From Chloracidobacterium thermophilum B (GTDB taxonomy: Bacteria; Acidobacteriota; Blastocatellia; Chloracidobacteriales; Chloracidobacteriaceae): a stretch of DNA of 64,000 nucleotides. The stretch is from assembly GCF_000226295.1 (NCBI RefSeq), contig NC_016024.1, positions 1,905,501 to 1,969,500 of the forward strand, written 5' to 3'. Position 1 is the stretch's first letter; every line of letters begins with the position of its first letter. The translations under genes were made by a program, and so were the position numbers. The notes under the pieces are model-generated. The model saw nothing but the letters and a program-made list of their open reading frames with translations, was not told where the DNA came from and searched no databases. Shown piece by piece: positions 1-64,000 of this stretch.

Positions 1-812
1 AGCTGGTAATAGGGAGCGTCCGTCACCGTCCCCCAGGCAAAGGTCACCGGCAGCGGCTTGCCATACTCCAGTGGGATAATGGAGGCATTTTCCGGCAATG
101 CCGGACGGGGCGGCGACAACAGGGTGTATTCCCCCACTTTCTGATCCCGGTCATACTCCACAGTTGTGTTGGTACGGATACTTTCCGTCACGCCCCGGTC
201 GGTCGTCGAGCGGAGTTCCCCGCGCTCCACACTGACCCGCACCCGCTCGCCCTCCACGTTGACTTCGGCACTGGAGTTCTGCGTTACGCTGAACTTGATA
301 TTCTTCGATGCCAGCTCGTTGACATCCTCTGCCGTCTGAATGGTCCCCGTGCTGATATTGACCGTGCCGCCTTCGACCCGGTTGCGCACCACCTGCTGGT
401 CGGTCTTGGCGTTCTTGGCGTTTTCCTGAACCATGACCGTCGAATCCGACTTCATCTTCAGAACGCTGCGGTCAACATACTGGATGACGGCGGCCCCGTC
501 CGAAGCTGTATAAATGACATCACCTGGCTCAAGGATGGTGTTGGGGGTCGCCGGTTCAAGCTGATTGGTCCGTGCCCGCTTGATGTTGACTGTGCCCAGC
601 ACCTGAACCAGGCGGGCCCCTTGAGTTTCAAATTGTCCGGCAAGGGCTTCCTGGTGACGTTTCCAGAGATACAACCCGACAATTGCGCCAACAAGCAGTA
701 AAAACCCGGCAATAATTTGGTAAAGCGTCCGGCGGGAGATGAGATACCATTCCACGATCGGACGCTTGAACTTGGTCGAGGCGGCGTTTTTATTGCCCGG
801 TTGGACGTACAT
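1..812 (-). CDS. FecR-domain membrane protein (3' end cut by window edge)
   Basis: 270 codons are visible from the ATG at 812; the C-terminus lies outside the window. A cytoplasmic N-terminus of about 30 residues is followed by one membrane helix (about residues 31-50) and then a FecR-type beta domain (about 66-160), with the usual pattern of a high-potential step (EPGDVIYT), an exposed response (DGAAVIQY) and a charged return (VDRSVLKM). FecR domains sit in the periplasm, either in sigma/anti-sigma signalling or as structural modules in envelope proteins. No sigma gene is adjacent, so a role in envelope structure is as likely as signalling. It is divergent from pepA across a 153-bp spacer. 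Confidence 0.75.
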   Translation of the reverse strand, partial: MYVQPGNKNAASTKFKRPIVEWYLISRRTLYQIIAGFLLLVGAIVGLYLWKRHQEALAGQFETQGARLVQVLGTVNIKRARTNQLEPATPNTILEPGDVIYTASDGAAVIQYVDRSVLKMKSDSTVMVQENAKNAKTDQQVVRNRVEGGTVNISTGTIQTAEDVNELASKNIKFSVTQNSSAEVNVEGERVRVSVERGELRSTTDRGVTESIRTNTTVEYDRDQKVGEYTLLSPPRPALPENASIIPLEYGKPLPVTFAWGTVTDAPYYQ

Positions 813-965
813 TGAACACCGTCCACTTGGTTGACTGAATCCGTTGCCTCGTGCGGCACTGAGAGCGCTCCCACCACACGCTATCGCTATAACACAGCCA
901 ACTGTGCAAAATCAAAATGTGCCTGAAACTTGTTATCCTGCCCTGTACTTGGAGTCACTTACACC

Positions 966-2477
966 ATGCATTTGTCCATTCACTGCCAGCCCCTGGTACA
1001 AACCACCGTTGATGTCCTCCTCGTGCCGGTCTTTACCGAGGATGTCTCCAACTCCGGTTCTCTCAACGAAAGTCTCCCTTCTGTTGGCGAACGTCTGTCG
1101 GCCGTGCTGGGTACAGCTGAGATGATGGGCAAATCAGGGCAACTGCTCACCCTGCACCTGACGCCCGGCTTATATGCCACCAGGCTGGTGTTGATGGGCG
1201 TCGGCGCGGCCGACAAGCTGACGACCCAGACGATGCGTGAAAGTGTGGCTGCCGCAATTCGCGCCCACGGAATGCAGGGCGCGCGACGTTTTGGTCTGCT
1301 TCCACGGTGGGGCGCACTCCCGCCCCAGTCCTTTGTCCAGGCCGCGGTGATCGGCGCTCATCTGGCGACGTTCCCTGTGGATTGTTACCGCACCGAGGAC
1401 ACGCGCCCGGTTCAGGTCGAGACGCTGACGGTTGTAACCGAAACCGCCGATGACGCCATCCACGAGGGTATCCGCCGGGGCAGCATTCTGGGGGAAGCCA
1501 TCAACTTTGCGCGGTTTCTCGTCAATGAGCCAGCCAACCGGATGACCCCCACCCACCTTGCCCATCACGCCCAGGAAATGGCCAACGACGTGGGCCTGCA
1601 AACGGACATCCTCAACGAAGACAAAATGCGCGACCTTGGAATGGAGGCGCTGCTGGCCGTGGCGCGCGGCTCGGTCGAGGAACCACGGCTGATTACCGTA
1701 CGCTACAGCCCTCCCAACGGCGGCGGACGTGAAACCATCGGTCTCATCGGCAAGGGCATCACCTTCGACACCGGCGGTATCTCGCTCAAACCGGCCGAAA
1801 ACATGGAAAAGATGAAGTACGACATGGCCGGCGGGGCGGCTGTCCTTGGGGCGATGCGCGCCATTGCCCAGCTCAAGCCCAACCTCAACGTCATTGGCAT
1901 CGTTCCGAGCTGTGAGAACATGCCTTCCGGCAAAGCCACCCGTCCGGGCGATGTCGTGCGGACCATGCTGGGGAAAACCGTCGAAATTATCAACACGGAT
2001 GCCGAAGGACGGCTCATTCTGTGCGATGCCATGGCTTATGCGCGCCGGCTGGGTGTCACCTGCATGGTGGACCTGGCGACCCTGACCGGGGCCATTGCCG
2101 TTGCGCTGGGACTTCGCTACGCCGGACTGTTCAGCCACCATCCCAACATGGTTGAGGAACTCCAGGCAGCCGCCCGTGCGGCCGATGAACGGGTGTGGCC
2201 GCTGCCGCTCGATGACGAGTACCGGGAACTCATCAAAAGCGACATTGCGGACATCAAAAACGTCGGCGGCAAATACGGCGGCAGCATCACGGCGGCCTGG
2301 TTTCTGCGGGAATTTGCGGGCGATGTCCCCTGGGCGCACCTCGACATCGCCAACATGGCCTGGAACATGGAAAACAAACCGCATCTTCCCAAAGGGCCGA
2401 CGGGCTTTGGCGTGGGAACGCTGGTTGAGTTCGTTCTGGCACGCGCCCACGCCGCCAACGGCACTCCCGGCTCATAG
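966..2477 (+). CDS. pepA: Leucyl aminopeptidase (M17 family)
   Basis: 503-residue cytosolic di-metal aminopeptidase that removes N-terminal amino acids from peptides. The N-terminal macro-like domain is followed by the catalytic domain with the metal/active-site Lys263 and Asp268 (GKGITFDTGG) and the family signature NTDAEGR (Asp345, Glu347, Arg349). The length is normal for the family. I chose the ATG at 966 because GGAG lies 11 bases upstream and the protein then starts as family members do; an in-frame ATG at 930 would add 12 residues with no support. The stop overlaps the convergent MoeB/ThiF-like gene by six bases. Confidence 0.93.
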   Translation: MHLSIHCQPLVQTTVDVLLVPVFTEDVSNSGSLNESLPSVGERLSAVLGTAEMMGKSGQLLTLHLTPGLYATRLVLMGVGAADKLTTQTMRESVAAAIRAHGMQGARRFGLLPRWGALPPQSFVQAAVIGAHLATFPVDCYRTEDTRPVQVETLTVVTETADDAIHEGIRRGSILGEAINFARFLVNEPANRMTPTHLAHHAQEMANDVGLQTDILNEDKMRDLGMEALLAVARGSVEEPRLITVRYSPPNGGGRETIGLIGKGITFDTGGISLKPAENMEKMKYDMAGGAAVLGAMRAIAQLKPNLNVIGIVPSCENMPSGKATRPGDVVRTMLGKTVEIINTDAEGRLILCDAMAYARRLGVTCMVDLATLTGAIAVALGLRYAGLFSHHPNMVEELQAAARAADERVWPLPLDDEYRELIKSDIADIKNVGGKYGGSITAAWFLREFAGDVPWAHLDIANMAWNMENKPHLPKGPTGFGVGTLVEFVLARAHAANGTPGS

Positions 2478-3503
2478 CCCGAAGTATCGGGCATAAAAAG
2501 CGCGTGCCCGGTCGGGGCTGGAAGTCCCTTTGATGATGGCGCGGCCATCCTGAAACAGCGTGGCTTCCAGCCCCTCGACGGTAAAGCGCAGCACATCGGC
2601 GTTATGCCGAACCTCGCCAAGGGGCCGCAGGCGCTCGGCCAAAGGGGCAAAATCGAGCGCGCTGGCGGGCGGGCGCGCCGGACGTACCTGCACGGCCTCA
2701 CGTCCGCACAGCGTGGCGGCGAACGTCGTTTGTTCGACCGTCAGGAAATCAAACCGCCGGAGCTGGCAGCAGGGACAATCCGCGCGGCGGCGGTTGGGCG
2801 ACAGGGCCAGCGTCGTCTGCCGCCCGCTCCAGACATCCACCTGCCAGAGGTTGTGCCGACAGGCTGCCGCCTGGCCCGTCAGCAGCTTCAGGGCCTCGAC
2901 CACCTGGGCAGCCGCCACCGTCTGGATCACCGGCAGAATGACTCCGGCCGTCTCACAGGTTGGCATCAGGGCTGCGTCCGGCGGTTCTTCAAAAACACAG
3001 CGCAGGCAGGGCGTTTCACCCGGCCGGATGGTCATCGTCGCCCCCTGGCTGCCGACAGCCGCGCCATAAATCCACGGTTTCCCGTGCTTGACGCAGGCAT
3101 CGTTGAGGACATAGCGCGTCTCGAAGTTGTCCGTGCCATCGAGGACAACATCGGCCGCGGCCACGAGGGCTTCCACCGTATCCGGCGCGACATCGGCAAT
3201 GATGCCCTCGACCCTGACGGCGCTGTTGACAGCCCGCAGCCGCTGTTCGGCCGCGCGCGCCTTGGGACGGTGCTCCCGCGCATCAGCTTCATCAAACAGG
3301 ATTTGCCGGTTGAGATTCGACCACTCGACGAAATCCCGGTCCACGAGACGGACCGTACCGACGCCAGCCCGCACGAGCATGTCGGCCAGCGCACAACCCA
3401 ATGCACCGCATCCCACGACCAGCGCCCGCCCTTGAGCGAGCCGCGCCTGCCCTTCCGGGCCGATTTCGGCAAACCGTTCCTGGCGGGAGTACCGTTCACG
3501 CAT
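2472..3503 (-). CDS. MoeB/ThiF/HesA-family adenylyltransferase
   Basis: 343-residue E1-like enzyme that should adenylate the C-terminal glycine of a sulfur-carrier protein (MoaD or ThiS type), for molybdopterin or thiamine synthesis. It shows the Rossmann ATP site (VGCGALG), the DRDFVEWSNLNRQ segment, the TDNFETRY motif, and two Cys pairs (CLRC, CPCC) that would bind structural zinc. There is no rhodanese domain; instead about 75 extra C-terminal residues of unknown role follow. The ATG at 3503 is preceded by AGGAAAGG located inside the end of the upstream hydratase gene, 11 bases away, so the two are probably cotranscribed. Which carrier protein it serves cannot be told. Confidence 0.85.
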   Translation of the reverse strand: MRERYSRQERFAEIGPEGQARLAQGRALVVGCGALGCALADMLVRAGVGTVRLVDRDFVEWSNLNRQILFDEADAREHRPKARAAEQRLRAVNSAVRVEGIIADVAPDTVEALVAAADVVLDGTDNFETRYVLNDACVKHGKPWIYGAAVGSQGATMTIRPGETPCLRCVFEEPPDAALMPTCETAGVILPVIQTVAAAQVVEALKLLTGQAAACRHNLWQVDVWSGRQTTLALSPNRRRADCPCCQLRRFDFLTVEQTTFAATLCGREAVQVRPARPPASALDFAPLAERLRPLGEVRHNADVLRFTVEGLEATLFQDGRAIIKGTSSPDRARAFYARYFGL

Positions 3504-3514
3504 CCCGTCCGCCG

Positions 3515-4285
3515 TCAGCCTTTCCTGAGAAATTTGGCGACGCCAGCGCGGCAATCGGCCGTATGCCGGGCAATGACGTTGACATCGGCGCCGCTGCGCA
3601 GCGCGGCTTCAAAGCTGAGGCCGTCCATGTGGTAGAGCAGCCGCTTCGTCAGATGCATGGCCGAGCTGCTTCGGGCTGCGAGCTGTTTGATGTACGCCGC
3701 AAAGGCTTCATCAAAGGTATCGCCCGGCAGGACGCGGTTGACCAGTCCCCACTCGTGGGCCTGCCGGGCCGAAAGAATCTCCCCGGTGAGCACCCATTCG
3801 AGCGCCCGCTTTTCGCCCAGATTGCGTCGCAGAATGGCCATGACCATGGCCGGGACGAAGCCGATGTTGACTTCGGGATAACCAAACTGCGCCGTTTCCT
3901 CTGCCACAATGAGGTCGCAGGCCGAAGCCAGCCCACAGCCGCCCGCCAGCGCCCGTCCCCGGACACGCGCTACAATCGGCTTCGGACAGGCGCGCATGGC
4001 GGTGAACAAATGGACAAGGGTTTCCGCATCCCCCAGGTGCTGCATGATGTCCTGCCCGGTCATGGCTTCCAGCGCCGCCAGGTCAGCCCCGGCGCAGAAG
4101 TCCTTTCCGGCGCCAGTCACCACCAGAACGCGCACGTCCGGGTCCTGCGCGGCCGATTGCACCGCCGCCCGCAGCCCATTCAGAATGCCGGCATCAAGCG
4201 CGTTGCGTTTTTCAGGACGGTTCAGCGTCGCCGTGGCAATTCCGTCGGCAACGTCGTAGAGAAGGCTGTTCGGTGTGTCGCTCAT
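3515..4285 (-). CDS. Enoyl-CoA hydratase/isomerase family protein
   Basis: 256-residue crotonase-fold protein. The two oxyanion-hole segments are visible (FCAGADL and GRALAGGCGLASACDL), followed by the C-terminal helical region. Family members hydrate enoyl-CoA in fatty-acid or amino-acid degradation, but some are methylglutaconyl-CoA hydratases or isomerases; the active-site Glu pattern is not decisive here. The start at 4285 has GGAAG upstream and removes an 11-residue unsupported extension. It is first in a two-gene unit with the MoeB/ThiF-like gene and divergent from the M61 peptidase. Confidence 0.85.
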   Translation of the reverse strand: MSDTPNSLLYDVADGIATATLNRPEKRNALDAGILNGLRAAVQSAAQDPDVRVLVVTGAGKDFCAGADLAALEAMTGQDIMQHLGDAETLVHLFTAMRACPKPIVARVRGRALAGGCGLASACDLIVAEETAQFGYPEVNIGFVPAMVMAILRRNLGEKRALEWVLTGEILSARQAHEWGLVNRVLPGDTFDEAFAAYIKQLAARSSSAMHLTKRLLYHMDGLSFEAALRSGADVNVIARHTADCRAGVAKFLRKG

Positions 4286-4421
4286 GGTTTCTTCCTTCGG
4301 CGCGGCCAAAGGCGGCACCGAATCTCTCCAGAAATGGATGGCTATCCGCCGCAGGGGACTTTCGCTAGATTACCCGCCATTCACCATGCCTTCCAAATTT
4401 CCCCACAGTGACTGACGCCCG

Positions 4422-6269
4422 ATGTCCATCCAGCTTTGCTTCCACTCTGCCGTTTGGCGACGGATGTGCACGCCGTACGCCTGGCTCTGGCTCACCTTTC
4501 TTTTCGCACTTGCCGGGTCAGGGCAGGCCCAAACCGCCAGACCAACCGTGGTCTATGACCTTGTTCCACAGGCGCCCAACAGCCATCTCATCACCGTCAC
4601 CCTGCGTTACGCCCCGCCGGAACCGGTCAGGCACCTTGATGTGGCGCTTCCGGCCTGGCGTCCGGGACGGTACCAGATTCAAAACTACGCGCGGAACATC
4701 CGCGACTTCCGGGCAACCGACCAGACCGGACGGCCGCTGCCGTGGGAAAAAACTGACAAATCCACGTGGCGCGTCCAGTGTGGCGCCAGCCGTGAAGTCC
4801 GCATCTCCTACGCCTGCTATGCCAACACCCTCGATGCCGGCTCGACGCTCTGGAACGACGAGGAGCTGTACTGGAACGGCACCAACCTGCTGATGTATGT
4901 CGTTGGGAAAAAAGACCTTTCGGCGCGCCTGTCGCTGACGCTGCCCGCCGGCTGGCGCTGTGCCTGTCCGCTCAGAAAAGTCGCCGAACCGTTTGTCTAT
5001 GAAGCGCCCGACTACGACACGCTGGCGGACGCGCCCGGCATTGCCAGTCCAACCCTCGACATCGTTCGGTTTGAGCATGCCGGCACGGCCTACTTTATGG
5101 CGTTCCAGGGGCCGGTGAGCCTTCCGCTGACCGAACTGGCTGAGTCCATACGGCGCATCGTGGCGGTGACGGTGGAGATGTTCGGCGGCAAAGCGCCCTT
5201 TGCCGACTACTGGTTTCTCTACCACGTCATCCCCGGCGGCCGTTTTCACGGCGTCGAGCACCTCAACTCGACGAGCATCACCGTCCCGGCAAGCGTGTTT
5301 GCGGAACGTATCCAGCGTTTCTACAACATCACGGCGCACGAGTTTTTCCATGCCTGGAATGTCAAGCGCATCCGTCCGCAGGTGCTGGGGCCCTTTGATT
5401 ACAGTCAGGAAGTGTACACCCGCAACCTCTGGGTGGCGGAAGGGGTGACGAGTTACTACGACGATCTGCTGTGTCGGCGGGCGGGCGTGCTGTCGGTTGA
5501 GGACTACCTGCGCGCCCTGGGAACGACGATTGCCACGCAGCAACGGACGCCGGGGCGACTTGTCACACCGGTCACGGCTGCCAGTTTTGACGCCTGGCTG
5601 ACGCCGGACGACACCAATGTGCGGGTGGATTTCTACACCAAGGGGGCGCTGGTGGCGCTGCTGCTCGACCTTGACATCCGGCGACGCACTGGCGGTGCCA
5701 AATCCCTCGACGACGCCATGCGCTGGCTGTACACCACTTATGCCGAACGCGGGCGCGGCTATCCCGAAAACGGCATGCAACTGGCCGTTGAAGCCGTAGC
5801 CGGAACGAGTTACACCGACTTCTTCGCGCGGTATGTGGACGGCACGGACGAACTGCCTTATGGGGAGTACCTGGCAGCCGTCGGGCTGGAACTCGTCGAG
5901 ACGCTGTCGCCCACGCAGCCCAAAGCGTCGCTGGGCATCGAGTTGTCCGGGGATGAGAAACAGACCGTAATTGCCAATGTCTTTCCCGGCGAGGCCGGTT
6001 TCCAGGCGGGTCTCGACCGGGGCGACATCCTTGTGGCGCTTGACGGCGAACAGGCTACGCTGACCACAGTGCCCCAGTTGCTGAAACAGCGGCAACCCGG
6101 CGAGACCGTCAGAGTGCTGGTGTTCCGGCGCGGCAAGCTGCGGGAATTCGCAGTGACGCTTCAGAAAGAAACGCGCCTGGATTTCCAGGTACGCCCTGTG
6201 TCAGCGCCAACGCCTACCCAGACCCGGCTCTATCGGGCCTGGTTGGGTCTGGCTTCGGCATCCGGTTGA
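4422..6269 (+). CDS. M61-family glycyl aminopeptidase with PDZ domain, exported
   Basis: 615-residue secreted zinc peptidase. An N-terminal signal peptide (hydrophobic stretch about 20-33, likely cleavage near GSGQAQ) leads into the M61 N-terminal beta domain and then the catalytic domain. The zinc motif is HEFFH at residues 306-310, with the probable third ligand Glu340 in WVAEGVTSYY. The C-terminal 120 residues form a PDZ domain (GEAGFQAGLDRGDILVALDG). The layout matches the acidobacterial and proteobacterial M61 peptidases that cleave N-terminal glycine or alanine. It is a single-gene unit ending just before a hairpin at 6290. Confidence 0.9.
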   Translation: MSIQLCFHSAVWRRMCTPYAWLWLTFLFALAGSGQAQTARPTVVYDLVPQAPNSHLITVTLRYAPPEPVRHLDVALPAWRPGRYQIQNYARNIRDFRATDQTGRPLPWEKTDKSTWRVQCGASREVRISYACYANTLDAGSTLWNDEELYWNGTNLLMYVVGKKDLSARLSLTLPAGWRCACPLRKVAEPFVYEAPDYDTLADAPGIASPTLDIVRFEHAGTAYFMAFQGPVSLPLTELAESIRRIVAVTVEMFGGKAPFADYWFLYHVIPGGRFHGVEHLNSTSITVPASVFAERIQRFYNITAHEFFHAWNVKRIRPQVLGPFDYSQEVYTRNLWVAEGVTSYYDDLLCRRAGVLSVEDYLRALGTTIATQQRTPGRLVTPVTAASFDAWLTPDDTNVRVDFYTKGALVALLLDLDIRRRTGGAKSLDDAMRWLYTTYAERGRGYPENGMQLAVEAVAGTSYTDFFARYVDGTDELPYGEYLAAVGLELVETLSPTQPKASLGIELSGDEKQTVIANVFPGEAGFQAGLDRGDILVALDGEQATLTTVPQLLKQRQPGETVRVLVFRRGKLREFAVTLQKETRLDFQVRPVSAPTPTQTRLYRAWLGLASASG

Positions 6270-6289
6270 GCTTGCCGTCGGCACAATAA

Positions 6290-6327
6290 AGCCTCCACGC
6301 TGCTCACCGGTGTGCGACGTGGAGGCT
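6290..6327. terminator. Hairpin between convergent M61 peptidase and ftsH
   Basis: A perfect 10-bp stem (agcctccacg at 6290-6299 with cgtggaggct at 6318-6327) lies between two converging genes. The loop contains the self-complementary caccggtg. There is no clear T-run on either side, so it may be a weak bidirectional terminator or an mRNA 3'-end stabiliser. Confidence 0.5.
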
Positions 6328-6364
6328 CAAGTGTCACGCCCTATGTGTGGGCGTCATCTCATAC

Positions 6365-8278
<1,914 letters not shown>

Positions 8279-8483
8279 CGTCGCGCCTGCCTTTCCGTTT
8301 CAGTCTTCGCTTGTCTCGCTGTGAAGCTGACCGAGAAGCCGTTGCGTAAGCTTGTGGCGTGCGCCGGGTCGGCACGCCGGGTTGGGCCACTGACTTTACA
8401 CGAACGGCTTTTCCGAGGGAAAGCCGTCGCGTCGTCTCACTGGCGGGAAGCGGCTCCCGCCTGCCTGCAATATAAGCCAACCG

Positions 8484-9491
8484 TCACGCTTCGGTGAACA
8501 CCAGCGCGTCGGCGATCCGCCGTACCTGGCGTCCACCGGTCAAATCCACGCATTTTCCAATTGCATCACCGGGAAGAAGGGTCTGCTCGATGGCGGTGAT
8601 GTGCCGGGAGGCTACGGCTGGATATTCTGCCTGTTGCGCCACAGCATGCAAGACCCGGCGGCGGATGGGCGGTGGCAAAACCAGCAGTTCACTTACCGGC
8701 AGCGCCAGTCGCCCGCCGGCGCGGCGCGCATGCTGTTTGAGCCAACTCTGGGCCAGCGTCATGAGGTACTGCTGGTCTTCGCGCGCCTGGGCGGCCAGCC
8801 GCGCCAGCGCACTGCCGACCTGTGGGTTGAGCTGTTCGAGTTCGGGCAGCACGCGGTGCCGCAGCCGATTGCGTGCCCGTGACAGGTCGTGGTTGGTTAC
8901 ATCCTCCCGAAACCGTACTCCGTGGTACCGGGCGTAGGCGACAATCTGCCGGCGCGAGACCGTCAGGAGCGGTCGGATCACCTGCACCGGCGTCCCGGCG
9001 GCGAGCGGCCGTAACGGCGCAATGGCAGTCAGGCCGGCAAGACTCGTCCCCCGCACGAGGCGGAGCAGAACCGTCTCGGCCTGATCGCTCTGGGTATGTG
9101 CAGTGGCGACGAAAGCCGCGCCCAGACGCTCTGCCGTCCGTCGCAGAAACGCATACCGCACCTGTCGGGCCACGGCTTCCAGGTTGCCGCCGCCAGACGC
9201 CACAGACTGGGCAATGTCAGCGCGCTCCACGGTCCAGTCCAGCCCCATCTGCGCGGCCGTTTCGGCAACCAACTGCGCATCGGCAGTGGACGCCTCCCCA
9301 CGGAGACCATGGTTGAGATGAGCGACATGCAGGCATTGCGCCCGGCAGTCTCCACACCAGGTGTGCAGGGCGTGGAGCAGCGTCATGGAATCGAGTCCGC
9401 CCGACACGGCCACCACCACCCCGGCGGACGGAAATCCCGCCACCTGACGCAGCCAGGCCACATTCAAAATGGATTCAGCCGTGAACTTCAT
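8484..9491 (-). CDS. tilS: tRNA(Ile)-lysidine synthase
   Basis: 335-residue N-type ATP pyrophosphatase that converts C34 of tRNA-Ile(CAU) to lysidine, so that the tRNA reads AUA instead of AUG. The PP-loop SGGLDS is at residues 30-35, followed by HLNHGLRG and the HTQSDQAET segment of the family. It is shorter than the E. coli enzyme (about 430 residues) and lacks most of the C-terminal domain, like the compact form in some thermophiles. Start is the ATG at 9491. It is probably cotranscribed with the upstream hypothetical gene, 23 bases away. Confidence 0.92.
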   Translation of the reverse strand: MKFTAESILNVAWLRQVAGFPSAGVVVAVSGGLDSMTLLHALHTWCGDCRAQCLHVAHLNHGLRGEASTADAQLVAETAAQMGLDWTVERADIAQSVASGGGNLEAVARQVRYAFLRRTAERLGAAFVATAHTQSDQAETVLLRLVRGTSLAGLTAIAPLRPLAAGTPVQVIRPLLTVSRRQIVAYARYHGVRFREDVTNHDLSRARNRLRHRVLPELEQLNPQVGSALARLAAQAREDQQYLMTLAQSWLKQHARRAGGRLALPVSELLVLPPPIRRRVLHAVAQQAEYPAVASRHITAIEQTLLPGDAIGKCVDLTGGRQVRRIADALVFTEA

Positions 9492-9514
9492 CCCACACCA
9501 CGCCGGAACGGGGG

Positions 9515-10870
9515 TTACTCGTCATCAAGCGGTGGGTAATCAAAGGGGTGATTGGCCAGTACGGCCCGCATGTTGATCTGTCCGAGCAGTGTTTCCAGAA
9601 AGGTGGCGAGCAGGTGAATGGTCTTGAGCAGTTCTTCGAGGTTGCGCGCCGACTGGACGGTATCCAGAAAACGGTCGTATTCGTCCCAGTCCTTGTACAT
9701 CAGAAAACGCAACGATGTGTCCCGAAAGAGCGTGATGCGCTCGATAAGCGGGGCAACGGCGGTCTTTTCCGGTCGGGACTCGAAGCGGCGCAGGTGGCAG
9801 AGCAACCGCCAGATGTCCTCGCGCAGGTGGAGAGACTGTTCGAGTTTGGTCTGGAACATGTCGAAGGCGGTTGCCCCATCGAAACCCGGATCGAAGACAA
9901 CGGCCAGCGCCACCAGCGATTGTTGGAAGCAGTCGCGGAGCAGCCCGTGGGCATTTTCCACCCGCGCGTAAATGGGCGGCGCCTGATTGAGTTCCGCAAA
10001 GCCGGCGAGTTCGCGCCCGTAAATCTTCTGGAGTTCCATTTCCAAGGCATATACCGTCGCGTCAAACGCATCGGTGACATCCGGCAGCAGATTGGGCAGG
10101 CGCATCAGGCGGTTTTCGATGAACTCAATCAGGGCTTCCGTCTCAGCGCGTACCAGGATGAAAATGGGCAGCGTGCCTTTGAGGGGGCGGTCCTGACGCA
10201 GATCATCCTGGATGAAGTCGAGGTAGCGTAAGAAACGATAAAAGCTGCTGAAGACGTGCCGCAGGTCCTGGCGCAGGGCGAGATCGGACAGCCCCAGGAG
10301 CAGTTTTCGCAGCGCCTCAGACTGGATTTCCGGCTTGAGCGTCCGCATCTCCGGCTGGGCAGCCAGACGGCAACCACTCCGTTCAATAGACTGGTTCAAC
10401 AGACGCCCGACAGCCGTGAACGTGTGGTAGCCAACCGGCTTTGTCCGCACCAAATCCTCCACAACCGTCCGAACATCAAAGAGCGATTCCGTCAACTGGT
10501 ACAGCGCCGTGACCAGCGCCGTGTCAGCCGGCGTCAGCTTTGGGGAAAGTGCAGGGTCACTTTTGAGCGTTGGCGCCTGTAAAGCCCCGATGATTTCAGT
10601 GGACAGATAGTTCAGCCGCAGCAGTGACTGGCGCACAATGCGCAGTTCTTCGGTAAAGTCCCGCTGGGCAAGGGCAGCCCGGCCCTGCTCTGAAAGTGGA
10701 TGCAGATCAACCCGAAAAAAACACGCCATGCTTTGAAGCAGCATGTCGAGTTCAAACAGCCACCGCTGCCCCGTGCCGGTCAGTGTGGTTTCACGGACAG
10801 GGGGCGGCAGCGCAGTTGTCTCCGCTACGACCTCATCCACTGTCGTCGTTACTGGCTGGGCATCGTTCAT
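9515..10870 (-). CDS. Uncharacterised all-helical protein
   Basis: 451 residues, not recognised. No signal peptide or membrane helix is visible. After a polar, Pro/Thr-rich start of about 35 residues, the sequence is almost entirely predicted helix with regular Leu/Phe spacing, rich in Arg, Leu, Glu and Asp and poor in Gly. The C-terminus is acidic (PPLDDE). No catalytic motif stands out. It lies 23 bases upstream of tilS on the same strand, and so may be coexpressed with it. It could be a scaffold or a large helical cytosolic protein specific to the lineage. Confidence 0.7.
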   Translation of the reverse strand: MNDAQPVTTTVDEVVAETTALPPPVRETTLTGTGQRWLFELDMLLQSMACFFRVDLHPLSEQGRAALAQRDFTEELRIVRQSLLRLNYLSTEIIGALQAPTLKSDPALSPKLTPADTALVTALYQLTESLFDVRTVVEDLVRTKPVGYHTFTAVGRLLNQSIERSGCRLAAQPEMRTLKPEIQSEALRKLLLGLSDLALRQDLRHVFSSFYRFLRYLDFIQDDLRQDRPLKGTLPIFILVRAETEALIEFIENRLMRLPNLLPDVTDAFDATVYALEMELQKIYGRELAGFAELNQAPPIYARVENAHGLLRDCFQQSLVALAVVFDPGFDGATAFDMFQTKLEQSLHLREDIWRLLCHLRRFESRPEKTAVAPLIERITLFRDTSLRFLMYKDWDEYDRFLDTVQSARNLEELLKTIHLLATFLETLLGQINMRAVLANHPFDYPPLDDE

Positions 10871-10989
10871 GGGACAGGGCCAAGGTGCAGGAACAGAGGT
10901 GAAAGAAAACTGATGGGCTGAAGAGAAGATAGAACAGAAAATAATGTAAACCGGCAGGATTGTATAGCCACTTACCTTGGAGTCCCGGA

Positions 10990-11277
10990 CTGGTATCAGT
11001 CCACCCTGGATTCAATCCGCCAGGCTGGATGGAGAAGCAAAAAACGCCGCCAGATGCCGCTTCAGCTCCAGTTTGGCACGAAATAAGCGCGATTTGACCG
11101 TGCCAACGGCCACGCCCAGCACTTCGGCAATCTCCTCACAACTGAGTCCGTCGTATTCCTTCAGCACAAGGGTATCCCGAAACTCCGGCGGCAGGCGTTC
11201 CAGGGCGGCACGCACCAGCCGGGATCGCTCCCGAACTTCAAACATCACATCCGGCCGCCCTACTGCCTGCGGGTTCC
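10990..11277. repeat. Direct repeat copy A (3' part of sigma-factor gene)
   Basis: Matches 13245-13532 at a constant offset of 2255 bases, with roughly 15-20 mismatches counted by eye. It covers the sigma region-4 coding part plus about 22 bases beyond the stop codon. Similarity stops sharply at both ends. Confidence 0.9.
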
Positions 11278-11407
11278 AAACTGGCATCGGAACGAATACC
11301 GCCGGAACCGTTGCCAGTCGCCTTGAGGGATTCCCCGACGGTCCGGTTTCTTGGTCTGCCAGCGCCCCTCCCGTTGACTTTGCCAAAATCATCAGGGTTT
11401 TATGCAC
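11012..11407 (-). pseudogene. Truncated ECF sigma factor, region 4 only
   Basis: The last about 85 residues match the C-terminal half of the intact ECF sigma factor at 13267-13845 almost exactly (region 4 helix-turn-helix: LPPEFRDTLVLKEYDGLSCEEIAEVLG, split by few changes). The first about 45 residues, from a GTG at 11407, are unrelated Pro/Ala/Thr-rich sequence. Region 2, which binds core polymerase and the -10 element, is missing, so it cannot act as a normal sigma factor. Most likely a partial gene duplicate; a short region-4-only DNA-binding protein cannot be excluded. Confidence 0.75.
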
Positions 11408-11510
11408 TCCTATTCTCCGGCTCCGTGCTGAAGCCTTTACCCCGGACAGCTTCAGGCGCGAGCCGCCTGTCCGGGAACGGACTCGGTAAAGGCTTGTTCC
11501 ACAAGGAGTT

Positions 11511-11565
11511 CCAATTCACTGCCAATTTACTGCCAATTTACTGCCAATCCACTGCCAATCCACTT
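11511..11565. repeat. Five 11-bp tandem repeats
   Basis: Five consecutive 11-base units of consensus CCAATYYACTG: one CCAATTC, two CCAATTT and two CCAATCC variants, the last ending in CTT and running into the stop codon of the AlbA_2 gene. The spacing of about one helical turn resembles iterons or a protein-binding array, but it could be simple slippage. Confidence 0.8.
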
Positions 11566-13030
11566 AGCCCTCGGCGAGGAACAGCACGGTGCCGCGGCCT
11601 TTTCCCGTTTGACGGATCAAACCGAGTCCTCGGAGACGCTGAAGATCACTTTTGAGTTCGTTTACGTCGAGTTGCAAAGCCTGTTGAATCTTCTTCCGCC
11701 CAATCCCTGGCCGTTCTGAGAGCAACTGCAGAATCTTCCGCTGGCGCTCTGTCAAATCCTGCCTGACTTGCTGCGGCGGGATGTAGCGACTGGGTCGAAA
11801 GCGCACAAGCACCAGGTCAGGGCCTTCCTCAATTTCGGGACGCGGGAGGCCGGCTTGCTGTGTCAGTTCCGCCATCTTCAGCGTGCCCCGGCCCCACGAT
11901 TCGATAATGCCGCGGCGGTGGAACACCCGCGCGATCAGCGGGTTCCACGGCATCCACCCGGCGCTTTTCGTTTTCGGCCTGCGCTTCCTGCGGTGGAACA
12001 CCCGCGCAATCAGCGGGTTCCACGGCCGCGATTCGTGAGGCTGAAATAACTGCTCCGGCGTCAAGCCAAAGTGCAGGTTGCCAGTGGAGGTGATCTCCAA
12101 ACGATCCTGATAGATGGCCAGGCTCACCGACCCGCCGCCGCTGCTGTAGTCGCGGTGACACAGGGCGTTGGCCAACGCCTCCCGCAGGGCGACCGGCGGA
12201 TACAGCGGGTCGTCAATGCGCTCGAACAGCCCCGGCACGATCCGACCCGCGATCGGCAGGTTCTCCCGCAGAAAGCGTTCCGCTTTCTGCAGCAACTCGA
12301 AGGCGTGCCCGTGGAACTGGCGATTGTCCAGAAATTCGCCCTTATCGATCCCCTTGAACTTCGCCACCCGCAGCAGACATTGGGGAAACTCCGCCTCAAT
12401 CCGCGGCTGCTGGCCAAACAAGACCACCGCCGCCCGCAACAGGACACCATCCCGTGACAGCCCTAAACCGCGCAGCAACTCCAGCGGGTCGCGCGTGCCG
12501 GGTTCCTCCAGCCGGCCTCGGCGGATGGCTTCATCAATGGTGCGGGTGAGTTCGGTTCGGTCGAGATCGGCGACCGTCCACCTGTCTGCGGGTTCGGTCT
12601 CCCAGCGGCGCTCGCCGTGGAAGCGCTCGATCAAAATCCGGTTGTACTCGTCCCGGCTCATTCTGGGGCTGGTGTTACCGACCCGCTTGTACGCCTGTCC
12701 CTTGTAGCTGTACGGCCGGTTCGGGCCCGTCGAGACTTCAACAACGATGACTTGCCAGCCCGGCTTCACGTCCACGCGGTCGATCTGAGGGAAAACCGTC
12801 GGCTCGATCTGCTGGATTTCCTGGGCCAGTTCCTCAATGGTGCGATCTGAAACCGGCTGGCCGACAATCTGCCCCAAGGGATCGACGCCGAACAGCACGC
12901 GCCCGCCGCGCTGGTTGAGCATGGCGCAAAGGTCGTGCATCGCCTCCGAACGCTGGCCGGTGGTCTTCTTGAACTCCAGCGTTTCCGATTCGCCGGCCGC
13001 GACGAGTTGTTGCAGTTGTTCGAGCGTCAT
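11564..13030 (-). CDS. AlbA_2-domain ATP-binding protein (restriction-locus associated)
   Basis: 488 residues. The N-terminal AlbA_2/Schlafen-like domain (about 1-125, with SETLEFKKT and GGRVLFGVD) is followed by a GHKL-type ATP-binding domain of the HATPase_c_4 type (REALANALCHRDYSSGGG, ITSTGNLHFG, WGRGTLKM) and a C-terminal winged helix (about 420-488). Such proteins are common as accessory genes in type I restriction-modification loci and defence islands; function is unproven. The start ATG at 13030 overlaps the stop of the hsdS remnant (TGATG), implying translational coupling; GTG at 13033 is an alternative. A 25-residue segment is duplicated in frame inside the ATPase domain, which may disturb its C-terminal part. 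Confidence 0.82.
   Translation of the reverse strand: MTLEQLQQLVAAGESETLEFKKTTGQRSEAMHDLCAMLNQRGGRVLFGVDPLGQIVGQPVSDRTIEELAQEIQQIEPTVFPQIDRVDVKPGWQVIVVEVSTGPNRPYSYKGQAYKRVGNTSPRMSRDEYNRILIERFHGERRWETEPADRWTVADLDRTELTRTIDEAIRRGRLEEPGTRDPLELLRGLGLSRDGVLLRAAVVLFGQQPRIEAEFPQCLLRVAKFKGIDKGEFLDNRQFHGHAFELLQKAERFLRENLPIAGRIVPGLFERIDDPLYPPVALREALANALCHRDYSSGGGSVSLAIYQDRLEITSTGNLHFGLTPEQLFQPHESRPWNPLIARVFHRRKRRPKTKSAGWMPWNPLIARVFHRRGIIESWGRGTLKMAELTQQAGLPRPEIEEGPDLVLVRFRPSRYIPPQQVRQDLTERQRKILQLLSERPGIGRKKIQQALQLDVNELKSDLQRLRGLGLIRQTGKGRGTVLFLAEG
11916..12025. repeat. In-frame 75-bp duplication with inverted repeat inside AlbA_2 gene
   Basis: A 35-bp segment at 11916-11950 recurs at 11991-12025 with one mismatch, 75 bases away, so the reading frame is kept. 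Each copy contains gtggaac...gttccac arms plus an inner ccgc/gcgg, and so can fold as a hairpin. The protein reads PWNPLIARVFHRR twice, separated by a basic 12-residue spacer. Confidence 0.85.
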
Positions 13031-13200
13031 CACATCGCCCTCCCGACGATCCGCTCGGCGTCCGGCACCCGCAACTCGCCGGAGATCAGCTTCGGCAACA
13101 GTGCAGACCGCAACGCGGCGAGGATGCGGGATTCCAAGATGCTCTCTTGAAGTCGGCCGATCATCGGCTTGAACCGGTCAGTGAACGTCCCGGCCACTTC
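13030..13200 (-). pseudogene. hsdS: 3' remnant of type I restriction specificity subunit gene
   Basis: About 55 codons that end with the stop at 13030-13032 read as the C-terminal tail of HsdS: a helical ESRILAALRSALLPKLISG followed by ELRVPDAERI, the classic end of the S subunit. No target-recognition domain or start is present upstream; the reading frame passes into non-HsdS sequence near 13200 and then into the sigma repeat. No hsdM or hsdR is in the window. It is therefore a fragment of a lost type I restriction-modification locus, still joined to its AlbA_2 neighbour. Confidence 0.72.
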
Positions 13201-13244
13201 GGGTAATCCACAGTGGGTTCGAGTCCCTCTTGGGAGGCTACCGG

Positions 13245-13532
13245 CTGGTATCAGCCCACCCTGGATTCAATCCGCCGGGCTGGATGGAGAAGCAAAAAAC
13301 GCCGCCAGATGCCGCTTCAGCTCCAGTTTGGCGCGAAATAAGCGCGATTTGACCGTGCCAACGGCCACGCCCAGCACTTCGGCAATCTCCTCACAACTGA
13401 GGCCGTCGTATTCCTTCAGCACGAGGGTATCCCGAAACTCCGGCGACAGACGTTCCAGGGCCTCGCGCACCAGCCGGGATCGCTCCTGGGCTTCAAACAT
13501 CACATCCGGCCGCTCTACCGCCTGCGGTTCCC
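13245..13532. repeat. Direct repeat copy B (3' part of intact sigma-factor gene)
   Basis: Partner of 10990-11277. This copy is continuous with the intact sigma gene, so it is probably the original; the junction with the hsdS remnant lies just left of it. Confidence 0.9.
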
Positions 13533-13845
13533 GCACGGGCAGCGGCTCATCATTCGGCTCTGGCGCGACCATCACCCGGTGTTCACTCCGGCGCGTATCG
13601 CTGACCAGACGATTGAATGCGATCCGGTACAGATAGGTCTTGACCGAAGCCTCACCACGCCAACTCCCGGCATGTTCCACCAGAGCAACAAAGACATCCT
13701 GGCATAGCTCCTCAGCCCGTACAGGTGAGTCCAAACGGCGCGCCAGAAAACGGTAGATGGCCATCCGGTAGCGTTGATAGAGCTGGCTGAACGCCTGTTC
13801 ATCGCCCTGCTGAAACGCGCGCAGGAGTTCTTCATCAGTAGCCAT
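13267..13845 (-). CDS. ECF-type RNA polymerase sigma factor
   Basis: 192-residue sigma-70 family protein of the extracytoplasmic-function group. Region 2 (about 10-75: LYQRYRMAIYRFLARR, EELCQDVFVAL, SVKTYLYRIAFN) and region 4 (about 125-180: RDTLVLKEYDGLSCEEIAEVLG, VGTVKSRLFRAK) are both present, joined by an acidic/Pro linker. The start at 13845 gives the usual MATDEELLRAF opening; an upstream ATG at 13905 would add 20 unsupported residues. No anti-sigma gene is adjacent. The downstream neighbour is the hsdS/AlbA_2 scar, so any original partner may have been displaced. Confidence 0.88.
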   Translation of the reverse strand: MATDEELLRAFQQGDEQAFSQLYQRYRMAIYRFLARRLDSPVRAEELCQDVFVALVEHAGSWRGEASVKTYLYRIAFNRLVSDTRRSEHRVMVAPEPNDEPLPVREPQAVERPDVMFEAQERSRLVREALERLSPEFRDTLVLKEYDGLSCEEIAEVLGVAVGTVKSRLFRAKLELKRHLAAFFASPSSPAD

Positions 13846-13950
13846 GACCGGCTCGTGGGGTAACGAGCATTTTTTCAACCGGTGGACAGCGCCAGGGCCA
13901 GGCAAGACAGCCTGCCCGGCACCAGCGGCCTGGTACGATGGCAGCGACCA

Positions 13951-15525
13951 CTACTTCTTGAAGAGCTTGTCAAGAAAACCACCGCTTTTGTTGGATTTGA
14001 TGGCATCGAGTCCCTTGCGCGCGGCTTTGGAGTCAGGATCGAGGCGCAGGGCCTCATTGAACATTTTTTCCGCCTGAAGGTTCATGTTGGCGCGGGCATA
14101 GAGTTGCCCCAGCGCCACGAGGGGAGCGGGGTTGAACTGGTCCAACTCGGCCGCTTTCTTGAGGGACTGTTCAGCTTCGCGCTGCATCTTGGGATGCGCC
14201 GCAAGCGTCGTGCCCAGCAGCAAGTGGTAGCGGGGAGCGTTCGGGTTGAGGGTCACGGCTTCCCGCAGCAACGCCACAGCACCGGCAAAATCACGGTTGG
14301 CAATTTTGGTACGGGCGTCCTGAAAGGCCTGCTCTGCCCGGGCCTCGCGCTGCGCTGTCGTTTCGGCCGGTGGCGGCGGTGGGGCGCTTCCCCGTGGCGT
14401 TGGGGTGGCGGCGGACAGTGGCATGGGGGCGAGAACGGCAGGCTTTTCACCGGCGTCCCGGATGGCTTCGTAGGCTTCTGTAATCCGCGCAAAAATTGCC
14501 TCCACCTGGCGGCGCGTCTCCAGGGTGGCACTGAGGTGGCGGTCAGGGTGGAAGTCCTTGGCCAGCCGGTAGTAGGCATCCCGAATCTCATCCCGCGTGG
14601 CGTGGGGTGAGATCCCCAGGATTTCATAGGGATCATTTGTGGTATCAAGCCGGGCCTGCATTGCCAGCAACATGTTGACAGCCTTGAGGGAGCCAGTGCG
14701 CTTGGCGGCCGCATCCGCAGCCCGTGGGGGCACAATCGGCGGCGCACTCACGGCCTGTTCAACCACTTCGGCCGGAATTTCCATCTGCCCGGTCTCCCGG
14801 TTGAGGACCGGCGCGGCGTGGCGTTCCAGAATTCCTGCCGAAATCAAGCCGTACAGTGCCTGCAGGACAACATTCGGGGGGGCGTTGACGAGCATCATCG
14901 CCTGCAACACGTTCATGGGAATGTTGATGCCATTCACCAACTGGCGCTCGATGGGCTTGAGCGACAACGACTGGGTGCGCAGCAGGGGGTTGTTCGACGG
15001 ACCAATCAGGCGGTTCAAATCACCCATCCCCCGCTGGATGACACTGAAATCCCGGATGCGGCGGACGCCTTCCAGAATGATGTTTGCCGTCGAAAGCTCC
15101 AGCCGCAGGTCGTCCGGCACCGGCTTCTCCTGAGCCGTGAAGTGATACTGCCCACTCGTCCACTCGAACATCGAGTAAATGATGCCCAGAATCTGAAAGG
15201 TGACGGCGTTGGACAAGTCCCGTTCAGAAATGATGCCCTGCTCCACCAGCACGCGGCCAAACCGCTTCCCACGGGTCATGGCGGCCGAGGCCCGCTGGAA
15301 GTCTTCCTGTGACAGCAGGCCATAACGCATCATGCTTTCGCCAATGCGGTCGGCGCGGTCGTTGCTTCGCGCAAACACAATGGCACCCAGCTCAAAGTAA
15401 ATGGATTTGGTGAGCGCCTGGTGGTTCACTGTCAGCTCGCCGCTCAGACGCCGGGTGTAAATCCGCCGGATGACATCCGGCAGCGCATCCTGAATGAGAT
15501 CACCCTGCAACAGTGGACTCGTCAC
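13951..15525 (-). CDS. PATAN/DUF4388 - DnaJ - TPR protein
   Basis: 524 residues in three parts. The N-terminal part (about 10-150) is a DUF4388/PATAN-type module (RRLSGELTV, IYFELGAIVFARS, RFGRVLVEQGIISERDL). A middle helical region follows. A J-domain spans about 300-370 with DPYEILGI and an intact HPD (DFHPDRH), so it could stimulate an Hsp70 ATPase. Three or so TPR helix pairs (about 415-505) and a Lys-rich tail (GGFLDKLFKK) complete it. PATAN domains are linked to two-component and gliding/social-motility regulation in other phyla; the J-TPR part suggests chaperone recruitment. A paralogue lies at 51872-53947. It is not a standard DnaJ because it has no zinc finger. Confidence 0.85.
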   Translation of the reverse strand: MTSPLLQGDLIQDALPDVIRRIYTRRLSGELTVNHQALTKSIYFELGAIVFARSNDRADRIGESMMRYGLLSQEDFQRASAAMTRGKRFGRVLVEQGIISERDLSNAVTFQILGIIYSMFEWTSGQYHFTAQEKPVPDDLRLELSTANIILEGVRRIRDFSVIQRGMGDLNRLIGPSNNPLLRTQSLSLKPIERQLVNGINIPMNVLQAMMLVNAPPNVVLQALYGLISAGILERHAAPVLNRETGQMEIPAEVVEQAVSAPPIVPPRAADAAAKRTGSLKAVNMLLAMQARLDTTNDPYEILGISPHATRDEIRDAYYRLAKDFHPDRHLSATLETRRQVEAIFARITEAYEAIRDAGEKPAVLAPMPLSAATPTPRGSAPPPPPAETTAQREARAEQAFQDARTKIANRDFAGAVALLREAVTLNPNAPRYHLLLGTTLAAHPKMQREAEQSLKKAAELDQFNPAPLVALGQLYARANMNLQAEKMFNEALRLDPDSKAARKGLDAIKSNKSGGFLDKLFKK

Positions 15526-15593
15526 GGCACACTCCTCTTGGGTTCAGGTGAGTGGAGTCAGCCCCTTGGACGGCCAGCTTCACCCCGCCTGTA

Positions 15594-16667
15594 TCATTCC
15601 ACTTCCACAGCCTCACCGTCCTTGCCCTTGATGATCGGGTCAGACGGTCGCGCCCGCTCTCCCTGGCGGTCCGCTCCGCGCAACACACCACTATCGTCCA
15701 TCAGGAACGAACGCCGCCCGGTTTCCCGGTAACGTTCCGGCACCGCATGAATCTGAAACGTCGGGGGAACCGTCTGGTTGTTGACCACCACCTCGATGCG
15801 ATAGCCCCGGTAACGCCCATCGGCGAGTCCGGTAATCTCCCCTGCCCGGCGCAACTCAGCCAGCGTGCCAAAACGATTCTGCCCGACGCCTAACGCATAG
15901 CGTGCCTGGGCTTCCTGCAACTGACTGAGCAAGGGTAACACGGCCGCTTCATTGGCAGCGACCCGGATTTCAAACAACCGGTCAAGATCAAACACTTCAT
16001 CAGTTTGCCCGCCAAAATCAGCGGCATACAGGGCAACGATGCGCCAGGTCTTGAGTTTCCGGTCACGGGTGAGCACCACACTGATCACCACGGGCCTGGC
16101 CTCTTCGCTGTTGAGGGACGCCCGCAACTCGACCACCGACAGGTTTTCTTCCGTGATGTCCCGAAAGGCGATGTTGCCGACGATGCGCGTTCCCGAACGC
16201 AGCAGCATCTCACGCGCCCCGCTCCCCGTGATGACGGACTCCACCCGGACACCCCGTCCAGCCAGCCGGCCGAGGGGGTGATCGCCCAGCAGCGCCTGCC
16301 GGATGTCATTGTAGGCGGCGCTGTCGTTGGTCGCCAGACTGGAGAGCGTCGCCTGGGCGCGGTCAGTAAAAAAGGCCCGGATGGTCGGGTCATCCCCCCG
16401 AAAGAAGGCTTCAACGCAGGACGCGACAATATCCACCGGACGCAGTTCGCGGGAACGTTGGGAAGCGGCTGCGGCCACAACCGGTCCGGCGAATGATTCC
16501 GGCCGGGCTGACAGTTCCAACCGCTCTCCCCAGGCCGGGAGAGCAACCAGAGGGGTGAGCAGACTGAGGGGGCTGACACCCAGGACACAGGCAAAACGAA
16601 AAAGACGCCAACCACAGGCTGGCGTGCGTGTTTGAGAAGGATAAGCACTCTGCATAGGCATCATCAT
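15594..16667 (-). CDS. Exported protein with pilin-like C-terminal domain
   Basis: 357 residues, no named family recognised. A signal peptide is likely (basic R-L-F-R-F, then a hydrophobic run to about residue 45, ALPAWGE). The middle (about 75-240) has a mixed alpha/beta look. Residues about 250-335 (LLSQLQEAQARYAL, FGTLAELRRAGEI, YRGYRIEVV, RSFLMDDSGVLR) resemble the soluble head of acidobacterial type IV pilins, but the pilin N-terminal helix is missing. Several start codons are possible (16667, 16664, 16661, 16655). It is cotranscribed with or divergent from small neighbours; the role is unknown. Confidence 0.65.
   Translation of the reverse strand: MMMPMQSAYPSQTRTPACGWRLFRFACVLGVSPLSLLTPLVALPAWGERLELSARPESFAGPVVAAAASQRSRELRPVDIVASCVEAFFRGDDPTIRAFFTDRAQATLSSLATNDSAAYNDIRQALLGDHPLGRLAGRGVRVESVITGSGAREMLLRSGTRIVGNIAFRDITEENLSVVELRASLNSEEARPVVISVVLTRDRKLKTWRIVALYAADFGGQTDEVFDLDRLFEIRVAANEAAVLPLLSQLQEAQARYALGVGQNRFGTLAELRRAGEITGLADGRYRGYRIEVVVNNQTVPPTFQIHAVPERYRETGRRSFLMDDSGVLRGADRQGERARPSDPIIKGKDGEAVEVE
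16605..16625 (-). terminator. Terminator-like hairpin inside a signal-peptide coding region
   Basis: On the minus strand a 6-bp stem (acgcca/tggcgt, 9-base loop) is followed directly by ctttttcg. It falls within the first 25 codons of the exported protein gene, so if active it would act as an attenuator. The stem is short and it may be chance. Confidence 0.3.
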
Positions 16668-16903
16668 TATGGATTGTTCCGGTGCGTTTCAAGCTGGCCT
16701 CTGGGCAGGGCCATTTGACAGCGCCGCCGGATGCGTTCACCTTGGTCATGACTTATCATACGTCCGCCCAGAGGTGTGGCAGCTTTGGGGACGCCACTGG
16801 CCAGGAGAAGTTGCCCGAAGAGGGGCAGTCAAATGCTGGACGTGACGGCATCCGCATGGAGGTGGGAAACCACCCCCTGGGTTGCCGCATCGCATGCTGT
16901 GCC

Positions 16904-17224
16904 ATGTACGACCGAGTGATCCGCCTGCGCGGGAGTGAAACCTACGAACTGGCAACCCGTACCCGTTTCGGTTACGAACTCGATCCCAGCCGCAACTTTG
17001 GCATCCGGCTCGTCGTGCGGGCCTACGTCGTGGCTGAGGACTACAGTATTGAAGATTTTGCGGCCATGGTGCGGAATGAAGCGGCGCGCCGTGAAGAAAC
17101 ACAGCGTTTTCGGGCAGCCTTTGCGCTTGACAGCCGCGATCTCGACGCTCCCTACCCCGAATCCCACCCGGAACCTGAGCCACCGCCGACCACGCCGCCC
17201 GCCGACCTGCCGCCCAAGCCATAA
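16904..17224 (+). CDS. Small uncharacterised protein
   Basis: 106 residues if started at the ATG at 16904; in-frame ATGs also occur at 16682 and 16856. The first 60 residues look folded (a short beta-rich start YDRVIRLRGSETYELATRTRF, then a helix EDFAAMVRNEAARREETQRF), and the last 30 are Pro/Glu-rich and disordered. No recognised domain. The upstream extension looks less protein-like, which is why the later start is preferred. It stands between a divergent exported protein and the cupin gene. It may be real, but support is limited. Confidence 0.42.
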   Translation: MYDRVIRLRGSETYELATRTRFGYELDPSRNFGIRLVVRAYVVAEDYSIEDFAAMVRNEAARREETQRFRAAFALDSRDLDAPYPESHPEPEPPPTTPPADLPPKP

Positions 17225-17308
17225 CGCCTGACACGTGAGGCGGTGGTGCGCGGTGGTTTCCCGGAACTGCCCCGGCCACAAAAGTAACCAAGGAGTGACA
17301 GGCAAGCT

Positions 17309-17917
17309 ATGGAAACCCTGCCCCCAACGATGAGCCGTCAACCCTCCTCCGCACCGGATGGACATCTGTCCCCCCACGGGGCCACCCCCTCGGCCGCGTC
17401 CCCGGTTCACCGTTTCACGCCATGCACAGAGCCTTTCCGGTGGGAAGGCATCCCTGTTACGGCATACCAGTCCACCCCGGCGACCGCTGCCGACTTTTCC
17501 GGTATTACCCGGCAGACGCTGTTTGGTCACAGCGGAGAAACCATTGGTTTTGAAGTGCGCTACTTTGAGATTGCCCCCGGCGGCTGGTCATCCCTCGAAT
17601 GCCACGAGCATGCCCATGCTGTCATCGGGCTGCGCGGGTCTGGGAAAGTGCTGCTGGGGGACACCGTACAGACGCTGGGGTTTCTTGACCTGGCCTACAT
17701 TGGGGCCAACTGCGTTCACCGCCTGGTCAATGACGGGACGACACCGTTCGGCTTCCTGTGCATTGTGGATGCGAAACGAGACCGTCCGCGCCGTCTCCGT
17801 CCGGCCGATGTACCGGAACTGCTGGCCAATCCCGTGTTGGCTCCGCTCATTCAGCGGGCAGTGCCTCCGGTGCAAGAAGATGCCATTCAGACAACACCCC
17901 GCGCTGACCAGACCTGA
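17309..17917 (+). CDS. Single-domain cupin protein
   Basis: 202 residues. The first 65 are Pro/Ser/Ala-rich. The cupin barrel spans about 70-155, with candidate metal ligands His99, His101 and His103 (CHEHAHAVIG) and the second motif His137-x3-Asn141 (NCVHRLVND). The substrate is unknown; such cupins may be small-molecule dioxygenases, isomerases or binding proteins. AAGGAG lies 13 bases before the ATG. It sits upstream of hrcA, which has its own promoter-like sequence, so it is probably transcribed separately. Confidence 0.75.
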   Translation: METLPPTMSRQPSSAPDGHLSPHGATPSAASPVHRFTPCTEPFRWEGIPVTAYQSTPATAADFSGITRQTLFGHSGETIGFEVRYFEIAPGGWSSLECHEHAHAVIGLRGSGKVLLGDTVQTLGFLDLAYIGANCVHRLVNDGTTPFGFLCIVDAKRDRPRRLRPADVPELLANPVLAPLIQRAVPPVQEDAIQTTPRADQT

Positions 17918-17930
17918 GAAAGGGTGCGGC

Positions 17931-17960
17931 TTGACACTTTTTTTTGACCGGTGGTAGCTT
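17931..17960 (+). promoter_or_regulatory. Promoter-like sequence upstream of hrcA
   Basis: A perfect -35 hexamer ttgaca (17931-17936) is followed by a T-rich spacer of 18 bases and a weak -10 tagctt (17955-17960), about 37 bases before the hrcA start. No CIRCE inverted repeat is visible next to it. Confidence 0.4.
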
Positions 17961-17996
17961 TTTTCGACATCTTTTTTTCAAAAAAACCAATGGTTT

Positions 17997-19178
17997 ATGG
18001 GCAAGCGGCGGCCAGTTCATGGACTTGATGAACGTAGTCACGAGCTACTTCTGGCGCTCGTTCGCCTCCACATTGCCACAGGCGAACCCATTGGCTCGCG
18101 GACGCTCTCCAAACAAACCGGTCAAAAGCTGAGCCCGGCCTCTATCCGCAACATCATGGCAGATTTGGAGGAGCAGGGTTATCTGACCCAGCCGCACACC
18201 TCCGCCGGACGGGTTCCAACCGACCGTGGCTACCGCTACTATGTGGACACACTGCTGGCGGATTTCGACGCACGTCCTTCCCGGACAGATGAAGAAATCA
18301 TCCAGCGCAGCCTGTTTTCCGATCCGACGGTGACTGGCGAGGATGTCTTGGCCCGCGCCTCCCACGTCCTTTCCAACCTGTCGTCGCACGTCGGGATCGT
18401 GCTCTCTCCGCCACTTTCCCGTGACATCCTGCAACACATTGAGTTTATCCGTCTCGAAGCCCGCCGCGTCCTGGTGGTGGCCGTGTCACGTACCGGACTG
18501 GTCCGCAACTTCGTGGTGCGCCTTGACGAAGACCTCTCACCGAGCGAGTTGGAACGCACGGCCAACTACATTGTCGAAAACTTTGCCGGGCGGAGTCTGG
18601 CGGATATTCGCGTCGAATTGCTCAAGCGAATGTCAGAAGAAAAGCATCTCTATGACCGGCTGCTCAGGAATGCCCTTGTGCTGTGCAACCGGGATTTGGG
18701 CAATGGTGCGACCGAAAGCGATGTGTATGTGGATGGCACGGTCAACATGCTTGATGCCCCGGAGTTTGCCGATGCTGCCCGTATGCGGGCGCTCTTTCGC
18801 ATGTTCGAGGAAAAAGGGCGGTTGGTCAAAATCATCAATGCCTGTCTGGCACAGGCCGAAACCACCCGGGGGATCGTGGTGCAAATTGGTATGGAGCATC
18901 ACGTACCCGGCTTGCGGGACTGTGCCATCGTGACAGCTCCCTATCACTATCGGCATGATTCCGTTGGGAGCTTCACGGTCGTCGGTCCGATGCGCATGAA
19001 GTACGGGCGGGTGATGCGTCTGGTCGGCTACATGGCAAAAATGTTTGACCAACTGCTGAACGACGCCCCTTCTTCCCCGTTTCCCCCGGCGCTTGTCGGG
19101 CCGCAGCCCGTGGGTTCGCTGGCAGGCCAGATTGAAATCGTGAACCTGTCCAGCCGCTATAATCTGGTCGGGGGATGA
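17997..19178 (+). CDS. hrcA: Heat-inducible transcription repressor HrcA
   Basis: 393 residues. The N-terminal winged helix (about 1-80: GSRTLSKQTG, SPASIRNIMADLEEQGYL, HTSAGRVPTDRGYRYYVD) is the HrcA DNA-binding domain, followed by the GAF-like sensory domain (VVQIGMEH, VGSFTVVGPMRMKYGRVM). HrcA normally binds CIRCE and represses groE and dnaK operons, with GroEL aiding its folding. It heads the hrcA-grpE-dnaK-dnaJ group. The length is slightly above average because of a Pro-rich C-terminal extension. Confidence 0.94.
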   Translation: MGKRRPVHGLDERSHELLLALVRLHIATGEPIGSRTLSKQTGQKLSPASIRNIMADLEEQGYLTQPHTSAGRVPTDRGYRYYVDTLLADFDARPSRTDEEIIQRSLFSDPTVTGEDVLARASHVLSNLSSHVGIVLSPPLSRDILQHIEFIRLEARRVLVVAVSRTGLVRNFVVRLDEDLSPSELERTANYIVENFAGRSLADIRVELLKRMSEEKHLYDRLLRNALVLCNRDLGNGATESDVYVDGTVNMLDAPEFADAARMRALFRMFEEKGRLVKIINACLAQAETTRGIVVQIGMEHHVPGLRDCAIVTAPYHYRHDSVGSFTVVGPMRMKYGRVMRLVGYMAKMFDQLLNDAPSSPFPPALVGPQPVGSLAGQIEIVNLSSRYNLVGG

Positions 19179-19379
19179 ATGAGCAGGCAGGGTTTGGAAT
19201 CGTGAGAGTTGGTTAGGCGATACTTGATGCCGTCTCCACAACATCCTTTCAGTCAAGGATTTCTGGTCTGGCAACCAAACTTCAGGGCGCAGTGAAGCGG
19301 TTGTGCCACAATATCCGGCAGGTCGTTATGGTATTGCCTTCGGCACGCCCGTCAGACCTGCTTTGAGGAGGACAATCCG

Positions 19380-20324
19380 GTGAATACTCCCGTGGGCAAT
19401 GTTATGCCGAAGCTGGATACACCACCCAAACGACGCACCATTGAAATTGAGCTTCCCATGGAAGTCCATCCAGCGGACGCGGGGCCGGAAGCCACTGCCT
19501 CCTCACCAGCGGCTTCTGTTCCGGGTCAGCCGAATAACCCGGTGGTTTTGGATGTCCTTGAACCGGGGGAAGAAAGCACGGGAGAGCCGGCGACAGTTTC
19601 TTCAACTTCCAGTGCAGCCGGAACAGCCACGGAAACGGCTGCCGCCTGTCCGCCCCCGGCATCGGCGGCTTCCCAGGAGACAGAACCGGCGACAGCGCCA
19701 ACAGAAAGTCTCCCGGCCGGGAGCACCACCAGCGGCAGTCACGCTTTTTCTGAAGACGAAACCATCAGGCTGCTGATGGACCTCGCCAGCCTGCAGGAAG
19801 ACCTCGAACGCGCCCGCGAGCAGACCACCTCGGCCCGTCGCCACGTCGAGATCGTCCAGGAACAGCTCTCCAAAACGCTCGTCGAAAAAAGTGCCGTCCA
19901 GGATCAGCTCCAGCGGTTGATGGCCGAGTTCGAGAACTACCGGCGGCGCGCTGAACGGGAAAAGACCGAAGCGCTGGAACGTGGCAAACAGACAGTCCTG
20001 CTGGCGATGCTGGAAGTCCTGGACAACCTCGAACGCGCCTTGGCGACCGGACGGGGGGAAGGGGGGACACTCGCCGATTTTCTGGCCGGGGTTGAACTCA
20101 TTCAACGCCAGGTTGTGGACAGTTTATCCAGCTTTGGCGTCAAGCCGGTTCCGGCCGTTGGTGAAACTTTTGACCCTACGGTTCACGAGGCAATTGCCAC
20201 GGACGCAACAGACGAGTACAAACCCAATACCGTCCTGGCTGAACTCAAGCGCGGGTACAAGCTCGGTGATCGGCTGCTGCGCCCGGCAATGGTACGGGTA
20301 GCCGTTCGCCCGCCCGCTTCCTGA
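19380..20324 (+). CDS. grpE: Nucleotide exchange factor GrpE with long N-terminal extension
   Basis: 314 residues, much longer than the usual 180-200. About 130 N-terminal residues are low-complexity (Pro, Thr, Ala, Ser, Glu). The long coiled coil (about 125-190), four-helix region and C-terminal beta wing (FDPTVHEAI, AELKRGYKLGDRLLRPAMV) are standard. It exchanges ADP on DnaK. It starts with GTG at 19380, with GAGGAG nine bases upstream. A 200-bp gap to hrcA could hold its own promoter, but I see no convincing one. Confidence 0.93.
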   Translation: MNTPVGNVMPKLDTPPKRRTIEIELPMEVHPADAGPEATASSPAASVPGQPNNPVVLDVLEPGEESTGEPATVSSTSSAAGTATETAAACPPPASAASQETEPATAPTESLPAGSTTSGSHAFSEDETIRLLMDLASLQEDLERAREQTTSARRHVEIVQEQLSKTLVEKSAVQDQLQRLMAEFENYRRRAEREKTEALERGKQTVLLAMLEVLDNLERALATGRGEGGTLADFLAGVELIQRQVVDSLSSFGVKPVPAVGETFDPTVHEAIATDATDEYKPNTVLAELKRGYKLGDRLLRPAMVRVAVRPPAS

Positions 20325-20445
20325 GTGCCGGACGGCTCAGCTCAGGTAGGCAGACCCCGCACGACAGCACGTTGTGCGCCGTGTCGCGGCGCACCGAAAG
20401 TCATTTCTTCACGCATGTCTTCAGGGCATGCCACGGACTGATGTC

Positions 20446-22308
20446 ATGGGCAAAGTTATCGGCATAGACCTTGGTACAACCAACTGCTGCGTCGCCGTCA
20501 TGGAGGGCGGGACAACACAAATCATTCCCAACAAGGAAGGGGGGCGCACGACGCCCTCGGTTGTTGGTTTTACCGACAAGGGCGAACGACTGGTGGGGCA
20601 GATTGCCCGGCGGCAGGCGATTACCAACGCTGCCAACACCATCTATGCTGTCAAGCGCCTCATCGGCCGCAAGTTCAACTCGCCGGAAGTCCAGCGCGCG
20701 CGTGAAACCTGTCCCTACGAAATCTGTGAATCCTCAAACGGCGACGCCTGGGTCCGCGCCCAAGGTCGGGCCTACAGCCCCCCGGAAGTCTCGGCCATCA
20801 TCCTGCAGCGGCTGAAAGCCTCAGCCGAAGATTTCCTCGGCGAACCGGTCGAGGAAGCCATCATCACGGTTCCGGCTTACTTCGATGACTTTCAGCGCCA
20901 GGCGACGAAAGATGCCGGCAAGATTGCCGGCCTCAACGTCCAGCGCATCATCAACGAGCCAACGGCGGCGGCGCTGGCCTACGGTGCCGGGCAGCACAAG
21001 TCGGAGCGGATTGCCGTTTATGACCTCGGCGGCGGCACGTTTGACGTGTCGGTGCTCGAAATGAACGACGGCGTGTTTGAAGTCCTCTCGACCTGTGGCG
21101 ATTCCTTCCTGGGCGGCGAGGACTTCGACCAGCGCATCATTGACTGGCTCATTCAGGAATTTCTCCGTGAAACCGGCATTGATCTCCGCACCGACCGGCT
21201 GGCTCTCCAGCGGCTGAAGGAAGCCGCAGAACGCGCCAAGTGCGAACTTTCCTCCACGCTTGAAGCCAACATCAACCTTCCCTTCATTGCTGCCGATCCG
21301 GCTTCCGGCCCCAAACACCTCAACCTCAACCTGACCCGCGCCAAGTTTGAGGAACTGGTCAAAGACCTGGTTGAACGCACGGTTGAACCCTGCCAGAAAG
21401 CCCTGTGGGATGCCCGTCTCAAACCCGAAGACATTGACCAGGTGTTGCTTGTCGGCGGACAAACGCGCTCCCCCATCATTCACGAGTGCGTGAGGAAGAT
21501 TTTTGGACGCGAACCCAACGCGAGCATCAACCCGGATGAAGTCGTGGCGATTGGCGCTGCCATTCAGGGCGGAGTCTTCACCGGGCAGGTCAAAGACCTC
21601 GTCCTGCTCGACGTTATTCCGCTCTCGCTGGGGATTGAAGTTCGCGGAGGGCTGTTCCAGAAGATCGTCGAGCGCAATGCCACGATTCCGGTGCGCAAGT
21701 CCCTGACCTTCACCACCGTGGTGGATAACCAGTCCAGCGTTGAAGTGCACGTGCTTCAGGGTGAGCGTGAAATTGCCAAGGGAAACCGCTCGCTGGGACG
21801 GTTTGAGCTGATTGGCATTCCTCCGGCCCCGCGTGGTGTTCCGCAAATAGAAGTTACCTTCGAGATTGATGCCGACGGCATCGTGCAGGTCTCCGCACGT
21901 GACAAAGCCACCGGACTCGAACAGAACATGCGCGTCACCCCCACTTCGGGGCTGTCCCCCGGCGAGATTGCCAACCTCATTGCCGAGGCCCAGCGCAATG
22001 CCGAAAGCGACCGCCAGTTGAAGGAACTCCTGCTGTTGCAAAGCCGCCTGGAGGGACTGCTGCAAAACACCCAGCGGTCGTTCGGTGAGTTTGGCTGGAT
22101 GCTTCCGGCGGAAGAACAGGAACTCGTGCGGGAGACACTCATCGGCGCCAAGGAAGTCCTCAACATCCAGGACGCGGCTGTGGTCAAACAGTGGCTCGAC
22201 GCGCTCGAACAGGCCGCCCAGATCATCACCAATGCCATGTTCAATGCGCCGGCAGGCGACCAGCCTCCGCCATCCGAAACCGGCGGCGTGAAGATGTTGA
22301 CGGAATGA
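20446..22308 (+). CDS. dnaK: Chaperone protein DnaK (Hsp70)
   Basis: 620 residues. The ATPase domain has GIDLGTTN at the start, the phosphate-2 motif [14 protein letters not shown] and [11 protein letters not shown]; the substrate domain and helical lid follow to about 600. I start at the ATG at 20446, which gives the normal [10 protein letters not shown] opening; a GTG at 20374 would add 24 residues with no homology-like character. It ends in an acidic/Pro tail without the common EEV-type end. It works with GrpE and DnaJ beside it and could also be served by the two J-domain fusion proteins in this window. Confidence 0.96.
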
Positions 22309-22442
22309 CACCCGTCGGAAATGGTAAGGCTGACCACTGCGGCCCGGCCCGGTCGGGGGCCACGCAGACACCCCACACAGCCGTCGGCAGGCGTGGCCCG
22401 ACGGGCTACGGCAACCTTGCCTGGTTTCGGAAGGATTGAGGC

Positions 22443-23588
22443 ATGGCAACCAAACGGGATTACTACGAAGTGCTGGGCGTTGCGCGCAACGCAACGGAAA
22501 CGGACATCAAAAAAGCCTACCGCCGCCTGGCGATGAAATATCACCCGGACAAAAATCCGGGGGATGCCGCCGCTGAGGAAAAGTTCAAGGAAGCGGCGGA
22601 AGCCTACGCGGTTCTTTCAGACCCCGAACAGCGTGCGCGCTACGACCGCTTCGGGCATGCCGGTGTTGGCGCGGCGGCCGCGGGTGGCTTTGGTGGCGGC
22701 TTTGCCGGTTTCCAGAACTTCGAGGACATCCTGGGCGACCTCTTTGGCTTCGGCTTTGGCAGTACCGGCGGCGGACGCCGCAACAGTCAGGTCCAGCGCG
22801 GCGCTGACCTGCGCTACGATCTGGAACTCACCCTCGAAGAAGCCGCCAATGGTGTCACCACGCAAATCCGTGTTCCACGGCTCGAAACCTGTGGTGACTG
22901 CGGCGGTAATGGGGCCGCCCCCGGCAGTCCGCCGGAGACCTGTCCGACCTGTGGTGGGCTGGGGCAGGTTCGCTACCAGCAGGGCTTCTTCAGCGTGACC
23001 CGGACCTGCCCCCAGTGCCGTGGGACGGGCCAAATCATCCGCAATCCCTGTCGTACCTGCCGGGGTGAAGGACGGGTGCGGCGCGAAAAACGCATCGAGA
23101 TCAAGGTCCCGGCCGGCGTGGATGACGGCATGCGGCTGCGCGTCAGCGGCGAAGGCGAAGCCGGACTCGGCGGCGGCCCGCCGGGCGACCTGCAGGTGGT
23201 CGTCCACATCCGGGAGCACGAAATTTTTGAACGGCAGGACAATAACCTGCTCTGCCAGGTGGCGATCGATTTCGTCGAAGCCGCCCTGGGTGCTGAAATT
23301 GAAGTCCCGCTGCTGAACGGGCAGACGACGATGAAGATTCCCGAAGGAACACAATCCGGGACGACATTCCGCCTGCGGGGCAAAGGGATTCCGTCACTTT
23401 CGGGCGAAGTGGGCGATCTGTTCGTGGTCGTCAACGTCGTCACCCCAACCAACCTCACCCGTGAACAGCGGCGGCTGCTCGAAGAATTCGCGGCGGCTTC
23501 CCCCAAGCGCGAAGGACGCAAAGCCGTCCGCAAAACCGAAGAGAAGGGTTTTTTCGACCGCGTCAAGGACGCCATCTTTGGCACCTGA
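22443..23588 (+). CDS. dnaJ: Chaperone protein DnaJ (Hsp40, type I)
   Basis: 381 residues. The J-domain (1-70) has HPD at 34-36. A Gly/Phe-rich linker follows (about 75-125), then a zinc-finger domain with four CxxCxGxG repeats ([32 protein letters not shown]), the C-terminal substrate-binding domains, and a short tail. It delivers unfolded proteins to DnaK. A 134-bp spacer separates it from dnaK. Confidence 0.96.
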
Positions 23589-23680
23589 CACCTGCCGGAG
23601 CCGGCCGTCGCCGGCGGCCGCCAAAACGGGGCCCCTGTAAAGGCTCCCGCAGAAACCGCCCGGCCGCCTGACCGGGAGGG

Positions 23681-23699
23681 AAGCCCCCCGGCAGGGCTT
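23681..23699. terminator. Short hairpin between dnaJ and response regulator
   Basis: aagccc (23681-23686) pairs with gggctt (23694-23699) in the convergent spacer. It is only six pairs with no T-run, so a weak candidate. Confidence 0.25.
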
Positions 23700-23732
23700 G
23701 ATTCTCTGGGGAATGGTGGAAACGGGCTTCGG

Positions 23733-24107
23733 CTACCGGGCGGCGATGCTCTGGCGGAGCGTGTTCCGCAACTGCCCAAGATTGAAAGGTTTGGGCATGA
23801 CCGTCACATTGGGGCGCTCCCGGAGCTGGTTCAGCCGCGCCTCATCCTGAAGGGCCGTAATGAGAATAATCGGCAGGTCGGGCTGCTCCGCATGAAGCTG
23901 CCCGATGAGTTCTTCGCCGTCCATACGCGGCATGAACAGGTCCGTGACAACACACCGGATGGCGTCGCGGTGCTGGCTGTAGGTCTCAAATGCCTCAACA
24001 CCATCCTCGGCCGTCAGGACCTTGTATTCCAGACTCAGCACGGAAATCAGCAAGTCGCGGATGTACGACTCATCGTCCACAATCAGAATCGTGTGCGGGG
24101 ATGTCAT
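23733..24107 (-). CDS. Single-domain response regulator
   Basis: 124-residue CheY-like receiver with acidic pair Asp11/Asp12, phospho-acceptor Asp56 (VVTDLFMP), Thr84 and Lys106 (MPKPF). There is no output domain, so it works by protein contact or in a phosphorelay. The start at 24107 gives a receiver beginning at residue 5; an upstream extension to 24236 lacks domain character. No histidine kinase is nearby. It is divergent from the LysR gene. Confidence 0.88.
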   Translation of the reverse strand: MTSPHTILIVDDESYIRDLLISVLSLEYKVLTAEDGVEAFETYSQHRDAIRCVVTDLFMPRMDGEELIGQLHAEQPDLPIILITALQDEARLNQLRERPNVTVMPKPFNLGQLRNTLRQSIAAR

Positions 24108-24353
24108 ACGATGATGGGGAAACTCAGGCAAAGTCCAGCAGCCACGCGCCCGGTCAACCTGTAACTGGTGCTGGCGGTCTCCAAGCATGCCGAGTGCACC
24201 AACCCTGGTCAAGCCAACCGCAGGGCGCGGGAACAAAACTGCATTTTGTTGTTCGTCAGATGAAAAATACTTTCACACACTGCCAGCCTTTGTCCACCCA
24301 GGGACAGCGCACCCGATGGCGGCCCACGTGGGTGCGGAAAGGACTTCTGCACC

Positions 24354-25274
24354 GTGGACCTGTCGCAGCTTGAAGTCTTTGTCGCCGTCGTCGAGGAACG
24401 GCACTTTTCACGGGCCGCCAGCAAGCTGGGACGGACGCAGGCGGCCGTCAGCCAAACCATCAAAAAGCTTGAAGGCGACCTTGGCGCGGCGCTGCTTGAC
24501 CGCAACTCGAAAGGCGTTATTCCCACTGAAGCCGGACGGCTGCTGTACGACTATGCCCGCCGCCTGCTCGATCTGCGCGATGAAACAACCCAGGCGCTGC
24601 GGCAACTTGACACCCTCACGGCCGGGCGGCTGGTCATCGGCGCCAACGAGCAGACCGTGACCTACCTTCTGCCCTGGCTGGAGCGTTTCATTCGGATGTA
24701 TCCGGCGGTGCACGTCGAGGTCAAACGCTGCCGGGCCAGCGATGTACCGGCCGAAGTCCTGCGGCACAGCGTGGAGTTGGGCGTCATCAGCTTCGCGCCC
24801 CCGGAAGCCGGACTGCACGCCCTGACCATTGCCACCGACGCTGTGGCACTCGTTACGGCCCCGCACCACCCGCTGGCGGGATGCGCCTCGGTCTCCATCC
24901 GGGAGCTTGGGCAGGAGACGTTCATTGCGCACAACGTTGTCTCGCGGTATCGGCTTCAGGTCGTCGAAGCCTTTGCCCGCCACCGGACGCCGCTGCGGAT
25001 TACCGTCGAGTTGCCCTCTATCGAAGCCATCAAGCGCATGATCGAGGCCGGAATCGGCGTCAGCCTGCTGCCCCGCCTGTGCGTGGCGGCTGAAGTAGCG
25101 CGGGGGCAGTTGGCGGCCGTTCCCGTCCGGGAAATGCGTCTGGCACGCAAGCTGCGCGTCATCCATCGGCAGCCGTCGTCGCTGTCGCGCGCAGCCCAGG
25201 CCTTTATCGCCCTCGTCCGCCATCCCGAACCGGAAAACACTTCACCGGAAAGCACCCGGCCGGAAAACACCTAA
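24354..25274 (+). CDS. LysR-family transcriptional regulator
   Basis: 306 residues. The N-terminal winged helix (1-60: FSRAASKLGRTQAAVSQTIKKLE) is followed by the periplasmic-binding-like effector domain (about 90-290). It starts with GTG at 24354, with a GGAAAGGA Shine-Dalgarno upstream. The last about 15 residues repeat PENTSPES-like units. LysR proteins often regulate a divergent gene, here the response regulator across a 246-bp spacer, but the effector is unknown. Its 3' end overlaps the converging ABC ATPase gene by four bases. Confidence 0.9.
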   Translation: MDLSQLEVFVAVVEERHFSRAASKLGRTQAAVSQTIKKLEGDLGAALLDRNSKGVIPTEAGRLLYDYARRLLDLRDETTQALRQLDTLTAGRLVIGANEQTVTYLLPWLERFIRMYPAVHVEVKRCRASDVPAEVLRHSVELGVISFAPPEAGLHALTIATDAVALVTAPHHPLAGCASVSIRELGQETFIAHNVVSRYRLQVVEAFARHRTPLRITVELPSIEAIKRMIEAGIGVSLLPRLCVAAEVARGQLAAVPVREMRLARKLRVIHRQPSSLSRAAQAFIALVRHPEPENTSPESTRPENT

Positions 25275-25969
25275 GTGGAAGGTAACGGCTCGATGGAGAG
25301 CTTCGGGTTGTCGAGCACAATGCGGCCGTCGCGCAGTGTGATGGCGCGGTCGGCCGCCCGCGCCAACTCCTCGTTGTGTGTCACCAGCACGAGCGTCGTT
25401 CCGGTGGACTGGTTGAGTTCACGCAGCAGCTCGAAAATGCGCATGCCGTTGGCGTAGTCCAGATTGCCGGTCGGCTCATCGGCCAGCAGAATGGGCGGCT
25501 CGTTGGCAAAGGCGCGGGCAATGGCCACCCGTTGCTGCTCGCCGCCGGAAAGCTGCGCCGGGTAGTGATGCCCCCGGGCGCTGAGACCTACGGCCGCAAG
25601 CAAGGCTTTGGCGCGCTTTTTGGCGTCCCGTCGCCCGGCAATCTCCATGGGAATCTGGATGTTTTCGAGGGCGGTTGCCGTCGGGATGAGGTGAAACGCC
25701 TGAAAGACAAACCCGATGGTGCGGCTCCGAAATGCGGCCAGCGCGTCTTCCCCCAGGCGCGTGATGGAAGTCCCGGCCAGGATGACCTCGCCGGTCGTCG
25801 GCGTATCCAACCCGGCCATCAGACCGAGCAGCGTGGATTTCCCGCTCCCGGAAGGGCCAAGAATGGCGGCAAACTGTCCGGCCGGAATGAAGAGATCAAG
25901 CGGGTGGAGAATCGTCAGGCGGCTCTGGCCGCTGAGGGCTTGCTTGGAAAGCTGCTTCAGTTCAATCAT
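25271..25969 (-). CDS. ABC transporter ATPase, LolD/YbbA type
   Basis: 232 residues. Walker [10 protein letters not shown] (38-46), Q-loop FVFQAFHL, signature LSGGEQQR (140-147), Walker B LLADEP (161-166) and the switch His in LVLVTHNEE. The family works with MacB/FtsX-like permeases in lipoprotein release or peptide export. It lies divergent from the TesA-like esterase gene, the same pairing as E. coli ybbA-tesA; the YbbP-type permease is not beside it here. It may pair with a permease elsewhere. Confidence 0.88.
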
Positions 25970-26249
25970 TCGGAATCGGGCCTTACCGCCAGAACTATGC
26001 CGCGCGCGACATCCGGCGTTGATTTGGGCTTGCCCGCAACATACCAGTTTTTTGCACCGGCTGCCCGATCAGTCAGCACCTTCAGGTTGTTGGCAACCGT
26101 GGGGCAACGGCGACGCACTGACCGCCACCCCGTCGCTCCACTGACGGCTGTCCGTGACAGGTTATCCGACTGGTAAAATCCAGGCACTGTACGGCGTGCA
26201 CATGCGCTAATATCGAAATGCCATCTTTTGCAGCCCAGCGAACGGACGT

Positions 26250-27017
26250 ATGAAGGCACAGCGCAGTCGGGTTGGCAGCTTCGCCATCAGTCTTCTCATC
26301 ATCAGCAGCAGTCTGCTTGCCGGCGGATGCAGTCGTACCGGCACAGAAGCCCCGGAAAACCTGCCCGTCCTGGCGCCGGCGCCCACGGACGCCGCACCCA
26401 CCGCCCGGCCGCGGATCGTTGTCCTCGGCGACAGCCTGACGGCCGGTTTCGGCCTGCCGCGCGAAGCCAGCTACCCGACCGTGCTCCAGAAGAAACTCGA
26501 TGCCGCCGGACTGAACTATCAGGTCATCAACGCCGGTATTTCCGGCGACACCTCGGCCGGCGGCGTCGAACGGCTCGACTGGTCGCTGGACGGCGACGTG
26601 CGCATCGTCATCCTCGCCCTCGGCGCCAATGACGGACTGCGCGGGCTGCCCCTCACCCAGATGGAAGCCAACCTGCGCACCATCATCGAACGTGCCCGTG
26701 CACGCGGAGCGCAGGTCATCCTCGCCGGTCTCAAAGCTCCCGCTGAAGCGGGACCCGACTACGGCGCACAGTTTGAAGCCGTCTATCGCAAACTCGCCCA
26801 GCAGTACCGGTTGCCGCTCATCCCGTCCCTGCTCGAAGGCGTTGCCGGCCGGGAAGAACTCAATCAGGAGGACGGCATCCATCCCAACGCGCGCGGCGCG
26901 GCCATCGTCGCCGACAACGTCTGGAAAGTTCTCGAGCCCGTCGCCCGGCAGCAGCTTGCCCAATCGCAGTCCAATCCCGATGCGCCCCCGGCGGCCAAGC
27001 CGGCTGGCGCACGATAA
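26250..27017 (+). CDS. SGNH-hydrolase lipoprotein, TesA/arylesterase type
   Basis: 255 residues. A lipoprotein signal ends at Cys27 (LLAGGC). The SGNH blocks are complete: GDSLTAG with Ser62, Gly in NAGISGD, Asn127 in GAND, and Asp208/His211 in DGIHPN. The E. coli counterpart TesA is a periplasmic thioesterase, lysophospholipase and protease I; this one would be anchored to a membrane by lipid. The Pro/Ala-rich linker after the Cys (about 35-52) spaces the enzyme from the membrane. Nine bases separate it from mnmE, so they are probably cotranscribed. Confidence 0.88.
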   Translation: MKAQRSRVGSFAISLLIISSSLLAGGCSRTGTEAPENLPVLAPAPTDAAPTARPRIVVLGDSLTAGFGLPREASYPTVLQKKLDAAGLNYQVINAGISGDTSAGGVERLDWSLDGDVRIVILALGANDGLRGLPLTQMEANLRTIIERARARGAQVILAGLKAPAEAGPDYGAQFEAVYRKLAQQYRLPLIPSLLEGVAGREELNQEDGIHPNARGAAIVADNVWKVLEPVARQQLAQSQSNPDAPPAAKPAGAR

Positions 27018-27025
27018 CCCGGCGG

Positions 27026-28417
27026 ATGCCCACCTACGACTGGCAGGATACCATCGTTGCCATTGCCACCCCGCCCGGCCACGGCGGCATCGGTATTGTC
27101 CGCCTCAGCGGCGAACGCGCGCTCGACATCGGCGCCACCCTTTTCCGTGGACGGCGCACACTGGCCAGACACCCCTTTCGCCTGCTGCGCGGCACATTTC
27201 TGGACATCACTGCGGACGAAACCATAGACGACGGGCTGGCCGTCTATTTCCCGACCCCACGCTCGTTTACCGGTGAAGATGTCGTGGAGCTGCACGCCCA
27301 TGGCTCGCCGGTCGTGCTGCGCCGCCTCGTCGCCTGCGCCATGCGGGAGGGCGCGCGGGCGGCGCGTCCCGGCGAGTTCACCCTGCGCGCCGTACGCCAC
27401 GGCCGCCTCGATCTCGCCCAGGCCGAAGGGCTGCGCGACCTTATCCACGCCCAGACAACCTACCAGGCGCGGCTGGCCGCCCAGCAGATGCGCGGCGCGC
27501 TGTCCACCCGGCTGCAACCGCTGAAGGAACAGCTCCTGACGACGATTGTCCACCTCGAATCGGCTGTGGAGTTTGTCGAAGAACAGCTCGATACGCATTC
27601 GCGCGCGACGCTGGTGGAAGAGCTGTCGCACCTTGAAACGCAGGTGCGCCAACTGGCGGCGACCTACCGCGCCGGACGCCTCATCCGCGAAGGGCTGGCG
27701 CTGGCCATCGTCGGGCGTCCCAACGTCGGCAAATCCAGCCTTTTCAATGCCCTGCTCGACGCCGACCGGGCCATTGTGACTGACGTTGCCGGCACAACCC
27801 GCGACACCCTGCAGGAAGTCGCCACGATTGGCGAACTGCCTGTCCGGCTCATGGACACCGCCGGCATCCGCGACACCTCGGACATCGTCGAGCGCATGGG
27901 CGTCGAGCGGAGCTACCGGGCGCTGGCCGATGCCGACATCGTGCTGTTTGTCGTGGATGCCGCAGCCGGCCCGCACCCGGACGAAAGGCAGGTCATCGGG
28001 CACCTGCGTCAGCGCCAGGCCATCTGTGTCGTCAACAAGCTGGACCTCATGCCGTCCGTCGTGCCGTTTGAGTTGTTCCTTCAGGAACATGACCTCACAT
28101 GTCCGGTCGTCGGCGTTTCAGCACATACGCGGGCCGGGCTGGCCGAGTTGAAGGCCACCATCCAGCAGGTTGCCGTCGGTAGCAGCTTCGACACCAGCCA
28201 GGACTGGCTGGTGACAGATGCGCGCCACGCTGCCGCCCTGACGGCCGCAGCCGAGGCACTCGGTTGCGCGCGCGAACTGCTGGCCGAAGGGCATTCGGAA
28301 GAAGTGCCACTGGCCGAACTCCACCGCGCCCTGCATGCCCTGGGCGACATCACCGGCGAAACGGGCATTGAAGAGGTGTTTGACCGCATCTTCGCCACCT
28401 TCTGCATCGGCAAGTAA
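27026..28417 (+). CDS. mnmE: tRNA modification GTPase MnmE
   Basis: 463 residues. The N-terminal tetrahydrofolate-binding domain (1-120) is followed by a helical domain split by the inserted G domain: G1 GRPNVGKSS (230-238), the TTRDT switch, G3 DTAG (277-280) and G4 NKLD. The C-terminal CIGK (460-463) supplies the catalytic Cys. With MnmG it adds carboxymethylaminomethyl groups to U34 of certain tRNAs. The length is normal. Confidence 0.95.
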   Translation: MPTYDWQDTIVAIATPPGHGGIGIVRLSGERALDIGATLFRGRRTLARHPFRLLRGTFLDITADETIDDGLAVYFPTPRSFTGEDVVELHAHGSPVVLRRLVACAMREGARAARPGEFTLRAVRHGRLDLAQAEGLRDLIHAQTTYQARLAAQQMRGALSTRLQPLKEQLLTTIVHLESAVEFVEEQLDTHSRATLVEELSHLETQVRQLAATYRAGRLIREGLALAIVGRPNVGKSSLFNALLDADRAIVTDVAGTTRDTLQEVATIGELPVRLMDTAGIRDTSDIVERMGVERSYRALADADIVLFVVDAAAGPHPDERQVIGHLRQRQAICVVNKLDLMPSVVPFELFLQEHDLTCPVVGVSAHTRAGLAELKATIQQVAVGSSFDTSQDWLVTDARHAAALTAAAEALGCARELLAEGHSEEVPLAELHRALHALGDITGETGIEEVFDRIFATFCIGK

Positions 28418-28507
28418 GCCGTGTGCCTCTCGATGCTGCCTGAAAAACACTCCCTCTGAAGTTGACGCACCGGCGGCCATTTGACATAACACACCGGACT
28501 GACCTCT

Positions 28508-29395
28508 ATGGAATCCACTGCCCCACTGGACAAAACCGCCAGCCCGGACCTTGACGCGGCGCCCCACGCGCCGGCGTCGCCGGTCATCCGCATTGAACCC
28601 ACCCGGGGCTGGGTGGCCGTCAAGCTGAAGGAACTGTGGGACTACCGCGAACTGCTGTACTTTCTCGTCTGGCGGGATGTCAAAGTGCGCTACAAGCAAA
28701 CTGTGCTGGGCGCGGCCTGGGCCCTTTTGCAGCCGTTGTTCACGATGCTCGTGTTCAGCATCTTTTTCGGACGGCTGGCCGGCATCCCGTCCGACGGCGT
28801 TCCCTACCCGCTTTTTGCTTTGGCGGCGCTGATTCCATGGACGTTTTTCGCCAACGCGCTGGGACAGTCCTCCAACAGTCTGGTCAACAGCGCCCATCTC
28901 ATTGCCAAGGTCTATTTTCCCCGGCTGGTCATTCCGCTGGCCAGCGTGCTGGGCGGACTCGTGGATTTGGCCGTGGCCTGCTCCCTGTTCGTTCCGATGC
29001 TGCTCTACTACGGCATAACGCCGGGCTGGGGCATCCTCTGGCTGCCGGGATTTGTCCTGCTGGCGATTGTGACGGCGCTGGGTGTCGGGCTGTGGGCTTC
29101 GGCGCTCAACGTCGAATACCGCGACGTACGGCACGTCATCTCCTTCGCCACGCAGCTCTGGATGTTCCTGACGCCGGTTGTCTATCCCGGCAGCCTCGTG
29201 CCGGAACGCTGGCGACTGCTCTACAACCTCAACCCCATGAGTGGCGTCGTGGATGGCTTCCGGTGGGCGCTGCTGGGCGCTGGCGCGCCGCCGGGACTGC
29301 CGCTGCTGGCTTCCGCCCTCGCTTCCCTGACCCTGCTGGTGACGGGGGCGTTCTACTTCCGGCGCATGGAGAAAACCTTTGCCGACCGGGTATGA
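28508..29395 (+). CDS. ABC-2 polysaccharide export permease (Wzm/TagG type)
   Basis: 295 residues, about six membrane helices after an N-terminal amphipathic region. The segment FLVWRDVKVRYKQTVLGAAW is the hallmark of polysaccharide ABC permeases. Next gene is the matching ATPase, 27 bases on. Together they flip a completed, undecaprenyl-linked glycan across the inner membrane. It begins the long polysaccharide locus. Confidence 0.92.
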   Translation: MESTAPLDKTASPDLDAAPHAPASPVIRIEPTRGWVAVKLKELWDYRELLYFLVWRDVKVRYKQTVLGAAWALLQPLFTMLVFSIFFGRLAGIPSDGVPYPLFALAALIPWTFFANALGQSSNSLVNSAHLIAKVYFPRLVIPLASVLGGLVDLAVACSLFVPMLLYYGITPGWGILWLPGFVLLAIVTALGVGLWASALNVEYRDVRHVISFATQLWMFLTPVVYPGSLVPERWRLLYNLNPMSGVVDGFRWALLGAGAPPGLPLLASALASLTLLVTGAFYFRRMEKTFADRV

Positions 29396-29422
29396 CGGTT
29401 CGCGTGACGGAAAGCCCTGCCG

Positions 29423-30700
29423 ATGAGTGACATTGCCATTCGTGTCCGAGGACTGGGAAAGCAGTACCGCATTGGCGGCGGAAACCGCGGCCCGTACCGC
29501 TCGCTGCGCGAATCCATCAGCGATGTCTTCCAGCTCCCGTTCCGCCGTCCGGCGTCCACCGCTGAGGAAACCTCCTTCTGGGCGCTGAACAACGTGTCGT
29601 TTGACGTCCGGCGTGGCGAGGCCGTCGGCGTCATCGGGCGCAACGGCGCGGGCAAAAGCACGCTGCTCAAAGTTCTCTCCCGGATTACCGAACCCACCAC
29701 CGGGCGCGTGGAACTTTATGGACGGGTCGGCTCCCTGCTGGAAGTCGGTACGGGCTTTCATCCCGAACTCACCGGACGCGAAAACATCTTTCTCAACGGG
29801 GCCATTCTGGGGATGCGCCGGTCGGAAATTGCCCGCAGGTTTGATGAAATCGTCGCCTTTGCCGAAATCGAGCGGTTTCTCGACACGCCGGTGCGCTTTT
29901 ATTCCAGCGGGATGTACATGCGGCTGGCCTTTGCCGTCGCGGCCCATCTGGAGCCGGAAATCCTCATCGTGGATGAAGTGCTGGCCGTAGGCGATTCCGG
30001 CTTCCAGAAAAAATGCCTCGGCAAGATGGAAAACATTGCCCAGCACGGGCGTACGGTGCTGTTTGTCAGCCACAGCATGCAGGCCGTCCGGCGGCTCACC
30101 ACAAGCTGTCTGGTGCTCTCCGGCGGCGAAGTCGTCTATGACGGCCCCACGGCCGGCGCGATCCGGGAATACGAGCGGCTGCAACGCCTGGCTACTGACA
30201 TGGCCCCGACCTACATTGCCAATCCGCCGCCGCGCCACAGCCACATCGCACAGGCCAGCGTTGTGACCTCCGGCCCCTGCGGCCAGCACGAATGGGGCCA
30301 TCCACTCACCTTCCGCTTCACCCTGCATTTCACCGAATCCAGCCAGCACTTTGCCTTCAGCTTTCAGGTGATGGATGAGCAGGAGCGTCCGGTTATCCAT
30401 TGCTACTACATCCACCCGGTGACAAAAGCTGACTTTTATCTGGGGCCAGTGGAACGTGGGACGTACCAGGTTGAATGTCACCTGCCGCATCCACGGCTCT
30501 ACATGGGGCGCTACACCGTCACGACATGGCTGGCCAACCGGCGCTCCAACCAGCTTATTGAGAAGCTTTCCGGGATTCTCGCTTTTGAAGTCACCATGCA
30601 TGAGCAGCCCCGCGAAGAATACGAGCGGCATCCCGGCGAAGCCGCTTATGTTGAAGACTGGGCGTGGTCGCCGGTTCAGCCGGTTGAGGTCGGTGTATGA
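29423..30700 (+). CDS. ABC polysaccharide export ATPase (Wzt type) with glycan-binding C-domain
   Basis: 425 residues. Walker A GRNGAGKST (72-80), signature YSSGMYMRLAF (160-170), Walker B ILIVDE (180-185) and H-loop FVSHSM. Residues about 255-425 form a beta-rich Wzt-C-like domain, which in other Wzt proteins recognises the chain-end modification before export. The methyltransferase downstream could make such a cap. Its stop overlaps the next small frame by ATGA. Confidence 0.92.
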   Translation: MSDIAIRVRGLGKQYRIGGGNRGPYRSLRESISDVFQLPFRRPASTAEETSFWALNNVSFDVRRGEAVGVIGRNGAGKSTLLKVLSRITEPTTGRVELYGRVGSLLEVGTGFHPELTGRENIFLNGAILGMRRSEIARRFDEIVAFAEIERFLDTPVRFYSSGMYMRLAFAVAAHLEPEILIVDEVLAVGDSGFQKKCLGKMENIAQHGRTVLFVSHSMQAVRRLTTSCLVLSGGEVVYDGPTAGAIREYERLQRLATDMAPTYIANPPPRHSHIAQASVVTSGPCGQHEWGHPLTFRFTLHFTESSQHFAFSFQVMDEQERPVIHCYYIHPVTKADFYLGPVERGTYQVECHLPHPRLYMGRYTVTTWLANRRSNQLIEKLSGILAFEVTMHEQPREEYERHPGEAAYVEDWAWSPVQPVEVGV

Positions 30701-30873
30701 GCAGTCTCCAGACCGATTCCCGGACCGTGACCAGCCCGGTCGTTCCGGGCGCGCCGGCGCACCTCGTAGGCACCCTCGATGTCCCACGGCTGATTGAACG
30801 CTACCGGCAGGATTACGGTCTCGACGTGACCGACGACTTCCACAGGCTGTCACAGGATTGCCTGGCAGGCTGA
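30697..30873 (+). pseudogene. Short ORF, probable truncated methyltransferase start
   Basis: 58 codons, starting ATGA-overlapped with the Wzt stop, which favours translation. The visible sequence (VPRLIERYRQDYGLDVTDDF) resembles the opening of class I SAM methyltransferases in glycan loci, but it stops before any SAM-binding motif. It is likely the remnant of a deleted methyltransferase gene; a real small protein is possible. Confidence 0.4.
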
Positions 30874-30888
30874 TGTGGGAAAGCACTC

Positions 30889-32193
30889 ATGACCGCAGAG
30901 CGCGTCATTATCTGTACGTTCGATGCACCGGGCTTTACCGGCGGGCCGAACACATGGCTGCGCCGCTGGTATGATGTCGTCACGGCGCACGGCTTCGAGG
31001 TTCTGACGCTGGCCTTTGTCTTTGAGCCGCACCGCTATCGTATTCCTGAAGATTACCCGCTGCTGGCTGCCTTGGCAGACCGGGGAGCCCGTTTCGAGAC
31101 CTTCCCCTACTGGGAAACCGTCGAGAAAAAAATCCGGTGGCTGCTGTCCCATATCGAGGCATTCCGGCCGACGGTCTTCGTCCCCAACTTCACCATAGCT
31201 GGGCTGTACGCCGCCGCATGGACGCGGCCGGCAGGTCTCCCGACGATTGGCATCCTGCATTCGGACGATGCCCACTACCGGGCGCTGCTCGATGTCTTCG
31301 TGGCCGGGCAGCCGCGTTTCCGGGCAACGGATGTGGTGGCAGTGTCACGCCACATCACCCAAATTGCCCAAGCACAGGCAACGCCTGAAACGGCTGTCCA
31401 CCGTATTCCTTGTGGTGTGCCGCTCCCCGCCACCGTGTCGGGCTGGACACAGGGCCCGCTCCGGCTGCTCTATGTTGGCCGTTTGCAAGAAGAGGCAAAA
31501 CGTATTTCCGATGTCACCCGCGCCCTGTGCCGTGCGGCGCAGCTTCCGAACGTCACGGCCACGATTGCCGGCGATGGACAGGCGCGGGCCTCCGTTGAAA
31601 GCATCATCAGCCGGGAAGGTCATGGACGGGTGCAGTATGTGGGGCTGGTGGACAACGCCCGTATCCAGGCGCTGATGGCCGAACACCACATGTTTGTCCT
31701 GCTTTCGGATTACGAAGGGCTGCCCATTGCCCTGATGGAAGCCATGGCGACCGGTCTCGTCCCGATCTGTACACCTATGGGTGGGCGGATCAATGAATTG
31801 GTCACGGATGGAATCACCGGCTGCATCGTAGCTGACCGAGGCGAGGGCTTCGTAGCTGCCGTCAGACAACTGGCCGCCCGGCCGGAGGACTGGGCGCGGC
31901 TTTCACGTCAGGCCCGGCAGCATATTGTCGCATCCGGCTACGACTCGGAGACATGCCTGCGCCAGTGGGTGGACCTGCTCACCCGCCGCAGCCGGGAAGC
32001 CACCTACTGGGGGCAACCCCTGCTGCACCACCGGAGGCGACAGCTTGGACTGCCGGCGCCACATCCCGATCTGGAAGAAGACCGGTGGCGTGAGCCGCCG
32101 CCGCTGGTGTACTACAGCCGTGTCGCACGGGCAAAGCTCCGGGCCGTTGCCCGCCGGTGGCTTCCCGGCAGCCAGCCGGCAGCGCCCCGATAG
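30889..32193 (+). CDS. Glycosyltransferase, GT4-like
   Basis: 434 residues with two Rossmann-like halves. The donor-site region has the typical retaining GT4 pattern SDYEGLPIALMEAMATGLVPI followed by INELVTDGITG. It would add one sugar from a nucleotide donor to the growing lipid-linked glycan at the inner face of the membrane. The donor and linkage are unknown. A basic C-terminal region (about 385-434) may help membrane contact. It is followed after 12 bases by the methyltransferase gene. Confidence 0.88.
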   Translation: MTAERVIICTFDAPGFTGGPNTWLRRWYDVVTAHGFEVLTLAFVFEPHRYRIPEDYPLLAALADRGARFETFPYWETVEKKIRWLLSHIEAFRPTVFVPNFTIAGLYAAAWTRPAGLPTIGILHSDDAHYRALLDVFVAGQPRFRATDVVAVSRHITQIAQAQATPETAVHRIPCGVPLPATVSGWTQGPLRLLYVGRLQEEAKRISDVTRALCRAAQLPNVTATIAGDGQARASVESIISREGHGRVQYVGLVDNARIQALMAEHHMFVLLSDYEGLPIALMEAMATGLVPICTPMGGRINELVTDGITGCIVADRGEGFVAAVRQLAARPEDWARLSRQARQHIVASGYDSETCLRQWVDLLTRRSREATYWGQPLLHHRRRQLGLPAPHPDLEEDRWREPPPLVYYSRVARAKLRAVARRWLPGSQPAAPR

Positions 32194-32205
32194 GTTTTTT
32201 CCGTC

Positions 32206-32946
32206 ATGCTCGAACGCAAGCACTACGTCCAACGCCCTGACCACACACCGGCTGCGCCGCACGAAGCCTTCATCGTGCCGCTCGTGCGGCAGGAAGTCGA
32301 AGCGGCGCTGGAAGCCTACCTTCCGGCTGTTCATGGTGGGCGCGTCCTCGATGTCGGCTGCGGGCGGCAGCCATTCCGTGCCCTGCTGGAAGCGCAGGGA
32401 TTTCACTACGTCGGTCTCGATGTCGAGCAGAATCCCGAAGGGACAGTGGATGTGCTCTGCGAGATTGACCAACCCCTGCCGGAGAGCCTGCTGGCCGGTG
32501 GGCCGTTCGACTTCATCCTGTGCCTCGAAGTGCTCGAAGACGTGGCGGACTGGGAAATGACCTTTGCCAACTTTGCGCGCCTGCTACGTCCCGGCGCCCG
32601 CGCGCTCATCACCTGCCCGCATTTCTATATGCTGCACCTCGAACCCCATGACTTCTGGCGGCCGACGCCCTACGCCTTCCAATACTTTGCCGCCCGGCAT
32701 GGGTTTACCGTCAGGCTCCAGAAAACGGCCGGGGATGGGTGGGATATTCTCGGCACGCTGCTGGCCAGCGGTTATCCACAACCTGTCGGGCGGTCGCTCG
32801 TCAACCGGCTGGTCAACCGCGCCTACTGGTGGGTTCATCGCGCTCTGCTCTGGGGCTTGCGGTCACGGCAGTTGCAGTCGCGGGTTCGCTGGCAGAGCCG
32901 GTTCACGTTTTACCAGTCCAACGTCGTCGTGCTCGAAAAATCATGA
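32206..32946 (+). CDS. Class I SAM-dependent methyltransferase
   Basis: 246 residues. Motif I VLDVGCG is followed by YVGLDVEQ, the acidic FDFILCLEVLED segment and a post-II LLRPGARALITCP. The family is seen in glycan loci, where members methylate sugars or chain ends. Its stop overlaps the next start (ATGA). It may supply the terminal mark read by the Wzt C-domain; that is inference. Confidence 0.85.
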   Translation: MLERKHYVQRPDHTPAAPHEAFIVPLVRQEVEAALEAYLPAVHGGRVLDVGCGRQPFRALLEAQGFHYVGLDVEQNPEGTVDVLCEIDQPLPESLLAGGPFDFILCLEVLEDVADWEMTFANFARLLRPGARALITCPHFYMLHLEPHDFWRPTPYAFQYFAARHGFTVRLQKTAGDGWDILGTLLASGYPQPVGRSLVNRLVNRAYWWVHRALLWGLRSRQLQSRVRWQSRFTFYQSNVVVLEKS

Positions 32947-34085
32947 AATGGGCATTCATCTCGACCATGGAGGGTTGCCCATGGGGTGGGAGTGAGGAAC
33001 TCTGGAGCCGGGTGGCGCGGTGGCTGCTGGAAGGCGGCCACGAGATTCATGCCAACGTCAGGTTCTGGCCCGAACCGGCCCGGCAGGTGACGGAACTCAT
33101 TGCGGCCGGCGCGCAGGTGACGTTCCGGCGGCTTGACCGCCGGAAAAAACTCCAGAGCCTGCTGCACCGGCTGGGCGGCGGCGGTTACGTGCCGCCCGTG
33201 CATCTGGCCAGCCGGCGCTGGCTGGAGCGCGTCCACCCCAAAGTGGTCGTGATTTCACAGGGCGCCAATTTTGATGAATGGTCGCTGTTTTTTTCGGAAG
33301 AATGCCGCCGGATGGACATCCCCTACGCTCTCATCACGCAGGCCAACAGTCTGCTGTGGATGCCCTCCGATGAGCTGGTTGAACCTGTGGCCCGGATGTT
33401 TGTGCAGGCCCGGCGGGCATACTTTGTCTCGGAAGGCAACCGGCTTCTGCTCGAAAAGCAGATCGGACGGTCGCTGCCCAATGCCGAAGTCGTTTTCAAT
33501 CCCTTCAATGTGTCCTTCGATGCCCGGCCGCCGTGGCCGGAAGAACACAGCCCGCTGCGGCTGGGGTGCGTGGCCCGGATGGAACCCTCGGCCAAGGGGC
33601 AGGACGTACTGTTTGAAACGCTGGCGCTTCCCAAGTGGCGCACACGGGATGTCTGCGTCACGCTGGCCGGGACGGGGCCGTGGGAGAAGGGTTTGCGCCG
33701 CTATGCCAACTGGCTGGAGTTGACCTCCGTTTACTTTGCCGGCTTTGTTTCGGATATTGAAGCTTTCTGGCGCAGCCACCATGCTCTGGTGCTGCCGTCG
33801 CGTCACGAAGGGCTGCCCCTGGCGCTGGTGGAAGCCATGCTCTGCGGACGCCCGGCCATCGTGACCGACATCCCCGGCAATACGGAACTGCTCACCGATG
33901 GCATCACCGGCTTCATTGCCCGCGCCCCGGATGTGGTTTCCCTTGACGAGGCGCTGGAACGGGCCTACCAGTGCCGGGATGAGCTGCCCCGGATGGGCGC
34001 GCGTGCGGCCGAAGCCATCCGGCAACGCATCCCACGCGATCCGGCGCGGGTGATGGCCGACAAGCTTCTGGAAGTGTTCTCATGA
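32943..34085 (+). CDS. Glycosyltransferase, GT4-like
   Basis: 380 residues from the ATG at 32943, four bases inside the end of the methyltransferase gene. Opening MKWAFISTM then GGSEELW, as in GT4 acceptor domains. The donor-site motif SRHEGLPLALVEAMLCGRPAI plus TELLTDGITG is intact. Sugar specificity is unknown. Confidence 0.88.
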   Translation: MKWAFISTMEGCPWGGSEELWSRVARWLLEGGHEIHANVRFWPEPARQVTELIAAGAQVTFRRLDRRKKLQSLLHRLGGGGYVPPVHLASRRWLERVHPKVVVISQGANFDEWSLFFSEECRRMDIPYALITQANSLLWMPSDELVEPVARMFVQARRAYFVSEGNRLLLEKQIGRSLPNAEVVFNPFNVSFDARPPWPEEHSPLRLGCVARMEPSAKGQDVLFETLALPKWRTRDVCVTLAGTGPWEKGLRRYANWLELTSVYFAGFVSDIEAFWRSHHALVLPSRHEGLPLALVEAMLCGRPAIVTDIPGNTELLTDGITGFIARAPDVVSLDEALERAYQCRDELPRMGARAAEAIRQRIPRDPARVMADKLLEVFS

Positions 34086-35101
34086 CGCCCCCGCGTGTTT
34101 CCGTCGTGCTTTGCGTCTATAACCAGGCGGCTTACGTTGCGGAAGCCATCGCCAGCATTCTGGGACAGACGCTGACCGACCTCGAACTCATCGTCGTGGA
34201 TGATGGCTCGACGGACAGCTCACCGGAGGTCATCCACCGCTTCACCGACCCGCGCATCCGCTATGTGCGCAACGAACGCAACCTGGGACATGCCAGCTCG
34301 CTGAACCGGGGCTGTGCGCTGGCGCGTGGGCGCTACCTGGCCATTATGGACAGCGACGACATCAGCCTGCCGGAACGCCTCGCGCGGCAGGCGGATTTTC
34401 TCGACGCCCATCCTGACGTGGCCATGTGCGGAAGCTGGGTGGAGACCTTCGGCGCCCGGACGGAAGTGCGGCGCTTTCCGACTGAACCGGCGGCGCTGGC
34501 CGTCCACCTGCTGCTGTCCTGTCCGTTTTCGACGCCAACGGTCATGCTGCGTCAGGCAGCGACCGTGCCGGGGGGATTTGATTTTGACCGTTTTGGGCTG
34601 GCTTTCGACTATGCCTGCTGGGTGGATGTGGCCAATCGCGCGCCGGTCGCCAACCTGCCGGAAGTGCTGCTGAAGTACCGCCTGCATGCCGGGCAAACGA
34701 CGGTGTCACGCCGGGCGGCGCAACTGGCCGGAACGCGCCTCGTCCTGCGCCGGCAACTGGAGGCGCTGCTCGGTGAAGTGAGTGAAGCGGAGCTGGACGC
34801 GCTCATGTATGTTTTCGTCAATGAAGTTTCGGACGAGCCGCCAACGGCCGCGATTGGCTGGCTGTTTGCCCGCCTGCGCCGCGCCAACCGGCAACGGCGG
34901 CGCTATGATCCGGCGCTGCTCGATGCCCTGCTGGCCGAAAAGTGGGCGCATATCGTCACGGCGCATGAGCCGGCGGTGGGGGCGATGTGGGGGCAGGCCG
35001 TACGCCATCCGGCGCTGTGGTCATGGGCGCTGGGGCGGGATGCCATACGGCGGACGCTGCGCCCGTTCAAACCGTGGTTCTGGAAGCAACGCCCGGCATG
35101 A
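34082..35101 (+). CDS. Glycosyltransferase family 2
   Basis: 339 residues, starting ATGA-overlapped with the previous gene. GT-A fold: VSVVLCVYN, the nucleotide-binding VVDDGSTD, and the metal-binding DSDD motif in MDSDDISLP. An inverting enzyme. The C-terminal 90 residues are basic and helical, possibly membrane-associated. Confidence 0.9.
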   Translation: MTPPRVSVVLCVYNQAAYVAEAIASILGQTLTDLELIVVDDGSTDSSPEVIHRFTDPRIRYVRNERNLGHASSLNRGCALARGRYLAIMDSDDISLPERLARQADFLDAHPDVAMCGSWVETFGARTEVRRFPTEPAALAVHLLLSCPFSTPTVMLRQAATVPGGFDFDRFGLAFDYACWVDVANRAPVANLPEVLLKYRLHAGQTTVSRRAAQLAGTRLVLRRQLEALLGEVSEAELDALMYVFVNEVSDEPPTAAIGWLFARLRRANRQRRRYDPALLDALLAEKWAHIVTAHEPAVGAMWGQAVRHPALWSWALGRDAIRRTLRPFKPWFWKQRPA

Positions 35102-36318
35102 AAGTGGTACACATCAACGAGTTTGATCAGTTGGGCGGGGCAGCAACGGCCATGTGGCGGCTTCACACGGGGTTGCGGCGGCTGGGGGTGGCGTCTTCGA
35201 TTCTGGCGGCGCGGATTCAGGGTGACGGGACAGACACTTATCCGCTGCCGCGCTGGCGCTGGCGGGATTACCAACTGGCGCGGCTGGGGCGGTGGCTGCG
35301 GTTTCCCGATGTGTTCATCACCAGCACGTTCGATCTGGCGCGGGAAAAGGTGTTTCAGGAAGCGGAGGTCGTGCACCTGCACAACCTGCACCATGGGTAT
35401 TTCAACTATCTGGCGTTGCCGAAACTGTTGCGGGGCAAACGGGCTTTCCTGACGCTGCACGATATGTGGGCCGTCACCGGACACTGTACCTACAGCACCG
35501 ACTGCACGCGTTGGCAAACCGGCTGCGGCCGGTGCCCATATCCTGAAACGTACCCGCCGATGCGCTTTGACTTTTCAGCCTTGGAGTGGCGGCTCAAACA
35601 CCATGCCCTGAAGGAAAGGCTGGCCGGCGTGTTTGTGCTGAGTCGCTGGATGGAGACCATTGCCCGCGCCAGTTTTCTAAAAGATACGCCGGTTCACTGC
35701 ATTCCCTGTGGACTGGACACTGACGTGTACCAACCTCGTGACCGTGCAACCTGCCGGGAGTTGTTGGGTTTGCCGCCAGAACGGTTTGTTGTCATGTTTG
35801 CAGCCATAAATGCTTCCGACCCACGTAAGGGCGCGGATTTGCTGGAAGGGGCCTTGGCTACGATACCGACAGAGAAGCGACAGAAGATGACCTTGCTCGT
35901 TATGGGAGGCGGTCTTCCCGAAAGGTACTACCGGCTTGGTTGCAACGTACTCCCGCTTGGCAGGATTGGTCATGACCGGCTCAAAGCCATTGCCTACGCT
36001 TCGGCGGATGTGTTTGTGAGTCCGGCGCGACAGGAAGCTTTTGGACTGGTGCTTCAGGAAGCTATGGCGTGCGGTACGCCCTGCATTGCATTTGCAGTAG
36101 GCGGCATGCCAGACCTCGTACGGCATGAGGCGACAGGCCTGACGGTTGCGCCGGAAGATGTCCACGGTTTGGCCCAGTCCATCATTCGTCTTATGGAAGA
36201 CGCTGCGTTGCGCCGGCAACTTGGTGCAGCGGCCCGAAATGTCGTGCTGCGTGAGTATTCCCTTGAACGCCAAGCCAGACAGGCACTTGCCATCTATGCC
36301 GGAACGGCTCCCGTCTGA
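35098..36318 (+). CDS. Glycosyltransferase, GT4-like, WcaC-like layout
   Basis: 406 residues from the ATG at 35098, which overlaps the previous stop by four bases. The N-terminal half has HLHNLHHGYFN, LTLHDMW and a Cys cluster (GHCTYSTDC...GCGRC) seen in a subset of GT4 enzymes of colanic-acid-type loci. The donor motif is SPARQEAFGLVLQEAMACGTPCI. The base composition seems to drop from about 35680 onward, in mid gene. Confidence 0.88.
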   Translation: MKVVHINEFDQLGGAATAMWRLHTGLRRLGVASSILAARIQGDGTDTYPLPRWRWRDYQLARLGRWLRFPDVFITSTFDLAREKVFQEAEVVHLHNLHHGYFNYLALPKLLRGKRAFLTLHDMWAVTGHCTYSTDCTRWQTGCGRCPYPETYPPMRFDFSALEWRLKHHALKERLAGVFVLSRWMETIARASFLKDTPVHCIPCGLDTDVYQPRDRATCRELLGLPPERFVVMFAAINASDPRKGADLLEGALATIPTEKRQKMTLLVMGGGLPERYYRLGCNVLPLGRIGHDRLKAIAYASADVFVSPARQEAFGLVLQEAMACGTPCIAFAVGGMPDLVRHEATGLTVAPEDVHGLAQSIIRLMEDAALRRQLGAAARNVVLREYSLERQARQALAIYAGTAPV

Positions 36319-37522
36319 ATCACCAGCCGGTCTTGCTGGACGCCGCCTGTTGGTATTGTCACCGGTCACGCCACGCCAAACCTCCGGCGGTGAAATCATT
36401 TTGTACCGCCACCTGGCACGCCTGGCCGAAGCCGTGGACATCACGGTTGCGGTCGCTGCCGGACAATCATCCCAGCTTGGACGGACGCTGGATGTCGCAG
36501 CACCGCCCGGGCTATGGGCTTTGGCTCAGCATGGGCTGGAACGTCTTACCCGCACCCGGTTTGCGCCATGGGCACGCGCAGCCCGCTGGATGCTTCCGGC
36601 ACGAGTCGTCGTTCCTTGTAACCTGAAACGGCTACGGGAACACATCAAATACCACCGGCCGGATGTCATCCTCACGGTTGCCCACGGCGACCAGGCCTGG
36701 CTTGCCTTGGAAATGGCAGCGGACTGTGGTGTGCCGCTTGTGAGTGTTTTTCACGACTGGTTTCCGGCTTATTTGACCGTTCCGGCTTGGGCACGTGCCC
36801 GTCTGGAAGCCAACTTTCGCCGACTTTACCAACAAAGCCGGGTGGCATTTGTTGTCAGCGAGAGTTTGAAACAGGCGCTTGGCCCCCATCATGACGCCGT
36901 CGTACTGTATCCCATTCCAGGGGACTCATCTGTTGTGCCCTTGGCAACACCATCGGCACCCGTCCGACAAAAACCGCTGGTGCTGGGCTATCTTGGGAAT
37001 CTGTCGGGCAACTACGGCGGCATGATGCGGCAGTTGTGGGAAACCGTGAACGGACAGTCCGATCTGGCAGTGCGAATGTGGGGGCCGCTGCCGGATTGGC
37101 CTGCTACCCTCCTGCAGGCTTGCTGCGAAGACGGGTCCTATGGCGGGTATGTTCCTCTCGAAACCCTCCATACGACTGATGTCCTGCTTGTCGTTGCTTC
37201 TTTTGCCTCAGAAGATGCCACGTTGATGCAGACAAACTTCCCATCAAAGCTGATTGAGTATTGTCGCTTTGGCAAGCCAGTGATGATATGGGGGCCGGAA
37301 TACAGCAGCGGCGTGCAGTGGGCCAGGCAACATAGGGCAGCCCATGTTGTCACTGAGGATGCACCGGAAGCCGTCATCACTGCTGTTCGGCGGCTGGCGC
37401 AGCAACCCGATGAATGGCAACGGCTGGCACGAGCGGCACAGCAGGCAGCCCGGACACTGTTTGAACCAGACCGGCTACAGGCGCAGTTTGTTTCCGGCTT
37501 GATGCGGGCTATAAGGCACTAG
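36296..37522 (+). CDS. Glycosyltransferase, GT4/GT-B-like
   Basis: 408 residues from the ATG at 36296, overlapping the previous gene by 23 bases. GT-B fold: a first Rossmann half opening LLVLSPVTPRQTSGGEI, then a middle LVLGYLGNLSGNYG and an end with FPSKLIEYCRFGKPVMIWGP, the donor-side motif of related enzymes. The canonical Glu pair of GT4 is less clear. Codon use looks less GC-rich than that of flanking genes. Confidence 0.82.
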   Translation: MPERLPSESPAGLAGRRLLVLSPVTPRQTSGGEIILYRHLARLAEAVDITVAVAAGQSSQLGRTLDVAAPPGLWALAQHGLERLTRTRFAPWARAARWMLPARVVVPCNLKRLREHIKYHRPDVILTVAHGDQAWLALEMAADCGVPLVSVFHDWFPAYLTVPAWARARLEANFRRLYQQSRVAFVVSESLKQALGPHHDAVVLYPIPGDSSVVPLATPSAPVRQKPLVLGYLGNLSGNYGGMMRQLWETVNGQSDLAVRMWGPLPDWPATLLQACCEDGSYGGYVPLETLHTTDVLLVVASFASEDATLMQTNFPSKLIEYCRFGKPVMIWGPEYSSGVQWARQHRAAHVVTEDAPEAVITAVRRLAQQPDEWQRLARAAQQAARTLFEPDRLQAQFVSGLMRAIRH

Positions 37523-37547
37523 CCTGAATCTGTAGGGAGGTTGCCTT

Positions 37548-38501
37548 TTGCCGGTCATTTCCATTGTGACACCGCTCTACAACAAGGCTGATTACATCGG
37601 GGAGACCATTCGCAGCGTGCAGGCGCAGACCGTCGCGGACTGGGAAATGCTCGTGGTGGACAACGGTTCAACCGACGGCGGCGCACATGTGGCCCGCGCC
37701 TGCTCAGACCCGCGCGTGCATGTGCTGACCTCCCCCCGCCAGGGGCCCGGTGCCGCCCGCAACTACGGCATCCGGTCGGCGCAGGGCGAGTGGATTCAGT
37801 TTCTCGATGCCGATGACTGGCTGGCCCCCGACCAGCTCGAACAACAACTCACCGTCGCCGCCCAACACCCGGAAGCCATGATCGTGGCCGGCGGCTGGCA
37901 GGAAGTGCGCGAAACAGCGCCGGGCAACATCACCCGACAGCGGCCGGCCGGGCAGGACGAGGGGCTGGCAGGGCTGCGGGATGCCGCTTTTGCCTTTCCG
38001 CCCTGGGCTGTTCATGCCGCCATTGTCAGACGGGCCATCCTGACAGAAGCGTACTTGTGGCCGGAGGAACTCGACCGCTTCTCCAACGAGGATGCCGTGT
38101 TCTGGTTCCGGCTGGTGATGGCCTACCCGACAGCCTTCAGCCCGGCCGCGGGCGCTTTTTACCGCATGCAGACCCCGACGGCGCGCAATCAGTTGAATGA
38201 CCCAGCCAAGCGCCTCCGCGAGTTCGATCTGGCGGCCGAGTACAACCGGCAGTGGCTGACCGAGCGCGGGCAACAACCCACGGCCGGACAGGCTGCTGCC
38301 TTGATGCGGGCCTATTCGAGCGTGTATGAAGCCGCTATCCGCGCCGACGACCCGGAAACGGCCCGGGCGGCTCTGGCCCGCGCCGAACAGTGGTTGACAG
38401 CCTACTTTGCCGTCGCGCCCCAACCGGACTGGCCCATGCGGTTGCGGCGCTGGCTGGGACTGCCCCGTTTTCTGCGCTACCGGCGGTTCTGGCCCGCATA
38501 A
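37548..38501 (+). CDS. Glycosyltransferase family 2
   Basis: 317 residues. It begins with a TTG at 37548, seven bases after a strong AGGGAGG site, so the unusual start is credible. GT-A motifs: ISIVTPLYN, VVDNGSTD and the metal motif DADD in FLDADDWL. The C-terminal region contains a Trp/Arg-rich helix. Confidence 0.88.
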   Translation: MPVISIVTPLYNKADYIGETIRSVQAQTVADWEMLVVDNGSTDGGAHVARACSDPRVHVLTSPRQGPGAARNYGIRSAQGEWIQFLDADDWLAPDQLEQQLTVAAQHPEAMIVAGGWQEVRETAPGNITRQRPAGQDEGLAGLRDAAFAFPPWAVHAAIVRRAILTEAYLWPEELDRFSNEDAVFWFRLVMAYPTAFSPAAGAFYRMQTPTARNQLNDPAKRLREFDLAAEYNRQWLTERGQQPTAGQAAALMRAYSSVYEAAIRADDPETARAALARAEQWLTAYFAVAPQPDWPMRLRRWLGLPRFLRYRRFWPA

Positions 38502-38508
38502 ACAAAGC

Positions 38509-40446
38509 ATGTCTGACGTTTCGCCGTCACCTTCCACCTTGAACCGTCCACGCTGGCAACCGGCGCTGCTGGGGCTGCTGCTCGTATGGGGGGTGGCCAT
38601 CCTGCCGTCGGCGCTGCCGCGTCCATGGGGACTTCTCGACGAACAGGCTGCGTGGAGCATGGCTACGAGCCACGGCTGGATGGATATGCTCATTGGCCGG
38701 AATGATTGCCACCGCTACCGTCCTGTACACTGGTTTTACCATGCTGCGATTGTTTATGGACTAGGTCCTTCAAGAACGGTCCACCACTTGGTTCAGGCGA
38801 TCGTGCTGGGGCTGTTTGGCGGCGGATACATGCTGCTCATGGCACAGCAGGCCCGGGTGCAGTCGTGGCTGGCGTGGAGCCTCCCGGCGCTCTTCTTTGT
38901 GCAGGCACCTCTGGCTGAAAATACCTACACGCTGGCCAAGCCTGACTGGATGACGGCGCTGGGCCTGCTGGGCGCGCTGGCATTTGGGCTGCTGGCGCTG
39001 ACTCGGCCGGTACGGTGGCCATGGTGGCTGTTGGCAGTTAGCGTGTGCGTGGGGGGCGCGGTGCTTGTTAAGGAAAGCGGACTGGTGGCCATCGGCACGG
39101 TGGCGTTACTCGGGCTGGCCGGTTACGCCGTGCAGGGCTGGCGCGGGCGCGGGCTGCTCATCTGGCAGGCCGTGGCGGTGCTGCTGTTTGTCGGGACGTA
39201 CTGGCTGCCCTCCAAGTATCTCATCCAGCCGACAACCTACCGCCTGACGCTGGCCGACCTGTCGCTGCGCAGCATGGCTTTCAACGGCTACATCTACCTT
39301 ACCAAGTATCCTGAACTGTTCATGCTCGGCGGCGGCGCGCTGGCCGGTCTCTGGTTTGACCGGCAACGTCTCAGTAGGCGGCATCCGGTCGGACTGCTGG
39401 CCGGGGTGGCCTTTCTTTCCGGGCTGGCCGTCCTTGGGCTGCTCATTGTCTGGAAGTGGCCCTGCGGGTACTTTCTCATGCCGGTCGTTGCCTGCTGGCT
39501 GGCGGCCCTGCTGCTGACGGCCGATGCGCTGGCGTCGTTGCCCCGGCCGGGGCGGCAGGTGGTCATCGGGGTGGGGCTGCTGTGGCTGGCGCTCAACGTG
39601 GCGGGCTTTGCCCAGACGGCCCGGCTGCAACGGGCCTGCTGGCACGGCTGTGGTATGTTCATTGAAACCTATGTCCGCCAAGGCGCGCCTGGTTCCCGCC
39701 TGTTTTTTCCCGAACAGGTGTCCAAAGCTGAAGTTCCCACTGAGGCTGACAATCAGATCAAGCGGCGCGGCAACGAACGGCTCGGCGCACTGGCCGGCGC
39801 TGGCGCCTTTGCGCTGGGAGACGATCCCGAAAACGCCGACCTGCGTCTTCCGACCGCCGGCGATTACCTTGCCCTGCGCCACTATGCGCGGGCCTTCGGC
39901 AAGCACGTACGCCTGTTTGAGGACTGCGCCACCGACCGACTGCTGCCGCGCCTGGAAGCCCTGGGCTGGCAACTCACACGGGTCGGGGCATATCACTTCC
40001 AGATGCCCAACTTCGTGCCCGGACGCGACCTGGGTCGCACCGTACGCCTGGAACACGATCTCTACCGGCTCGACGCGCCGCCGCCGGTACACTTTGCGCT
40101 CAATGGCGGCCGGTGGCGGACGGATGACTGGGCCGGGCCACGGCTGACGCTGCTGGTCAACCGTCCGGGCCGTCTGGTCATCACGGGGGAGCTGCCCGCC
40201 GGGCACCCGGCTTCAGTCACGGTTGACAGCCTTGTGGATGGCGTCACCGCCAACCGGCAGACGCTGGTGGCCGGGCAGTCATCCACGTGGGAAATCACGG
40301 TTGCCGGGGCTGCGCCCGGTCGGTCCGTCGCCGTGACGTTGCAGGCGGCTCCGGCCTGGCCGGCGGAACAACTTGGCTTGCGCCCCAAGGGCGAGCCGCT
40401 ATCGTGGCAGTTACGGCACATCCGGTTCATTCCAGACGAAACATGA
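38509..40446 (+). CDS. Multi-pass membrane protein, GT-C glycosyltransferase-like
   Basis: 645 residues. About ten membrane helices occupy residues 20-400, followed by a soluble C-terminal domain of about 240 residues. The first loop carries acidic residues (GLLDEQAAWSM) and RYRPVHWFYH, a pattern recalling GT-C enzymes that use polyprenyl-linked sugars. There is no recognised named family. It could add side sugars on the periplasmic face. Start chosen at the ATG 38509, eight bases after the upstream stop. Confidence 0.72.
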   Translation: MSDVSPSPSTLNRPRWQPALLGLLLVWGVAILPSALPRPWGLLDEQAAWSMATSHGWMDMLIGRNDCHRYRPVHWFYHAAIVYGLGPSRTVHHLVQAIVLGLFGGGYMLLMAQQARVQSWLAWSLPALFFVQAPLAENTYTLAKPDWMTALGLLGALAFGLLALTRPVRWPWWLLAVSVCVGGAVLVKESGLVAIGTVALLGLAGYAVQGWRGRGLLIWQAVAVLLFVGTYWLPSKYLIQPTTYRLTLADLSLRSMAFNGYIYLTKYPELFMLGGGALAGLWFDRQRLSRRHPVGLLAGVAFLSGLAVLGLLIVWKWPCGYFLMPVVACWLAALLLTADALASLPRPGRQVVIGVGLLWLALNVAGFAQTARLQRACWHGCGMFIETYVRQGAPGSRLFFPEQVSKAEVPTEADNQIKRRGNERLGALAGAGAFALGDDPENADLRLPTAGDYLALRHYARAFGKHVRLFEDCATDRLLPRLEALGWQLTRVGAYHFQMPNFVPGRDLGRTVRLEHDLYRLDAPPPVHFALNGGRWRTDDWAGPRLTLLVNRPGRLVITGELPAGHPASVTVDSLVDGVTANRQTLVAGQSSTWEITVAGAAPGRSVAVTLQAAPAWPAEQLGLRPKGEPLSWQLRHIRFIPDET

Positions 40447-40456
40447 GGCATTTCCA

Positions 40457-41593
40457 ATGTTTGGCATTGTCGTCACCACCATTTATGACGGCGCGTTTAT
40501 TGATGCTTACCATGAGCACTTCGAGCGTTACGGACGCACGGCAGAGGTCAGGTTTTACGTCGTCGGCGATCTGACGACGCCGGAAGCCTGCGCCGAGCGG
40601 GTTCGCGCCTACACCCGCCGGGGGCTGCCCTGGTTTTTCCTCACCCCGGACGACCAGCGCGCCTTTCTTTCGGATTTCCCGGCACTGGCGGCCGAAATCC
40701 CCTGGCGCAGCGACAACCGGCGCAATGTCGGCTTTCTGATGGCCTACCGCGACGGCTGCGACCCCATCATCAGCATTGACGACGACAACTATCCCACGCC
40801 CGGCTGGGATTTTCTCGGCGAACATGCCGTCACGGGGTGCGACGTGACCCTGCCCGTGGCGGTCGGCAGCGACAACTGGTTCAACATCTGCTCGATGATG
40901 ACGGTGGACTGCCCGCCACTGGGCGGAGGGCAGACGGTATATCCACGCGGTTTTCCCTATCCGCGCCGGACGCTCGCCTGCGGAACAGTCAGCGCCACGG
41001 CGGAAACCGGGCGCGTCGCCGTCAATGCCGGCCTGTGGTCAGGCGACCCGGATGTTGACGCGGCAACGCGCATTGTCACGCGCTGCGCCACGCGGGAAGC
41101 CTTCACCCAGAGCTACCTGCTCGGACGCGGCGTGCGGTCGCCCATCAACACGCAGAACACGGCCGTGATGCGCGCCGCACTGCCGGCTTACTACTACGTC
41201 AAAATGGGCGTCTCGCTGGCCGGCCTCAAACTGGACCGGTTTGGCGACATCTTCAGCGGCTACTTTGTGCAACTGTGCGCTGAGGCCGTCGGGCACCGGG
41301 TGCGCGTCGGCTCGCCCGTGGTGGAGCATCGCCGCACGCCCCACAACCTGTATGTTGACCTGTGGCACGAGCTGGCCGGGATGGTCGTACTGGACGACAT
41401 GCTGCCGTTGCTCGAAACGCCGCTGACGCCAGCCACGGACTACGGGACGGCGGCCCTTGAACTGGCCGACCGGATTGAAGCCTGGGCCGCCGGGCAGAAC
41501 GGGTTTCTGTGGGGCGAGGCGTTGCAGGACTACTTCCGCAATGTCGCGGCCAACCTGCGGCTGTGGGTTGCCGCCTGCCGCCAACTCGACTGA
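40457..41593 (+). CDS. GT-A-like protein, possible GT75/STELLO-like relative
   Basis: 378 residues. GIVVTTIYDGAF opens the protein and IISIDDDNYP is at about 112-121. The triple-Asp segment recalls reversibly glycosylated proteins (GT75) and STELLO-like proteins, in which DxD-type motifs bind UDP-sugar and metal. I am unsure of the family. It sits among sugar-transfer genes, so a nucleotide-sugar mutase or transferase role is plausible. Start at the ATG 40457 rather than the longer frame from 40373, which overlaps the membrane protein gene. Confidence 0.65.
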   Translation: MFGIVVTTIYDGAFIDAYHEHFERYGRTAEVRFYVVGDLTTPEACAERVRAYTRRGLPWFFLTPDDQRAFLSDFPALAAEIPWRSDNRRNVGFLMAYRDGCDPIISIDDDNYPTPGWDFLGEHAVTGCDVTLPVAVGSDNWFNICSMMTVDCPPLGGGQTVYPRGFPYPRRTLACGTVSATAETGRVAVNAGLWSGDPDVDAATRIVTRCATREAFTQSYLLGRGVRSPINTQNTAVMRAALPAYYYVKMGVSLAGLKLDRFGDIFSGYFVQLCAEAVGHRVRVGSPVVEHRRTPHNLYVDLWHELAGMVVLDDMLPLLETPLTPATDYGTAALELADRIEAWAAGQNGFLWGEALQDYFRNVAANLRLWVAACRQLD

Positions 41594-41596
41594 CGC

Positions 41597-42661
41597 ATGG
41601 TTACGTCGGAAGCGCGCTACGCTCCGGTGTCACTCGTGACGACCGTACTCAACGACCTGGAGGGCTGCCGGGCGTTTTTTGCCGCCATGGAGCGGCAAAC
41701 GCTCTGCCCACGGGAAATCGTCGTGGTGGACGGCGGCTCGCGCGATGGCACGTGGGAGTTCCTGCAAGCCTACTGCCCACGACTCGACTACCGGCTGGTC
41801 GTCGCCCGTGAAGACGGCTGCAACGTCGCCCGCGGCCGCAATTTGGCCATTCAGCGCGCAACACACGACATCATCGTTTCCACGGATGTGGGCTGCCAGT
41901 GGGATGACCGCTGGCTGGAGGAACTGGCCGCGCCGCTGCTCGAAGATGCCACGCTGGAGGCCGTCATGGGCAGTTGGATGGTGCGCTACGAAGACCTGCC
42001 CGACGTGTGGGCGCGGGTTGAATTTGCCATGCACCGGGAATTTGCCCTGCGGGCGACGGCCACCGCCCATGCGTCTTCGCGCGCCATTGCCTACCGCAAG
42101 CGTCTGTGGGAACGGCTTGGCGGTTATCCCGAAGACCTGACGCTGGCAGCGGATGACATGGTGTTTGCGCTGCTGCTCCACGCTACAACCACGCGCGTAG
42201 CCGGCACCCCGACACCGCGCTGTTTCTGGGAGCGGCCGGCAACCCTGCGCCGGTTCCGGCGCGAAGCGGAACGCAACTTTTTCGGCGCTGGCGAGGCGGA
42301 TATCTGGCGCACGTACGGGTTGCTCGTCGGCGGACGGCTGCTGGTTGAACTTCTGGCCTGGCCCATAGGGCTGCTGGTTGGTTTGCTCGAAATCATCTGG
42401 CTGGGACGCCTGCCGGTCATCGGCGGACTGCTGCTGCTGGCCGGTGCGACCCTGACGGCCCTGCGGCTGTGGCGGTTGCGGGCGGCAATGGCGCGTTACC
42501 GTGAGCGTGGCGGACAGGGCGGCTGGTGGCGCATTCCGCTGTTTGATTATGCTACGAAGTGGTCGGCGCTGCGGGGCTACTGGCGCGGCTGGTGGCAGGG
42601 ACGCCGCCGGTGCTGGGACTGTCGCCAGCGTCTGCGCCAAGCAGGGGTCTCACCATGGTAG
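41597..42661 (+). CDS. Glycosyltransferase family 2 with C-terminal membrane helices
   Basis: 354 residues. GT-A motifs VSLVTTVLND, VVVDGGSRDGTW and STDVGCQWDD. Residues about 240-290 contain two hydrophobic helices (LVGGRLLVELLAWPIGLLVG, then GGLLLLAGATL), so it is membrane-bound. It may synthesise or extend the chain at the membrane. Its end overlaps the esterase start by seven bases. Confidence 0.87.
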   Translation: MVTSEARYAPVSLVTTVLNDLEGCRAFFAAMERQTLCPREIVVVDGGSRDGTWEFLQAYCPRLDYRLVVAREDGCNVARGRNLAIQRATHDIIVSTDVGCQWDDRWLEELAAPLLEDATLEAVMGSWMVRYEDLPDVWARVEFAMHREFALRATATAHASSRAIAYRKRLWERLGGYPEDLTLAADDMVFALLLHATTTRVAGTPTPRCFWERPATLRRFRREAERNFFGAGEADIWRTYGLLVGGRLLVELLAWPIGLLVGLLEIIWLGRLPVIGGLLLLAGATLTALRLWRLRAAMARYRERGGQGGWWRIPLFDYATKWSALRGYWRGWWQGRRRCWDCRQRLRQAGVSPW

Positions 42662-43758
42662 CCAGGCGGCACTTCTTCGCCGTCTGGGGGACGGCCCTGC
42701 TGCTGCCGGTGCTGCTGGCCGGTCTGGCTGTCTGGAACAACTGGTTCGGGCTGCGCCGTACACTCTACCTTGACCGCCGGATTCATGCCGTTTCCTTTCC
42801 GGGCGATGGGCAGGTGGTGCAGCGCGGCGCGGACGGAACAGCATCCGTCGGGTTCACCGGCCGGGCAGGCTGGCTGGCACAGACCGTTGAAGTGGCCGTC
42901 GCCAATGCCGATGACCGCTCGGTGCCTGAGTGGCAAACGCTGGCCGTGCCAACCTGGACGCAATTTCAGGGCACGCTGCGGCTGCCGACCGGCTGCCAAC
43001 CGGTCTGGCTGCGTGTCGGCAAGCCACATTCGCCGGGGATGTTCAATCACGTTGAAGTGGGCGAAGTATGCGTTGGCGAGGTGTTCATCGTTGCCGGGCA
43101 GTCCAACGCGGCCGGGAGCTGCACGACGCTGTTTTCGGCCGCGTCGCCACTGGTGCGCACGGGTCTCGTCGATGAAGACGGGCATCTGACGTGGCGCACT
43201 GGACACGATCCCCAAGTGCTCAACGGCGGCGGTTCGGTCTGGCCGCTGGTGGGCGACCTGTTGGTGCAACGCCTCGGCACGCCGGTCGGGTTTGTCAATG
43301 TGGCCGTCGGCGGCAGCAGCATCCGCGACTGGGCCCCCGGAGCGCCCCACTTCCAGCGTCTGGTGCAGGTGCTTCAGACGCTTGGCCCCCACGGCGCGCG
43401 CGCCATTCTGTGGCATCAGGGCGAAAGTGACAGCGCCATGGCGGCTGACGAATACGCCACCCGCCTGACGGCCATTATCGAAGCCACCCGCGCAGCCGTC
43501 CGAACGGAGACGCCGCTGACGTGGGTTGTTGCGCGGGCATCCTTCAAGGAAGGGCAGACCTTTGCTGGCGTACGTGATGGCCAACGCCGCGTCTGGGAAA
43601 CCGGACTGGCGCTGCCCGGACCGGACACCGACGAGCTTGGCTCCGACCTGCGCCAGCCCGACCAGGTGCATTTCAACGCGGCCGGCACATTGGCTGCAGC
43701 CCGGCTGTGGGCGGCGGCGCTGCTGCGGGAAGTCTTTCACCGTCCTGCGGAACCTTGA
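42655..43758 (+). CDS. Sialate O-acetylesterase-like SGNH protein, membrane-anchored
   Basis: 367 residues. One N-terminal hydrophobic helix (about 8-24) anchors or exports the protein. Next comes a beta-rich region and the catalytic domain with FIVAGQSNAAG (Ser nucleophile in GQSN) and WHQGESDSA, motifs of the SASA/DUF303 carbohydrate esterase family. It may trim acetyl groups that the neighbouring acetyltransferase adds. Start at the ATG 42655. Confidence 0.82.
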   Translation: MVARRHFFAVWGTALLLPVLLAGLAVWNNWFGLRRTLYLDRRIHAVSFPGDGQVVQRGADGTASVGFTGRAGWLAQTVEVAVANADDRSVPEWQTLAVPTWTQFQGTLRLPTGCQPVWLRVGKPHSPGMFNHVEVGEVCVGEVFIVAGQSNAAGSCTTLFSAASPLVRTGLVDEDGHLTWRTGHDPQVLNGGGSVWPLVGDLLVQRLGTPVGFVNVAVGGSSIRDWAPGAPHFQRLVQVLQTLGPHGARAILWHQGESDSAMAADEYATRLTAIIEATRAAVRTETPLTWVVARASFKEGQTFAGVRDGQRRVWETGLALPGPDTDELGSDLRQPDQVHFNAAGTLAAARLWAAALLREVFHRPAEP

Positions 43759-43869
43759 TACCTGTCTGGATTTGGGCGGCATCCGGTGGATGTTTTCCGT
43801 CATACCGGCGGAATTGCCCTTCGTTGGCGTTCCTGCTAGCGTCCGGGTTGTTGATGTGCAGATTGTCCT

Positions 43870-44475
43870 ATGGCGTCCTCTCCCCAGCCACCCCTCCTGC
43901 CAACCGAGATTGCGGCGGCGGCTTTGCGTGAACACGCGGAAGTTGCCGCCGCACTGCCGCCACTCCTGCCCACGATTGCGGAGTTGGCCACCCGGCTGGT
44001 GGAGACCCTCCGCCGCGATGGGCGCGTTCTGCTATGCGGCAACGGCGGTTCGGCTGCCGATGCCCAACACCTGGCCGCCGAACTCGTCGGACGCTTTCTC
44101 TGTGACCGCCGGCCGTTTCCAGCCCTGGCGCTGACGACGGACACTTCGATCCTGACCGCCGTAGCCAACGACATCGGCTATATGGAAGTCTTTGCCCGGC
44201 AGGTGCTGGCGCTGGGGCGTCCGGGCGACCTGCTCATAGCGATTTCCACCAGCGGCAACAGCCCCAGTGTGCTCCGTGCAGCCGAAGCGGCCCGGCAGCA
44301 GGGACTGATGGTGGCCGGACTGACCGGACGTACCGGCGGCAGGCTGCGCCCCCTGTGCGACCTGTGCTTATGCGTCCCTTCCGAGGCGACGCCGCGCATT
44401 CAGGAAATGCACATCCTCATCGGGCATATTCTGTGCGACGTGGCGGAACGTACCTTGGGCGAGGTTGAGCGATGA
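43870..44475 (+). CDS. gmhA: Phosphoheptose isomerase
   Basis: 201-residue SIS-domain protein. [21 protein letters not shown] and [10 protein letters not shown] are the sugar-phosphate binding motifs of GmhA, which converts sedoheptulose 7-phosphate to D-glycero-D-manno-heptose 7-phosphate. Its place in the locus suggests a heptose in the glycan. The start of the next gene overlaps its stop (ATGA). No hldE-type gene is next to it. Confidence 0.9.
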
Positions 44476-45011
44476 CGCCGCGCGTGCTGGCCGGAAGCCT
44501 GCTCAGTTACGCCTACAATCACTGGCTGACGCATTGCCCTTCGCATTACGTCCGCCGGGCTTATCTGCGGGCCTATCTGGGCGCATGTGGTACGCAGACG
44601 TGGGTTCAGATGGGCTGCCGGTTTCTCAACGGCCGCAAGGTGTTCTTCGGCCCGCGCAATGCGATCAACTTCGGCTGTCTGTTTGACGGCCGGCGCTACG
44701 CCATTCGGACGGGCAGCGATGTTTCCATCGGCCCGGAAGCCACCATTCTCACCCTTGGCCACGATCCCCAGTCGCCGGATTTTGCCGATCAGGGCGGTGA
44801 GGTCATCATTGGCGACCGGGTATGGATTGCTTACCGCGCCATTGTCATGCCCGGTGTCACCCTTGGCGAAGGGGCTGTGGTGGCCGCCGGCGCAGTCGTC
44901 ACGCAGGACGTACCGCCCTACACCATCGTTGGCGGCGTTCCGGCCCGTCCCATCGGCACGCGGGAGACCAATCTGCGCTACCGGCTTGACTACGCGCCTT
45001 TTCTCATCTGA
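44472..45011 (+). CDS. Hexapeptide-repeat acyltransferase (left-handed beta-helix)
   Basis: 179 residues. Repeated hexapeptides ([46 protein letters not shown]) mark a trimeric beta-helix acetyltransferase of the WcaF/maltose acetyltransferase type. Probably O-acetylates a sugar with acetyl-CoA. Last gene of the polysaccharide run; its end faces the FecCD gene. Confidence 0.88.
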
Positions 45012-45030
45012 AAGCTTGCAGGCTTCAGGC

Positions 45031-46065
45031 TCAGGGGCCGGGCCGCAGCAACAGCCGCAGAAAGTACGGCGCGCCGATCAGGGCCGTGATGATCCCCAAC
45101 CGGATTTCTTCGGGGCGATTGACCGTCCGCGCCAGCAGGTCTGCACCCACCAGAAACGCCGCCCCCACCAGCGCACAGGCCGGAATCAGCACCCGGTGCC
45201 GGGGGCCGACGAGCAGGCGGACGGCGTGGGGCACGATCAAGCCCACAAACCCGATGATCCCGCCCACGGCCACGGCGGCTCCGGTCAGCAGCGCCGCCGA
45301 CAGCAGGATGATCCACGTCGTCCGCCGGGTTTCCACGCCCAGCGCCCGGGCATCTTCCTCACCAAGCGACATCACATCGAGTTCGGCGGCATAGGCCAGC
45401 GCCACCCCGGCTCCCAGCAGGAAACAGGGCGCGAGCAGCCGCACGTGCAGCCATGTCCGGCTGTCAAATCCGCCCATCAGCCAGAAGGAAATTTCCTGGG
45501 CGACTTCCCACCGTTTCCATGCGAGTGAAACGAGCAGCGCCGTGAACGCGCCGCACAGCGCCCCGATGGCCACTCCCGCCAGCAGAAGCGTGGTGACGGG
45601 CACGCGCCCGGCCCGGACGGTCAGACCATAGACGGCCACCAGCGCCAGGGCGCTTCCGACGAAAGAGAAGGCTGGAATGTAGAGCGGCGAAACGGCTGCG
45701 AGTCCGGCTGAAATGGCCATAACGGCCCCCAGCGCGCCTCCCGCGCTCGTGCCGATGATGTCCGGCGACGCCAGCGGATTGCGAAACAACCCCTGCATCT
45801 GCACTCCGGCCACAGCCAGCGCTGCACCGACCAGGGCTGCCACGAGTACCCGTGGCAACCGCAGCGCCCAGACAATGGCTTCTTCCGTGGGCGTGAAGCG
45901 TGGCCAATCGAGCCACGGAAACGCCCTAGCAGCCAGAACCGAAACGACCGTCGCTGGCGGGAGCGTGACGCTTCCGATGGCCACGGCCAATACCACGGCG
46001 GTGGCCAGCAGCCCCAGCGCCAGAGCGAAAAACAGGGCAGGTGACGGAAGCAAACGGCGCGTCAT
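45031..46065 (-). CDS. FecCD-family iron-siderophore/B12 ABC permease
   Basis: 344 residues from the ATG at 46065, which overlaps the stop of the small membrane protein gene (ATGA). About ten membrane helices; family signatures LRLPRVLVAALVGAALAVAG, QGLFRNPLASPDIIGTSAGG and IIGFVGLIVPHAVR are clear. It should import siderophore, haem or cobalamin with a BtuF-like binding protein and a BtuD-like ATPase. Neither is adjacent here; the next gene downstream is on the other strand. Confidence 0.92.
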   Translation of the reverse strand: MTRRLLPSPALFFALALGLLATAVVLAVAIGSVTLPPATVVSVLAARAFPWLDWPRFTPTEEAIVWALRLPRVLVAALVGAALAVAGVQMQGLFRNPLASPDIIGTSAGGALGAVMAISAGLAAVSPLYIPAFSFVGSALALVAVYGLTVRAGRVPVTTLLLAGVAIGALCGAFTALLVSLAWKRWEVAQEISFWLMGGFDSRTWLHVRLLAPCFLLGAGVALAYAAELDVMSLGEEDARALGVETRRTTWIILLSAALLTGAAVAVGGIIGFVGLIVPHAVRLLVGPRHRVLIPACALVGAAFLVGADLLARTVNRPEEIRLGIITALIGAPYFLRLLLRPGP

Positions 46066-46244
46066 GGACGAAAGTGGCGCGTCAGCCAGTCCAGCAGCAG
46101 GATCACAACGGCAACATAGAGCAACGTAGCCGTATAGACCGGCCACCAGCGCGACGGCGGGGATGTTTCCGGCGGCTGCTGTTTTTTCGACGGCAACGCA
46201 CCGGGCAACCACGCCTTCCGGTCGGGTGCGTGATCAGGAAGCAT
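46062..46244 (-). CDS. Small single-pass membrane protein
   Basis: 60 residues. A polar, Pro/Lys-rich N-terminus is followed by one strong membrane helix (about 37-53: TATLLYVAVVILLLDWL) and a short basic tail. It overlaps the Uma2 gene at its start by 11 bases and the FecCD start by ATGA, so all three are probably one operon. Such coupling is the main evidence that it is real. Function unknown. Confidence 0.6.
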   Translation of the reverse strand: MLPDHAPDRKAWLPGALPSKKQQPPETSPPSRWWPVYTATLLYVAVVILLLDWLTRHFRP

Positions 46245-47178
46245 CGTCTGTCTGTTGCCCCAGGCGGGTGCGCAACCGCGCCAGTTCATCGAGCAGGGCG
46301 GCCCTGGCCTGTTGTTCGGCCGCAGCACGGGCTTCGGCTTCCTTCGCACGAGCTTCAGCTTCCAATCGTGCCTGCTGCTCAGCGGCGGCCTGGGCTTCGG
46401 CTTCCTTCGCACGGGCTTCGGCTTCCTTCGCACGGGCTTCAGCTTCCAACCGTGCCCGCTGCTCGGCGGCGGCCGCGGCCTCAGCTTCCTTCACGCGGGC
46501 TTCAGCTTCCAATCGTGCCTGCTGCTCGGCTTCAAGGCGCGCGATCTCCTGCCGAATGGCCTCACTGGTCCAGATTGGTGTCAGAACGACTGATGTCTCC
46601 AACGGATACCCTCCGAGTGCGGCAAGCTCAAAGACCGTGCCCGGGACATAGACCTTTTCCTCCCGGTACCGGCCCTGCTCCACGTCCGGGTCGCGGTTGA
46701 CAATCACCTGTTTGCGCTTCTCATCCACAATCACATACTCGCCAATGCCGCGCCGGGCGTATTCCTGCCGCTTCACACCGTAATCCTGACGCCAGTTCTT
46801 GCTCGCAACTTCAATAGCCAGCAGGACATCATCGTTCAACCGCAAAACATCGTCCTGCTGCGTGGCTCTGTATGCGGCCAGCTTGCTTTCTGCCGTCTGC
46901 TCCCGACACACCAGAAGGTCAGGCACCCGCACGGTCAGCGGTTCGGTCTGGACACCCGTTTCCAGCATGGCGATGTAGGGCAGGTTGCGCTCGGCAATGG
47001 CCCGCATCAAATACACCAGCAGAGCCTGTTCAATGAGCTGATGTTTGAAACCCGGTGGCGCCACTTCGACGGGAACCCCCCGCACAAGTTCAAAGAAGCC
47101 ATCCCGCTCGGCATAGACGAGGAATTCCTCGATGGTCATGGGCGTCGCCGGCGGCGTCACAGTCGAAGGCGAAGACAT
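46234..47178 (-). CDS. Uma2-family (DUF820) protein with coiled-coil tail
   Basis: 314 residues from the ATG at 47178. The N-terminal 190 residues match Uma2: FFELVRGVPVEVAPP, RVPDLLVCRE, LLAIEVASKN, EYARRGIGEYVIVD, a PD-(D/E)xK-type nuclease core. The rest is an Ala/Glu/Arg heptad-repeat coiled coil of about 100 residues, much longer than usual. Members are abundant in cyanobacteria and acidobacteria, and function is unknown. First gene of the unit with the small membrane protein and FecCD permease. Confidence 0.82.
   Translation of the reverse strand: MSSPSTVTPPATPMTIEEFLVYAERDGFFELVRGVPVEVAPPGFKHQLIEQALLVYLMRAIAERNLPYIAMLETGVQTEPLTVRVPDLLVCREQTAESKLAAYRATQQDDVLRLNDDVLLAIEVASKNWRQDYGVKRQEYARRGIGEYVIVDEKRKQVIVNRDPDVEQGRYREEKVYVPGTVFELAALGGYPLETSVVLTPIWTSEAIRQEIARLEAEQQARLEAEARVKEAEAAAAAEQRARLEAEARAKEAEARAKEAEAQAAAEQQARLEAEARAKEAEARAAAEQQARAALLDELARLRTRLGQQTDDAS
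46280..46545. repeat. Heptad-coding 21-bp imperfect repeats
   Basis: Multiple 21-base units of the type cttcggcttccttcgcacgg, coding on the minus strand for EAEARAK-like heptads of the Uma2 coiled coil. Neighbouring units are close to identical and so prone to slippage. Confidence 0.75.
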
Positions 47179-47355
47179 GGCGGGCGTGCCTCCCGGCAGC
47201 AGGATGAAGGCTGTGACGGCAGTGTGAACAACCGGACAAACCAAGGCAAGTATTCAAAGCCCCGCCCACCCGGCGCCCGGACGGGCGACGCTCAGGCCCC
47301 GGCTTGCAAGTCCTCACTACTTCAGACTTTGGGCAGATGACCCGGCAGCCCCAGA

Positions 47356-48255
47356 TTACAGGGCCGCCGCGCCACTGACGACTTCAATGATTTCGTTCGT
47401 AATCGCCGCCTGGCGGATGCGGTTCATGGTCAGGGTCAGATGGGCAATGACTTCACCGGCGTTCCGGCTCGCGGTGTCCATGGCCGCCATACGTGCCCCA
47501 TGCTCGGAAGCCACCGACTCCAGCAGGGCCTGGAAAACAGACGTTTCAATGAAGCGTGGCAGCAGGCGCCCCAGAATTTCCGCCGGAGGCTGTTCGTAAA
47601 TGTAATCCGGGGGCGCAGTCATCACTGCCGGCCCCACTTCATTGCCGGCCTGTCTGCCGACTGGCAAAAGCTGTTCGATGCGGACAATCTGGGAAATTGC
47701 CGACCGGAACTCAGCATAGACCAGGCACACCCGGTCGGGACGTACGGCAAGGGTTTCCTCCTCCGTCGCCACTCCCTCGTAGATATTGAGGATGTCCTGG
47801 GCAATTTCGACGGCGACCTCATAGCCAAACGTCTTCGACGTAACGTTGACATATTCCTTGCGGATGGGAATGTTGCGCCGCCGGAAAAAGTCCCGCCCCT
47901 TGCGCCCTATGACGACAAGTTCCACCCGCTCGTTGGGATGGTCCGTCAGGTACTGCTGGACAGCGCGAATGAGGTTGGCATTGAAAGCACCACACAGGCC
48001 CTTGTCTGCCGTCATCAGCACCAGCAGAGTCCGGTTGCCCGTCCGTTCCTCCATCAGCGGACTTGTGAAGTCCGGCGCAGCCGCCACAAGGTTGCGCAGG
48101 ACTTCCTGCATTTTGCGGGCGTAGGGACGGCTCGCCGTCACCCGCTCCTGCGCCCGGCGGAGCTTGGACGCCGAGACAAGTTTGTAGGACTTCGTGATCT
48201 GGCGCATGTTTTTGACGGCCTTGATCCGCCGTCGAACACCTTGCAGGTTCGGCAT
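47356..48255 (-). CDS. atpG: F-type ATP synthase gamma subunit
   Basis: 299 residues; central rotor stalk. N-terminal LQGVRRRIKAVKNMRQITKS and C-terminal ARMAAMDTASRNAGEVI are family signatures. Last gene of the minus-strand ATPase cluster, 40 bases after atpA. Expected atpD (beta) and atpC (epsilon) do not follow; the next gene downstream is Uma2. Confidence 0.94.
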   Translation of the reverse strand: MPNLQGVRRRIKAVKNMRQITKSYKLVSASKLRRAQERVTASRPYARKMQEVLRNLVAAAPDFTSPLMEERTGNRTLLVLMTADKGLCGAFNANLIRAVQQYLTDHPNERVELVVIGRKGRDFFRRRNIPIRKEYVNVTSKTFGYEVAVEIAQDILNIYEGVATEEETLAVRPDRVCLVYAEFRSAISQIVRIEQLLPVGRQAGNEVGPAVMTAPPDYIYEQPPAEILGRLLPRFIETSVFQALLESVASEHGARMAAMDTASRNAGEVIAHLTLTMNRIRQAAITNEIIEVVSGAAAL

Positions 48256-48295
48256 GGAAACCTCTCACGGAGCGGCTGGTCGTCAGTCCCCGGCT

Positions 48296-50373
<2,078 letters not shown>

Positions 50374-50400
50374 ACGGCAGTCAGTACCACATCCTTCCCA

Positions 50401-50916
50401 TCAGGCACGCTGTTTTTCGAGCTGGGCGGCATAGCTTGCCACAAGCCGCGCCTGGTCCGCTGCCGATAACTCCCGCCGAATCAGCGCCTCGGCCAGCTCC
50501 ACGGCCTTTGACGCAGCAAAGGCTTGCAGTTCCAGCCGCGCCGATTGACTCGCCCCCTCAATCTCCATCCGGGCCAGGCGCCGGAAACGGGCGGCATCCG
50601 CTTCGGCCGCCGCCACAATCCGCTGGTACTCCGCCTGGGCCTCCTGTTCAGCCTGCTGGCGGATGGCCGCCAGTTCTGATTCAAGCCGGGCAAAACGCTC
50701 TTCCAGTTCCCGCAGCTTGGTTTCGGCCAGCCGTCGCTCCTGGCCGGCCTGGTCAAGGGCGTCCCGGATGTTCTGCGCCCGTTTGCGCAGGCCTTCCGTT
50801 ATCGGCTTGGCCAGCAGCCAGGCCAGCAAAGCGGCGTAAATCGTGAAGTTGAGGAACTTGGCCCACAAAGGAATCCCGGCGGCCAAAAACGGTGACACCA
50901 AAAGCGTCATGGTCAT
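50401..50916 (-). CDS. atpF: F-type ATP synthase b subunit
   Basis: 171 residues: one N-terminal membrane helix (about 5-32), then a long charged coiled coil. Its start overlaps the b' stop (ATGA). Peripheral stalk together with b'. Confidence 0.9.
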   Translation of the reverse strand: MTMTLLVSPFLAAGIPLWAKFLNFTIYAALLAWLLAKPITEGLRKRAQNIRDALDQAGQERRLAETKLRELEERFARLESELAAIRQQAEQEAQAEYQRIVAAAEADAARFRRLARMEIEGASQSARLELQAFAASKAVELAEALIRRELSAADQARLVASYAAQLEKQRA

Positions 50917-51404
50917 GACGGTGTTCCAATCTGACGCCCCAGAACCGTACTGGCAATCGAGGCCGCCAGATACTCAGCATCACGGGTCAGGGTTTGCTTC
51001 ACCGCCGCCACCTGCGCCTCAAGTGCCTGGGTTGCCGCAGCAACCTCGGCCGCGGCGGACTGCTTGGCGGATTCAATCAGCTCGTTGCGCCGCTGAAGCG
51101 CTTCTGCACGCCGTTCCTCAATGAGCTTGGCTGCCGCCACCCGCCCCGCACGCAGCGCAGCTTCGTATTCGGCCAGGCGCTCGTCATACCCCTCAAGCTG
51201 CTGACGAAACCCGCTCGTCAGACGCGCGCGCTCATCGAGGACGGCCAGAACCGGTTTGAAGACCAAGGTATTGAGCAGATAGGCCACCAGCAGGAAGACC
51301 CCCACGGTGACAAAAAGTGACCAGTCAGGTGTCAGCAAATTGCTTCCTGCGGCAAAGAAGCAGCCAACTTCCATTCCACTGGCACCCCATAACGACGCAA
51401 TCAT
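50913..51404 (-). CDS. F-type ATP synthase b' subunit
   Basis: 163 residues: one membrane helix (about 28-48: LFVTVGVFLLVAYLLNTLVF) then a coiled coil rich in Ala, Glu and Arg. A second b-type gene before atpF matches the b/b' pairing known in photosynthetic and some other bacteria, where the stalk is a heterodimer. Two starts are possible (51404 or 51374). First gene of the cluster; atpB and atpE are not upstream. Confidence 0.86.
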   Translation of the reverse strand: MIASLWGASGMEVGCFFAAGSNLLTPDWSLFVTVGVFLLVAYLLNTLVFKPVLAVLDERARLTSGFRQQLEGYDERLAEYEAALRAGRVAAAKLIEERRAEALQRRNELIESAKQSAAAEVAAATQALEAQVAAVKQTLTRDAEYLAASIASTVLGRQIGTPS

Positions 51405-51603
51405 AATGAAAGTGAAACCAGGCAGCAGGGCCCCGTAATGCCGGACAGTGGTTTAAAAAAGCAAGCTGCCAAGTTACTCGTGGCTACCGTCACTGTCAAC
51501 CACGAAACCACGGCCGGACTCCCAGCCCGGCAGACAGCAGGCAGGCTTTCCCCGCCACGCCGGTTTTGGACTGCTGACACACAAGTTGGGAGAAGAAAGC
51601 TGG

Positions 51604-51681
51604 TGGGGCGAGCGATGGGATTCGAACCCACGACCTCTTGAGCCACAATCAAGCGCTCTAACCAACTGAGCTACACCCGCC
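51604..51681 (-). tRNA. tRNA-His (GTG)
   Basis: On the minus strand a complete cloverleaf: an extra G at -1, acceptor GCGGGTG/CGCTCGC with wobble pairs, D-arm TAGCTCAGTTGGTTAGAGC, anticodon stem CTTGA/TCAAG with loop TTGTGGC (anticodon GTG), T-arm with TTCGAAT, and an encoded C73-CCA. The G-1:C73 pair is the histidine identity mark. Confidence 0.96.
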
Positions 51682-51777
51682 GCAAAGCGAAGTTATCAAT
51701 GATAGCCAGCGTGCCGCGCCAACGCAACCGTATCTCTTTTGGCGCAATCTACCCCTTGCGGGGAAGGTCCAAAACAC

Positions 51778-51800
51778 TGGGCCGTTTCCTGCACGGCCCA
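51778..51800 (-). terminator. Rho-independent terminator after the second PATAN-DnaJ-TPR gene
   Basis: Perfect 8-bp stem tgggccgt/acggccca with a 7-base loop, followed on the minus strand by gtgtttt. It lies about 70 bases after the stop at 51872 and before tRNA-His, so it would end the long gene. Confidence 0.55.
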
Positions 51801-51871
51801 ACCGTAAGGGCCGCTGAAAATCACCGCCTGGCAGCCACGGGCGCTGCCAGTACCAAGGTCAGGGGCCTGCC

Positions 51872-53947
51872 CTAGCCGGACTTGTTGCCCTCCGGGTCGT
51901 CCAACCCGAACACCTTTCCCACCAAGGCCTGAAGGCGCCTGCCGGTGGCCACCCGGAGGCTGCCGGTCAACCGGGGTGTCGTTTTCTGCTTGGCGCCGAT
52001 GGCCTGGCGACGTTTCATGAGTTCTTCGTGATCTGGGGACAGTTCCAGACCCCGTTCGAGACATTCCACGGCGCGGGATTCAAGTCCGAACTTGAGGTAG
52101 AGATCGGATAACTCCATCAGCAACTCCGCCACCTCGTCCGGGTCACGGCACAGATCAATTGCCGTGAGAAAGGACTTTTCCGCCTCTTTGTTCCGCCCCG
52201 GCATGCGGAGCAAAACCCGCGCCATCAAGGCATGGTAGTCGGCATTGTTGGGTCGCTGCTCAACGGCCCGGCGAATGGATTGATAGGCCCGCTCGACATC
52301 ACCATTGCCCATGTATTCGACCGTCCGCAGATACAGTTCGGAGGCTGGAATCGGCGGCTCAGCCGGGCGACTGGGCGCTTTGGGATACGCTCCGGTCAAC
52401 CTCTGGGGCGGCGATGCTGTCGGCGGCAGAGTCCCGTTGGGGGACACCGGCGGCGCAGGAGGAGTCGGGACAGGCGGGCACTGGGCTTCCACGTTTGGTG
52501 CAGAGTTTGGCGCAGAATTTGGTGCCTTCGCACTGGGGGCTTCCGTGGGCGTGCTTGCGGGCGTACCTGAACCCGGCGTGTTCGAGGCTGGCGCAGAGAC
52601 CGTCGGCCGCCGCAGGATGGGCGGCGTCGGAAATGAACTGTTGGCCGGTGGTTTGGGTGGGGCGGCAGCAGATGACACTGGCGGACGTGACGCCTCTGCT
52701 GTCGGGGCTGGTCGGGCAGGCGGCACAGGCGGCCGGGGCGGCATGACCGGTGGCTTCGGCACGTTCCCAGCAGGCGGCGAGGACCGTCCGGCAACCGGCG
52801 GCGGGCTGGGCGGCGTGGGACGTGCGGCTGGATAGGAGCCGGTAGAGAAGCGGCCTCCCGGCGGCGTTGAACGGGAGTGGTGACTTGCCAGGGTCAGATC
52901 ATACTTGCGCCGTTTTTCCTCATCGCTCAGCACGTCATAGGCCTGCTGCACGGCGATGAACACACGTTCCAGTTCCGCCTTGACCTGAAAATCAAACGCA
53001 GCCAGTTGGGAATGGCGATCGGGATGGAACTTCTTGGCCAGCTCCCGATAGGCTTTTTTGAGTTCTTCCGGGGTGAAACGCCGATTGATGCCCAGGATTT
53101 GGTAGTGGCTTCCCCCACCATCCACAACCCGCAGCTTCTCTTCCAGCTCGAAGCACAGTTCGGCCGCCTGCCGGGCATCAATCCCGGCAGATGCCTTTGC
53201 CGATGAAGCCGCTGCGCCCTTGACGTTTGCTTCAATGACCGGCAGCGGGTCGGGATCAGCAAAACTCACGATGCCGGTCATCGTGAAGGCGCACAGCGCG
53301 CGTAAGACCTGCTCTTCGGGCAGGGGCACTGTCCGGCAGACCTCCTCGATCCGAAGGGGCGCATCGAGCCGGGAGAGCACAAATGCCTCTTCCGAAGTGA
53401 GTGTCAGTCCCGGAACGTTGACCTGCCCGGCCACAACCGGCTGAAGGACCCGCTGGGGCGAACCCAGCCACCGTCGGATCAGTCCGAGATCGGGCAGGTT
53501 CCGAATGCCATCGAAGATGAGGCTCACCGGTGACAGGGGCTGCTGAAAGCCATCCACATGCACCTTCTGGGGCTGAAACTGATACTCACCGGTCGTCCAT
53601 GGGAAAAGCGAGTGCACCAGATAGGTGACGTGGCCGGTCAGCATGGCTTGCAGGTCGGCGGCGGTCAGATAGCCCAGCTCCACCAGACAGGCCCCAAGGC
53701 GTTTCCCCTTTTTGGTTTCCAGCATCGCCTGCGCAAGCTGTTCAGGAGAAATACAACCCAACATGCACAACCGTTCGCCGAAGCGTTCGGTGACAACTTC
53801 GCTGGCGGCGTAAACCACCGCACCCTGCTCAAAGTACACATGACGCACCACCTGCGGCTGCCTCAACGTCAACGTTCCGCTCAATCGCCGTTGGTGGCAG
53901 GCGCCAATAAGACGTGGAACACAGGTGTCTTCGAGTCGCTGTGTCAT
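51872..53947 (-). CDS. PATAN/DUF4388 - DnaJ - Pro-rich - TPR protein
   Basis: 691 residues from the ATG at 53947. PATAN/DUF4388-type module at about 10-120 (RRLSGTLTL, VYFEQGAVVYAAS, RLGACLVELGYLTAADL). A J-domain at about 278-345 keeps HPD (KKFHPDRHS). A Pro/Ala-rich disordered stretch of about 185 residues follows, then TPR-like helices (about 545-640: LYLRTVEYMGNGDVERAYQ, PNNADYHALMARVLLR). It has the same plan as 13951-15525, with a much longer linker. I chose the later ATG because a Shine-Dalgarno-like GGGAG precedes it; an earlier start at 53992 adds 15 residues. A terminator-like hairpin follows. Confidence 0.86.
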   Translation of the reverse strand: MTQRLEDTCVPRLIGACHQRRLSGTLTLRQPQVVRHVYFEQGAVVYAASEVVTERFGERLCMLGCISPEQLAQAMLETKKGKRLGACLVELGYLTAADLQAMLTGHVTYLVHSLFPWTTGEYQFQPQKVHVDGFQQPLSPVSLIFDGIRNLPDLGLIRRWLGSPQRVLQPVVAGQVNVPGLTLTSEEAFVLSRLDAPLRIEEVCRTVPLPEEQVLRALCAFTMTGIVSFADPDPLPVIEANVKGAAASSAKASAGIDARQAAELCFELEEKLRVVDGGGSHYQILGINRRFTPEELKKAYRELAKKFHPDRHSQLAAFDFQVKAELERVFIAVQQAYDVLSDEEKRRKYDLTLASHHSRSTPPGGRFSTGSYPAARPTPPSPPPVAGRSSPPAGNVPKPPVMPPRPPVPPARPAPTAEASRPPVSSAAAPPKPPANSSFPTPPILRRPTVSAPASNTPGSGTPASTPTEAPSAKAPNSAPNSAPNVEAQCPPVPTPPAPPVSPNGTLPPTASPPQRLTGAYPKAPSRPAEPPIPASELYLRTVEYMGNGDVERAYQSIRRAVEQRPNNADYHALMARVLLRMPGRNKEAEKSFLTAIDLCRDPDEVAELLMELSDLYLKFGLESRAVECLERGLELSPDHEELMKRRQAIGAKQKTTPRLTGSLRVATGRRLQALVGKVFGLDDPEGNKSG

Positions 53948-54123
53948 GCAAACGACTCCCAGGATACGAACATGTGCGGGGCATTGCACCAAGAATCCGG
54001 CAGCAATGGTCGTGATGGATGACAGTATTTCCCAGTTTTCTGCATTTTGACAAGCCCACCCTGGCCTGGCAGCTCAGCCGCCGTCACTTTGGACGGAATC
54101 GGACGGCTGTGCCGGGAAGGGCT

Positions 54124-54489
54124 TCAAACCGCCGGCGGAGCGTCGGGCCGGCGCCTTTCGGCCAGAAAGGCCCACGAATAGATGCTCTGGTGATTATCGC
54201 CCCAGGTCACGCCGAGGGCATAGCGCCCGACGTGGTGCAGACCACTGATCTGGAACTTCCGCACGTCACCCAACAGTGGCAGACCGCGCGACCGGGATTT
54301 GACCGGCGACGGAGCTTCAAGCAAGCCCGGATGCGGGTTCTCTCCACGGGCCTCGGCGCAGGTGGCACAGGGGCAAGCCTGCCGCAGTTCCATCAGTGGT
54401 ACGGTCGTGGTCGTGCCATCCGGCCAGACAACCGACAGGCTCCCTTCAGTTCGATTCACGTTGACGGCGCGTGGTAACAGTTCCGCCAT
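54124..54489 (-). CDS. DUF971-domain protein
   Basis: 121 residues. LSVVWPDGTTTTVPLMELRQACPC and GRYALGVTWGDNHQSIYSWAFL are characteristic of DUF971 (gamma-butyrobetaine hydroxylase-like N-terminal domain). Bacterial members occur near Mrp/ApbC iron-sulfur carrier genes; none is adjacent here. Two Cys (CPCATC) could bind metal. Start at 54489 replaces a longer frame to 54516. Confidence 0.82.
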   Translation of the reverse strand: MAELLPRAVNVNRTEGSLSVVWPDGTTTTVPLMELRQACPCATCAEARGENPHPGLLEAPSPVKSRSRGLPLLGDVRKFQISGLHHVGRYALGVTWGDNHQSIYSWAFLAERRRPDAPPAV

Positions 54490-54682
54490 GGACGCCCAGG
54501 CACCACCGGAACACAACCCGGCTCGGCCAAAAACCCTGTGCCGGGAGTGGTATTTCAGGCTGTATTACGATACGTTGCACCCACAACTTGACGCTACCTG
54601 TCTTTGCGCTCTTTCACCAGACGGACGGTATCAGACGGGTCGGCCGGCTGGGAAACAACCTGTGACTGAGGCTGTTTTTGCT

Positions 54683-55159
54683 ATGGTATCTGCCACTCCC
54701 TCTTCGCTGGAAGGCCTGGAAGGCCATTCCCTGGTCATTACCTGCCCGGTGGCCTGGGGCGATATGGACGCCGCGCAGCACGTCAACAACACGGTGTACT
54801 TTCGCTACTTTGAGAGTGCACGGATTGCCTACTTTGAACGTATTGCCTTCGGACTCGACTTTCCCCACAGCATCGGGCCCATCCTGGCCCATGCCCAGTG
54901 CCGTTTCCGGTTTCCGTTGACCTATCCCGACACGGTTTCCGTCGGGACGGGCGTCACCGGACTGGGTGAGGATCGCTTCGTCATGCGCTTTACAGTCATC
55001 AGCCATCGCCACGGCAAGGTGGCCGCCCAAGGCGACGGCCTTATTGTGTCCTACGATTACCGAAAGCAGCAGAAAGTGCCTCTGCCGGCGGAGGTTCGGG
55101 CAGCTATCATTGCCCTGGAAGGGTTTGACCCGGCAGCCCCTCCGGTGCTTCCGATGTAA
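54683..55159 (+). CDS. Acyl-CoA thioesterase (4HBT/YbgC type)
   Basis: 158 residues, single hot-dog domain. The core is VAWGDMDAAQHVNNTVYFRYFESARIAY, split by the catalytic Asp of the WGDMD motif and the helix with the VNN turn. Hydrolyses acyl-CoA. Start at the ATG 54683. Located 112 bases before fabH, so fatty-acid metabolism is likely. Confidence 0.84.
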   Translation: MVSATPSSLEGLEGHSLVITCPVAWGDMDAAQHVNNTVYFRYFESARIAYFERIAFGLDFPHSIGPILAHAQCRFRFPLTYPDTVSVGTGVTGLGEDRFVMRFTVISHRHGKVAAQGDGLIVSYDYRKQQKVPLPAEVRAAIIALEGFDPAAPPVLPM

Positions 55160-55271
55160 TGGGGACATGGCGCGCGGCGGCTATGCCGACGCTTCCTGGA
55201 AGCGCCGGGGCCGGATTTCCCCACTGCAATTTCTCAAGACTGGAGCTACCCACTACGAACTGGAGTCAACC

Positions 55272-56258
55272 ATGCCTACCCAAGCTGCTGGAATCCTGGG
55301 AACGGGACACGCCCTGCCGGAACGAACCCTGACGAATGCCGATCTCGAAAAGATGGTTGAAACGAGCGATGACTGGATCGTGTCACGAACCGGCATCCGC
55401 GAACGCCGTATTGCCGCCCCGGACGAAACAACCTCGCAATTCGCCACACTGGCGGCTGAACGCGCTCTCCAGGCCGCCGGACTCACGCCTACTGACATTG
55501 ATCTCATCATTTGCGCCACGGTCTGTCCCGATATGATGCTGCCTTCGACGGCCTGCATCATCCAGGCCCGGCTTGGAGCCAAGCGGGCCGCCGCCTATGA
55601 CCTGGTGGCCGCCTGCTCCGGCTTTGTCTATGGACTGGCCACGGCCCGCGCCTTCATTGAAGCTGGCCACTGCCGCTACATTCTGGTCATCGGCGCAGAA
55701 CTGCTCTCCCGCTTTGTGGACTACACCGACCGCGCCACCTGCGTCATTTTCGGTGATGGAGCCGGGGCAGCCGTTGTCGGCCCGGTTGAGACCGGGCGAG
55801 GGATTCTGACGCACCGCATTCTGAGCGATGGCACCTATGCTGACCTGCTCTACACACCCGGCGGCGGCACACGCCATCCGGCCAGTCTGGAAACTGTCGA
55901 ACAGCGTTTGCACTACATCAAAATGCGTGGCAACGAGCTTTTCAAAGTTGCCGTGCGCAGCATGGCGGACACTGTGGCGCAAATTCTGGACGAACTGCGT
56001 CTGACCCCCCATGATGTGGACCTGTTTATTCCCCATCAGGCGAACCAACGGATTACGGATGCCGTGGCTGAACGACTGAACATTGACCCGGCGCGCATCT
56101 ACGCCAACATCGCCCGCACCGGCAATACATCCTCAGCATCCATCCCGATTGCGCTGGATGAATGTGTCCAGGCCGGGCGGGTCAAACCGGGGAACCTGCT
56201 GGTCTTTGCCTCCTTTGGCGCTGGCGTCACCTGGGGGGCCATGGCCTTGCGCTGGTAA
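55272..56258 (+). CDS. fabH: 3-oxoacyl-ACP synthase III
   Basis: 328 residues. Catalytic triad visible: Cys115 (AACSGF), His255 (IPHQAN) and Asn285 (TGNTSSAS). Condenses acetyl-CoA with malonyl-ACP to start fatty-acid synthesis. Start at the ATG 55272. Normal length. Confidence 0.95.
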   Translation: MPTQAAGILGTGHALPERTLTNADLEKMVETSDDWIVSRTGIRERRIAAPDETTSQFATLAAERALQAAGLTPTDIDLIICATVCPDMMLPSTACIIQARLGAKRAAAYDLVAACSGFVYGLATARAFIEAGHCRYILVIGAELLSRFVDYTDRATCVIFGDGAGAAVVGPVETGRGILTHRILSDGTYADLLYTPGGGTRHPASLETVEQRLHYIKMRGNELFKVAVRSMADTVAQILDELRLTPHDVDLFIPHQANQRITDAVAERLNIDPARIYANIARTGNTSSASIPIALDECVQAGRVKPGNLLVFASFGAGVTWGAMALRW

Positions 56259-56285
56259 CTTGCAGGGCGATAGCCACCGAGTCAG

Positions 56286-57032
56286 ATGTGGATGAAATGG
56301 TATCGGCACAGAAGTGTGGGCAGCGTGTGGGGTACGTCCCTGCTCGTGCTGCTGGGACTGCTGGGCGCAGCCTGTCAGCCCACCCCCAGCCACCCCCATG
56401 AAGGCCACCTCCGGACGGCGCTGGCAGAGCGTATCGCGCGTGGCGAAGTGCGCCTTGAACGGCTCGGTATGGCACGGCAGCCCGAACATCCGTTTTTCGG
56501 GCGCATCGTCGAAATCTCACTGCGCAACACAGGCAACAAGCCCATCCTCGTGACGCTTGAGCCAGGACAGTTGCTGCGCAGCCGGAGTCCAGAGACGACA
56601 GACCTGGTTGTGACCAGTCGGGAGGAAATTGCGCTTGACGTGGGGCAGGTCGCCCAGCGCGAGATCGAGGTGTTTTCCCTTTCCCGCCGCAAACTCTCCA
56701 TGACGCGCGAAACAGTCTATGATCTCGGCAACCTGCTCGAAGGCGACGCCTACACGTTCGTGACATGTTTTGCTGCCAATCGCCCTCCCGAACCGCCGCC
56801 ACCGCCGCCGGGTTCCGGGCTGCCGCCGCAAAAACTTGACCTCACCCCAGTTCAGCTCGCCCTGTGGTGTATCGCCGATGGACTGGACCGCCAGGCGCTG
56901 CTGGAAGGCACGGCTCTCAACCCACTGCTCAAAGGCGGCGAATATGCCCGCAGCCGGGATTACTTCGACGGCCAGGCCAAGTACGTCCAGGGGCTGCTCG
57001 ACAGTTGCGGGCTTGCCAAGTACAAGTTTTGA
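56286..57032 (+). CDS. Lipoprotein of unknown function
   Basis: 248 residues. Lipobox LLGAAC near residue 30. Residues about 55-165 look like one beta-sandwich (RLGMARQPEHPFFGRIVEISLRNTG is split by turns), followed by a Pro-run linker and a helical end (LALWCIADGLDRQALLEGT). No recognised domain. Lies 83 bases before ppdK. The beta domain may be Ig-like; role unknown. Confidence 0.68.
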   Translation: MWMKWYRHRSVGSVWGTSLLVLLGLLGAACQPTPSHPHEGHLRTALAERIARGEVRLERLGMARQPEHPFFGRIVEISLRNTGNKPILVTLEPGQLLRSRSPETTDLVVTSREEIALDVGQVAQREIEVFSLSRRKLSMTRETVYDLGNLLEGDAYTFVTCFAANRPPEPPPPPPGSGLPPQKLDLTPVQLALWCIADGLDRQALLEGTALNPLLKGGEYARSRDYFDGQAKYVQGLLDSCGLAKYKF

Positions 57033-57114
57033 TGACAGGGCGCAGCTCGCCTCTTTCACCACGCGCGCCCACCGAGGCATTCTCACGAACTTGCATCCCT
57101 GACGAGGTTTTCTG

Positions 57115-59886
57115 ATGACACCCCACACTGCACCGCACAAAAACGTCTATCGCTTCATCGCCGGTCAGGCCGATGGCAACGGCACCATGAAAGACCTGCT
57201 GGGGGGCAAAGGCGCCGGACTCGCCGAAATGACCCTGGCGGGGTTGCCCGTGCCACCGGGCTTCACCATCACGACAGCCGTCTGCCAACGCTACTATGCC
57301 GCCGGCAACCAGCTTCCGGCCGATGTCTGGGAAGAAGTCCTGTCCGCTCTGCGCGAAGTCGAAGCTGCCGTCGGAAAACGGTTTGGCGATGCCTCCAATC
57401 CGCTGCTGGTGTCGGTGCGCTCCGGCGCCAAGTTTTCCATGCCGGGGATGATGGATACCGTTCTCAACCTGGGTCTCAATCACACGACCGTCCAGGGTCT
57501 CATTGCCCAGACCGGCAACGAACGCTTCGCCCGCGACGCTCACCGGCGGTTCATCCAGATGTTCGGCCGGATCGTCCTGGGCGTCCCCGGTGAACGCTTT
57601 GACCACGCGCTGGAGGCTATGAAAGCCGGGCGTGGTGTCCGCCTCGACACCGAACTGACCGCTGCCGACCTGCAAAACCTCGTGACGCAGTTTGAAGCCA
57701 TCGTCGAGCGGGAAACCGGCCAGCCGTTTCCGGCTGACCCCTACGAACAGCTCCGCCTGGCCATCTGCGCCGTTTTCAACTCGTGGTACGGCAAGCGTGC
57801 CGTGGACTATCGCCGGCTGAACAAAATCCCGGACGACCTCGGCACGGCCGTCAATGTCGTCGCCATGGTCTTTGGCAACATGGGCGAAGATTCCGGCACC
57901 GGTGTGGCCTTCACGCGCAACCCGGCCACGGGCGAACCCGTCCTGTTTGGCGAATACCTCCCCAATGCCCAGGGTGAAGACGTCGTTGCCGGTATCCGTA
58001 CGCCGGAAAAACTCGATGCCCTCCGTGAACGGATGCCCGCCGTCTATGAGCAGTTCCGCGAAGTGGCCGCCCGCCTTGAACGGCACTACCGCGATGTGCA
58101 GGACCTGGAATTCACCATCGAGCGCGGAAAGCTGTGGATGCTCCAGACGCGCAACGCCAAACGCACCGGCGCGGCAGCCGTCAGGATTGCCGTTGATCTG
58201 GTCAAGGAAGGGATCATTTCACGCGAAGAGGCGATTTTGCGTGTCGAGCCATACCACCTCGACCAGTTGCTCCACCCCATGGTGGATCCGAAAGCGGAGA
58301 CAACCGTCCTTGGCAAAGGGCTGCCGGCCAGCCCTGGCGCAGCAGCCGGCGCGGTTGTGTTTGACCCGGACGTGGCTGAAAAACGGGCGCAGGGTGGCGA
58401 ACGGGTGATCCTCATCCGTACGGAAACCTCCCCCGAAGACTTCCACGGCATGGTCGCCGCCCAAGGCATCCTCACGGCGCGCGGCGGTTTGACCTCGCAT
58501 GCGGCCGTTGTGGCGCGCGGCATGGGCAAGCCGTGCATTGCCGGATGCAGCGACCTCCGACTCGATGCCGAAGGCATGCACCTCGGCGGGCGGACCCTCA
58601 GGGAAGGCGACTTCATCACGTTGGACGGCACGACGGGACGGATTCTGCTCGGCGACCTGCCACTGGTCGAACCGGAAACCGGAGCCGACTTCGAAACCTT
58701 CATGCGCTGGGTGGATGACGCGCGTCAGATGCGCGTACGCACAAACGCCGACACACCTCATGACGCACAGGTGGCGCGGCGTTTCGGAGCCGAAGGGATC
58801 GGACTATGCCGTACCGAACACATGTTCTTTGAAGGCGACCGCATTGATACTGTCCGGCAGATGATCATGGTTTCTGGGGCCTACCAACGGCTGACCGCTG
58901 CCTTGGGCAAAGTCAACGCCGACCTCGAACGCCTCAAAGGCGACGCTGAGAAAGTCGCGGCGCTGGAAGCCGAGCGTGCAGCACTCGAAGCGGAACTGGA
59001 AGCCCCGGCCCGGCTGTTCAAGGGCGCACTCGAAGCCCTGCTTCCCATGCAGCGGGCGGATTTCGTGGGCATTTTTGAAGCCATGGACGGCCTTCCCGTC
59101 ACCATTCGCCTGCTCGACCCGCCGCTGCACGAGTTTCTGCCGCACACGGATGAAGAAATCGAAGCGCTGGCCGGGAAACTCAGCCTGCCGGTGGCGGATG
59201 TGCGGGCCCGGGTGATGGCGCTCCGTGAACACAACCCGATGCTCGGTCATCGCGGCTGCCGGCTGGGGATTGCCTACCCGGAGATTACCGAAATGCAGGC
59301 GCGGGCCATTTTTGAAGCCGCCGTCGAAGTCACCCGGCGTGGCATCACGGTTCTGCCCGAAGTCATGGTGCCGCTGGTCGGCGATGTCAACGAACTGCGC
59401 GCCCAGGAAAGCATCATCCGCCGCGTGGCCGACGAAGTTCAGCAGGCGACCGGCGTCACCTTCACCTATCTGGTCGGCACGATGATTGAACTGCCACGGG
59501 CGGCTCTGACGGCCGACAAAATTGCCACCGTCGCGGAGTTTTTCAGCTTCGGCACCAACGACCTGACCCAAACAACGTTTGGTTTCTCACGGGATGATGC
59601 CGGAACGTTCCTGCCGATGTACGTTGAGCGGAAAATCCTCGCCGACGATCCCTTCCAGGTCCTTGACCGGGAAGGCGTGGGCGAGTTGCTCCGCATCGGC
59701 ACCCAAAAGGGGCGCGCCGCGCGTCCGACGCTCAAAGTCGGTATCTGTGGTGAGCATGGCGGTGAGCCGTCGTCGGTGGCGTTCTGTCACGAACTGGGTT
59801 TTGACTACGTGAGCTGTTCGCCCTACCGCGTTCCGATTGCCCGTTTGGCGGCGGCCCAGGCAGCTCTGCGCCAGCGCAGCCAGTGA
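57115..59886 (+). CDS. ppdK: Pyruvate, phosphate dikinase
   Basis: 923 residues. N-terminal nucleotide-binding domain (opening KDLLGGKGAGLAEMT), central phospho-His domain with His462 in GGLTSHAAVVARGMGKPC, and C-terminal PEP/pyruvate barrel (SFGTNDLTQTTFG, GICGEHGG, the CSPYRVPIARLAAAQ end). Interconverts pyruvate, ATP and phosphate with PEP, AMP and pyrophosphate in glycolysis or gluconeogenesis. A coiled stretch (about 600-640, ADLERLKGDAEKV) is slightly longer than in many relatives. Confidence 0.96.
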   Translation: MTPHTAPHKNVYRFIAGQADGNGTMKDLLGGKGAGLAEMTLAGLPVPPGFTITTAVCQRYYAAGNQLPADVWEEVLSALREVEAAVGKRFGDASNPLLVSVRSGAKFSMPGMMDTVLNLGLNHTTVQGLIAQTGNERFARDAHRRFIQMFGRIVLGVPGERFDHALEAMKAGRGVRLDTELTAADLQNLVTQFEAIVERETGQPFPADPYEQLRLAICAVFNSWYGKRAVDYRRLNKIPDDLGTAVNVVAMVFGNMGEDSGTGVAFTRNPATGEPVLFGEYLPNAQGEDVVAGIRTPEKLDALRERMPAVYEQFREVAARLERHYRDVQDLEFTIERGKLWMLQTRNAKRTGAAAVRIAVDLVKEGIISREEAILRVEPYHLDQLLHPMVDPKAETTVLGKGLPASPGAAAGAVVFDPDVAEKRAQGGERVILIRTETSPEDFHGMVAAQGILTARGGLTSHAAVVARGMGKPCIAGCSDLRLDAEGMHLGGRTLREGDFITLDGTTGRILLGDLPLVEPETGADFETFMRWVDDARQMRVRTNADTPHDAQVARRFGAEGIGLCRTEHMFFEGDRIDTVRQMIMVSGAYQRLTAALGKVNADLERLKGDAEKVAALEAERAALEAELEAPARLFKGALEALLPMQRADFVGIFEAMDGLPVTIRLLDPPLHEFLPHTDEEIEALAGKLSLPVADVRARVMALREHNPMLGHRGCRLGIAYPEITEMQARAIFEAAVEVTRRGITVLPEVMVPLVGDVNELRAQESIIRRVADEVQQATGVTFTYLVGTMIELPRAALTADKIATVAEFFSFGTNDLTQTTFGFSRDDAGTFLPMYVERKILADDPFQVLDREGVGELLRIGTQKGRAARPTLKVGICGEHGGEPSSVAFCHELGFDYVSCSPYRVPIARLAAAQAALRQRSQ

Positions 59887-60019
59887 ACGACTTTCCGGCG
59901 GACAGGCTGCCCACCACGGCCTGGCACGGACAGCCCTGGCAGGGCGGGCAGCCTGCCGGCCCGGCAGCCGCACCGACCTGCCCAAGCACCCAACACAACC
60001 ACCTGTGGACTGGAAAGCC

Positions 60020-63000
60020 ATGGAAGCCAGGGAATGCCTTTCGCTGAGTGACGAGCAACGGCGGGCGGTCGAAGCGCCGCTCGGGTCAAACCTTGTCATT
60101 GCCGGTCCCGGAACGGGCAAAACCCGAACGCTGGCGTACCGTGTCGCTTATGTCATCCAAACGCTGGGTGTGCCGCCGGACAACATCCTCGCCGTGACCT
60201 ACACCAACAAGGCGACCGAGGAAATGCGCTATCGGCTGCGCTGGCTGCTCCCCGACGAAGCCGGACGGCTGACGATTGGCACCTTCCACAGCTTCTGCAT
60301 TCGCCTGCTGCGGCAGCACCACGCGCACCTTGATCTCCCCCGGCACTTCGGCATTGCCGATGAAAACGCGCAAATCAGGCTGCTCCAGCGCCTGCGCCCC
60401 AACATCACAGAGCAAAACGCCCGCAACATCCTGCTGCACTTTTCCCAGGAGCGGCTGGGCAAACTCAAGGATATGGACACACTGGCCAGAGAAAATCCCT
60501 TCTTTGCCCAGTACCTGGCCGGACTGCGCCACAACGCCCTCATTGACTTCGACGACATTCTGGTTCTGACCGACAGGCTGCTCCAGCAGACGGAGATTCT
60601 GGACAAAGTGCGGGCCGGACTGCGTTTCATCCTCGTGGATGAGTTTCAGGATACCGACCGCATGCAGTACACCATCCTCAAACGTCTGGCCCTGCGGCAG
60701 GACCTGAATACCAAGCGCTGTGAAAACATCATTCCCGTTTTTGCCGTTGCTGACGATGACCAGTCCATCTTTGCGTGGCGTGGGGCGCACCCGGAAAACA
60801 TCCACGAGTTTTTTACGGAGTTCCTCGCCGGGCAGGACGAAGCTGTCCTGCGGCTCGAAACCAACTACCGGTGTGCCGGCCACATCGTGGAAGCTGCCAA
60901 CCGCCTTATGGCGCGGGCGCCACGCCTGTTTGACAAATCCCCACGGGCCCACCGCGCCGCCGGGAAAGCCGTTCAAATCCTGTCCTACAACAGCCCGGAA
61001 GAGGAAATCGAAGGGATTGCCCAGGCCATTCTCGCTGCCCGGCAACAGAACGTCCCGCTGTCGGACATGGCCATTCTCTACCGCCGCCACAACACGGGGC
61101 AGCAGATCGAAATGGCCTTGCTGGAGAAAGGGATTCCCTGCCAGGTCATACGTCGCACGAGCCAGTTTGAAGCCCCTGCGATGAAGCGGTGGTTGCTGCT
61201 GATGCGCGCCATTCTCAACCCTGACGACGACTTGGCCCTGGCGGAACTCATCGGGCTGACCTGTGACGATGCCACCCGCCGGTACTTTGAGCAGCAGCAC
61301 CAGACTGCAACGGGCAAACAGGCGCTGCGCCACATCCTCTGGGAGGCGCTCGAAGCCGACCAATCCGACGTGCGGCGCGCAGCCGGAAAAATCGTTGGCT
61401 GGCTTGCGTTTGGCAAAACCTGTCTGGATACGTCCCCGTGCCTGTCCCACTGGATAGCCACGCTGGGTGCGTTTCTCAAAGCCGACACGGCGCCCCTGCC
61501 GCCTCTGGCTGCCCCTTCGCCCGATCTGGTCACGGCCGCCAAATGGCTGGCGCGGCTCAGTCAAGTCAAAGGCACGCTGGTTATTGCCGCCACCGATCCA
61601 CTCGTGGAGGAAGTTGCCACGTACCTTGTCACGCATACTCTGGCCGGGCAGGCTGCCTTTCACATCTGTGCCTGCCGCAAACTGCCGCCCCAGATGCCAA
61701 CTGAAAAGGCTGTCCTGCTGGCGCTCGACCACGCGGCCGAACAGACAGCAACCCGGCAGTGGAAGTTTGACGGCATCCTGCTCGTTGCAACAACCCTGCC
61801 GGGGCAGGCAACCTATGCCCGCCGTCAGGTTGATCCCGGCGCGCTGCCCACGGACGAACGGGGCGCACAGCCAAGCCGTTTCGTCACCCTGTGGAAGCTG
61901 ATGCGGACGTATCTGGCCGCCACCCTGCAACCGCTTTTTTCGGACTACACCATCGTGGACCTGGAAACGACGGACAAGGACGCCCACCACTGCGACATTG
62001 TGGAAGTCGCCGCCATTCGCATCCGGCAGGGACAGGAAACGGAAGCCTACAGCCAGCTCGTCCGGCCGGCCCTGGAGCCAATCTCCGCCGAAGCCGAGAA
62101 GACCCACCACATCAGCGCGGAGATGGTGGCCGACGCTCCCACCTTCGAGGCAATCGCACCGGCGCTGCATGCCTTTCTGGGACAGGATTTGCTCGTCGCG
62201 CACAACGGGCTGGCCTTTGATTTCAAGGTTCTCCGGCGTCGCTTCCGGGATGTCGGGCTGAAATTCGACCACCCGTTCTTTGACACCCTGCTTTTCGCGC
62301 GGCAGCTCTACGCTGATCACCCAAGCATCAAACGTTGCCGTCTGGAAGACCTGGCGCAGGCGCATGGCATCGAGATAGGCACGGCGCACCGCGCGCTTGA
62401 CGACACCCGTACGCTGGCGGCGGTGTTTCAGGCCATGCAGAGGGACTACCAGGAACAGCGCGCTGCGACCCTTGGCGCAGAAACACTGGGTATCCTGGCG
62501 CTGGCGATGCTGCTGGAGATGTCCGAAGCCGAAGCGGCCGCCTCCAGCCTGTTTCAGGCCGGCGTGAGTCTGTGGAAAACAGCCACGGATGACTGGCTGA
62601 TGTCGCGCCTGGAGACCGAGCCGGCGGCAGCCACGGCCGCGGCTGTCTGGAGAAGAAGGGTCGGCAGTGACCCGCCGGAAACAGACCACCAGACGCCGGA
62701 GGTGTTGGCCGCCCTGGCCAAACGCTACGATGACCTTCCGACCCGTGAAGGGATGCAGGCGCTGCTTGACTTTACCCGCCTGATGACGGCGGCTGATCAC
62801 TGGCGCGACTGTGAGGCCGTCACGCTGATGACCATTCACGCCGCCAAGGGGCTGGAATTTTCCCACGTCTGGCTGCCGGCATTGGAAGAATCCTCCCCGG
62901 TGTCAGGCAGTCCGCCACCGGCAGCCAACCCGAACCACTCCCATGACCGGTTGGAGGAAGAACGCCGGCTGCTGTACGTCGGATTGACGCGCGCCCAGGA

Positions 63001-63130
63001 ACAGGCCGTCTTGTCGTGGGCAAAAACCAGGGACGGGAACTCCAGGACCCACCTCCGCTTCCTTGCCGACCTTGGTCAGTTGGTTTTGGCAGGCGAAAAT
63101 GGTTCCGCCCTCTCCCCTGACATGGCGTAA
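60020..63130 (+). CDS. UvrD/PcrA-type helicase with inserted DEDDh exonuclease domain
   Basis: 1036 residues from the ATG at 60020. Superfamily 1 helicase: Walker A GPGTGKT (29-35), TIGTFHSFC, Walker B VDEFQDTD (206-213), ADDDQSIFAWRGA, TNYRC, and C-terminal motifs V and VI (TIHAAKGLEF, RRLLYVGLTRAQ). Between about 640 and 830 lies a DnaQ-like exonuclease with DLET (Asp647, Glu649), Asp734 (FDFK) and His790-x4-Asp795 (HRALDD), all intact. An unassigned stretch (about 510-640) precedes it. The fusion implies 3'-5' trimming coupled to unwinding, probably in DNA repair or recombination. Confidence 0.9.
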   Translation: MEARECLSLSDEQRRAVEAPLGSNLVIAGPGTGKTRTLAYRVAYVIQTLGVPPDNILAVTYTNKATEEMRYRLRWLLPDEAGRLTIGTFHSFCIRLLRQHHAHLDLPRHFGIADENAQIRLLQRLRPNITEQNARNILLHFSQERLGKLKDMDTLARENPFFAQYLAGLRHNALIDFDDILVLTDRLLQQTEILDKVRAGLRFILVDEFQDTDRMQYTILKRLALRQDLNTKRCENIIPVFAVADDDQSIFAWRGAHPENIHEFFTEFLAGQDEAVLRLETNYRCAGHIVEAANRLMARAPRLFDKSPRAHRAAGKAVQILSYNSPEEEIEGIAQAILAARQQNVPLSDMAILYRRHNTGQQIEMALLEKGIPCQVIRRTSQFEAPAMKRWLLLMRAILNPDDDLALAELIGLTCDDATRRYFEQQHQTATGKQALRHILWEALEADQSDVRRAAGKIVGWLAFGKTCLDTSPCLSHWIATLGAFLKADTAPLPPLAAPSPDLVTAAKWLARLSQVKGTLVIAATDPLVEEVATYLVTHTLAGQAAFHICACRKLPPQMPTEKAVLLALDHAAEQTATRQWKFDGILLVATTLPGQATYARRQVDPGALPTDERGAQPSRFVTLWKLMRTYLAATLQPLFSDYTIVDLETTDKDAHHCDIVEVAAIRIRQGQETEAYSQLVRPALEPISAEAEKTHHISAEMVADAPTFEAIAPALHAFLGQDLLVAHNGLAFDFKVLRRRFRDVGLKFDHPFFDTLLFARQLYADHPSIKRCRLEDLAQAHGIEIGTAHRALDDTRTLAAVFQAMQRDYQEQRAATLGAETLGILALAMLLEMSEAEAAASSLFQAGVSLWKTATDDWLMSRLETEPAAATAAAVWRRRVGSDPPETDHQTPEVLAALAKRYDDLPTREGMQALLDFTRLMTAADHWRDCEAVTLMTIHAAKGLEFSHVWLPALEESSPVSGSPPPAANPNHSHDRLEEERRLLYVGLTRAQEQAVLSWAKTRDGNSRTHLRFLADLGQLVLAGENGSALSPDMA

Positions 63131-63174
63131 CATCCACTGCTGCAAAACGTCCGCCCCTCCCGCTCATACGTGCC

Positions 63175-64000
63175 ATGTCTCATGCCGAAATCATTGCCAT
63201 TGGCTCGGAACTGCTCACGCCTTTCCGTAGCGACACCAACTCCCTGTGGTTGACTGCCGAACTCAACGCCCTGGGCATTGCCGTCCGCCGCAAGACGGTC
63301 GTCGGCGACGACGAGTTGTTTCTGGAAGAAACGCTCCGGGATGCCCTCCGCAACTCGCCGGTTGTCATCACCACCGGCGGACTGGGGCCGACCGAGGATG
63401 ACATCACGCGGAAGGTCGTGGCGCGTGTGACGCAGCGGCCGCTTGTGCTTCAGCCGGAGCTTCTCGACCGCATCCGGCATCAGTTTGAAAGCCGTGGACT
63501 GAAGATGGCCCCTAACAACGAACGACAGGCGCTTGTGCCGCGCGATGCTGAGGCGCTCCGCAACGAATACGGCACGGCGCCGGGCATCGTGATTGCGGAA
63601 GGCGACCGGCTGCTCATCCTGCTGCCCGGACCGCCACGCGAAATGCGGCCGATGTTTACGGCGTACGTTCGCCCCAAACTGACGCCCCTGGCCGGCAGCG
63701 CGCGCCTCCGCACCCGGACGCTACGGGTGGCCGGCATGGGCGAGTCTCAAGTGGATGACCTGATTGCCCCGATTTATACGCGCTACACCAACCCCACCAC
63801 GACGATCCTGTTCAACAACACCGAAGTCGAACTGCATTTTACTGCCAGCGCACCCTCGGATGCCGAAGCCGAGGCGCTGCTCGATGAGGTCGTCGGGCAA
63901 GTTGAGGAGGTGCTTGGCGTCAATGTGTTCTCACACCGTGGTGAGACGCTGGAGCAAATTGTCGGGCTGCGGTTGACGCTGAAGGGCTACACGATTGCCA
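63175..64000 (+). CDS. cinA: CinA-like protein (3' end cut by window edge)
   Basis: 275 codons visible from the ATG at 63175. N-terminal MoCF-type domain: AEIIAIGSELL, TTGGLGPTEDDITR and LPGPPREM. CinA homologues are nucleotide-recycling or competence-associated proteins; the C-terminal amidase-type domain would lie beyond the window. It starts 45 bases after the helicase. Confidence 0.88.
   Translation, partial: MSHAEIIAIGSELLTPFRSDTNSLWLTAELNALGIAVRRKTVVGDDELFLEETLRDALRNSPVVITTGGLGPTEDDITRKVVARVTQRPLVLQPELLDRIRHQFESRGLKMAPNNERQALVPRDAEALRNEYGTAPGIVIAEGDRLLILLPGPPREMRPMFTAYVRPKLTPLAGSARLRTRTLRVAGMGESQVDDLIAPIYTRYTNPTTTILFNNTEVELHFTASAPSDAEAEALLDEVVGQVEEVLGVNVFSHRGETLEQIVGLRLTLKGYTIA

Follow-up and report, generated by a model that had tools for sequence, protein, structure and literature searches.

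Within the 64,000-nucleotide stretch of Chloracidobacterium thermophilum B DNA analysed here (the window), a minus-strand gene encodes a 524-residue protein that its sequence and modelled fold predict to be a dedicated class C J-domain co-chaperone. Its PATAN (DUF4388) domain carries an insertion (residues 60-111) that, by profile searches and structural modelling, is a predicted homologue of the MshEN c-di-GMP-binding domain. J-proteins decide where Hsp70 acts, and the occurrence of a c-di-GMP-sensor-type fold in such a protein suggests that the chaperone may be guided by a second messenger or by what is left of one. The literature that we searched contained no J-protein under the control of a cyclic dinucleotide.

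Gene and domain architecture

The open reading frame comprises 524 codons of the minus strand (Table 1); the plus strand of the same stretch does not code for the gene. From the N to the C terminus, the protein consists of the PATAN domain with its MshEN-type insert, a winged-helix-like part, a flexible linker, the J domain, a second linker and TPR repeats. An earlier note on this DNA had claimed that PATAN/DUF4388, an HPD-bearing J domain and TPRs lie in one chain that has no DnaJ zinc finger. Pfam confirms all three domains, and neither the zinc finger (DnaJ_CXXCXGXG, PF00684) nor the DnaJ C-terminal domain (DnaJ_C, PF01556) is matched by the 524-residue protein. The claim also survives the DUF4388 profile search set beforehand as a check that could refute it, with a match at 79.4 bits against a curated cut-off of 25. 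We read residues 159-236, a stretch that has no Pfam match, as winged-helix-like. The full-length AlphaFold model has a pTM of 0.49, and the arrangement of the domains is therefore left out of our interpretation.

Table 1. Features of the PATAN-J gene, its two neighbours and a paralogue, with coordinates in the window
Feature	Position	Strand	Details
PATAN-MshEN-J-TPR gene	13951..15525	-	524 aa; GTG start at 15525
Ribosome-binding site AGAGGAG	15532-15538	-	six bases 5' of the GTG start
DUF4388/PATAN, residues 7-158, split by insertion	15052..15507	-	Pfam PF14332 E 3e-22; AlphaFold pLDDT 88.8 (model of the N-terminal 245 residues)
Four-helix insert, predicted homologue of the MshEN c-di-GMP-binding domain, residues 60-111	15193..15348	-	NF053729, PDB profile, AlphaFold/Foldseek
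MshEN motif 1, residues 60-83, degenerate	15277..15348	-	RIG and GLL kept; Leu21 to Ser; Gln24 to Met
MshEN motif 2, residues 88-111	15193..15264	-	11/11 scored positions kept, including Arg88, Gly90, Gly97 and Gln111
Winged-helix-like stretch after PATAN, residues 159-236	14818..15051	-	kept through the family
J domain, residues 298-358	14452..14634	-	Pfam PF00226 E 1.9e-14
HPD motif, residues 326-328	14542..14550	-	invariant in 29/29 relatives
TPR repeats, residues 396-513	13987..14340	-	Pfam TPRs within 404-505
C-terminal tail, residues 514-524, GGFLDKLFKK type	13954..13986	-	low model confidence
Upstream neighbour, weak DUF2950-like	15594..16667	-	same strand; order kept in genus only
Downstream neighbour, ECF sigma factor	13267..13905	-	same strand; order kept in genus only
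PATAN-MshEN-J-TPR paralogue	51872..53992	-	DUF4388 53495-53935; MshEN insert 53639-53785; J domain 52898-53107

J domains that bear an HPD motif trigger ATP hydrolysis by Hsp70. The match to the J-domain profile, a search that the earlier note had asked for, scores 53.9 bits (cut-off 27.8) and ends at position 56 of 63, before helix IV. The protein has the class C combination (an HPD-bearing J domain with neither zinc finger nor DnaJ C-terminal domain) and not that of a class A or B DnaJ, whereas the DnaJ encoded at 22443-23588 matches both PF00684 and PF01556. As in other class C (type III) J-proteins, a J domain without a zinc finger is joined to other domains; the targeting module is different here. 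Many family members share the basic-hydrophobic tail of GGFLDKLFKK type, behind linkers that vary; it possibly serves membrane or partner contact.

An MshEN-like insertion in the PATAN domain

The PATAN domain was described in 2006 by Makarova et al. with "an alpha-helical insertion", in the wording of the title as cited in PMC11580455. The DUF4388 match spans 152 residues over 119 profile positions, which indicates that something is inserted in the present protein as well. The insert of about 52 residues matches NCBIfam NF053729 (c-di-GMP_motif, "cyclic di-GMP-binding domain-containing protein, MshE-related") at E 5.8e-9, with 35.6 bits by hmmscan of the protein, just below the curated cut-off of 38 bits, and 39.9 bits in the genome scan, above it. 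A profile built from 13 close relatives retrieves from the PDB PilF (6f8l, E 1.8e-13), MshE with c-di-GMP (5htl, 5e-7) and PilB (1e-6), all matches covering residues ~50-110.

The assignment is further supported by the AlphaFold model of the N-terminal 245 residues, in which the insert folds as four helices (61-67, 73-81, 89-95 and 101-119). These follow PATAN strands 29-35, 38-45 and 48-54 and precede strand 126-131, and thus form an alpha-helical insertion within a beta-rich fold. Foldseek superposes the insert on 5htl_A at 1.6 A across 53 columns (probability 1.00); the E-value of 0.52 is not significant alone, so we give this overlay weight only in combination with the sequence matches. 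By sequence profile and model, the insert has the 53-residue tandem-motif four-helix MshEN fold. A PDB fold search with the N-terminal model gave no significant match for the PATAN core; its hits to actin-like folds and to PilM, at a TM of about 0.15, are noise.

In the literature searched, which took in the MshEN paper without its supplementary tables, the PATAN insertion is nowhere stated to be MshEN-like. The PATAN regulators of type IV pili (PatA, PixE, PixG and LsiR) have the same kind of domain with its alpha-helical insertion, joined to receiver domains, whereas the protein described here joins PATAN to a J domain and TPRs. With an MshEN identity of the insert, the PATAN domain, long without explanation, would gain a biochemical role that can be tested, and regulators of phototaxis and of pili could be tied to c-di-GMP.

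The candidate ligand site

The insert shares with the MshEN/GSPII domains (MshE 5HTL, PilF GSPII-B and PilB) the four-helix tandem-motif fold, the RxG and GLL/GII signatures and the motif-2 Gln. Unlike them, it sits within PATAN, has no C-terminal GSPII subdomain, has a degenerate motif 1 and has a spacer between the motifs that is one residue shorter than in canonical MshEN. In motif 1, Arg60, Gly62, Gly69 and the hydrophobic pair are still present, and Met stands in place of the ribose- and phosphate-contacting Gln. The two motifs together retain 20 of 22 scored MshEN positions, and they are not both intact with both Gln.

Loss of the motif-1 Gln extends to every J-family member checked, while the Gln is present in the non-J PATAN inserts checked. 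In four remote J members (L032, L035, L036 and L041) the J domain is kept and much or most of the MshEN motif is gone. Together these observations imply that the family as a whole cannot have ligand binding as its function. Among Blastocatellia members both RxG signatures are conserved and the motif-2 Gln is present nearly always. Because motif 1 is degenerate and its Gln is gone in the J family, the ligand site of the 524-residue protein is a candidate only; from its sequence, binding of c-di-GMP is possible and, on balance, doubtful. We put a higher likelihood on binding by the paralogue at 51872-53992, whose MshEN score of 50.1 bits is the best among the four J paralogues.

In other Acidobacteriota, PATAN proteins that have no J domain contain MshEN motifs close to the canonical form at the corresponding PATAN position. 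In one of them, L107, 21 of 22 scored positions are kept (55.8 bits), with two RLG..Q motifs and a 5-residue spacer. J-less PATAN proteins with such inserts are found in L095-L113 (for example L107:1085-2419), and that of L112 terminates in a T2SSG-like pseudopilin domain.

Family, paralogues and selection

The PATAN-J family is found across the Acidobacteriota, a phylum with little-studied signalling: 62 of 297 genomes of the phylum contain matches at E 1e-30 or better. A narrower search for related loci reached mainly Blastocatellia. All 29 aligned members (23-92% identity) have DUF4388, DnaJ and HPD, and 20 of the 29 match NF053729; the Chloracidobacterium relatives are 85-86% identical. 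One member (L022:511-2628) apparently has two J domains per chain with an HPD in each. The single DUF4388 match in a search of plasmids was in Thermomicrobium.

Genome scans of the two contigs (2,683,362 and 1,012,010 bases) gave 17 DUF4388, 7 J-domain, 7 GGDEF and 2 weak PilZ matches. The five NF053729 matches are PilB and four PATAN proteins, and these four are exactly the PATAN proteins that have a J domain. The gene at 13951-15525 therefore has three paralogues, one within the window, where it adjoins ATP synthase genes. In the family tree, the 524-residue protein groups with the paralogue at C1:1485.7 kb on a common Blastocatellia branch and the other two paralogues fall elsewhere; this scatter over the tree indicates that the paralogues are old. 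A single branch (support 100/99) splits J from non-J PATAN proteins in an unrooted tree that combines sets obtained by separate searches, a split consistent with a single origin of the PATAN-J fusion.

Values of dN/dS against orthologues of 86-87% identity are 0.04-0.06 for the whole gene and 0.02-0.08 in the computable domains, the insert and the J domain (0.04-0.07 where computable) included; synonymous sites are near saturation, so these values are rough. Purifying selection on the MshEN insert is as strong as on the rest of the gene. The PATAN-J-TPR architecture is thus far beyond chance, as it recurs in diverged Acidobacteriota with HPD in 29/29 and low dN/dS.

Genomic neighbourhood

The hrcA start at 17997 is 2.47 kb from the PATAN-J gene and dnaK, at 20374, about 4.85 kb, both divergent from it. 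The earlier note had placed a DnaK operon about 2.5 kb away, which holds for hrcA and fails as evidence of partnership. The hrcA-grpE-dnaK-dnaJ genes adjoin the PATAN-J gene in two of three congeners; in the remaining one (L050) its other neighbours are kept and hrcA-grpE-dnaK is missing, as it is beside the PATAN-J gene in all more distant relatives examined. The genome also encodes another full-length DnaK (C1:2256947), which scores higher against the profile than the DnaK of the window. Nearness to dnaK therefore says little about partnership, and we rejected a DnaK partnership inferred from proximity.

No pilus genes were found beside the family members looked at. A shared pathway read from the neighbours was also rejected, as paralogues and distant orthologues are flanked by an OGG-like glycosylase, a nucleotidyl transferase, a carbon-nitrogen hydrolase and a beta-barrel. 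A search for CIRCE-like elements with up to 3 mismatches found none anywhere within the window, even for hrcA, so that it is uninformative on heat-shock control of the PATAN-J gene. With none in the region around hrcA (16600-18000), HrcA in this genome may use a diverged operator.

Proposed mechanism and alternatives

We consider it probable that the 524-residue protein is a J-protein of class C that directs DnaK, through its PATAN-MshEN module, to a specific target, possibly pilus-linked and possibly under c-di-GMP gating. The module would recognise a specific cytoplasmic partner, and the J domain would trigger ATP hydrolysis by DnaK, so that DnaK closes on this partner or on clients bound to the TPRs. 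Hsp70 would thereby be brought to one machine, and the protein would not be a general folder. More tentatively, the MshEN module might report c-di-GMP, or its relic site might serve protein contacts, and partner choice or exposure of the J domain might depend on a c-di-GMP signal. As the most likely class of target we would guess the type IV pilus motor, since cyanobacterial PATAN regulators bind the pilus motor PilB1 (PMC7690835, PMC12288463) and PilB is the only other MshEN-motif protein of this genome. Purified C. thermophilum PilB binds c-di-GMP (PMC11656802). In describing the protein as a signalling adaptor, the earlier note was borne out by the architecture as regards a dedicated, non-general J-protein; "signalling" had only PATAN to go on and was guesswork, and the actual clue to signalling, the MshEN-type insert, was overlooked.

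The closest parallels come from two systems. The PilZ-DnaK chaperones CsdK1 and CsdK2 of Myxococcus xanthus likewise fuse a c-di-GMP receptor-type domain to an Hsp70-system protein, and one of the two has an incomplete binding motif (PMC10313047); in these, PilZ is joined to Hsp70 itself, whereas here an MshEN-like domain is fused to a J co-chaperone. DnaK1 and DnaJ3 act with PilB at cyanobacterial pili (PMC9239167), which makes DnaJ3 a J-protein at a specific machine; the protein described here has another targeting module, and its link to the pilus is conjectural.

How far the ligand enters is the point on which the main alternative turns. The MshEN bundle may be a ligand-free relic, a scaffold or protein-contact surface in a constitutive targeting J-adaptor, which is in essence the picture of the earlier note, differs from the reading that we favour in the ligand only and has, in our view, close to an even chance. 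The loss of the motif-1 Gln in all J members checked against its retention in non-J inserts, the disappearance of most ligand positions in remote members and the failure of PilF GSPII-A, with one degenerate motif, to bind c-di-GMP (PMC11731258) all point to such a relic. The conserved RxG signatures and nearly constant motif-2 Gln of Blastocatellia members argue against it, as does purifying selection on the insert equal to that on the rest of the gene; in PilF GSPII-B, moreover, binding persists at 460-950 nM when Gln is changed to Glu in either motif alone and is lost when both are changed (PMC11731258). At the other extreme stands a second-messenger-gated co-chaperone, in which c-di-GMP bound in the MshEN bundle would alter the choice of partner or the exposure of the J domain, and DnaK would reach its target only at certain c-di-GMP levels; the PATAN "alpha-helical insertion" would more widely be an MshEN receptor, near-canonical in many PATAN proteins of Acidobacteriota. 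We regard this as unlikely.

Two further explanations concern the chaperone part. A general J-protein or TPR holdase, backing up DnaJ in folding under stress, would fit TPRs able to hold clients and the hrcA-grpE-dnaK genes 2.5 kb off in this genome, but that neighbourhood is not conserved, the window lacks a CIRCE-like element, and the protein has neither zinc finger nor C-terminal client domain. Four diverged paralogues alongside a full DnaJ also suggest specialisation, and we hold this explanation to be improbable. That the J domain is a fossil no longer working with DnaK, in a plain PATAN-TPR scaffold, is very improbable given HPD in all 29 members despite their divergence and the low J-domain dN/dS, even though the profile match stops short of helix IV and the J domain of paralogue C1:1486556 scores just 33 bits.

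Other features of the window

The 3' half of the ECF sigma gene is present a second time, in broken form, at 10985-11290, 93% identical over 306 bases to 13241-13545. This copy sits on the far side of the Schlafen/AlbA gene, as a recent local duplication or insertion. The Schlafen/AlbA_2 gene (11564-13033) itself contains a direct duplication of 37 bases, 97% identical with starts 75 bases apart, that encodes WNPLIARVFHRR twice and is probably recent.
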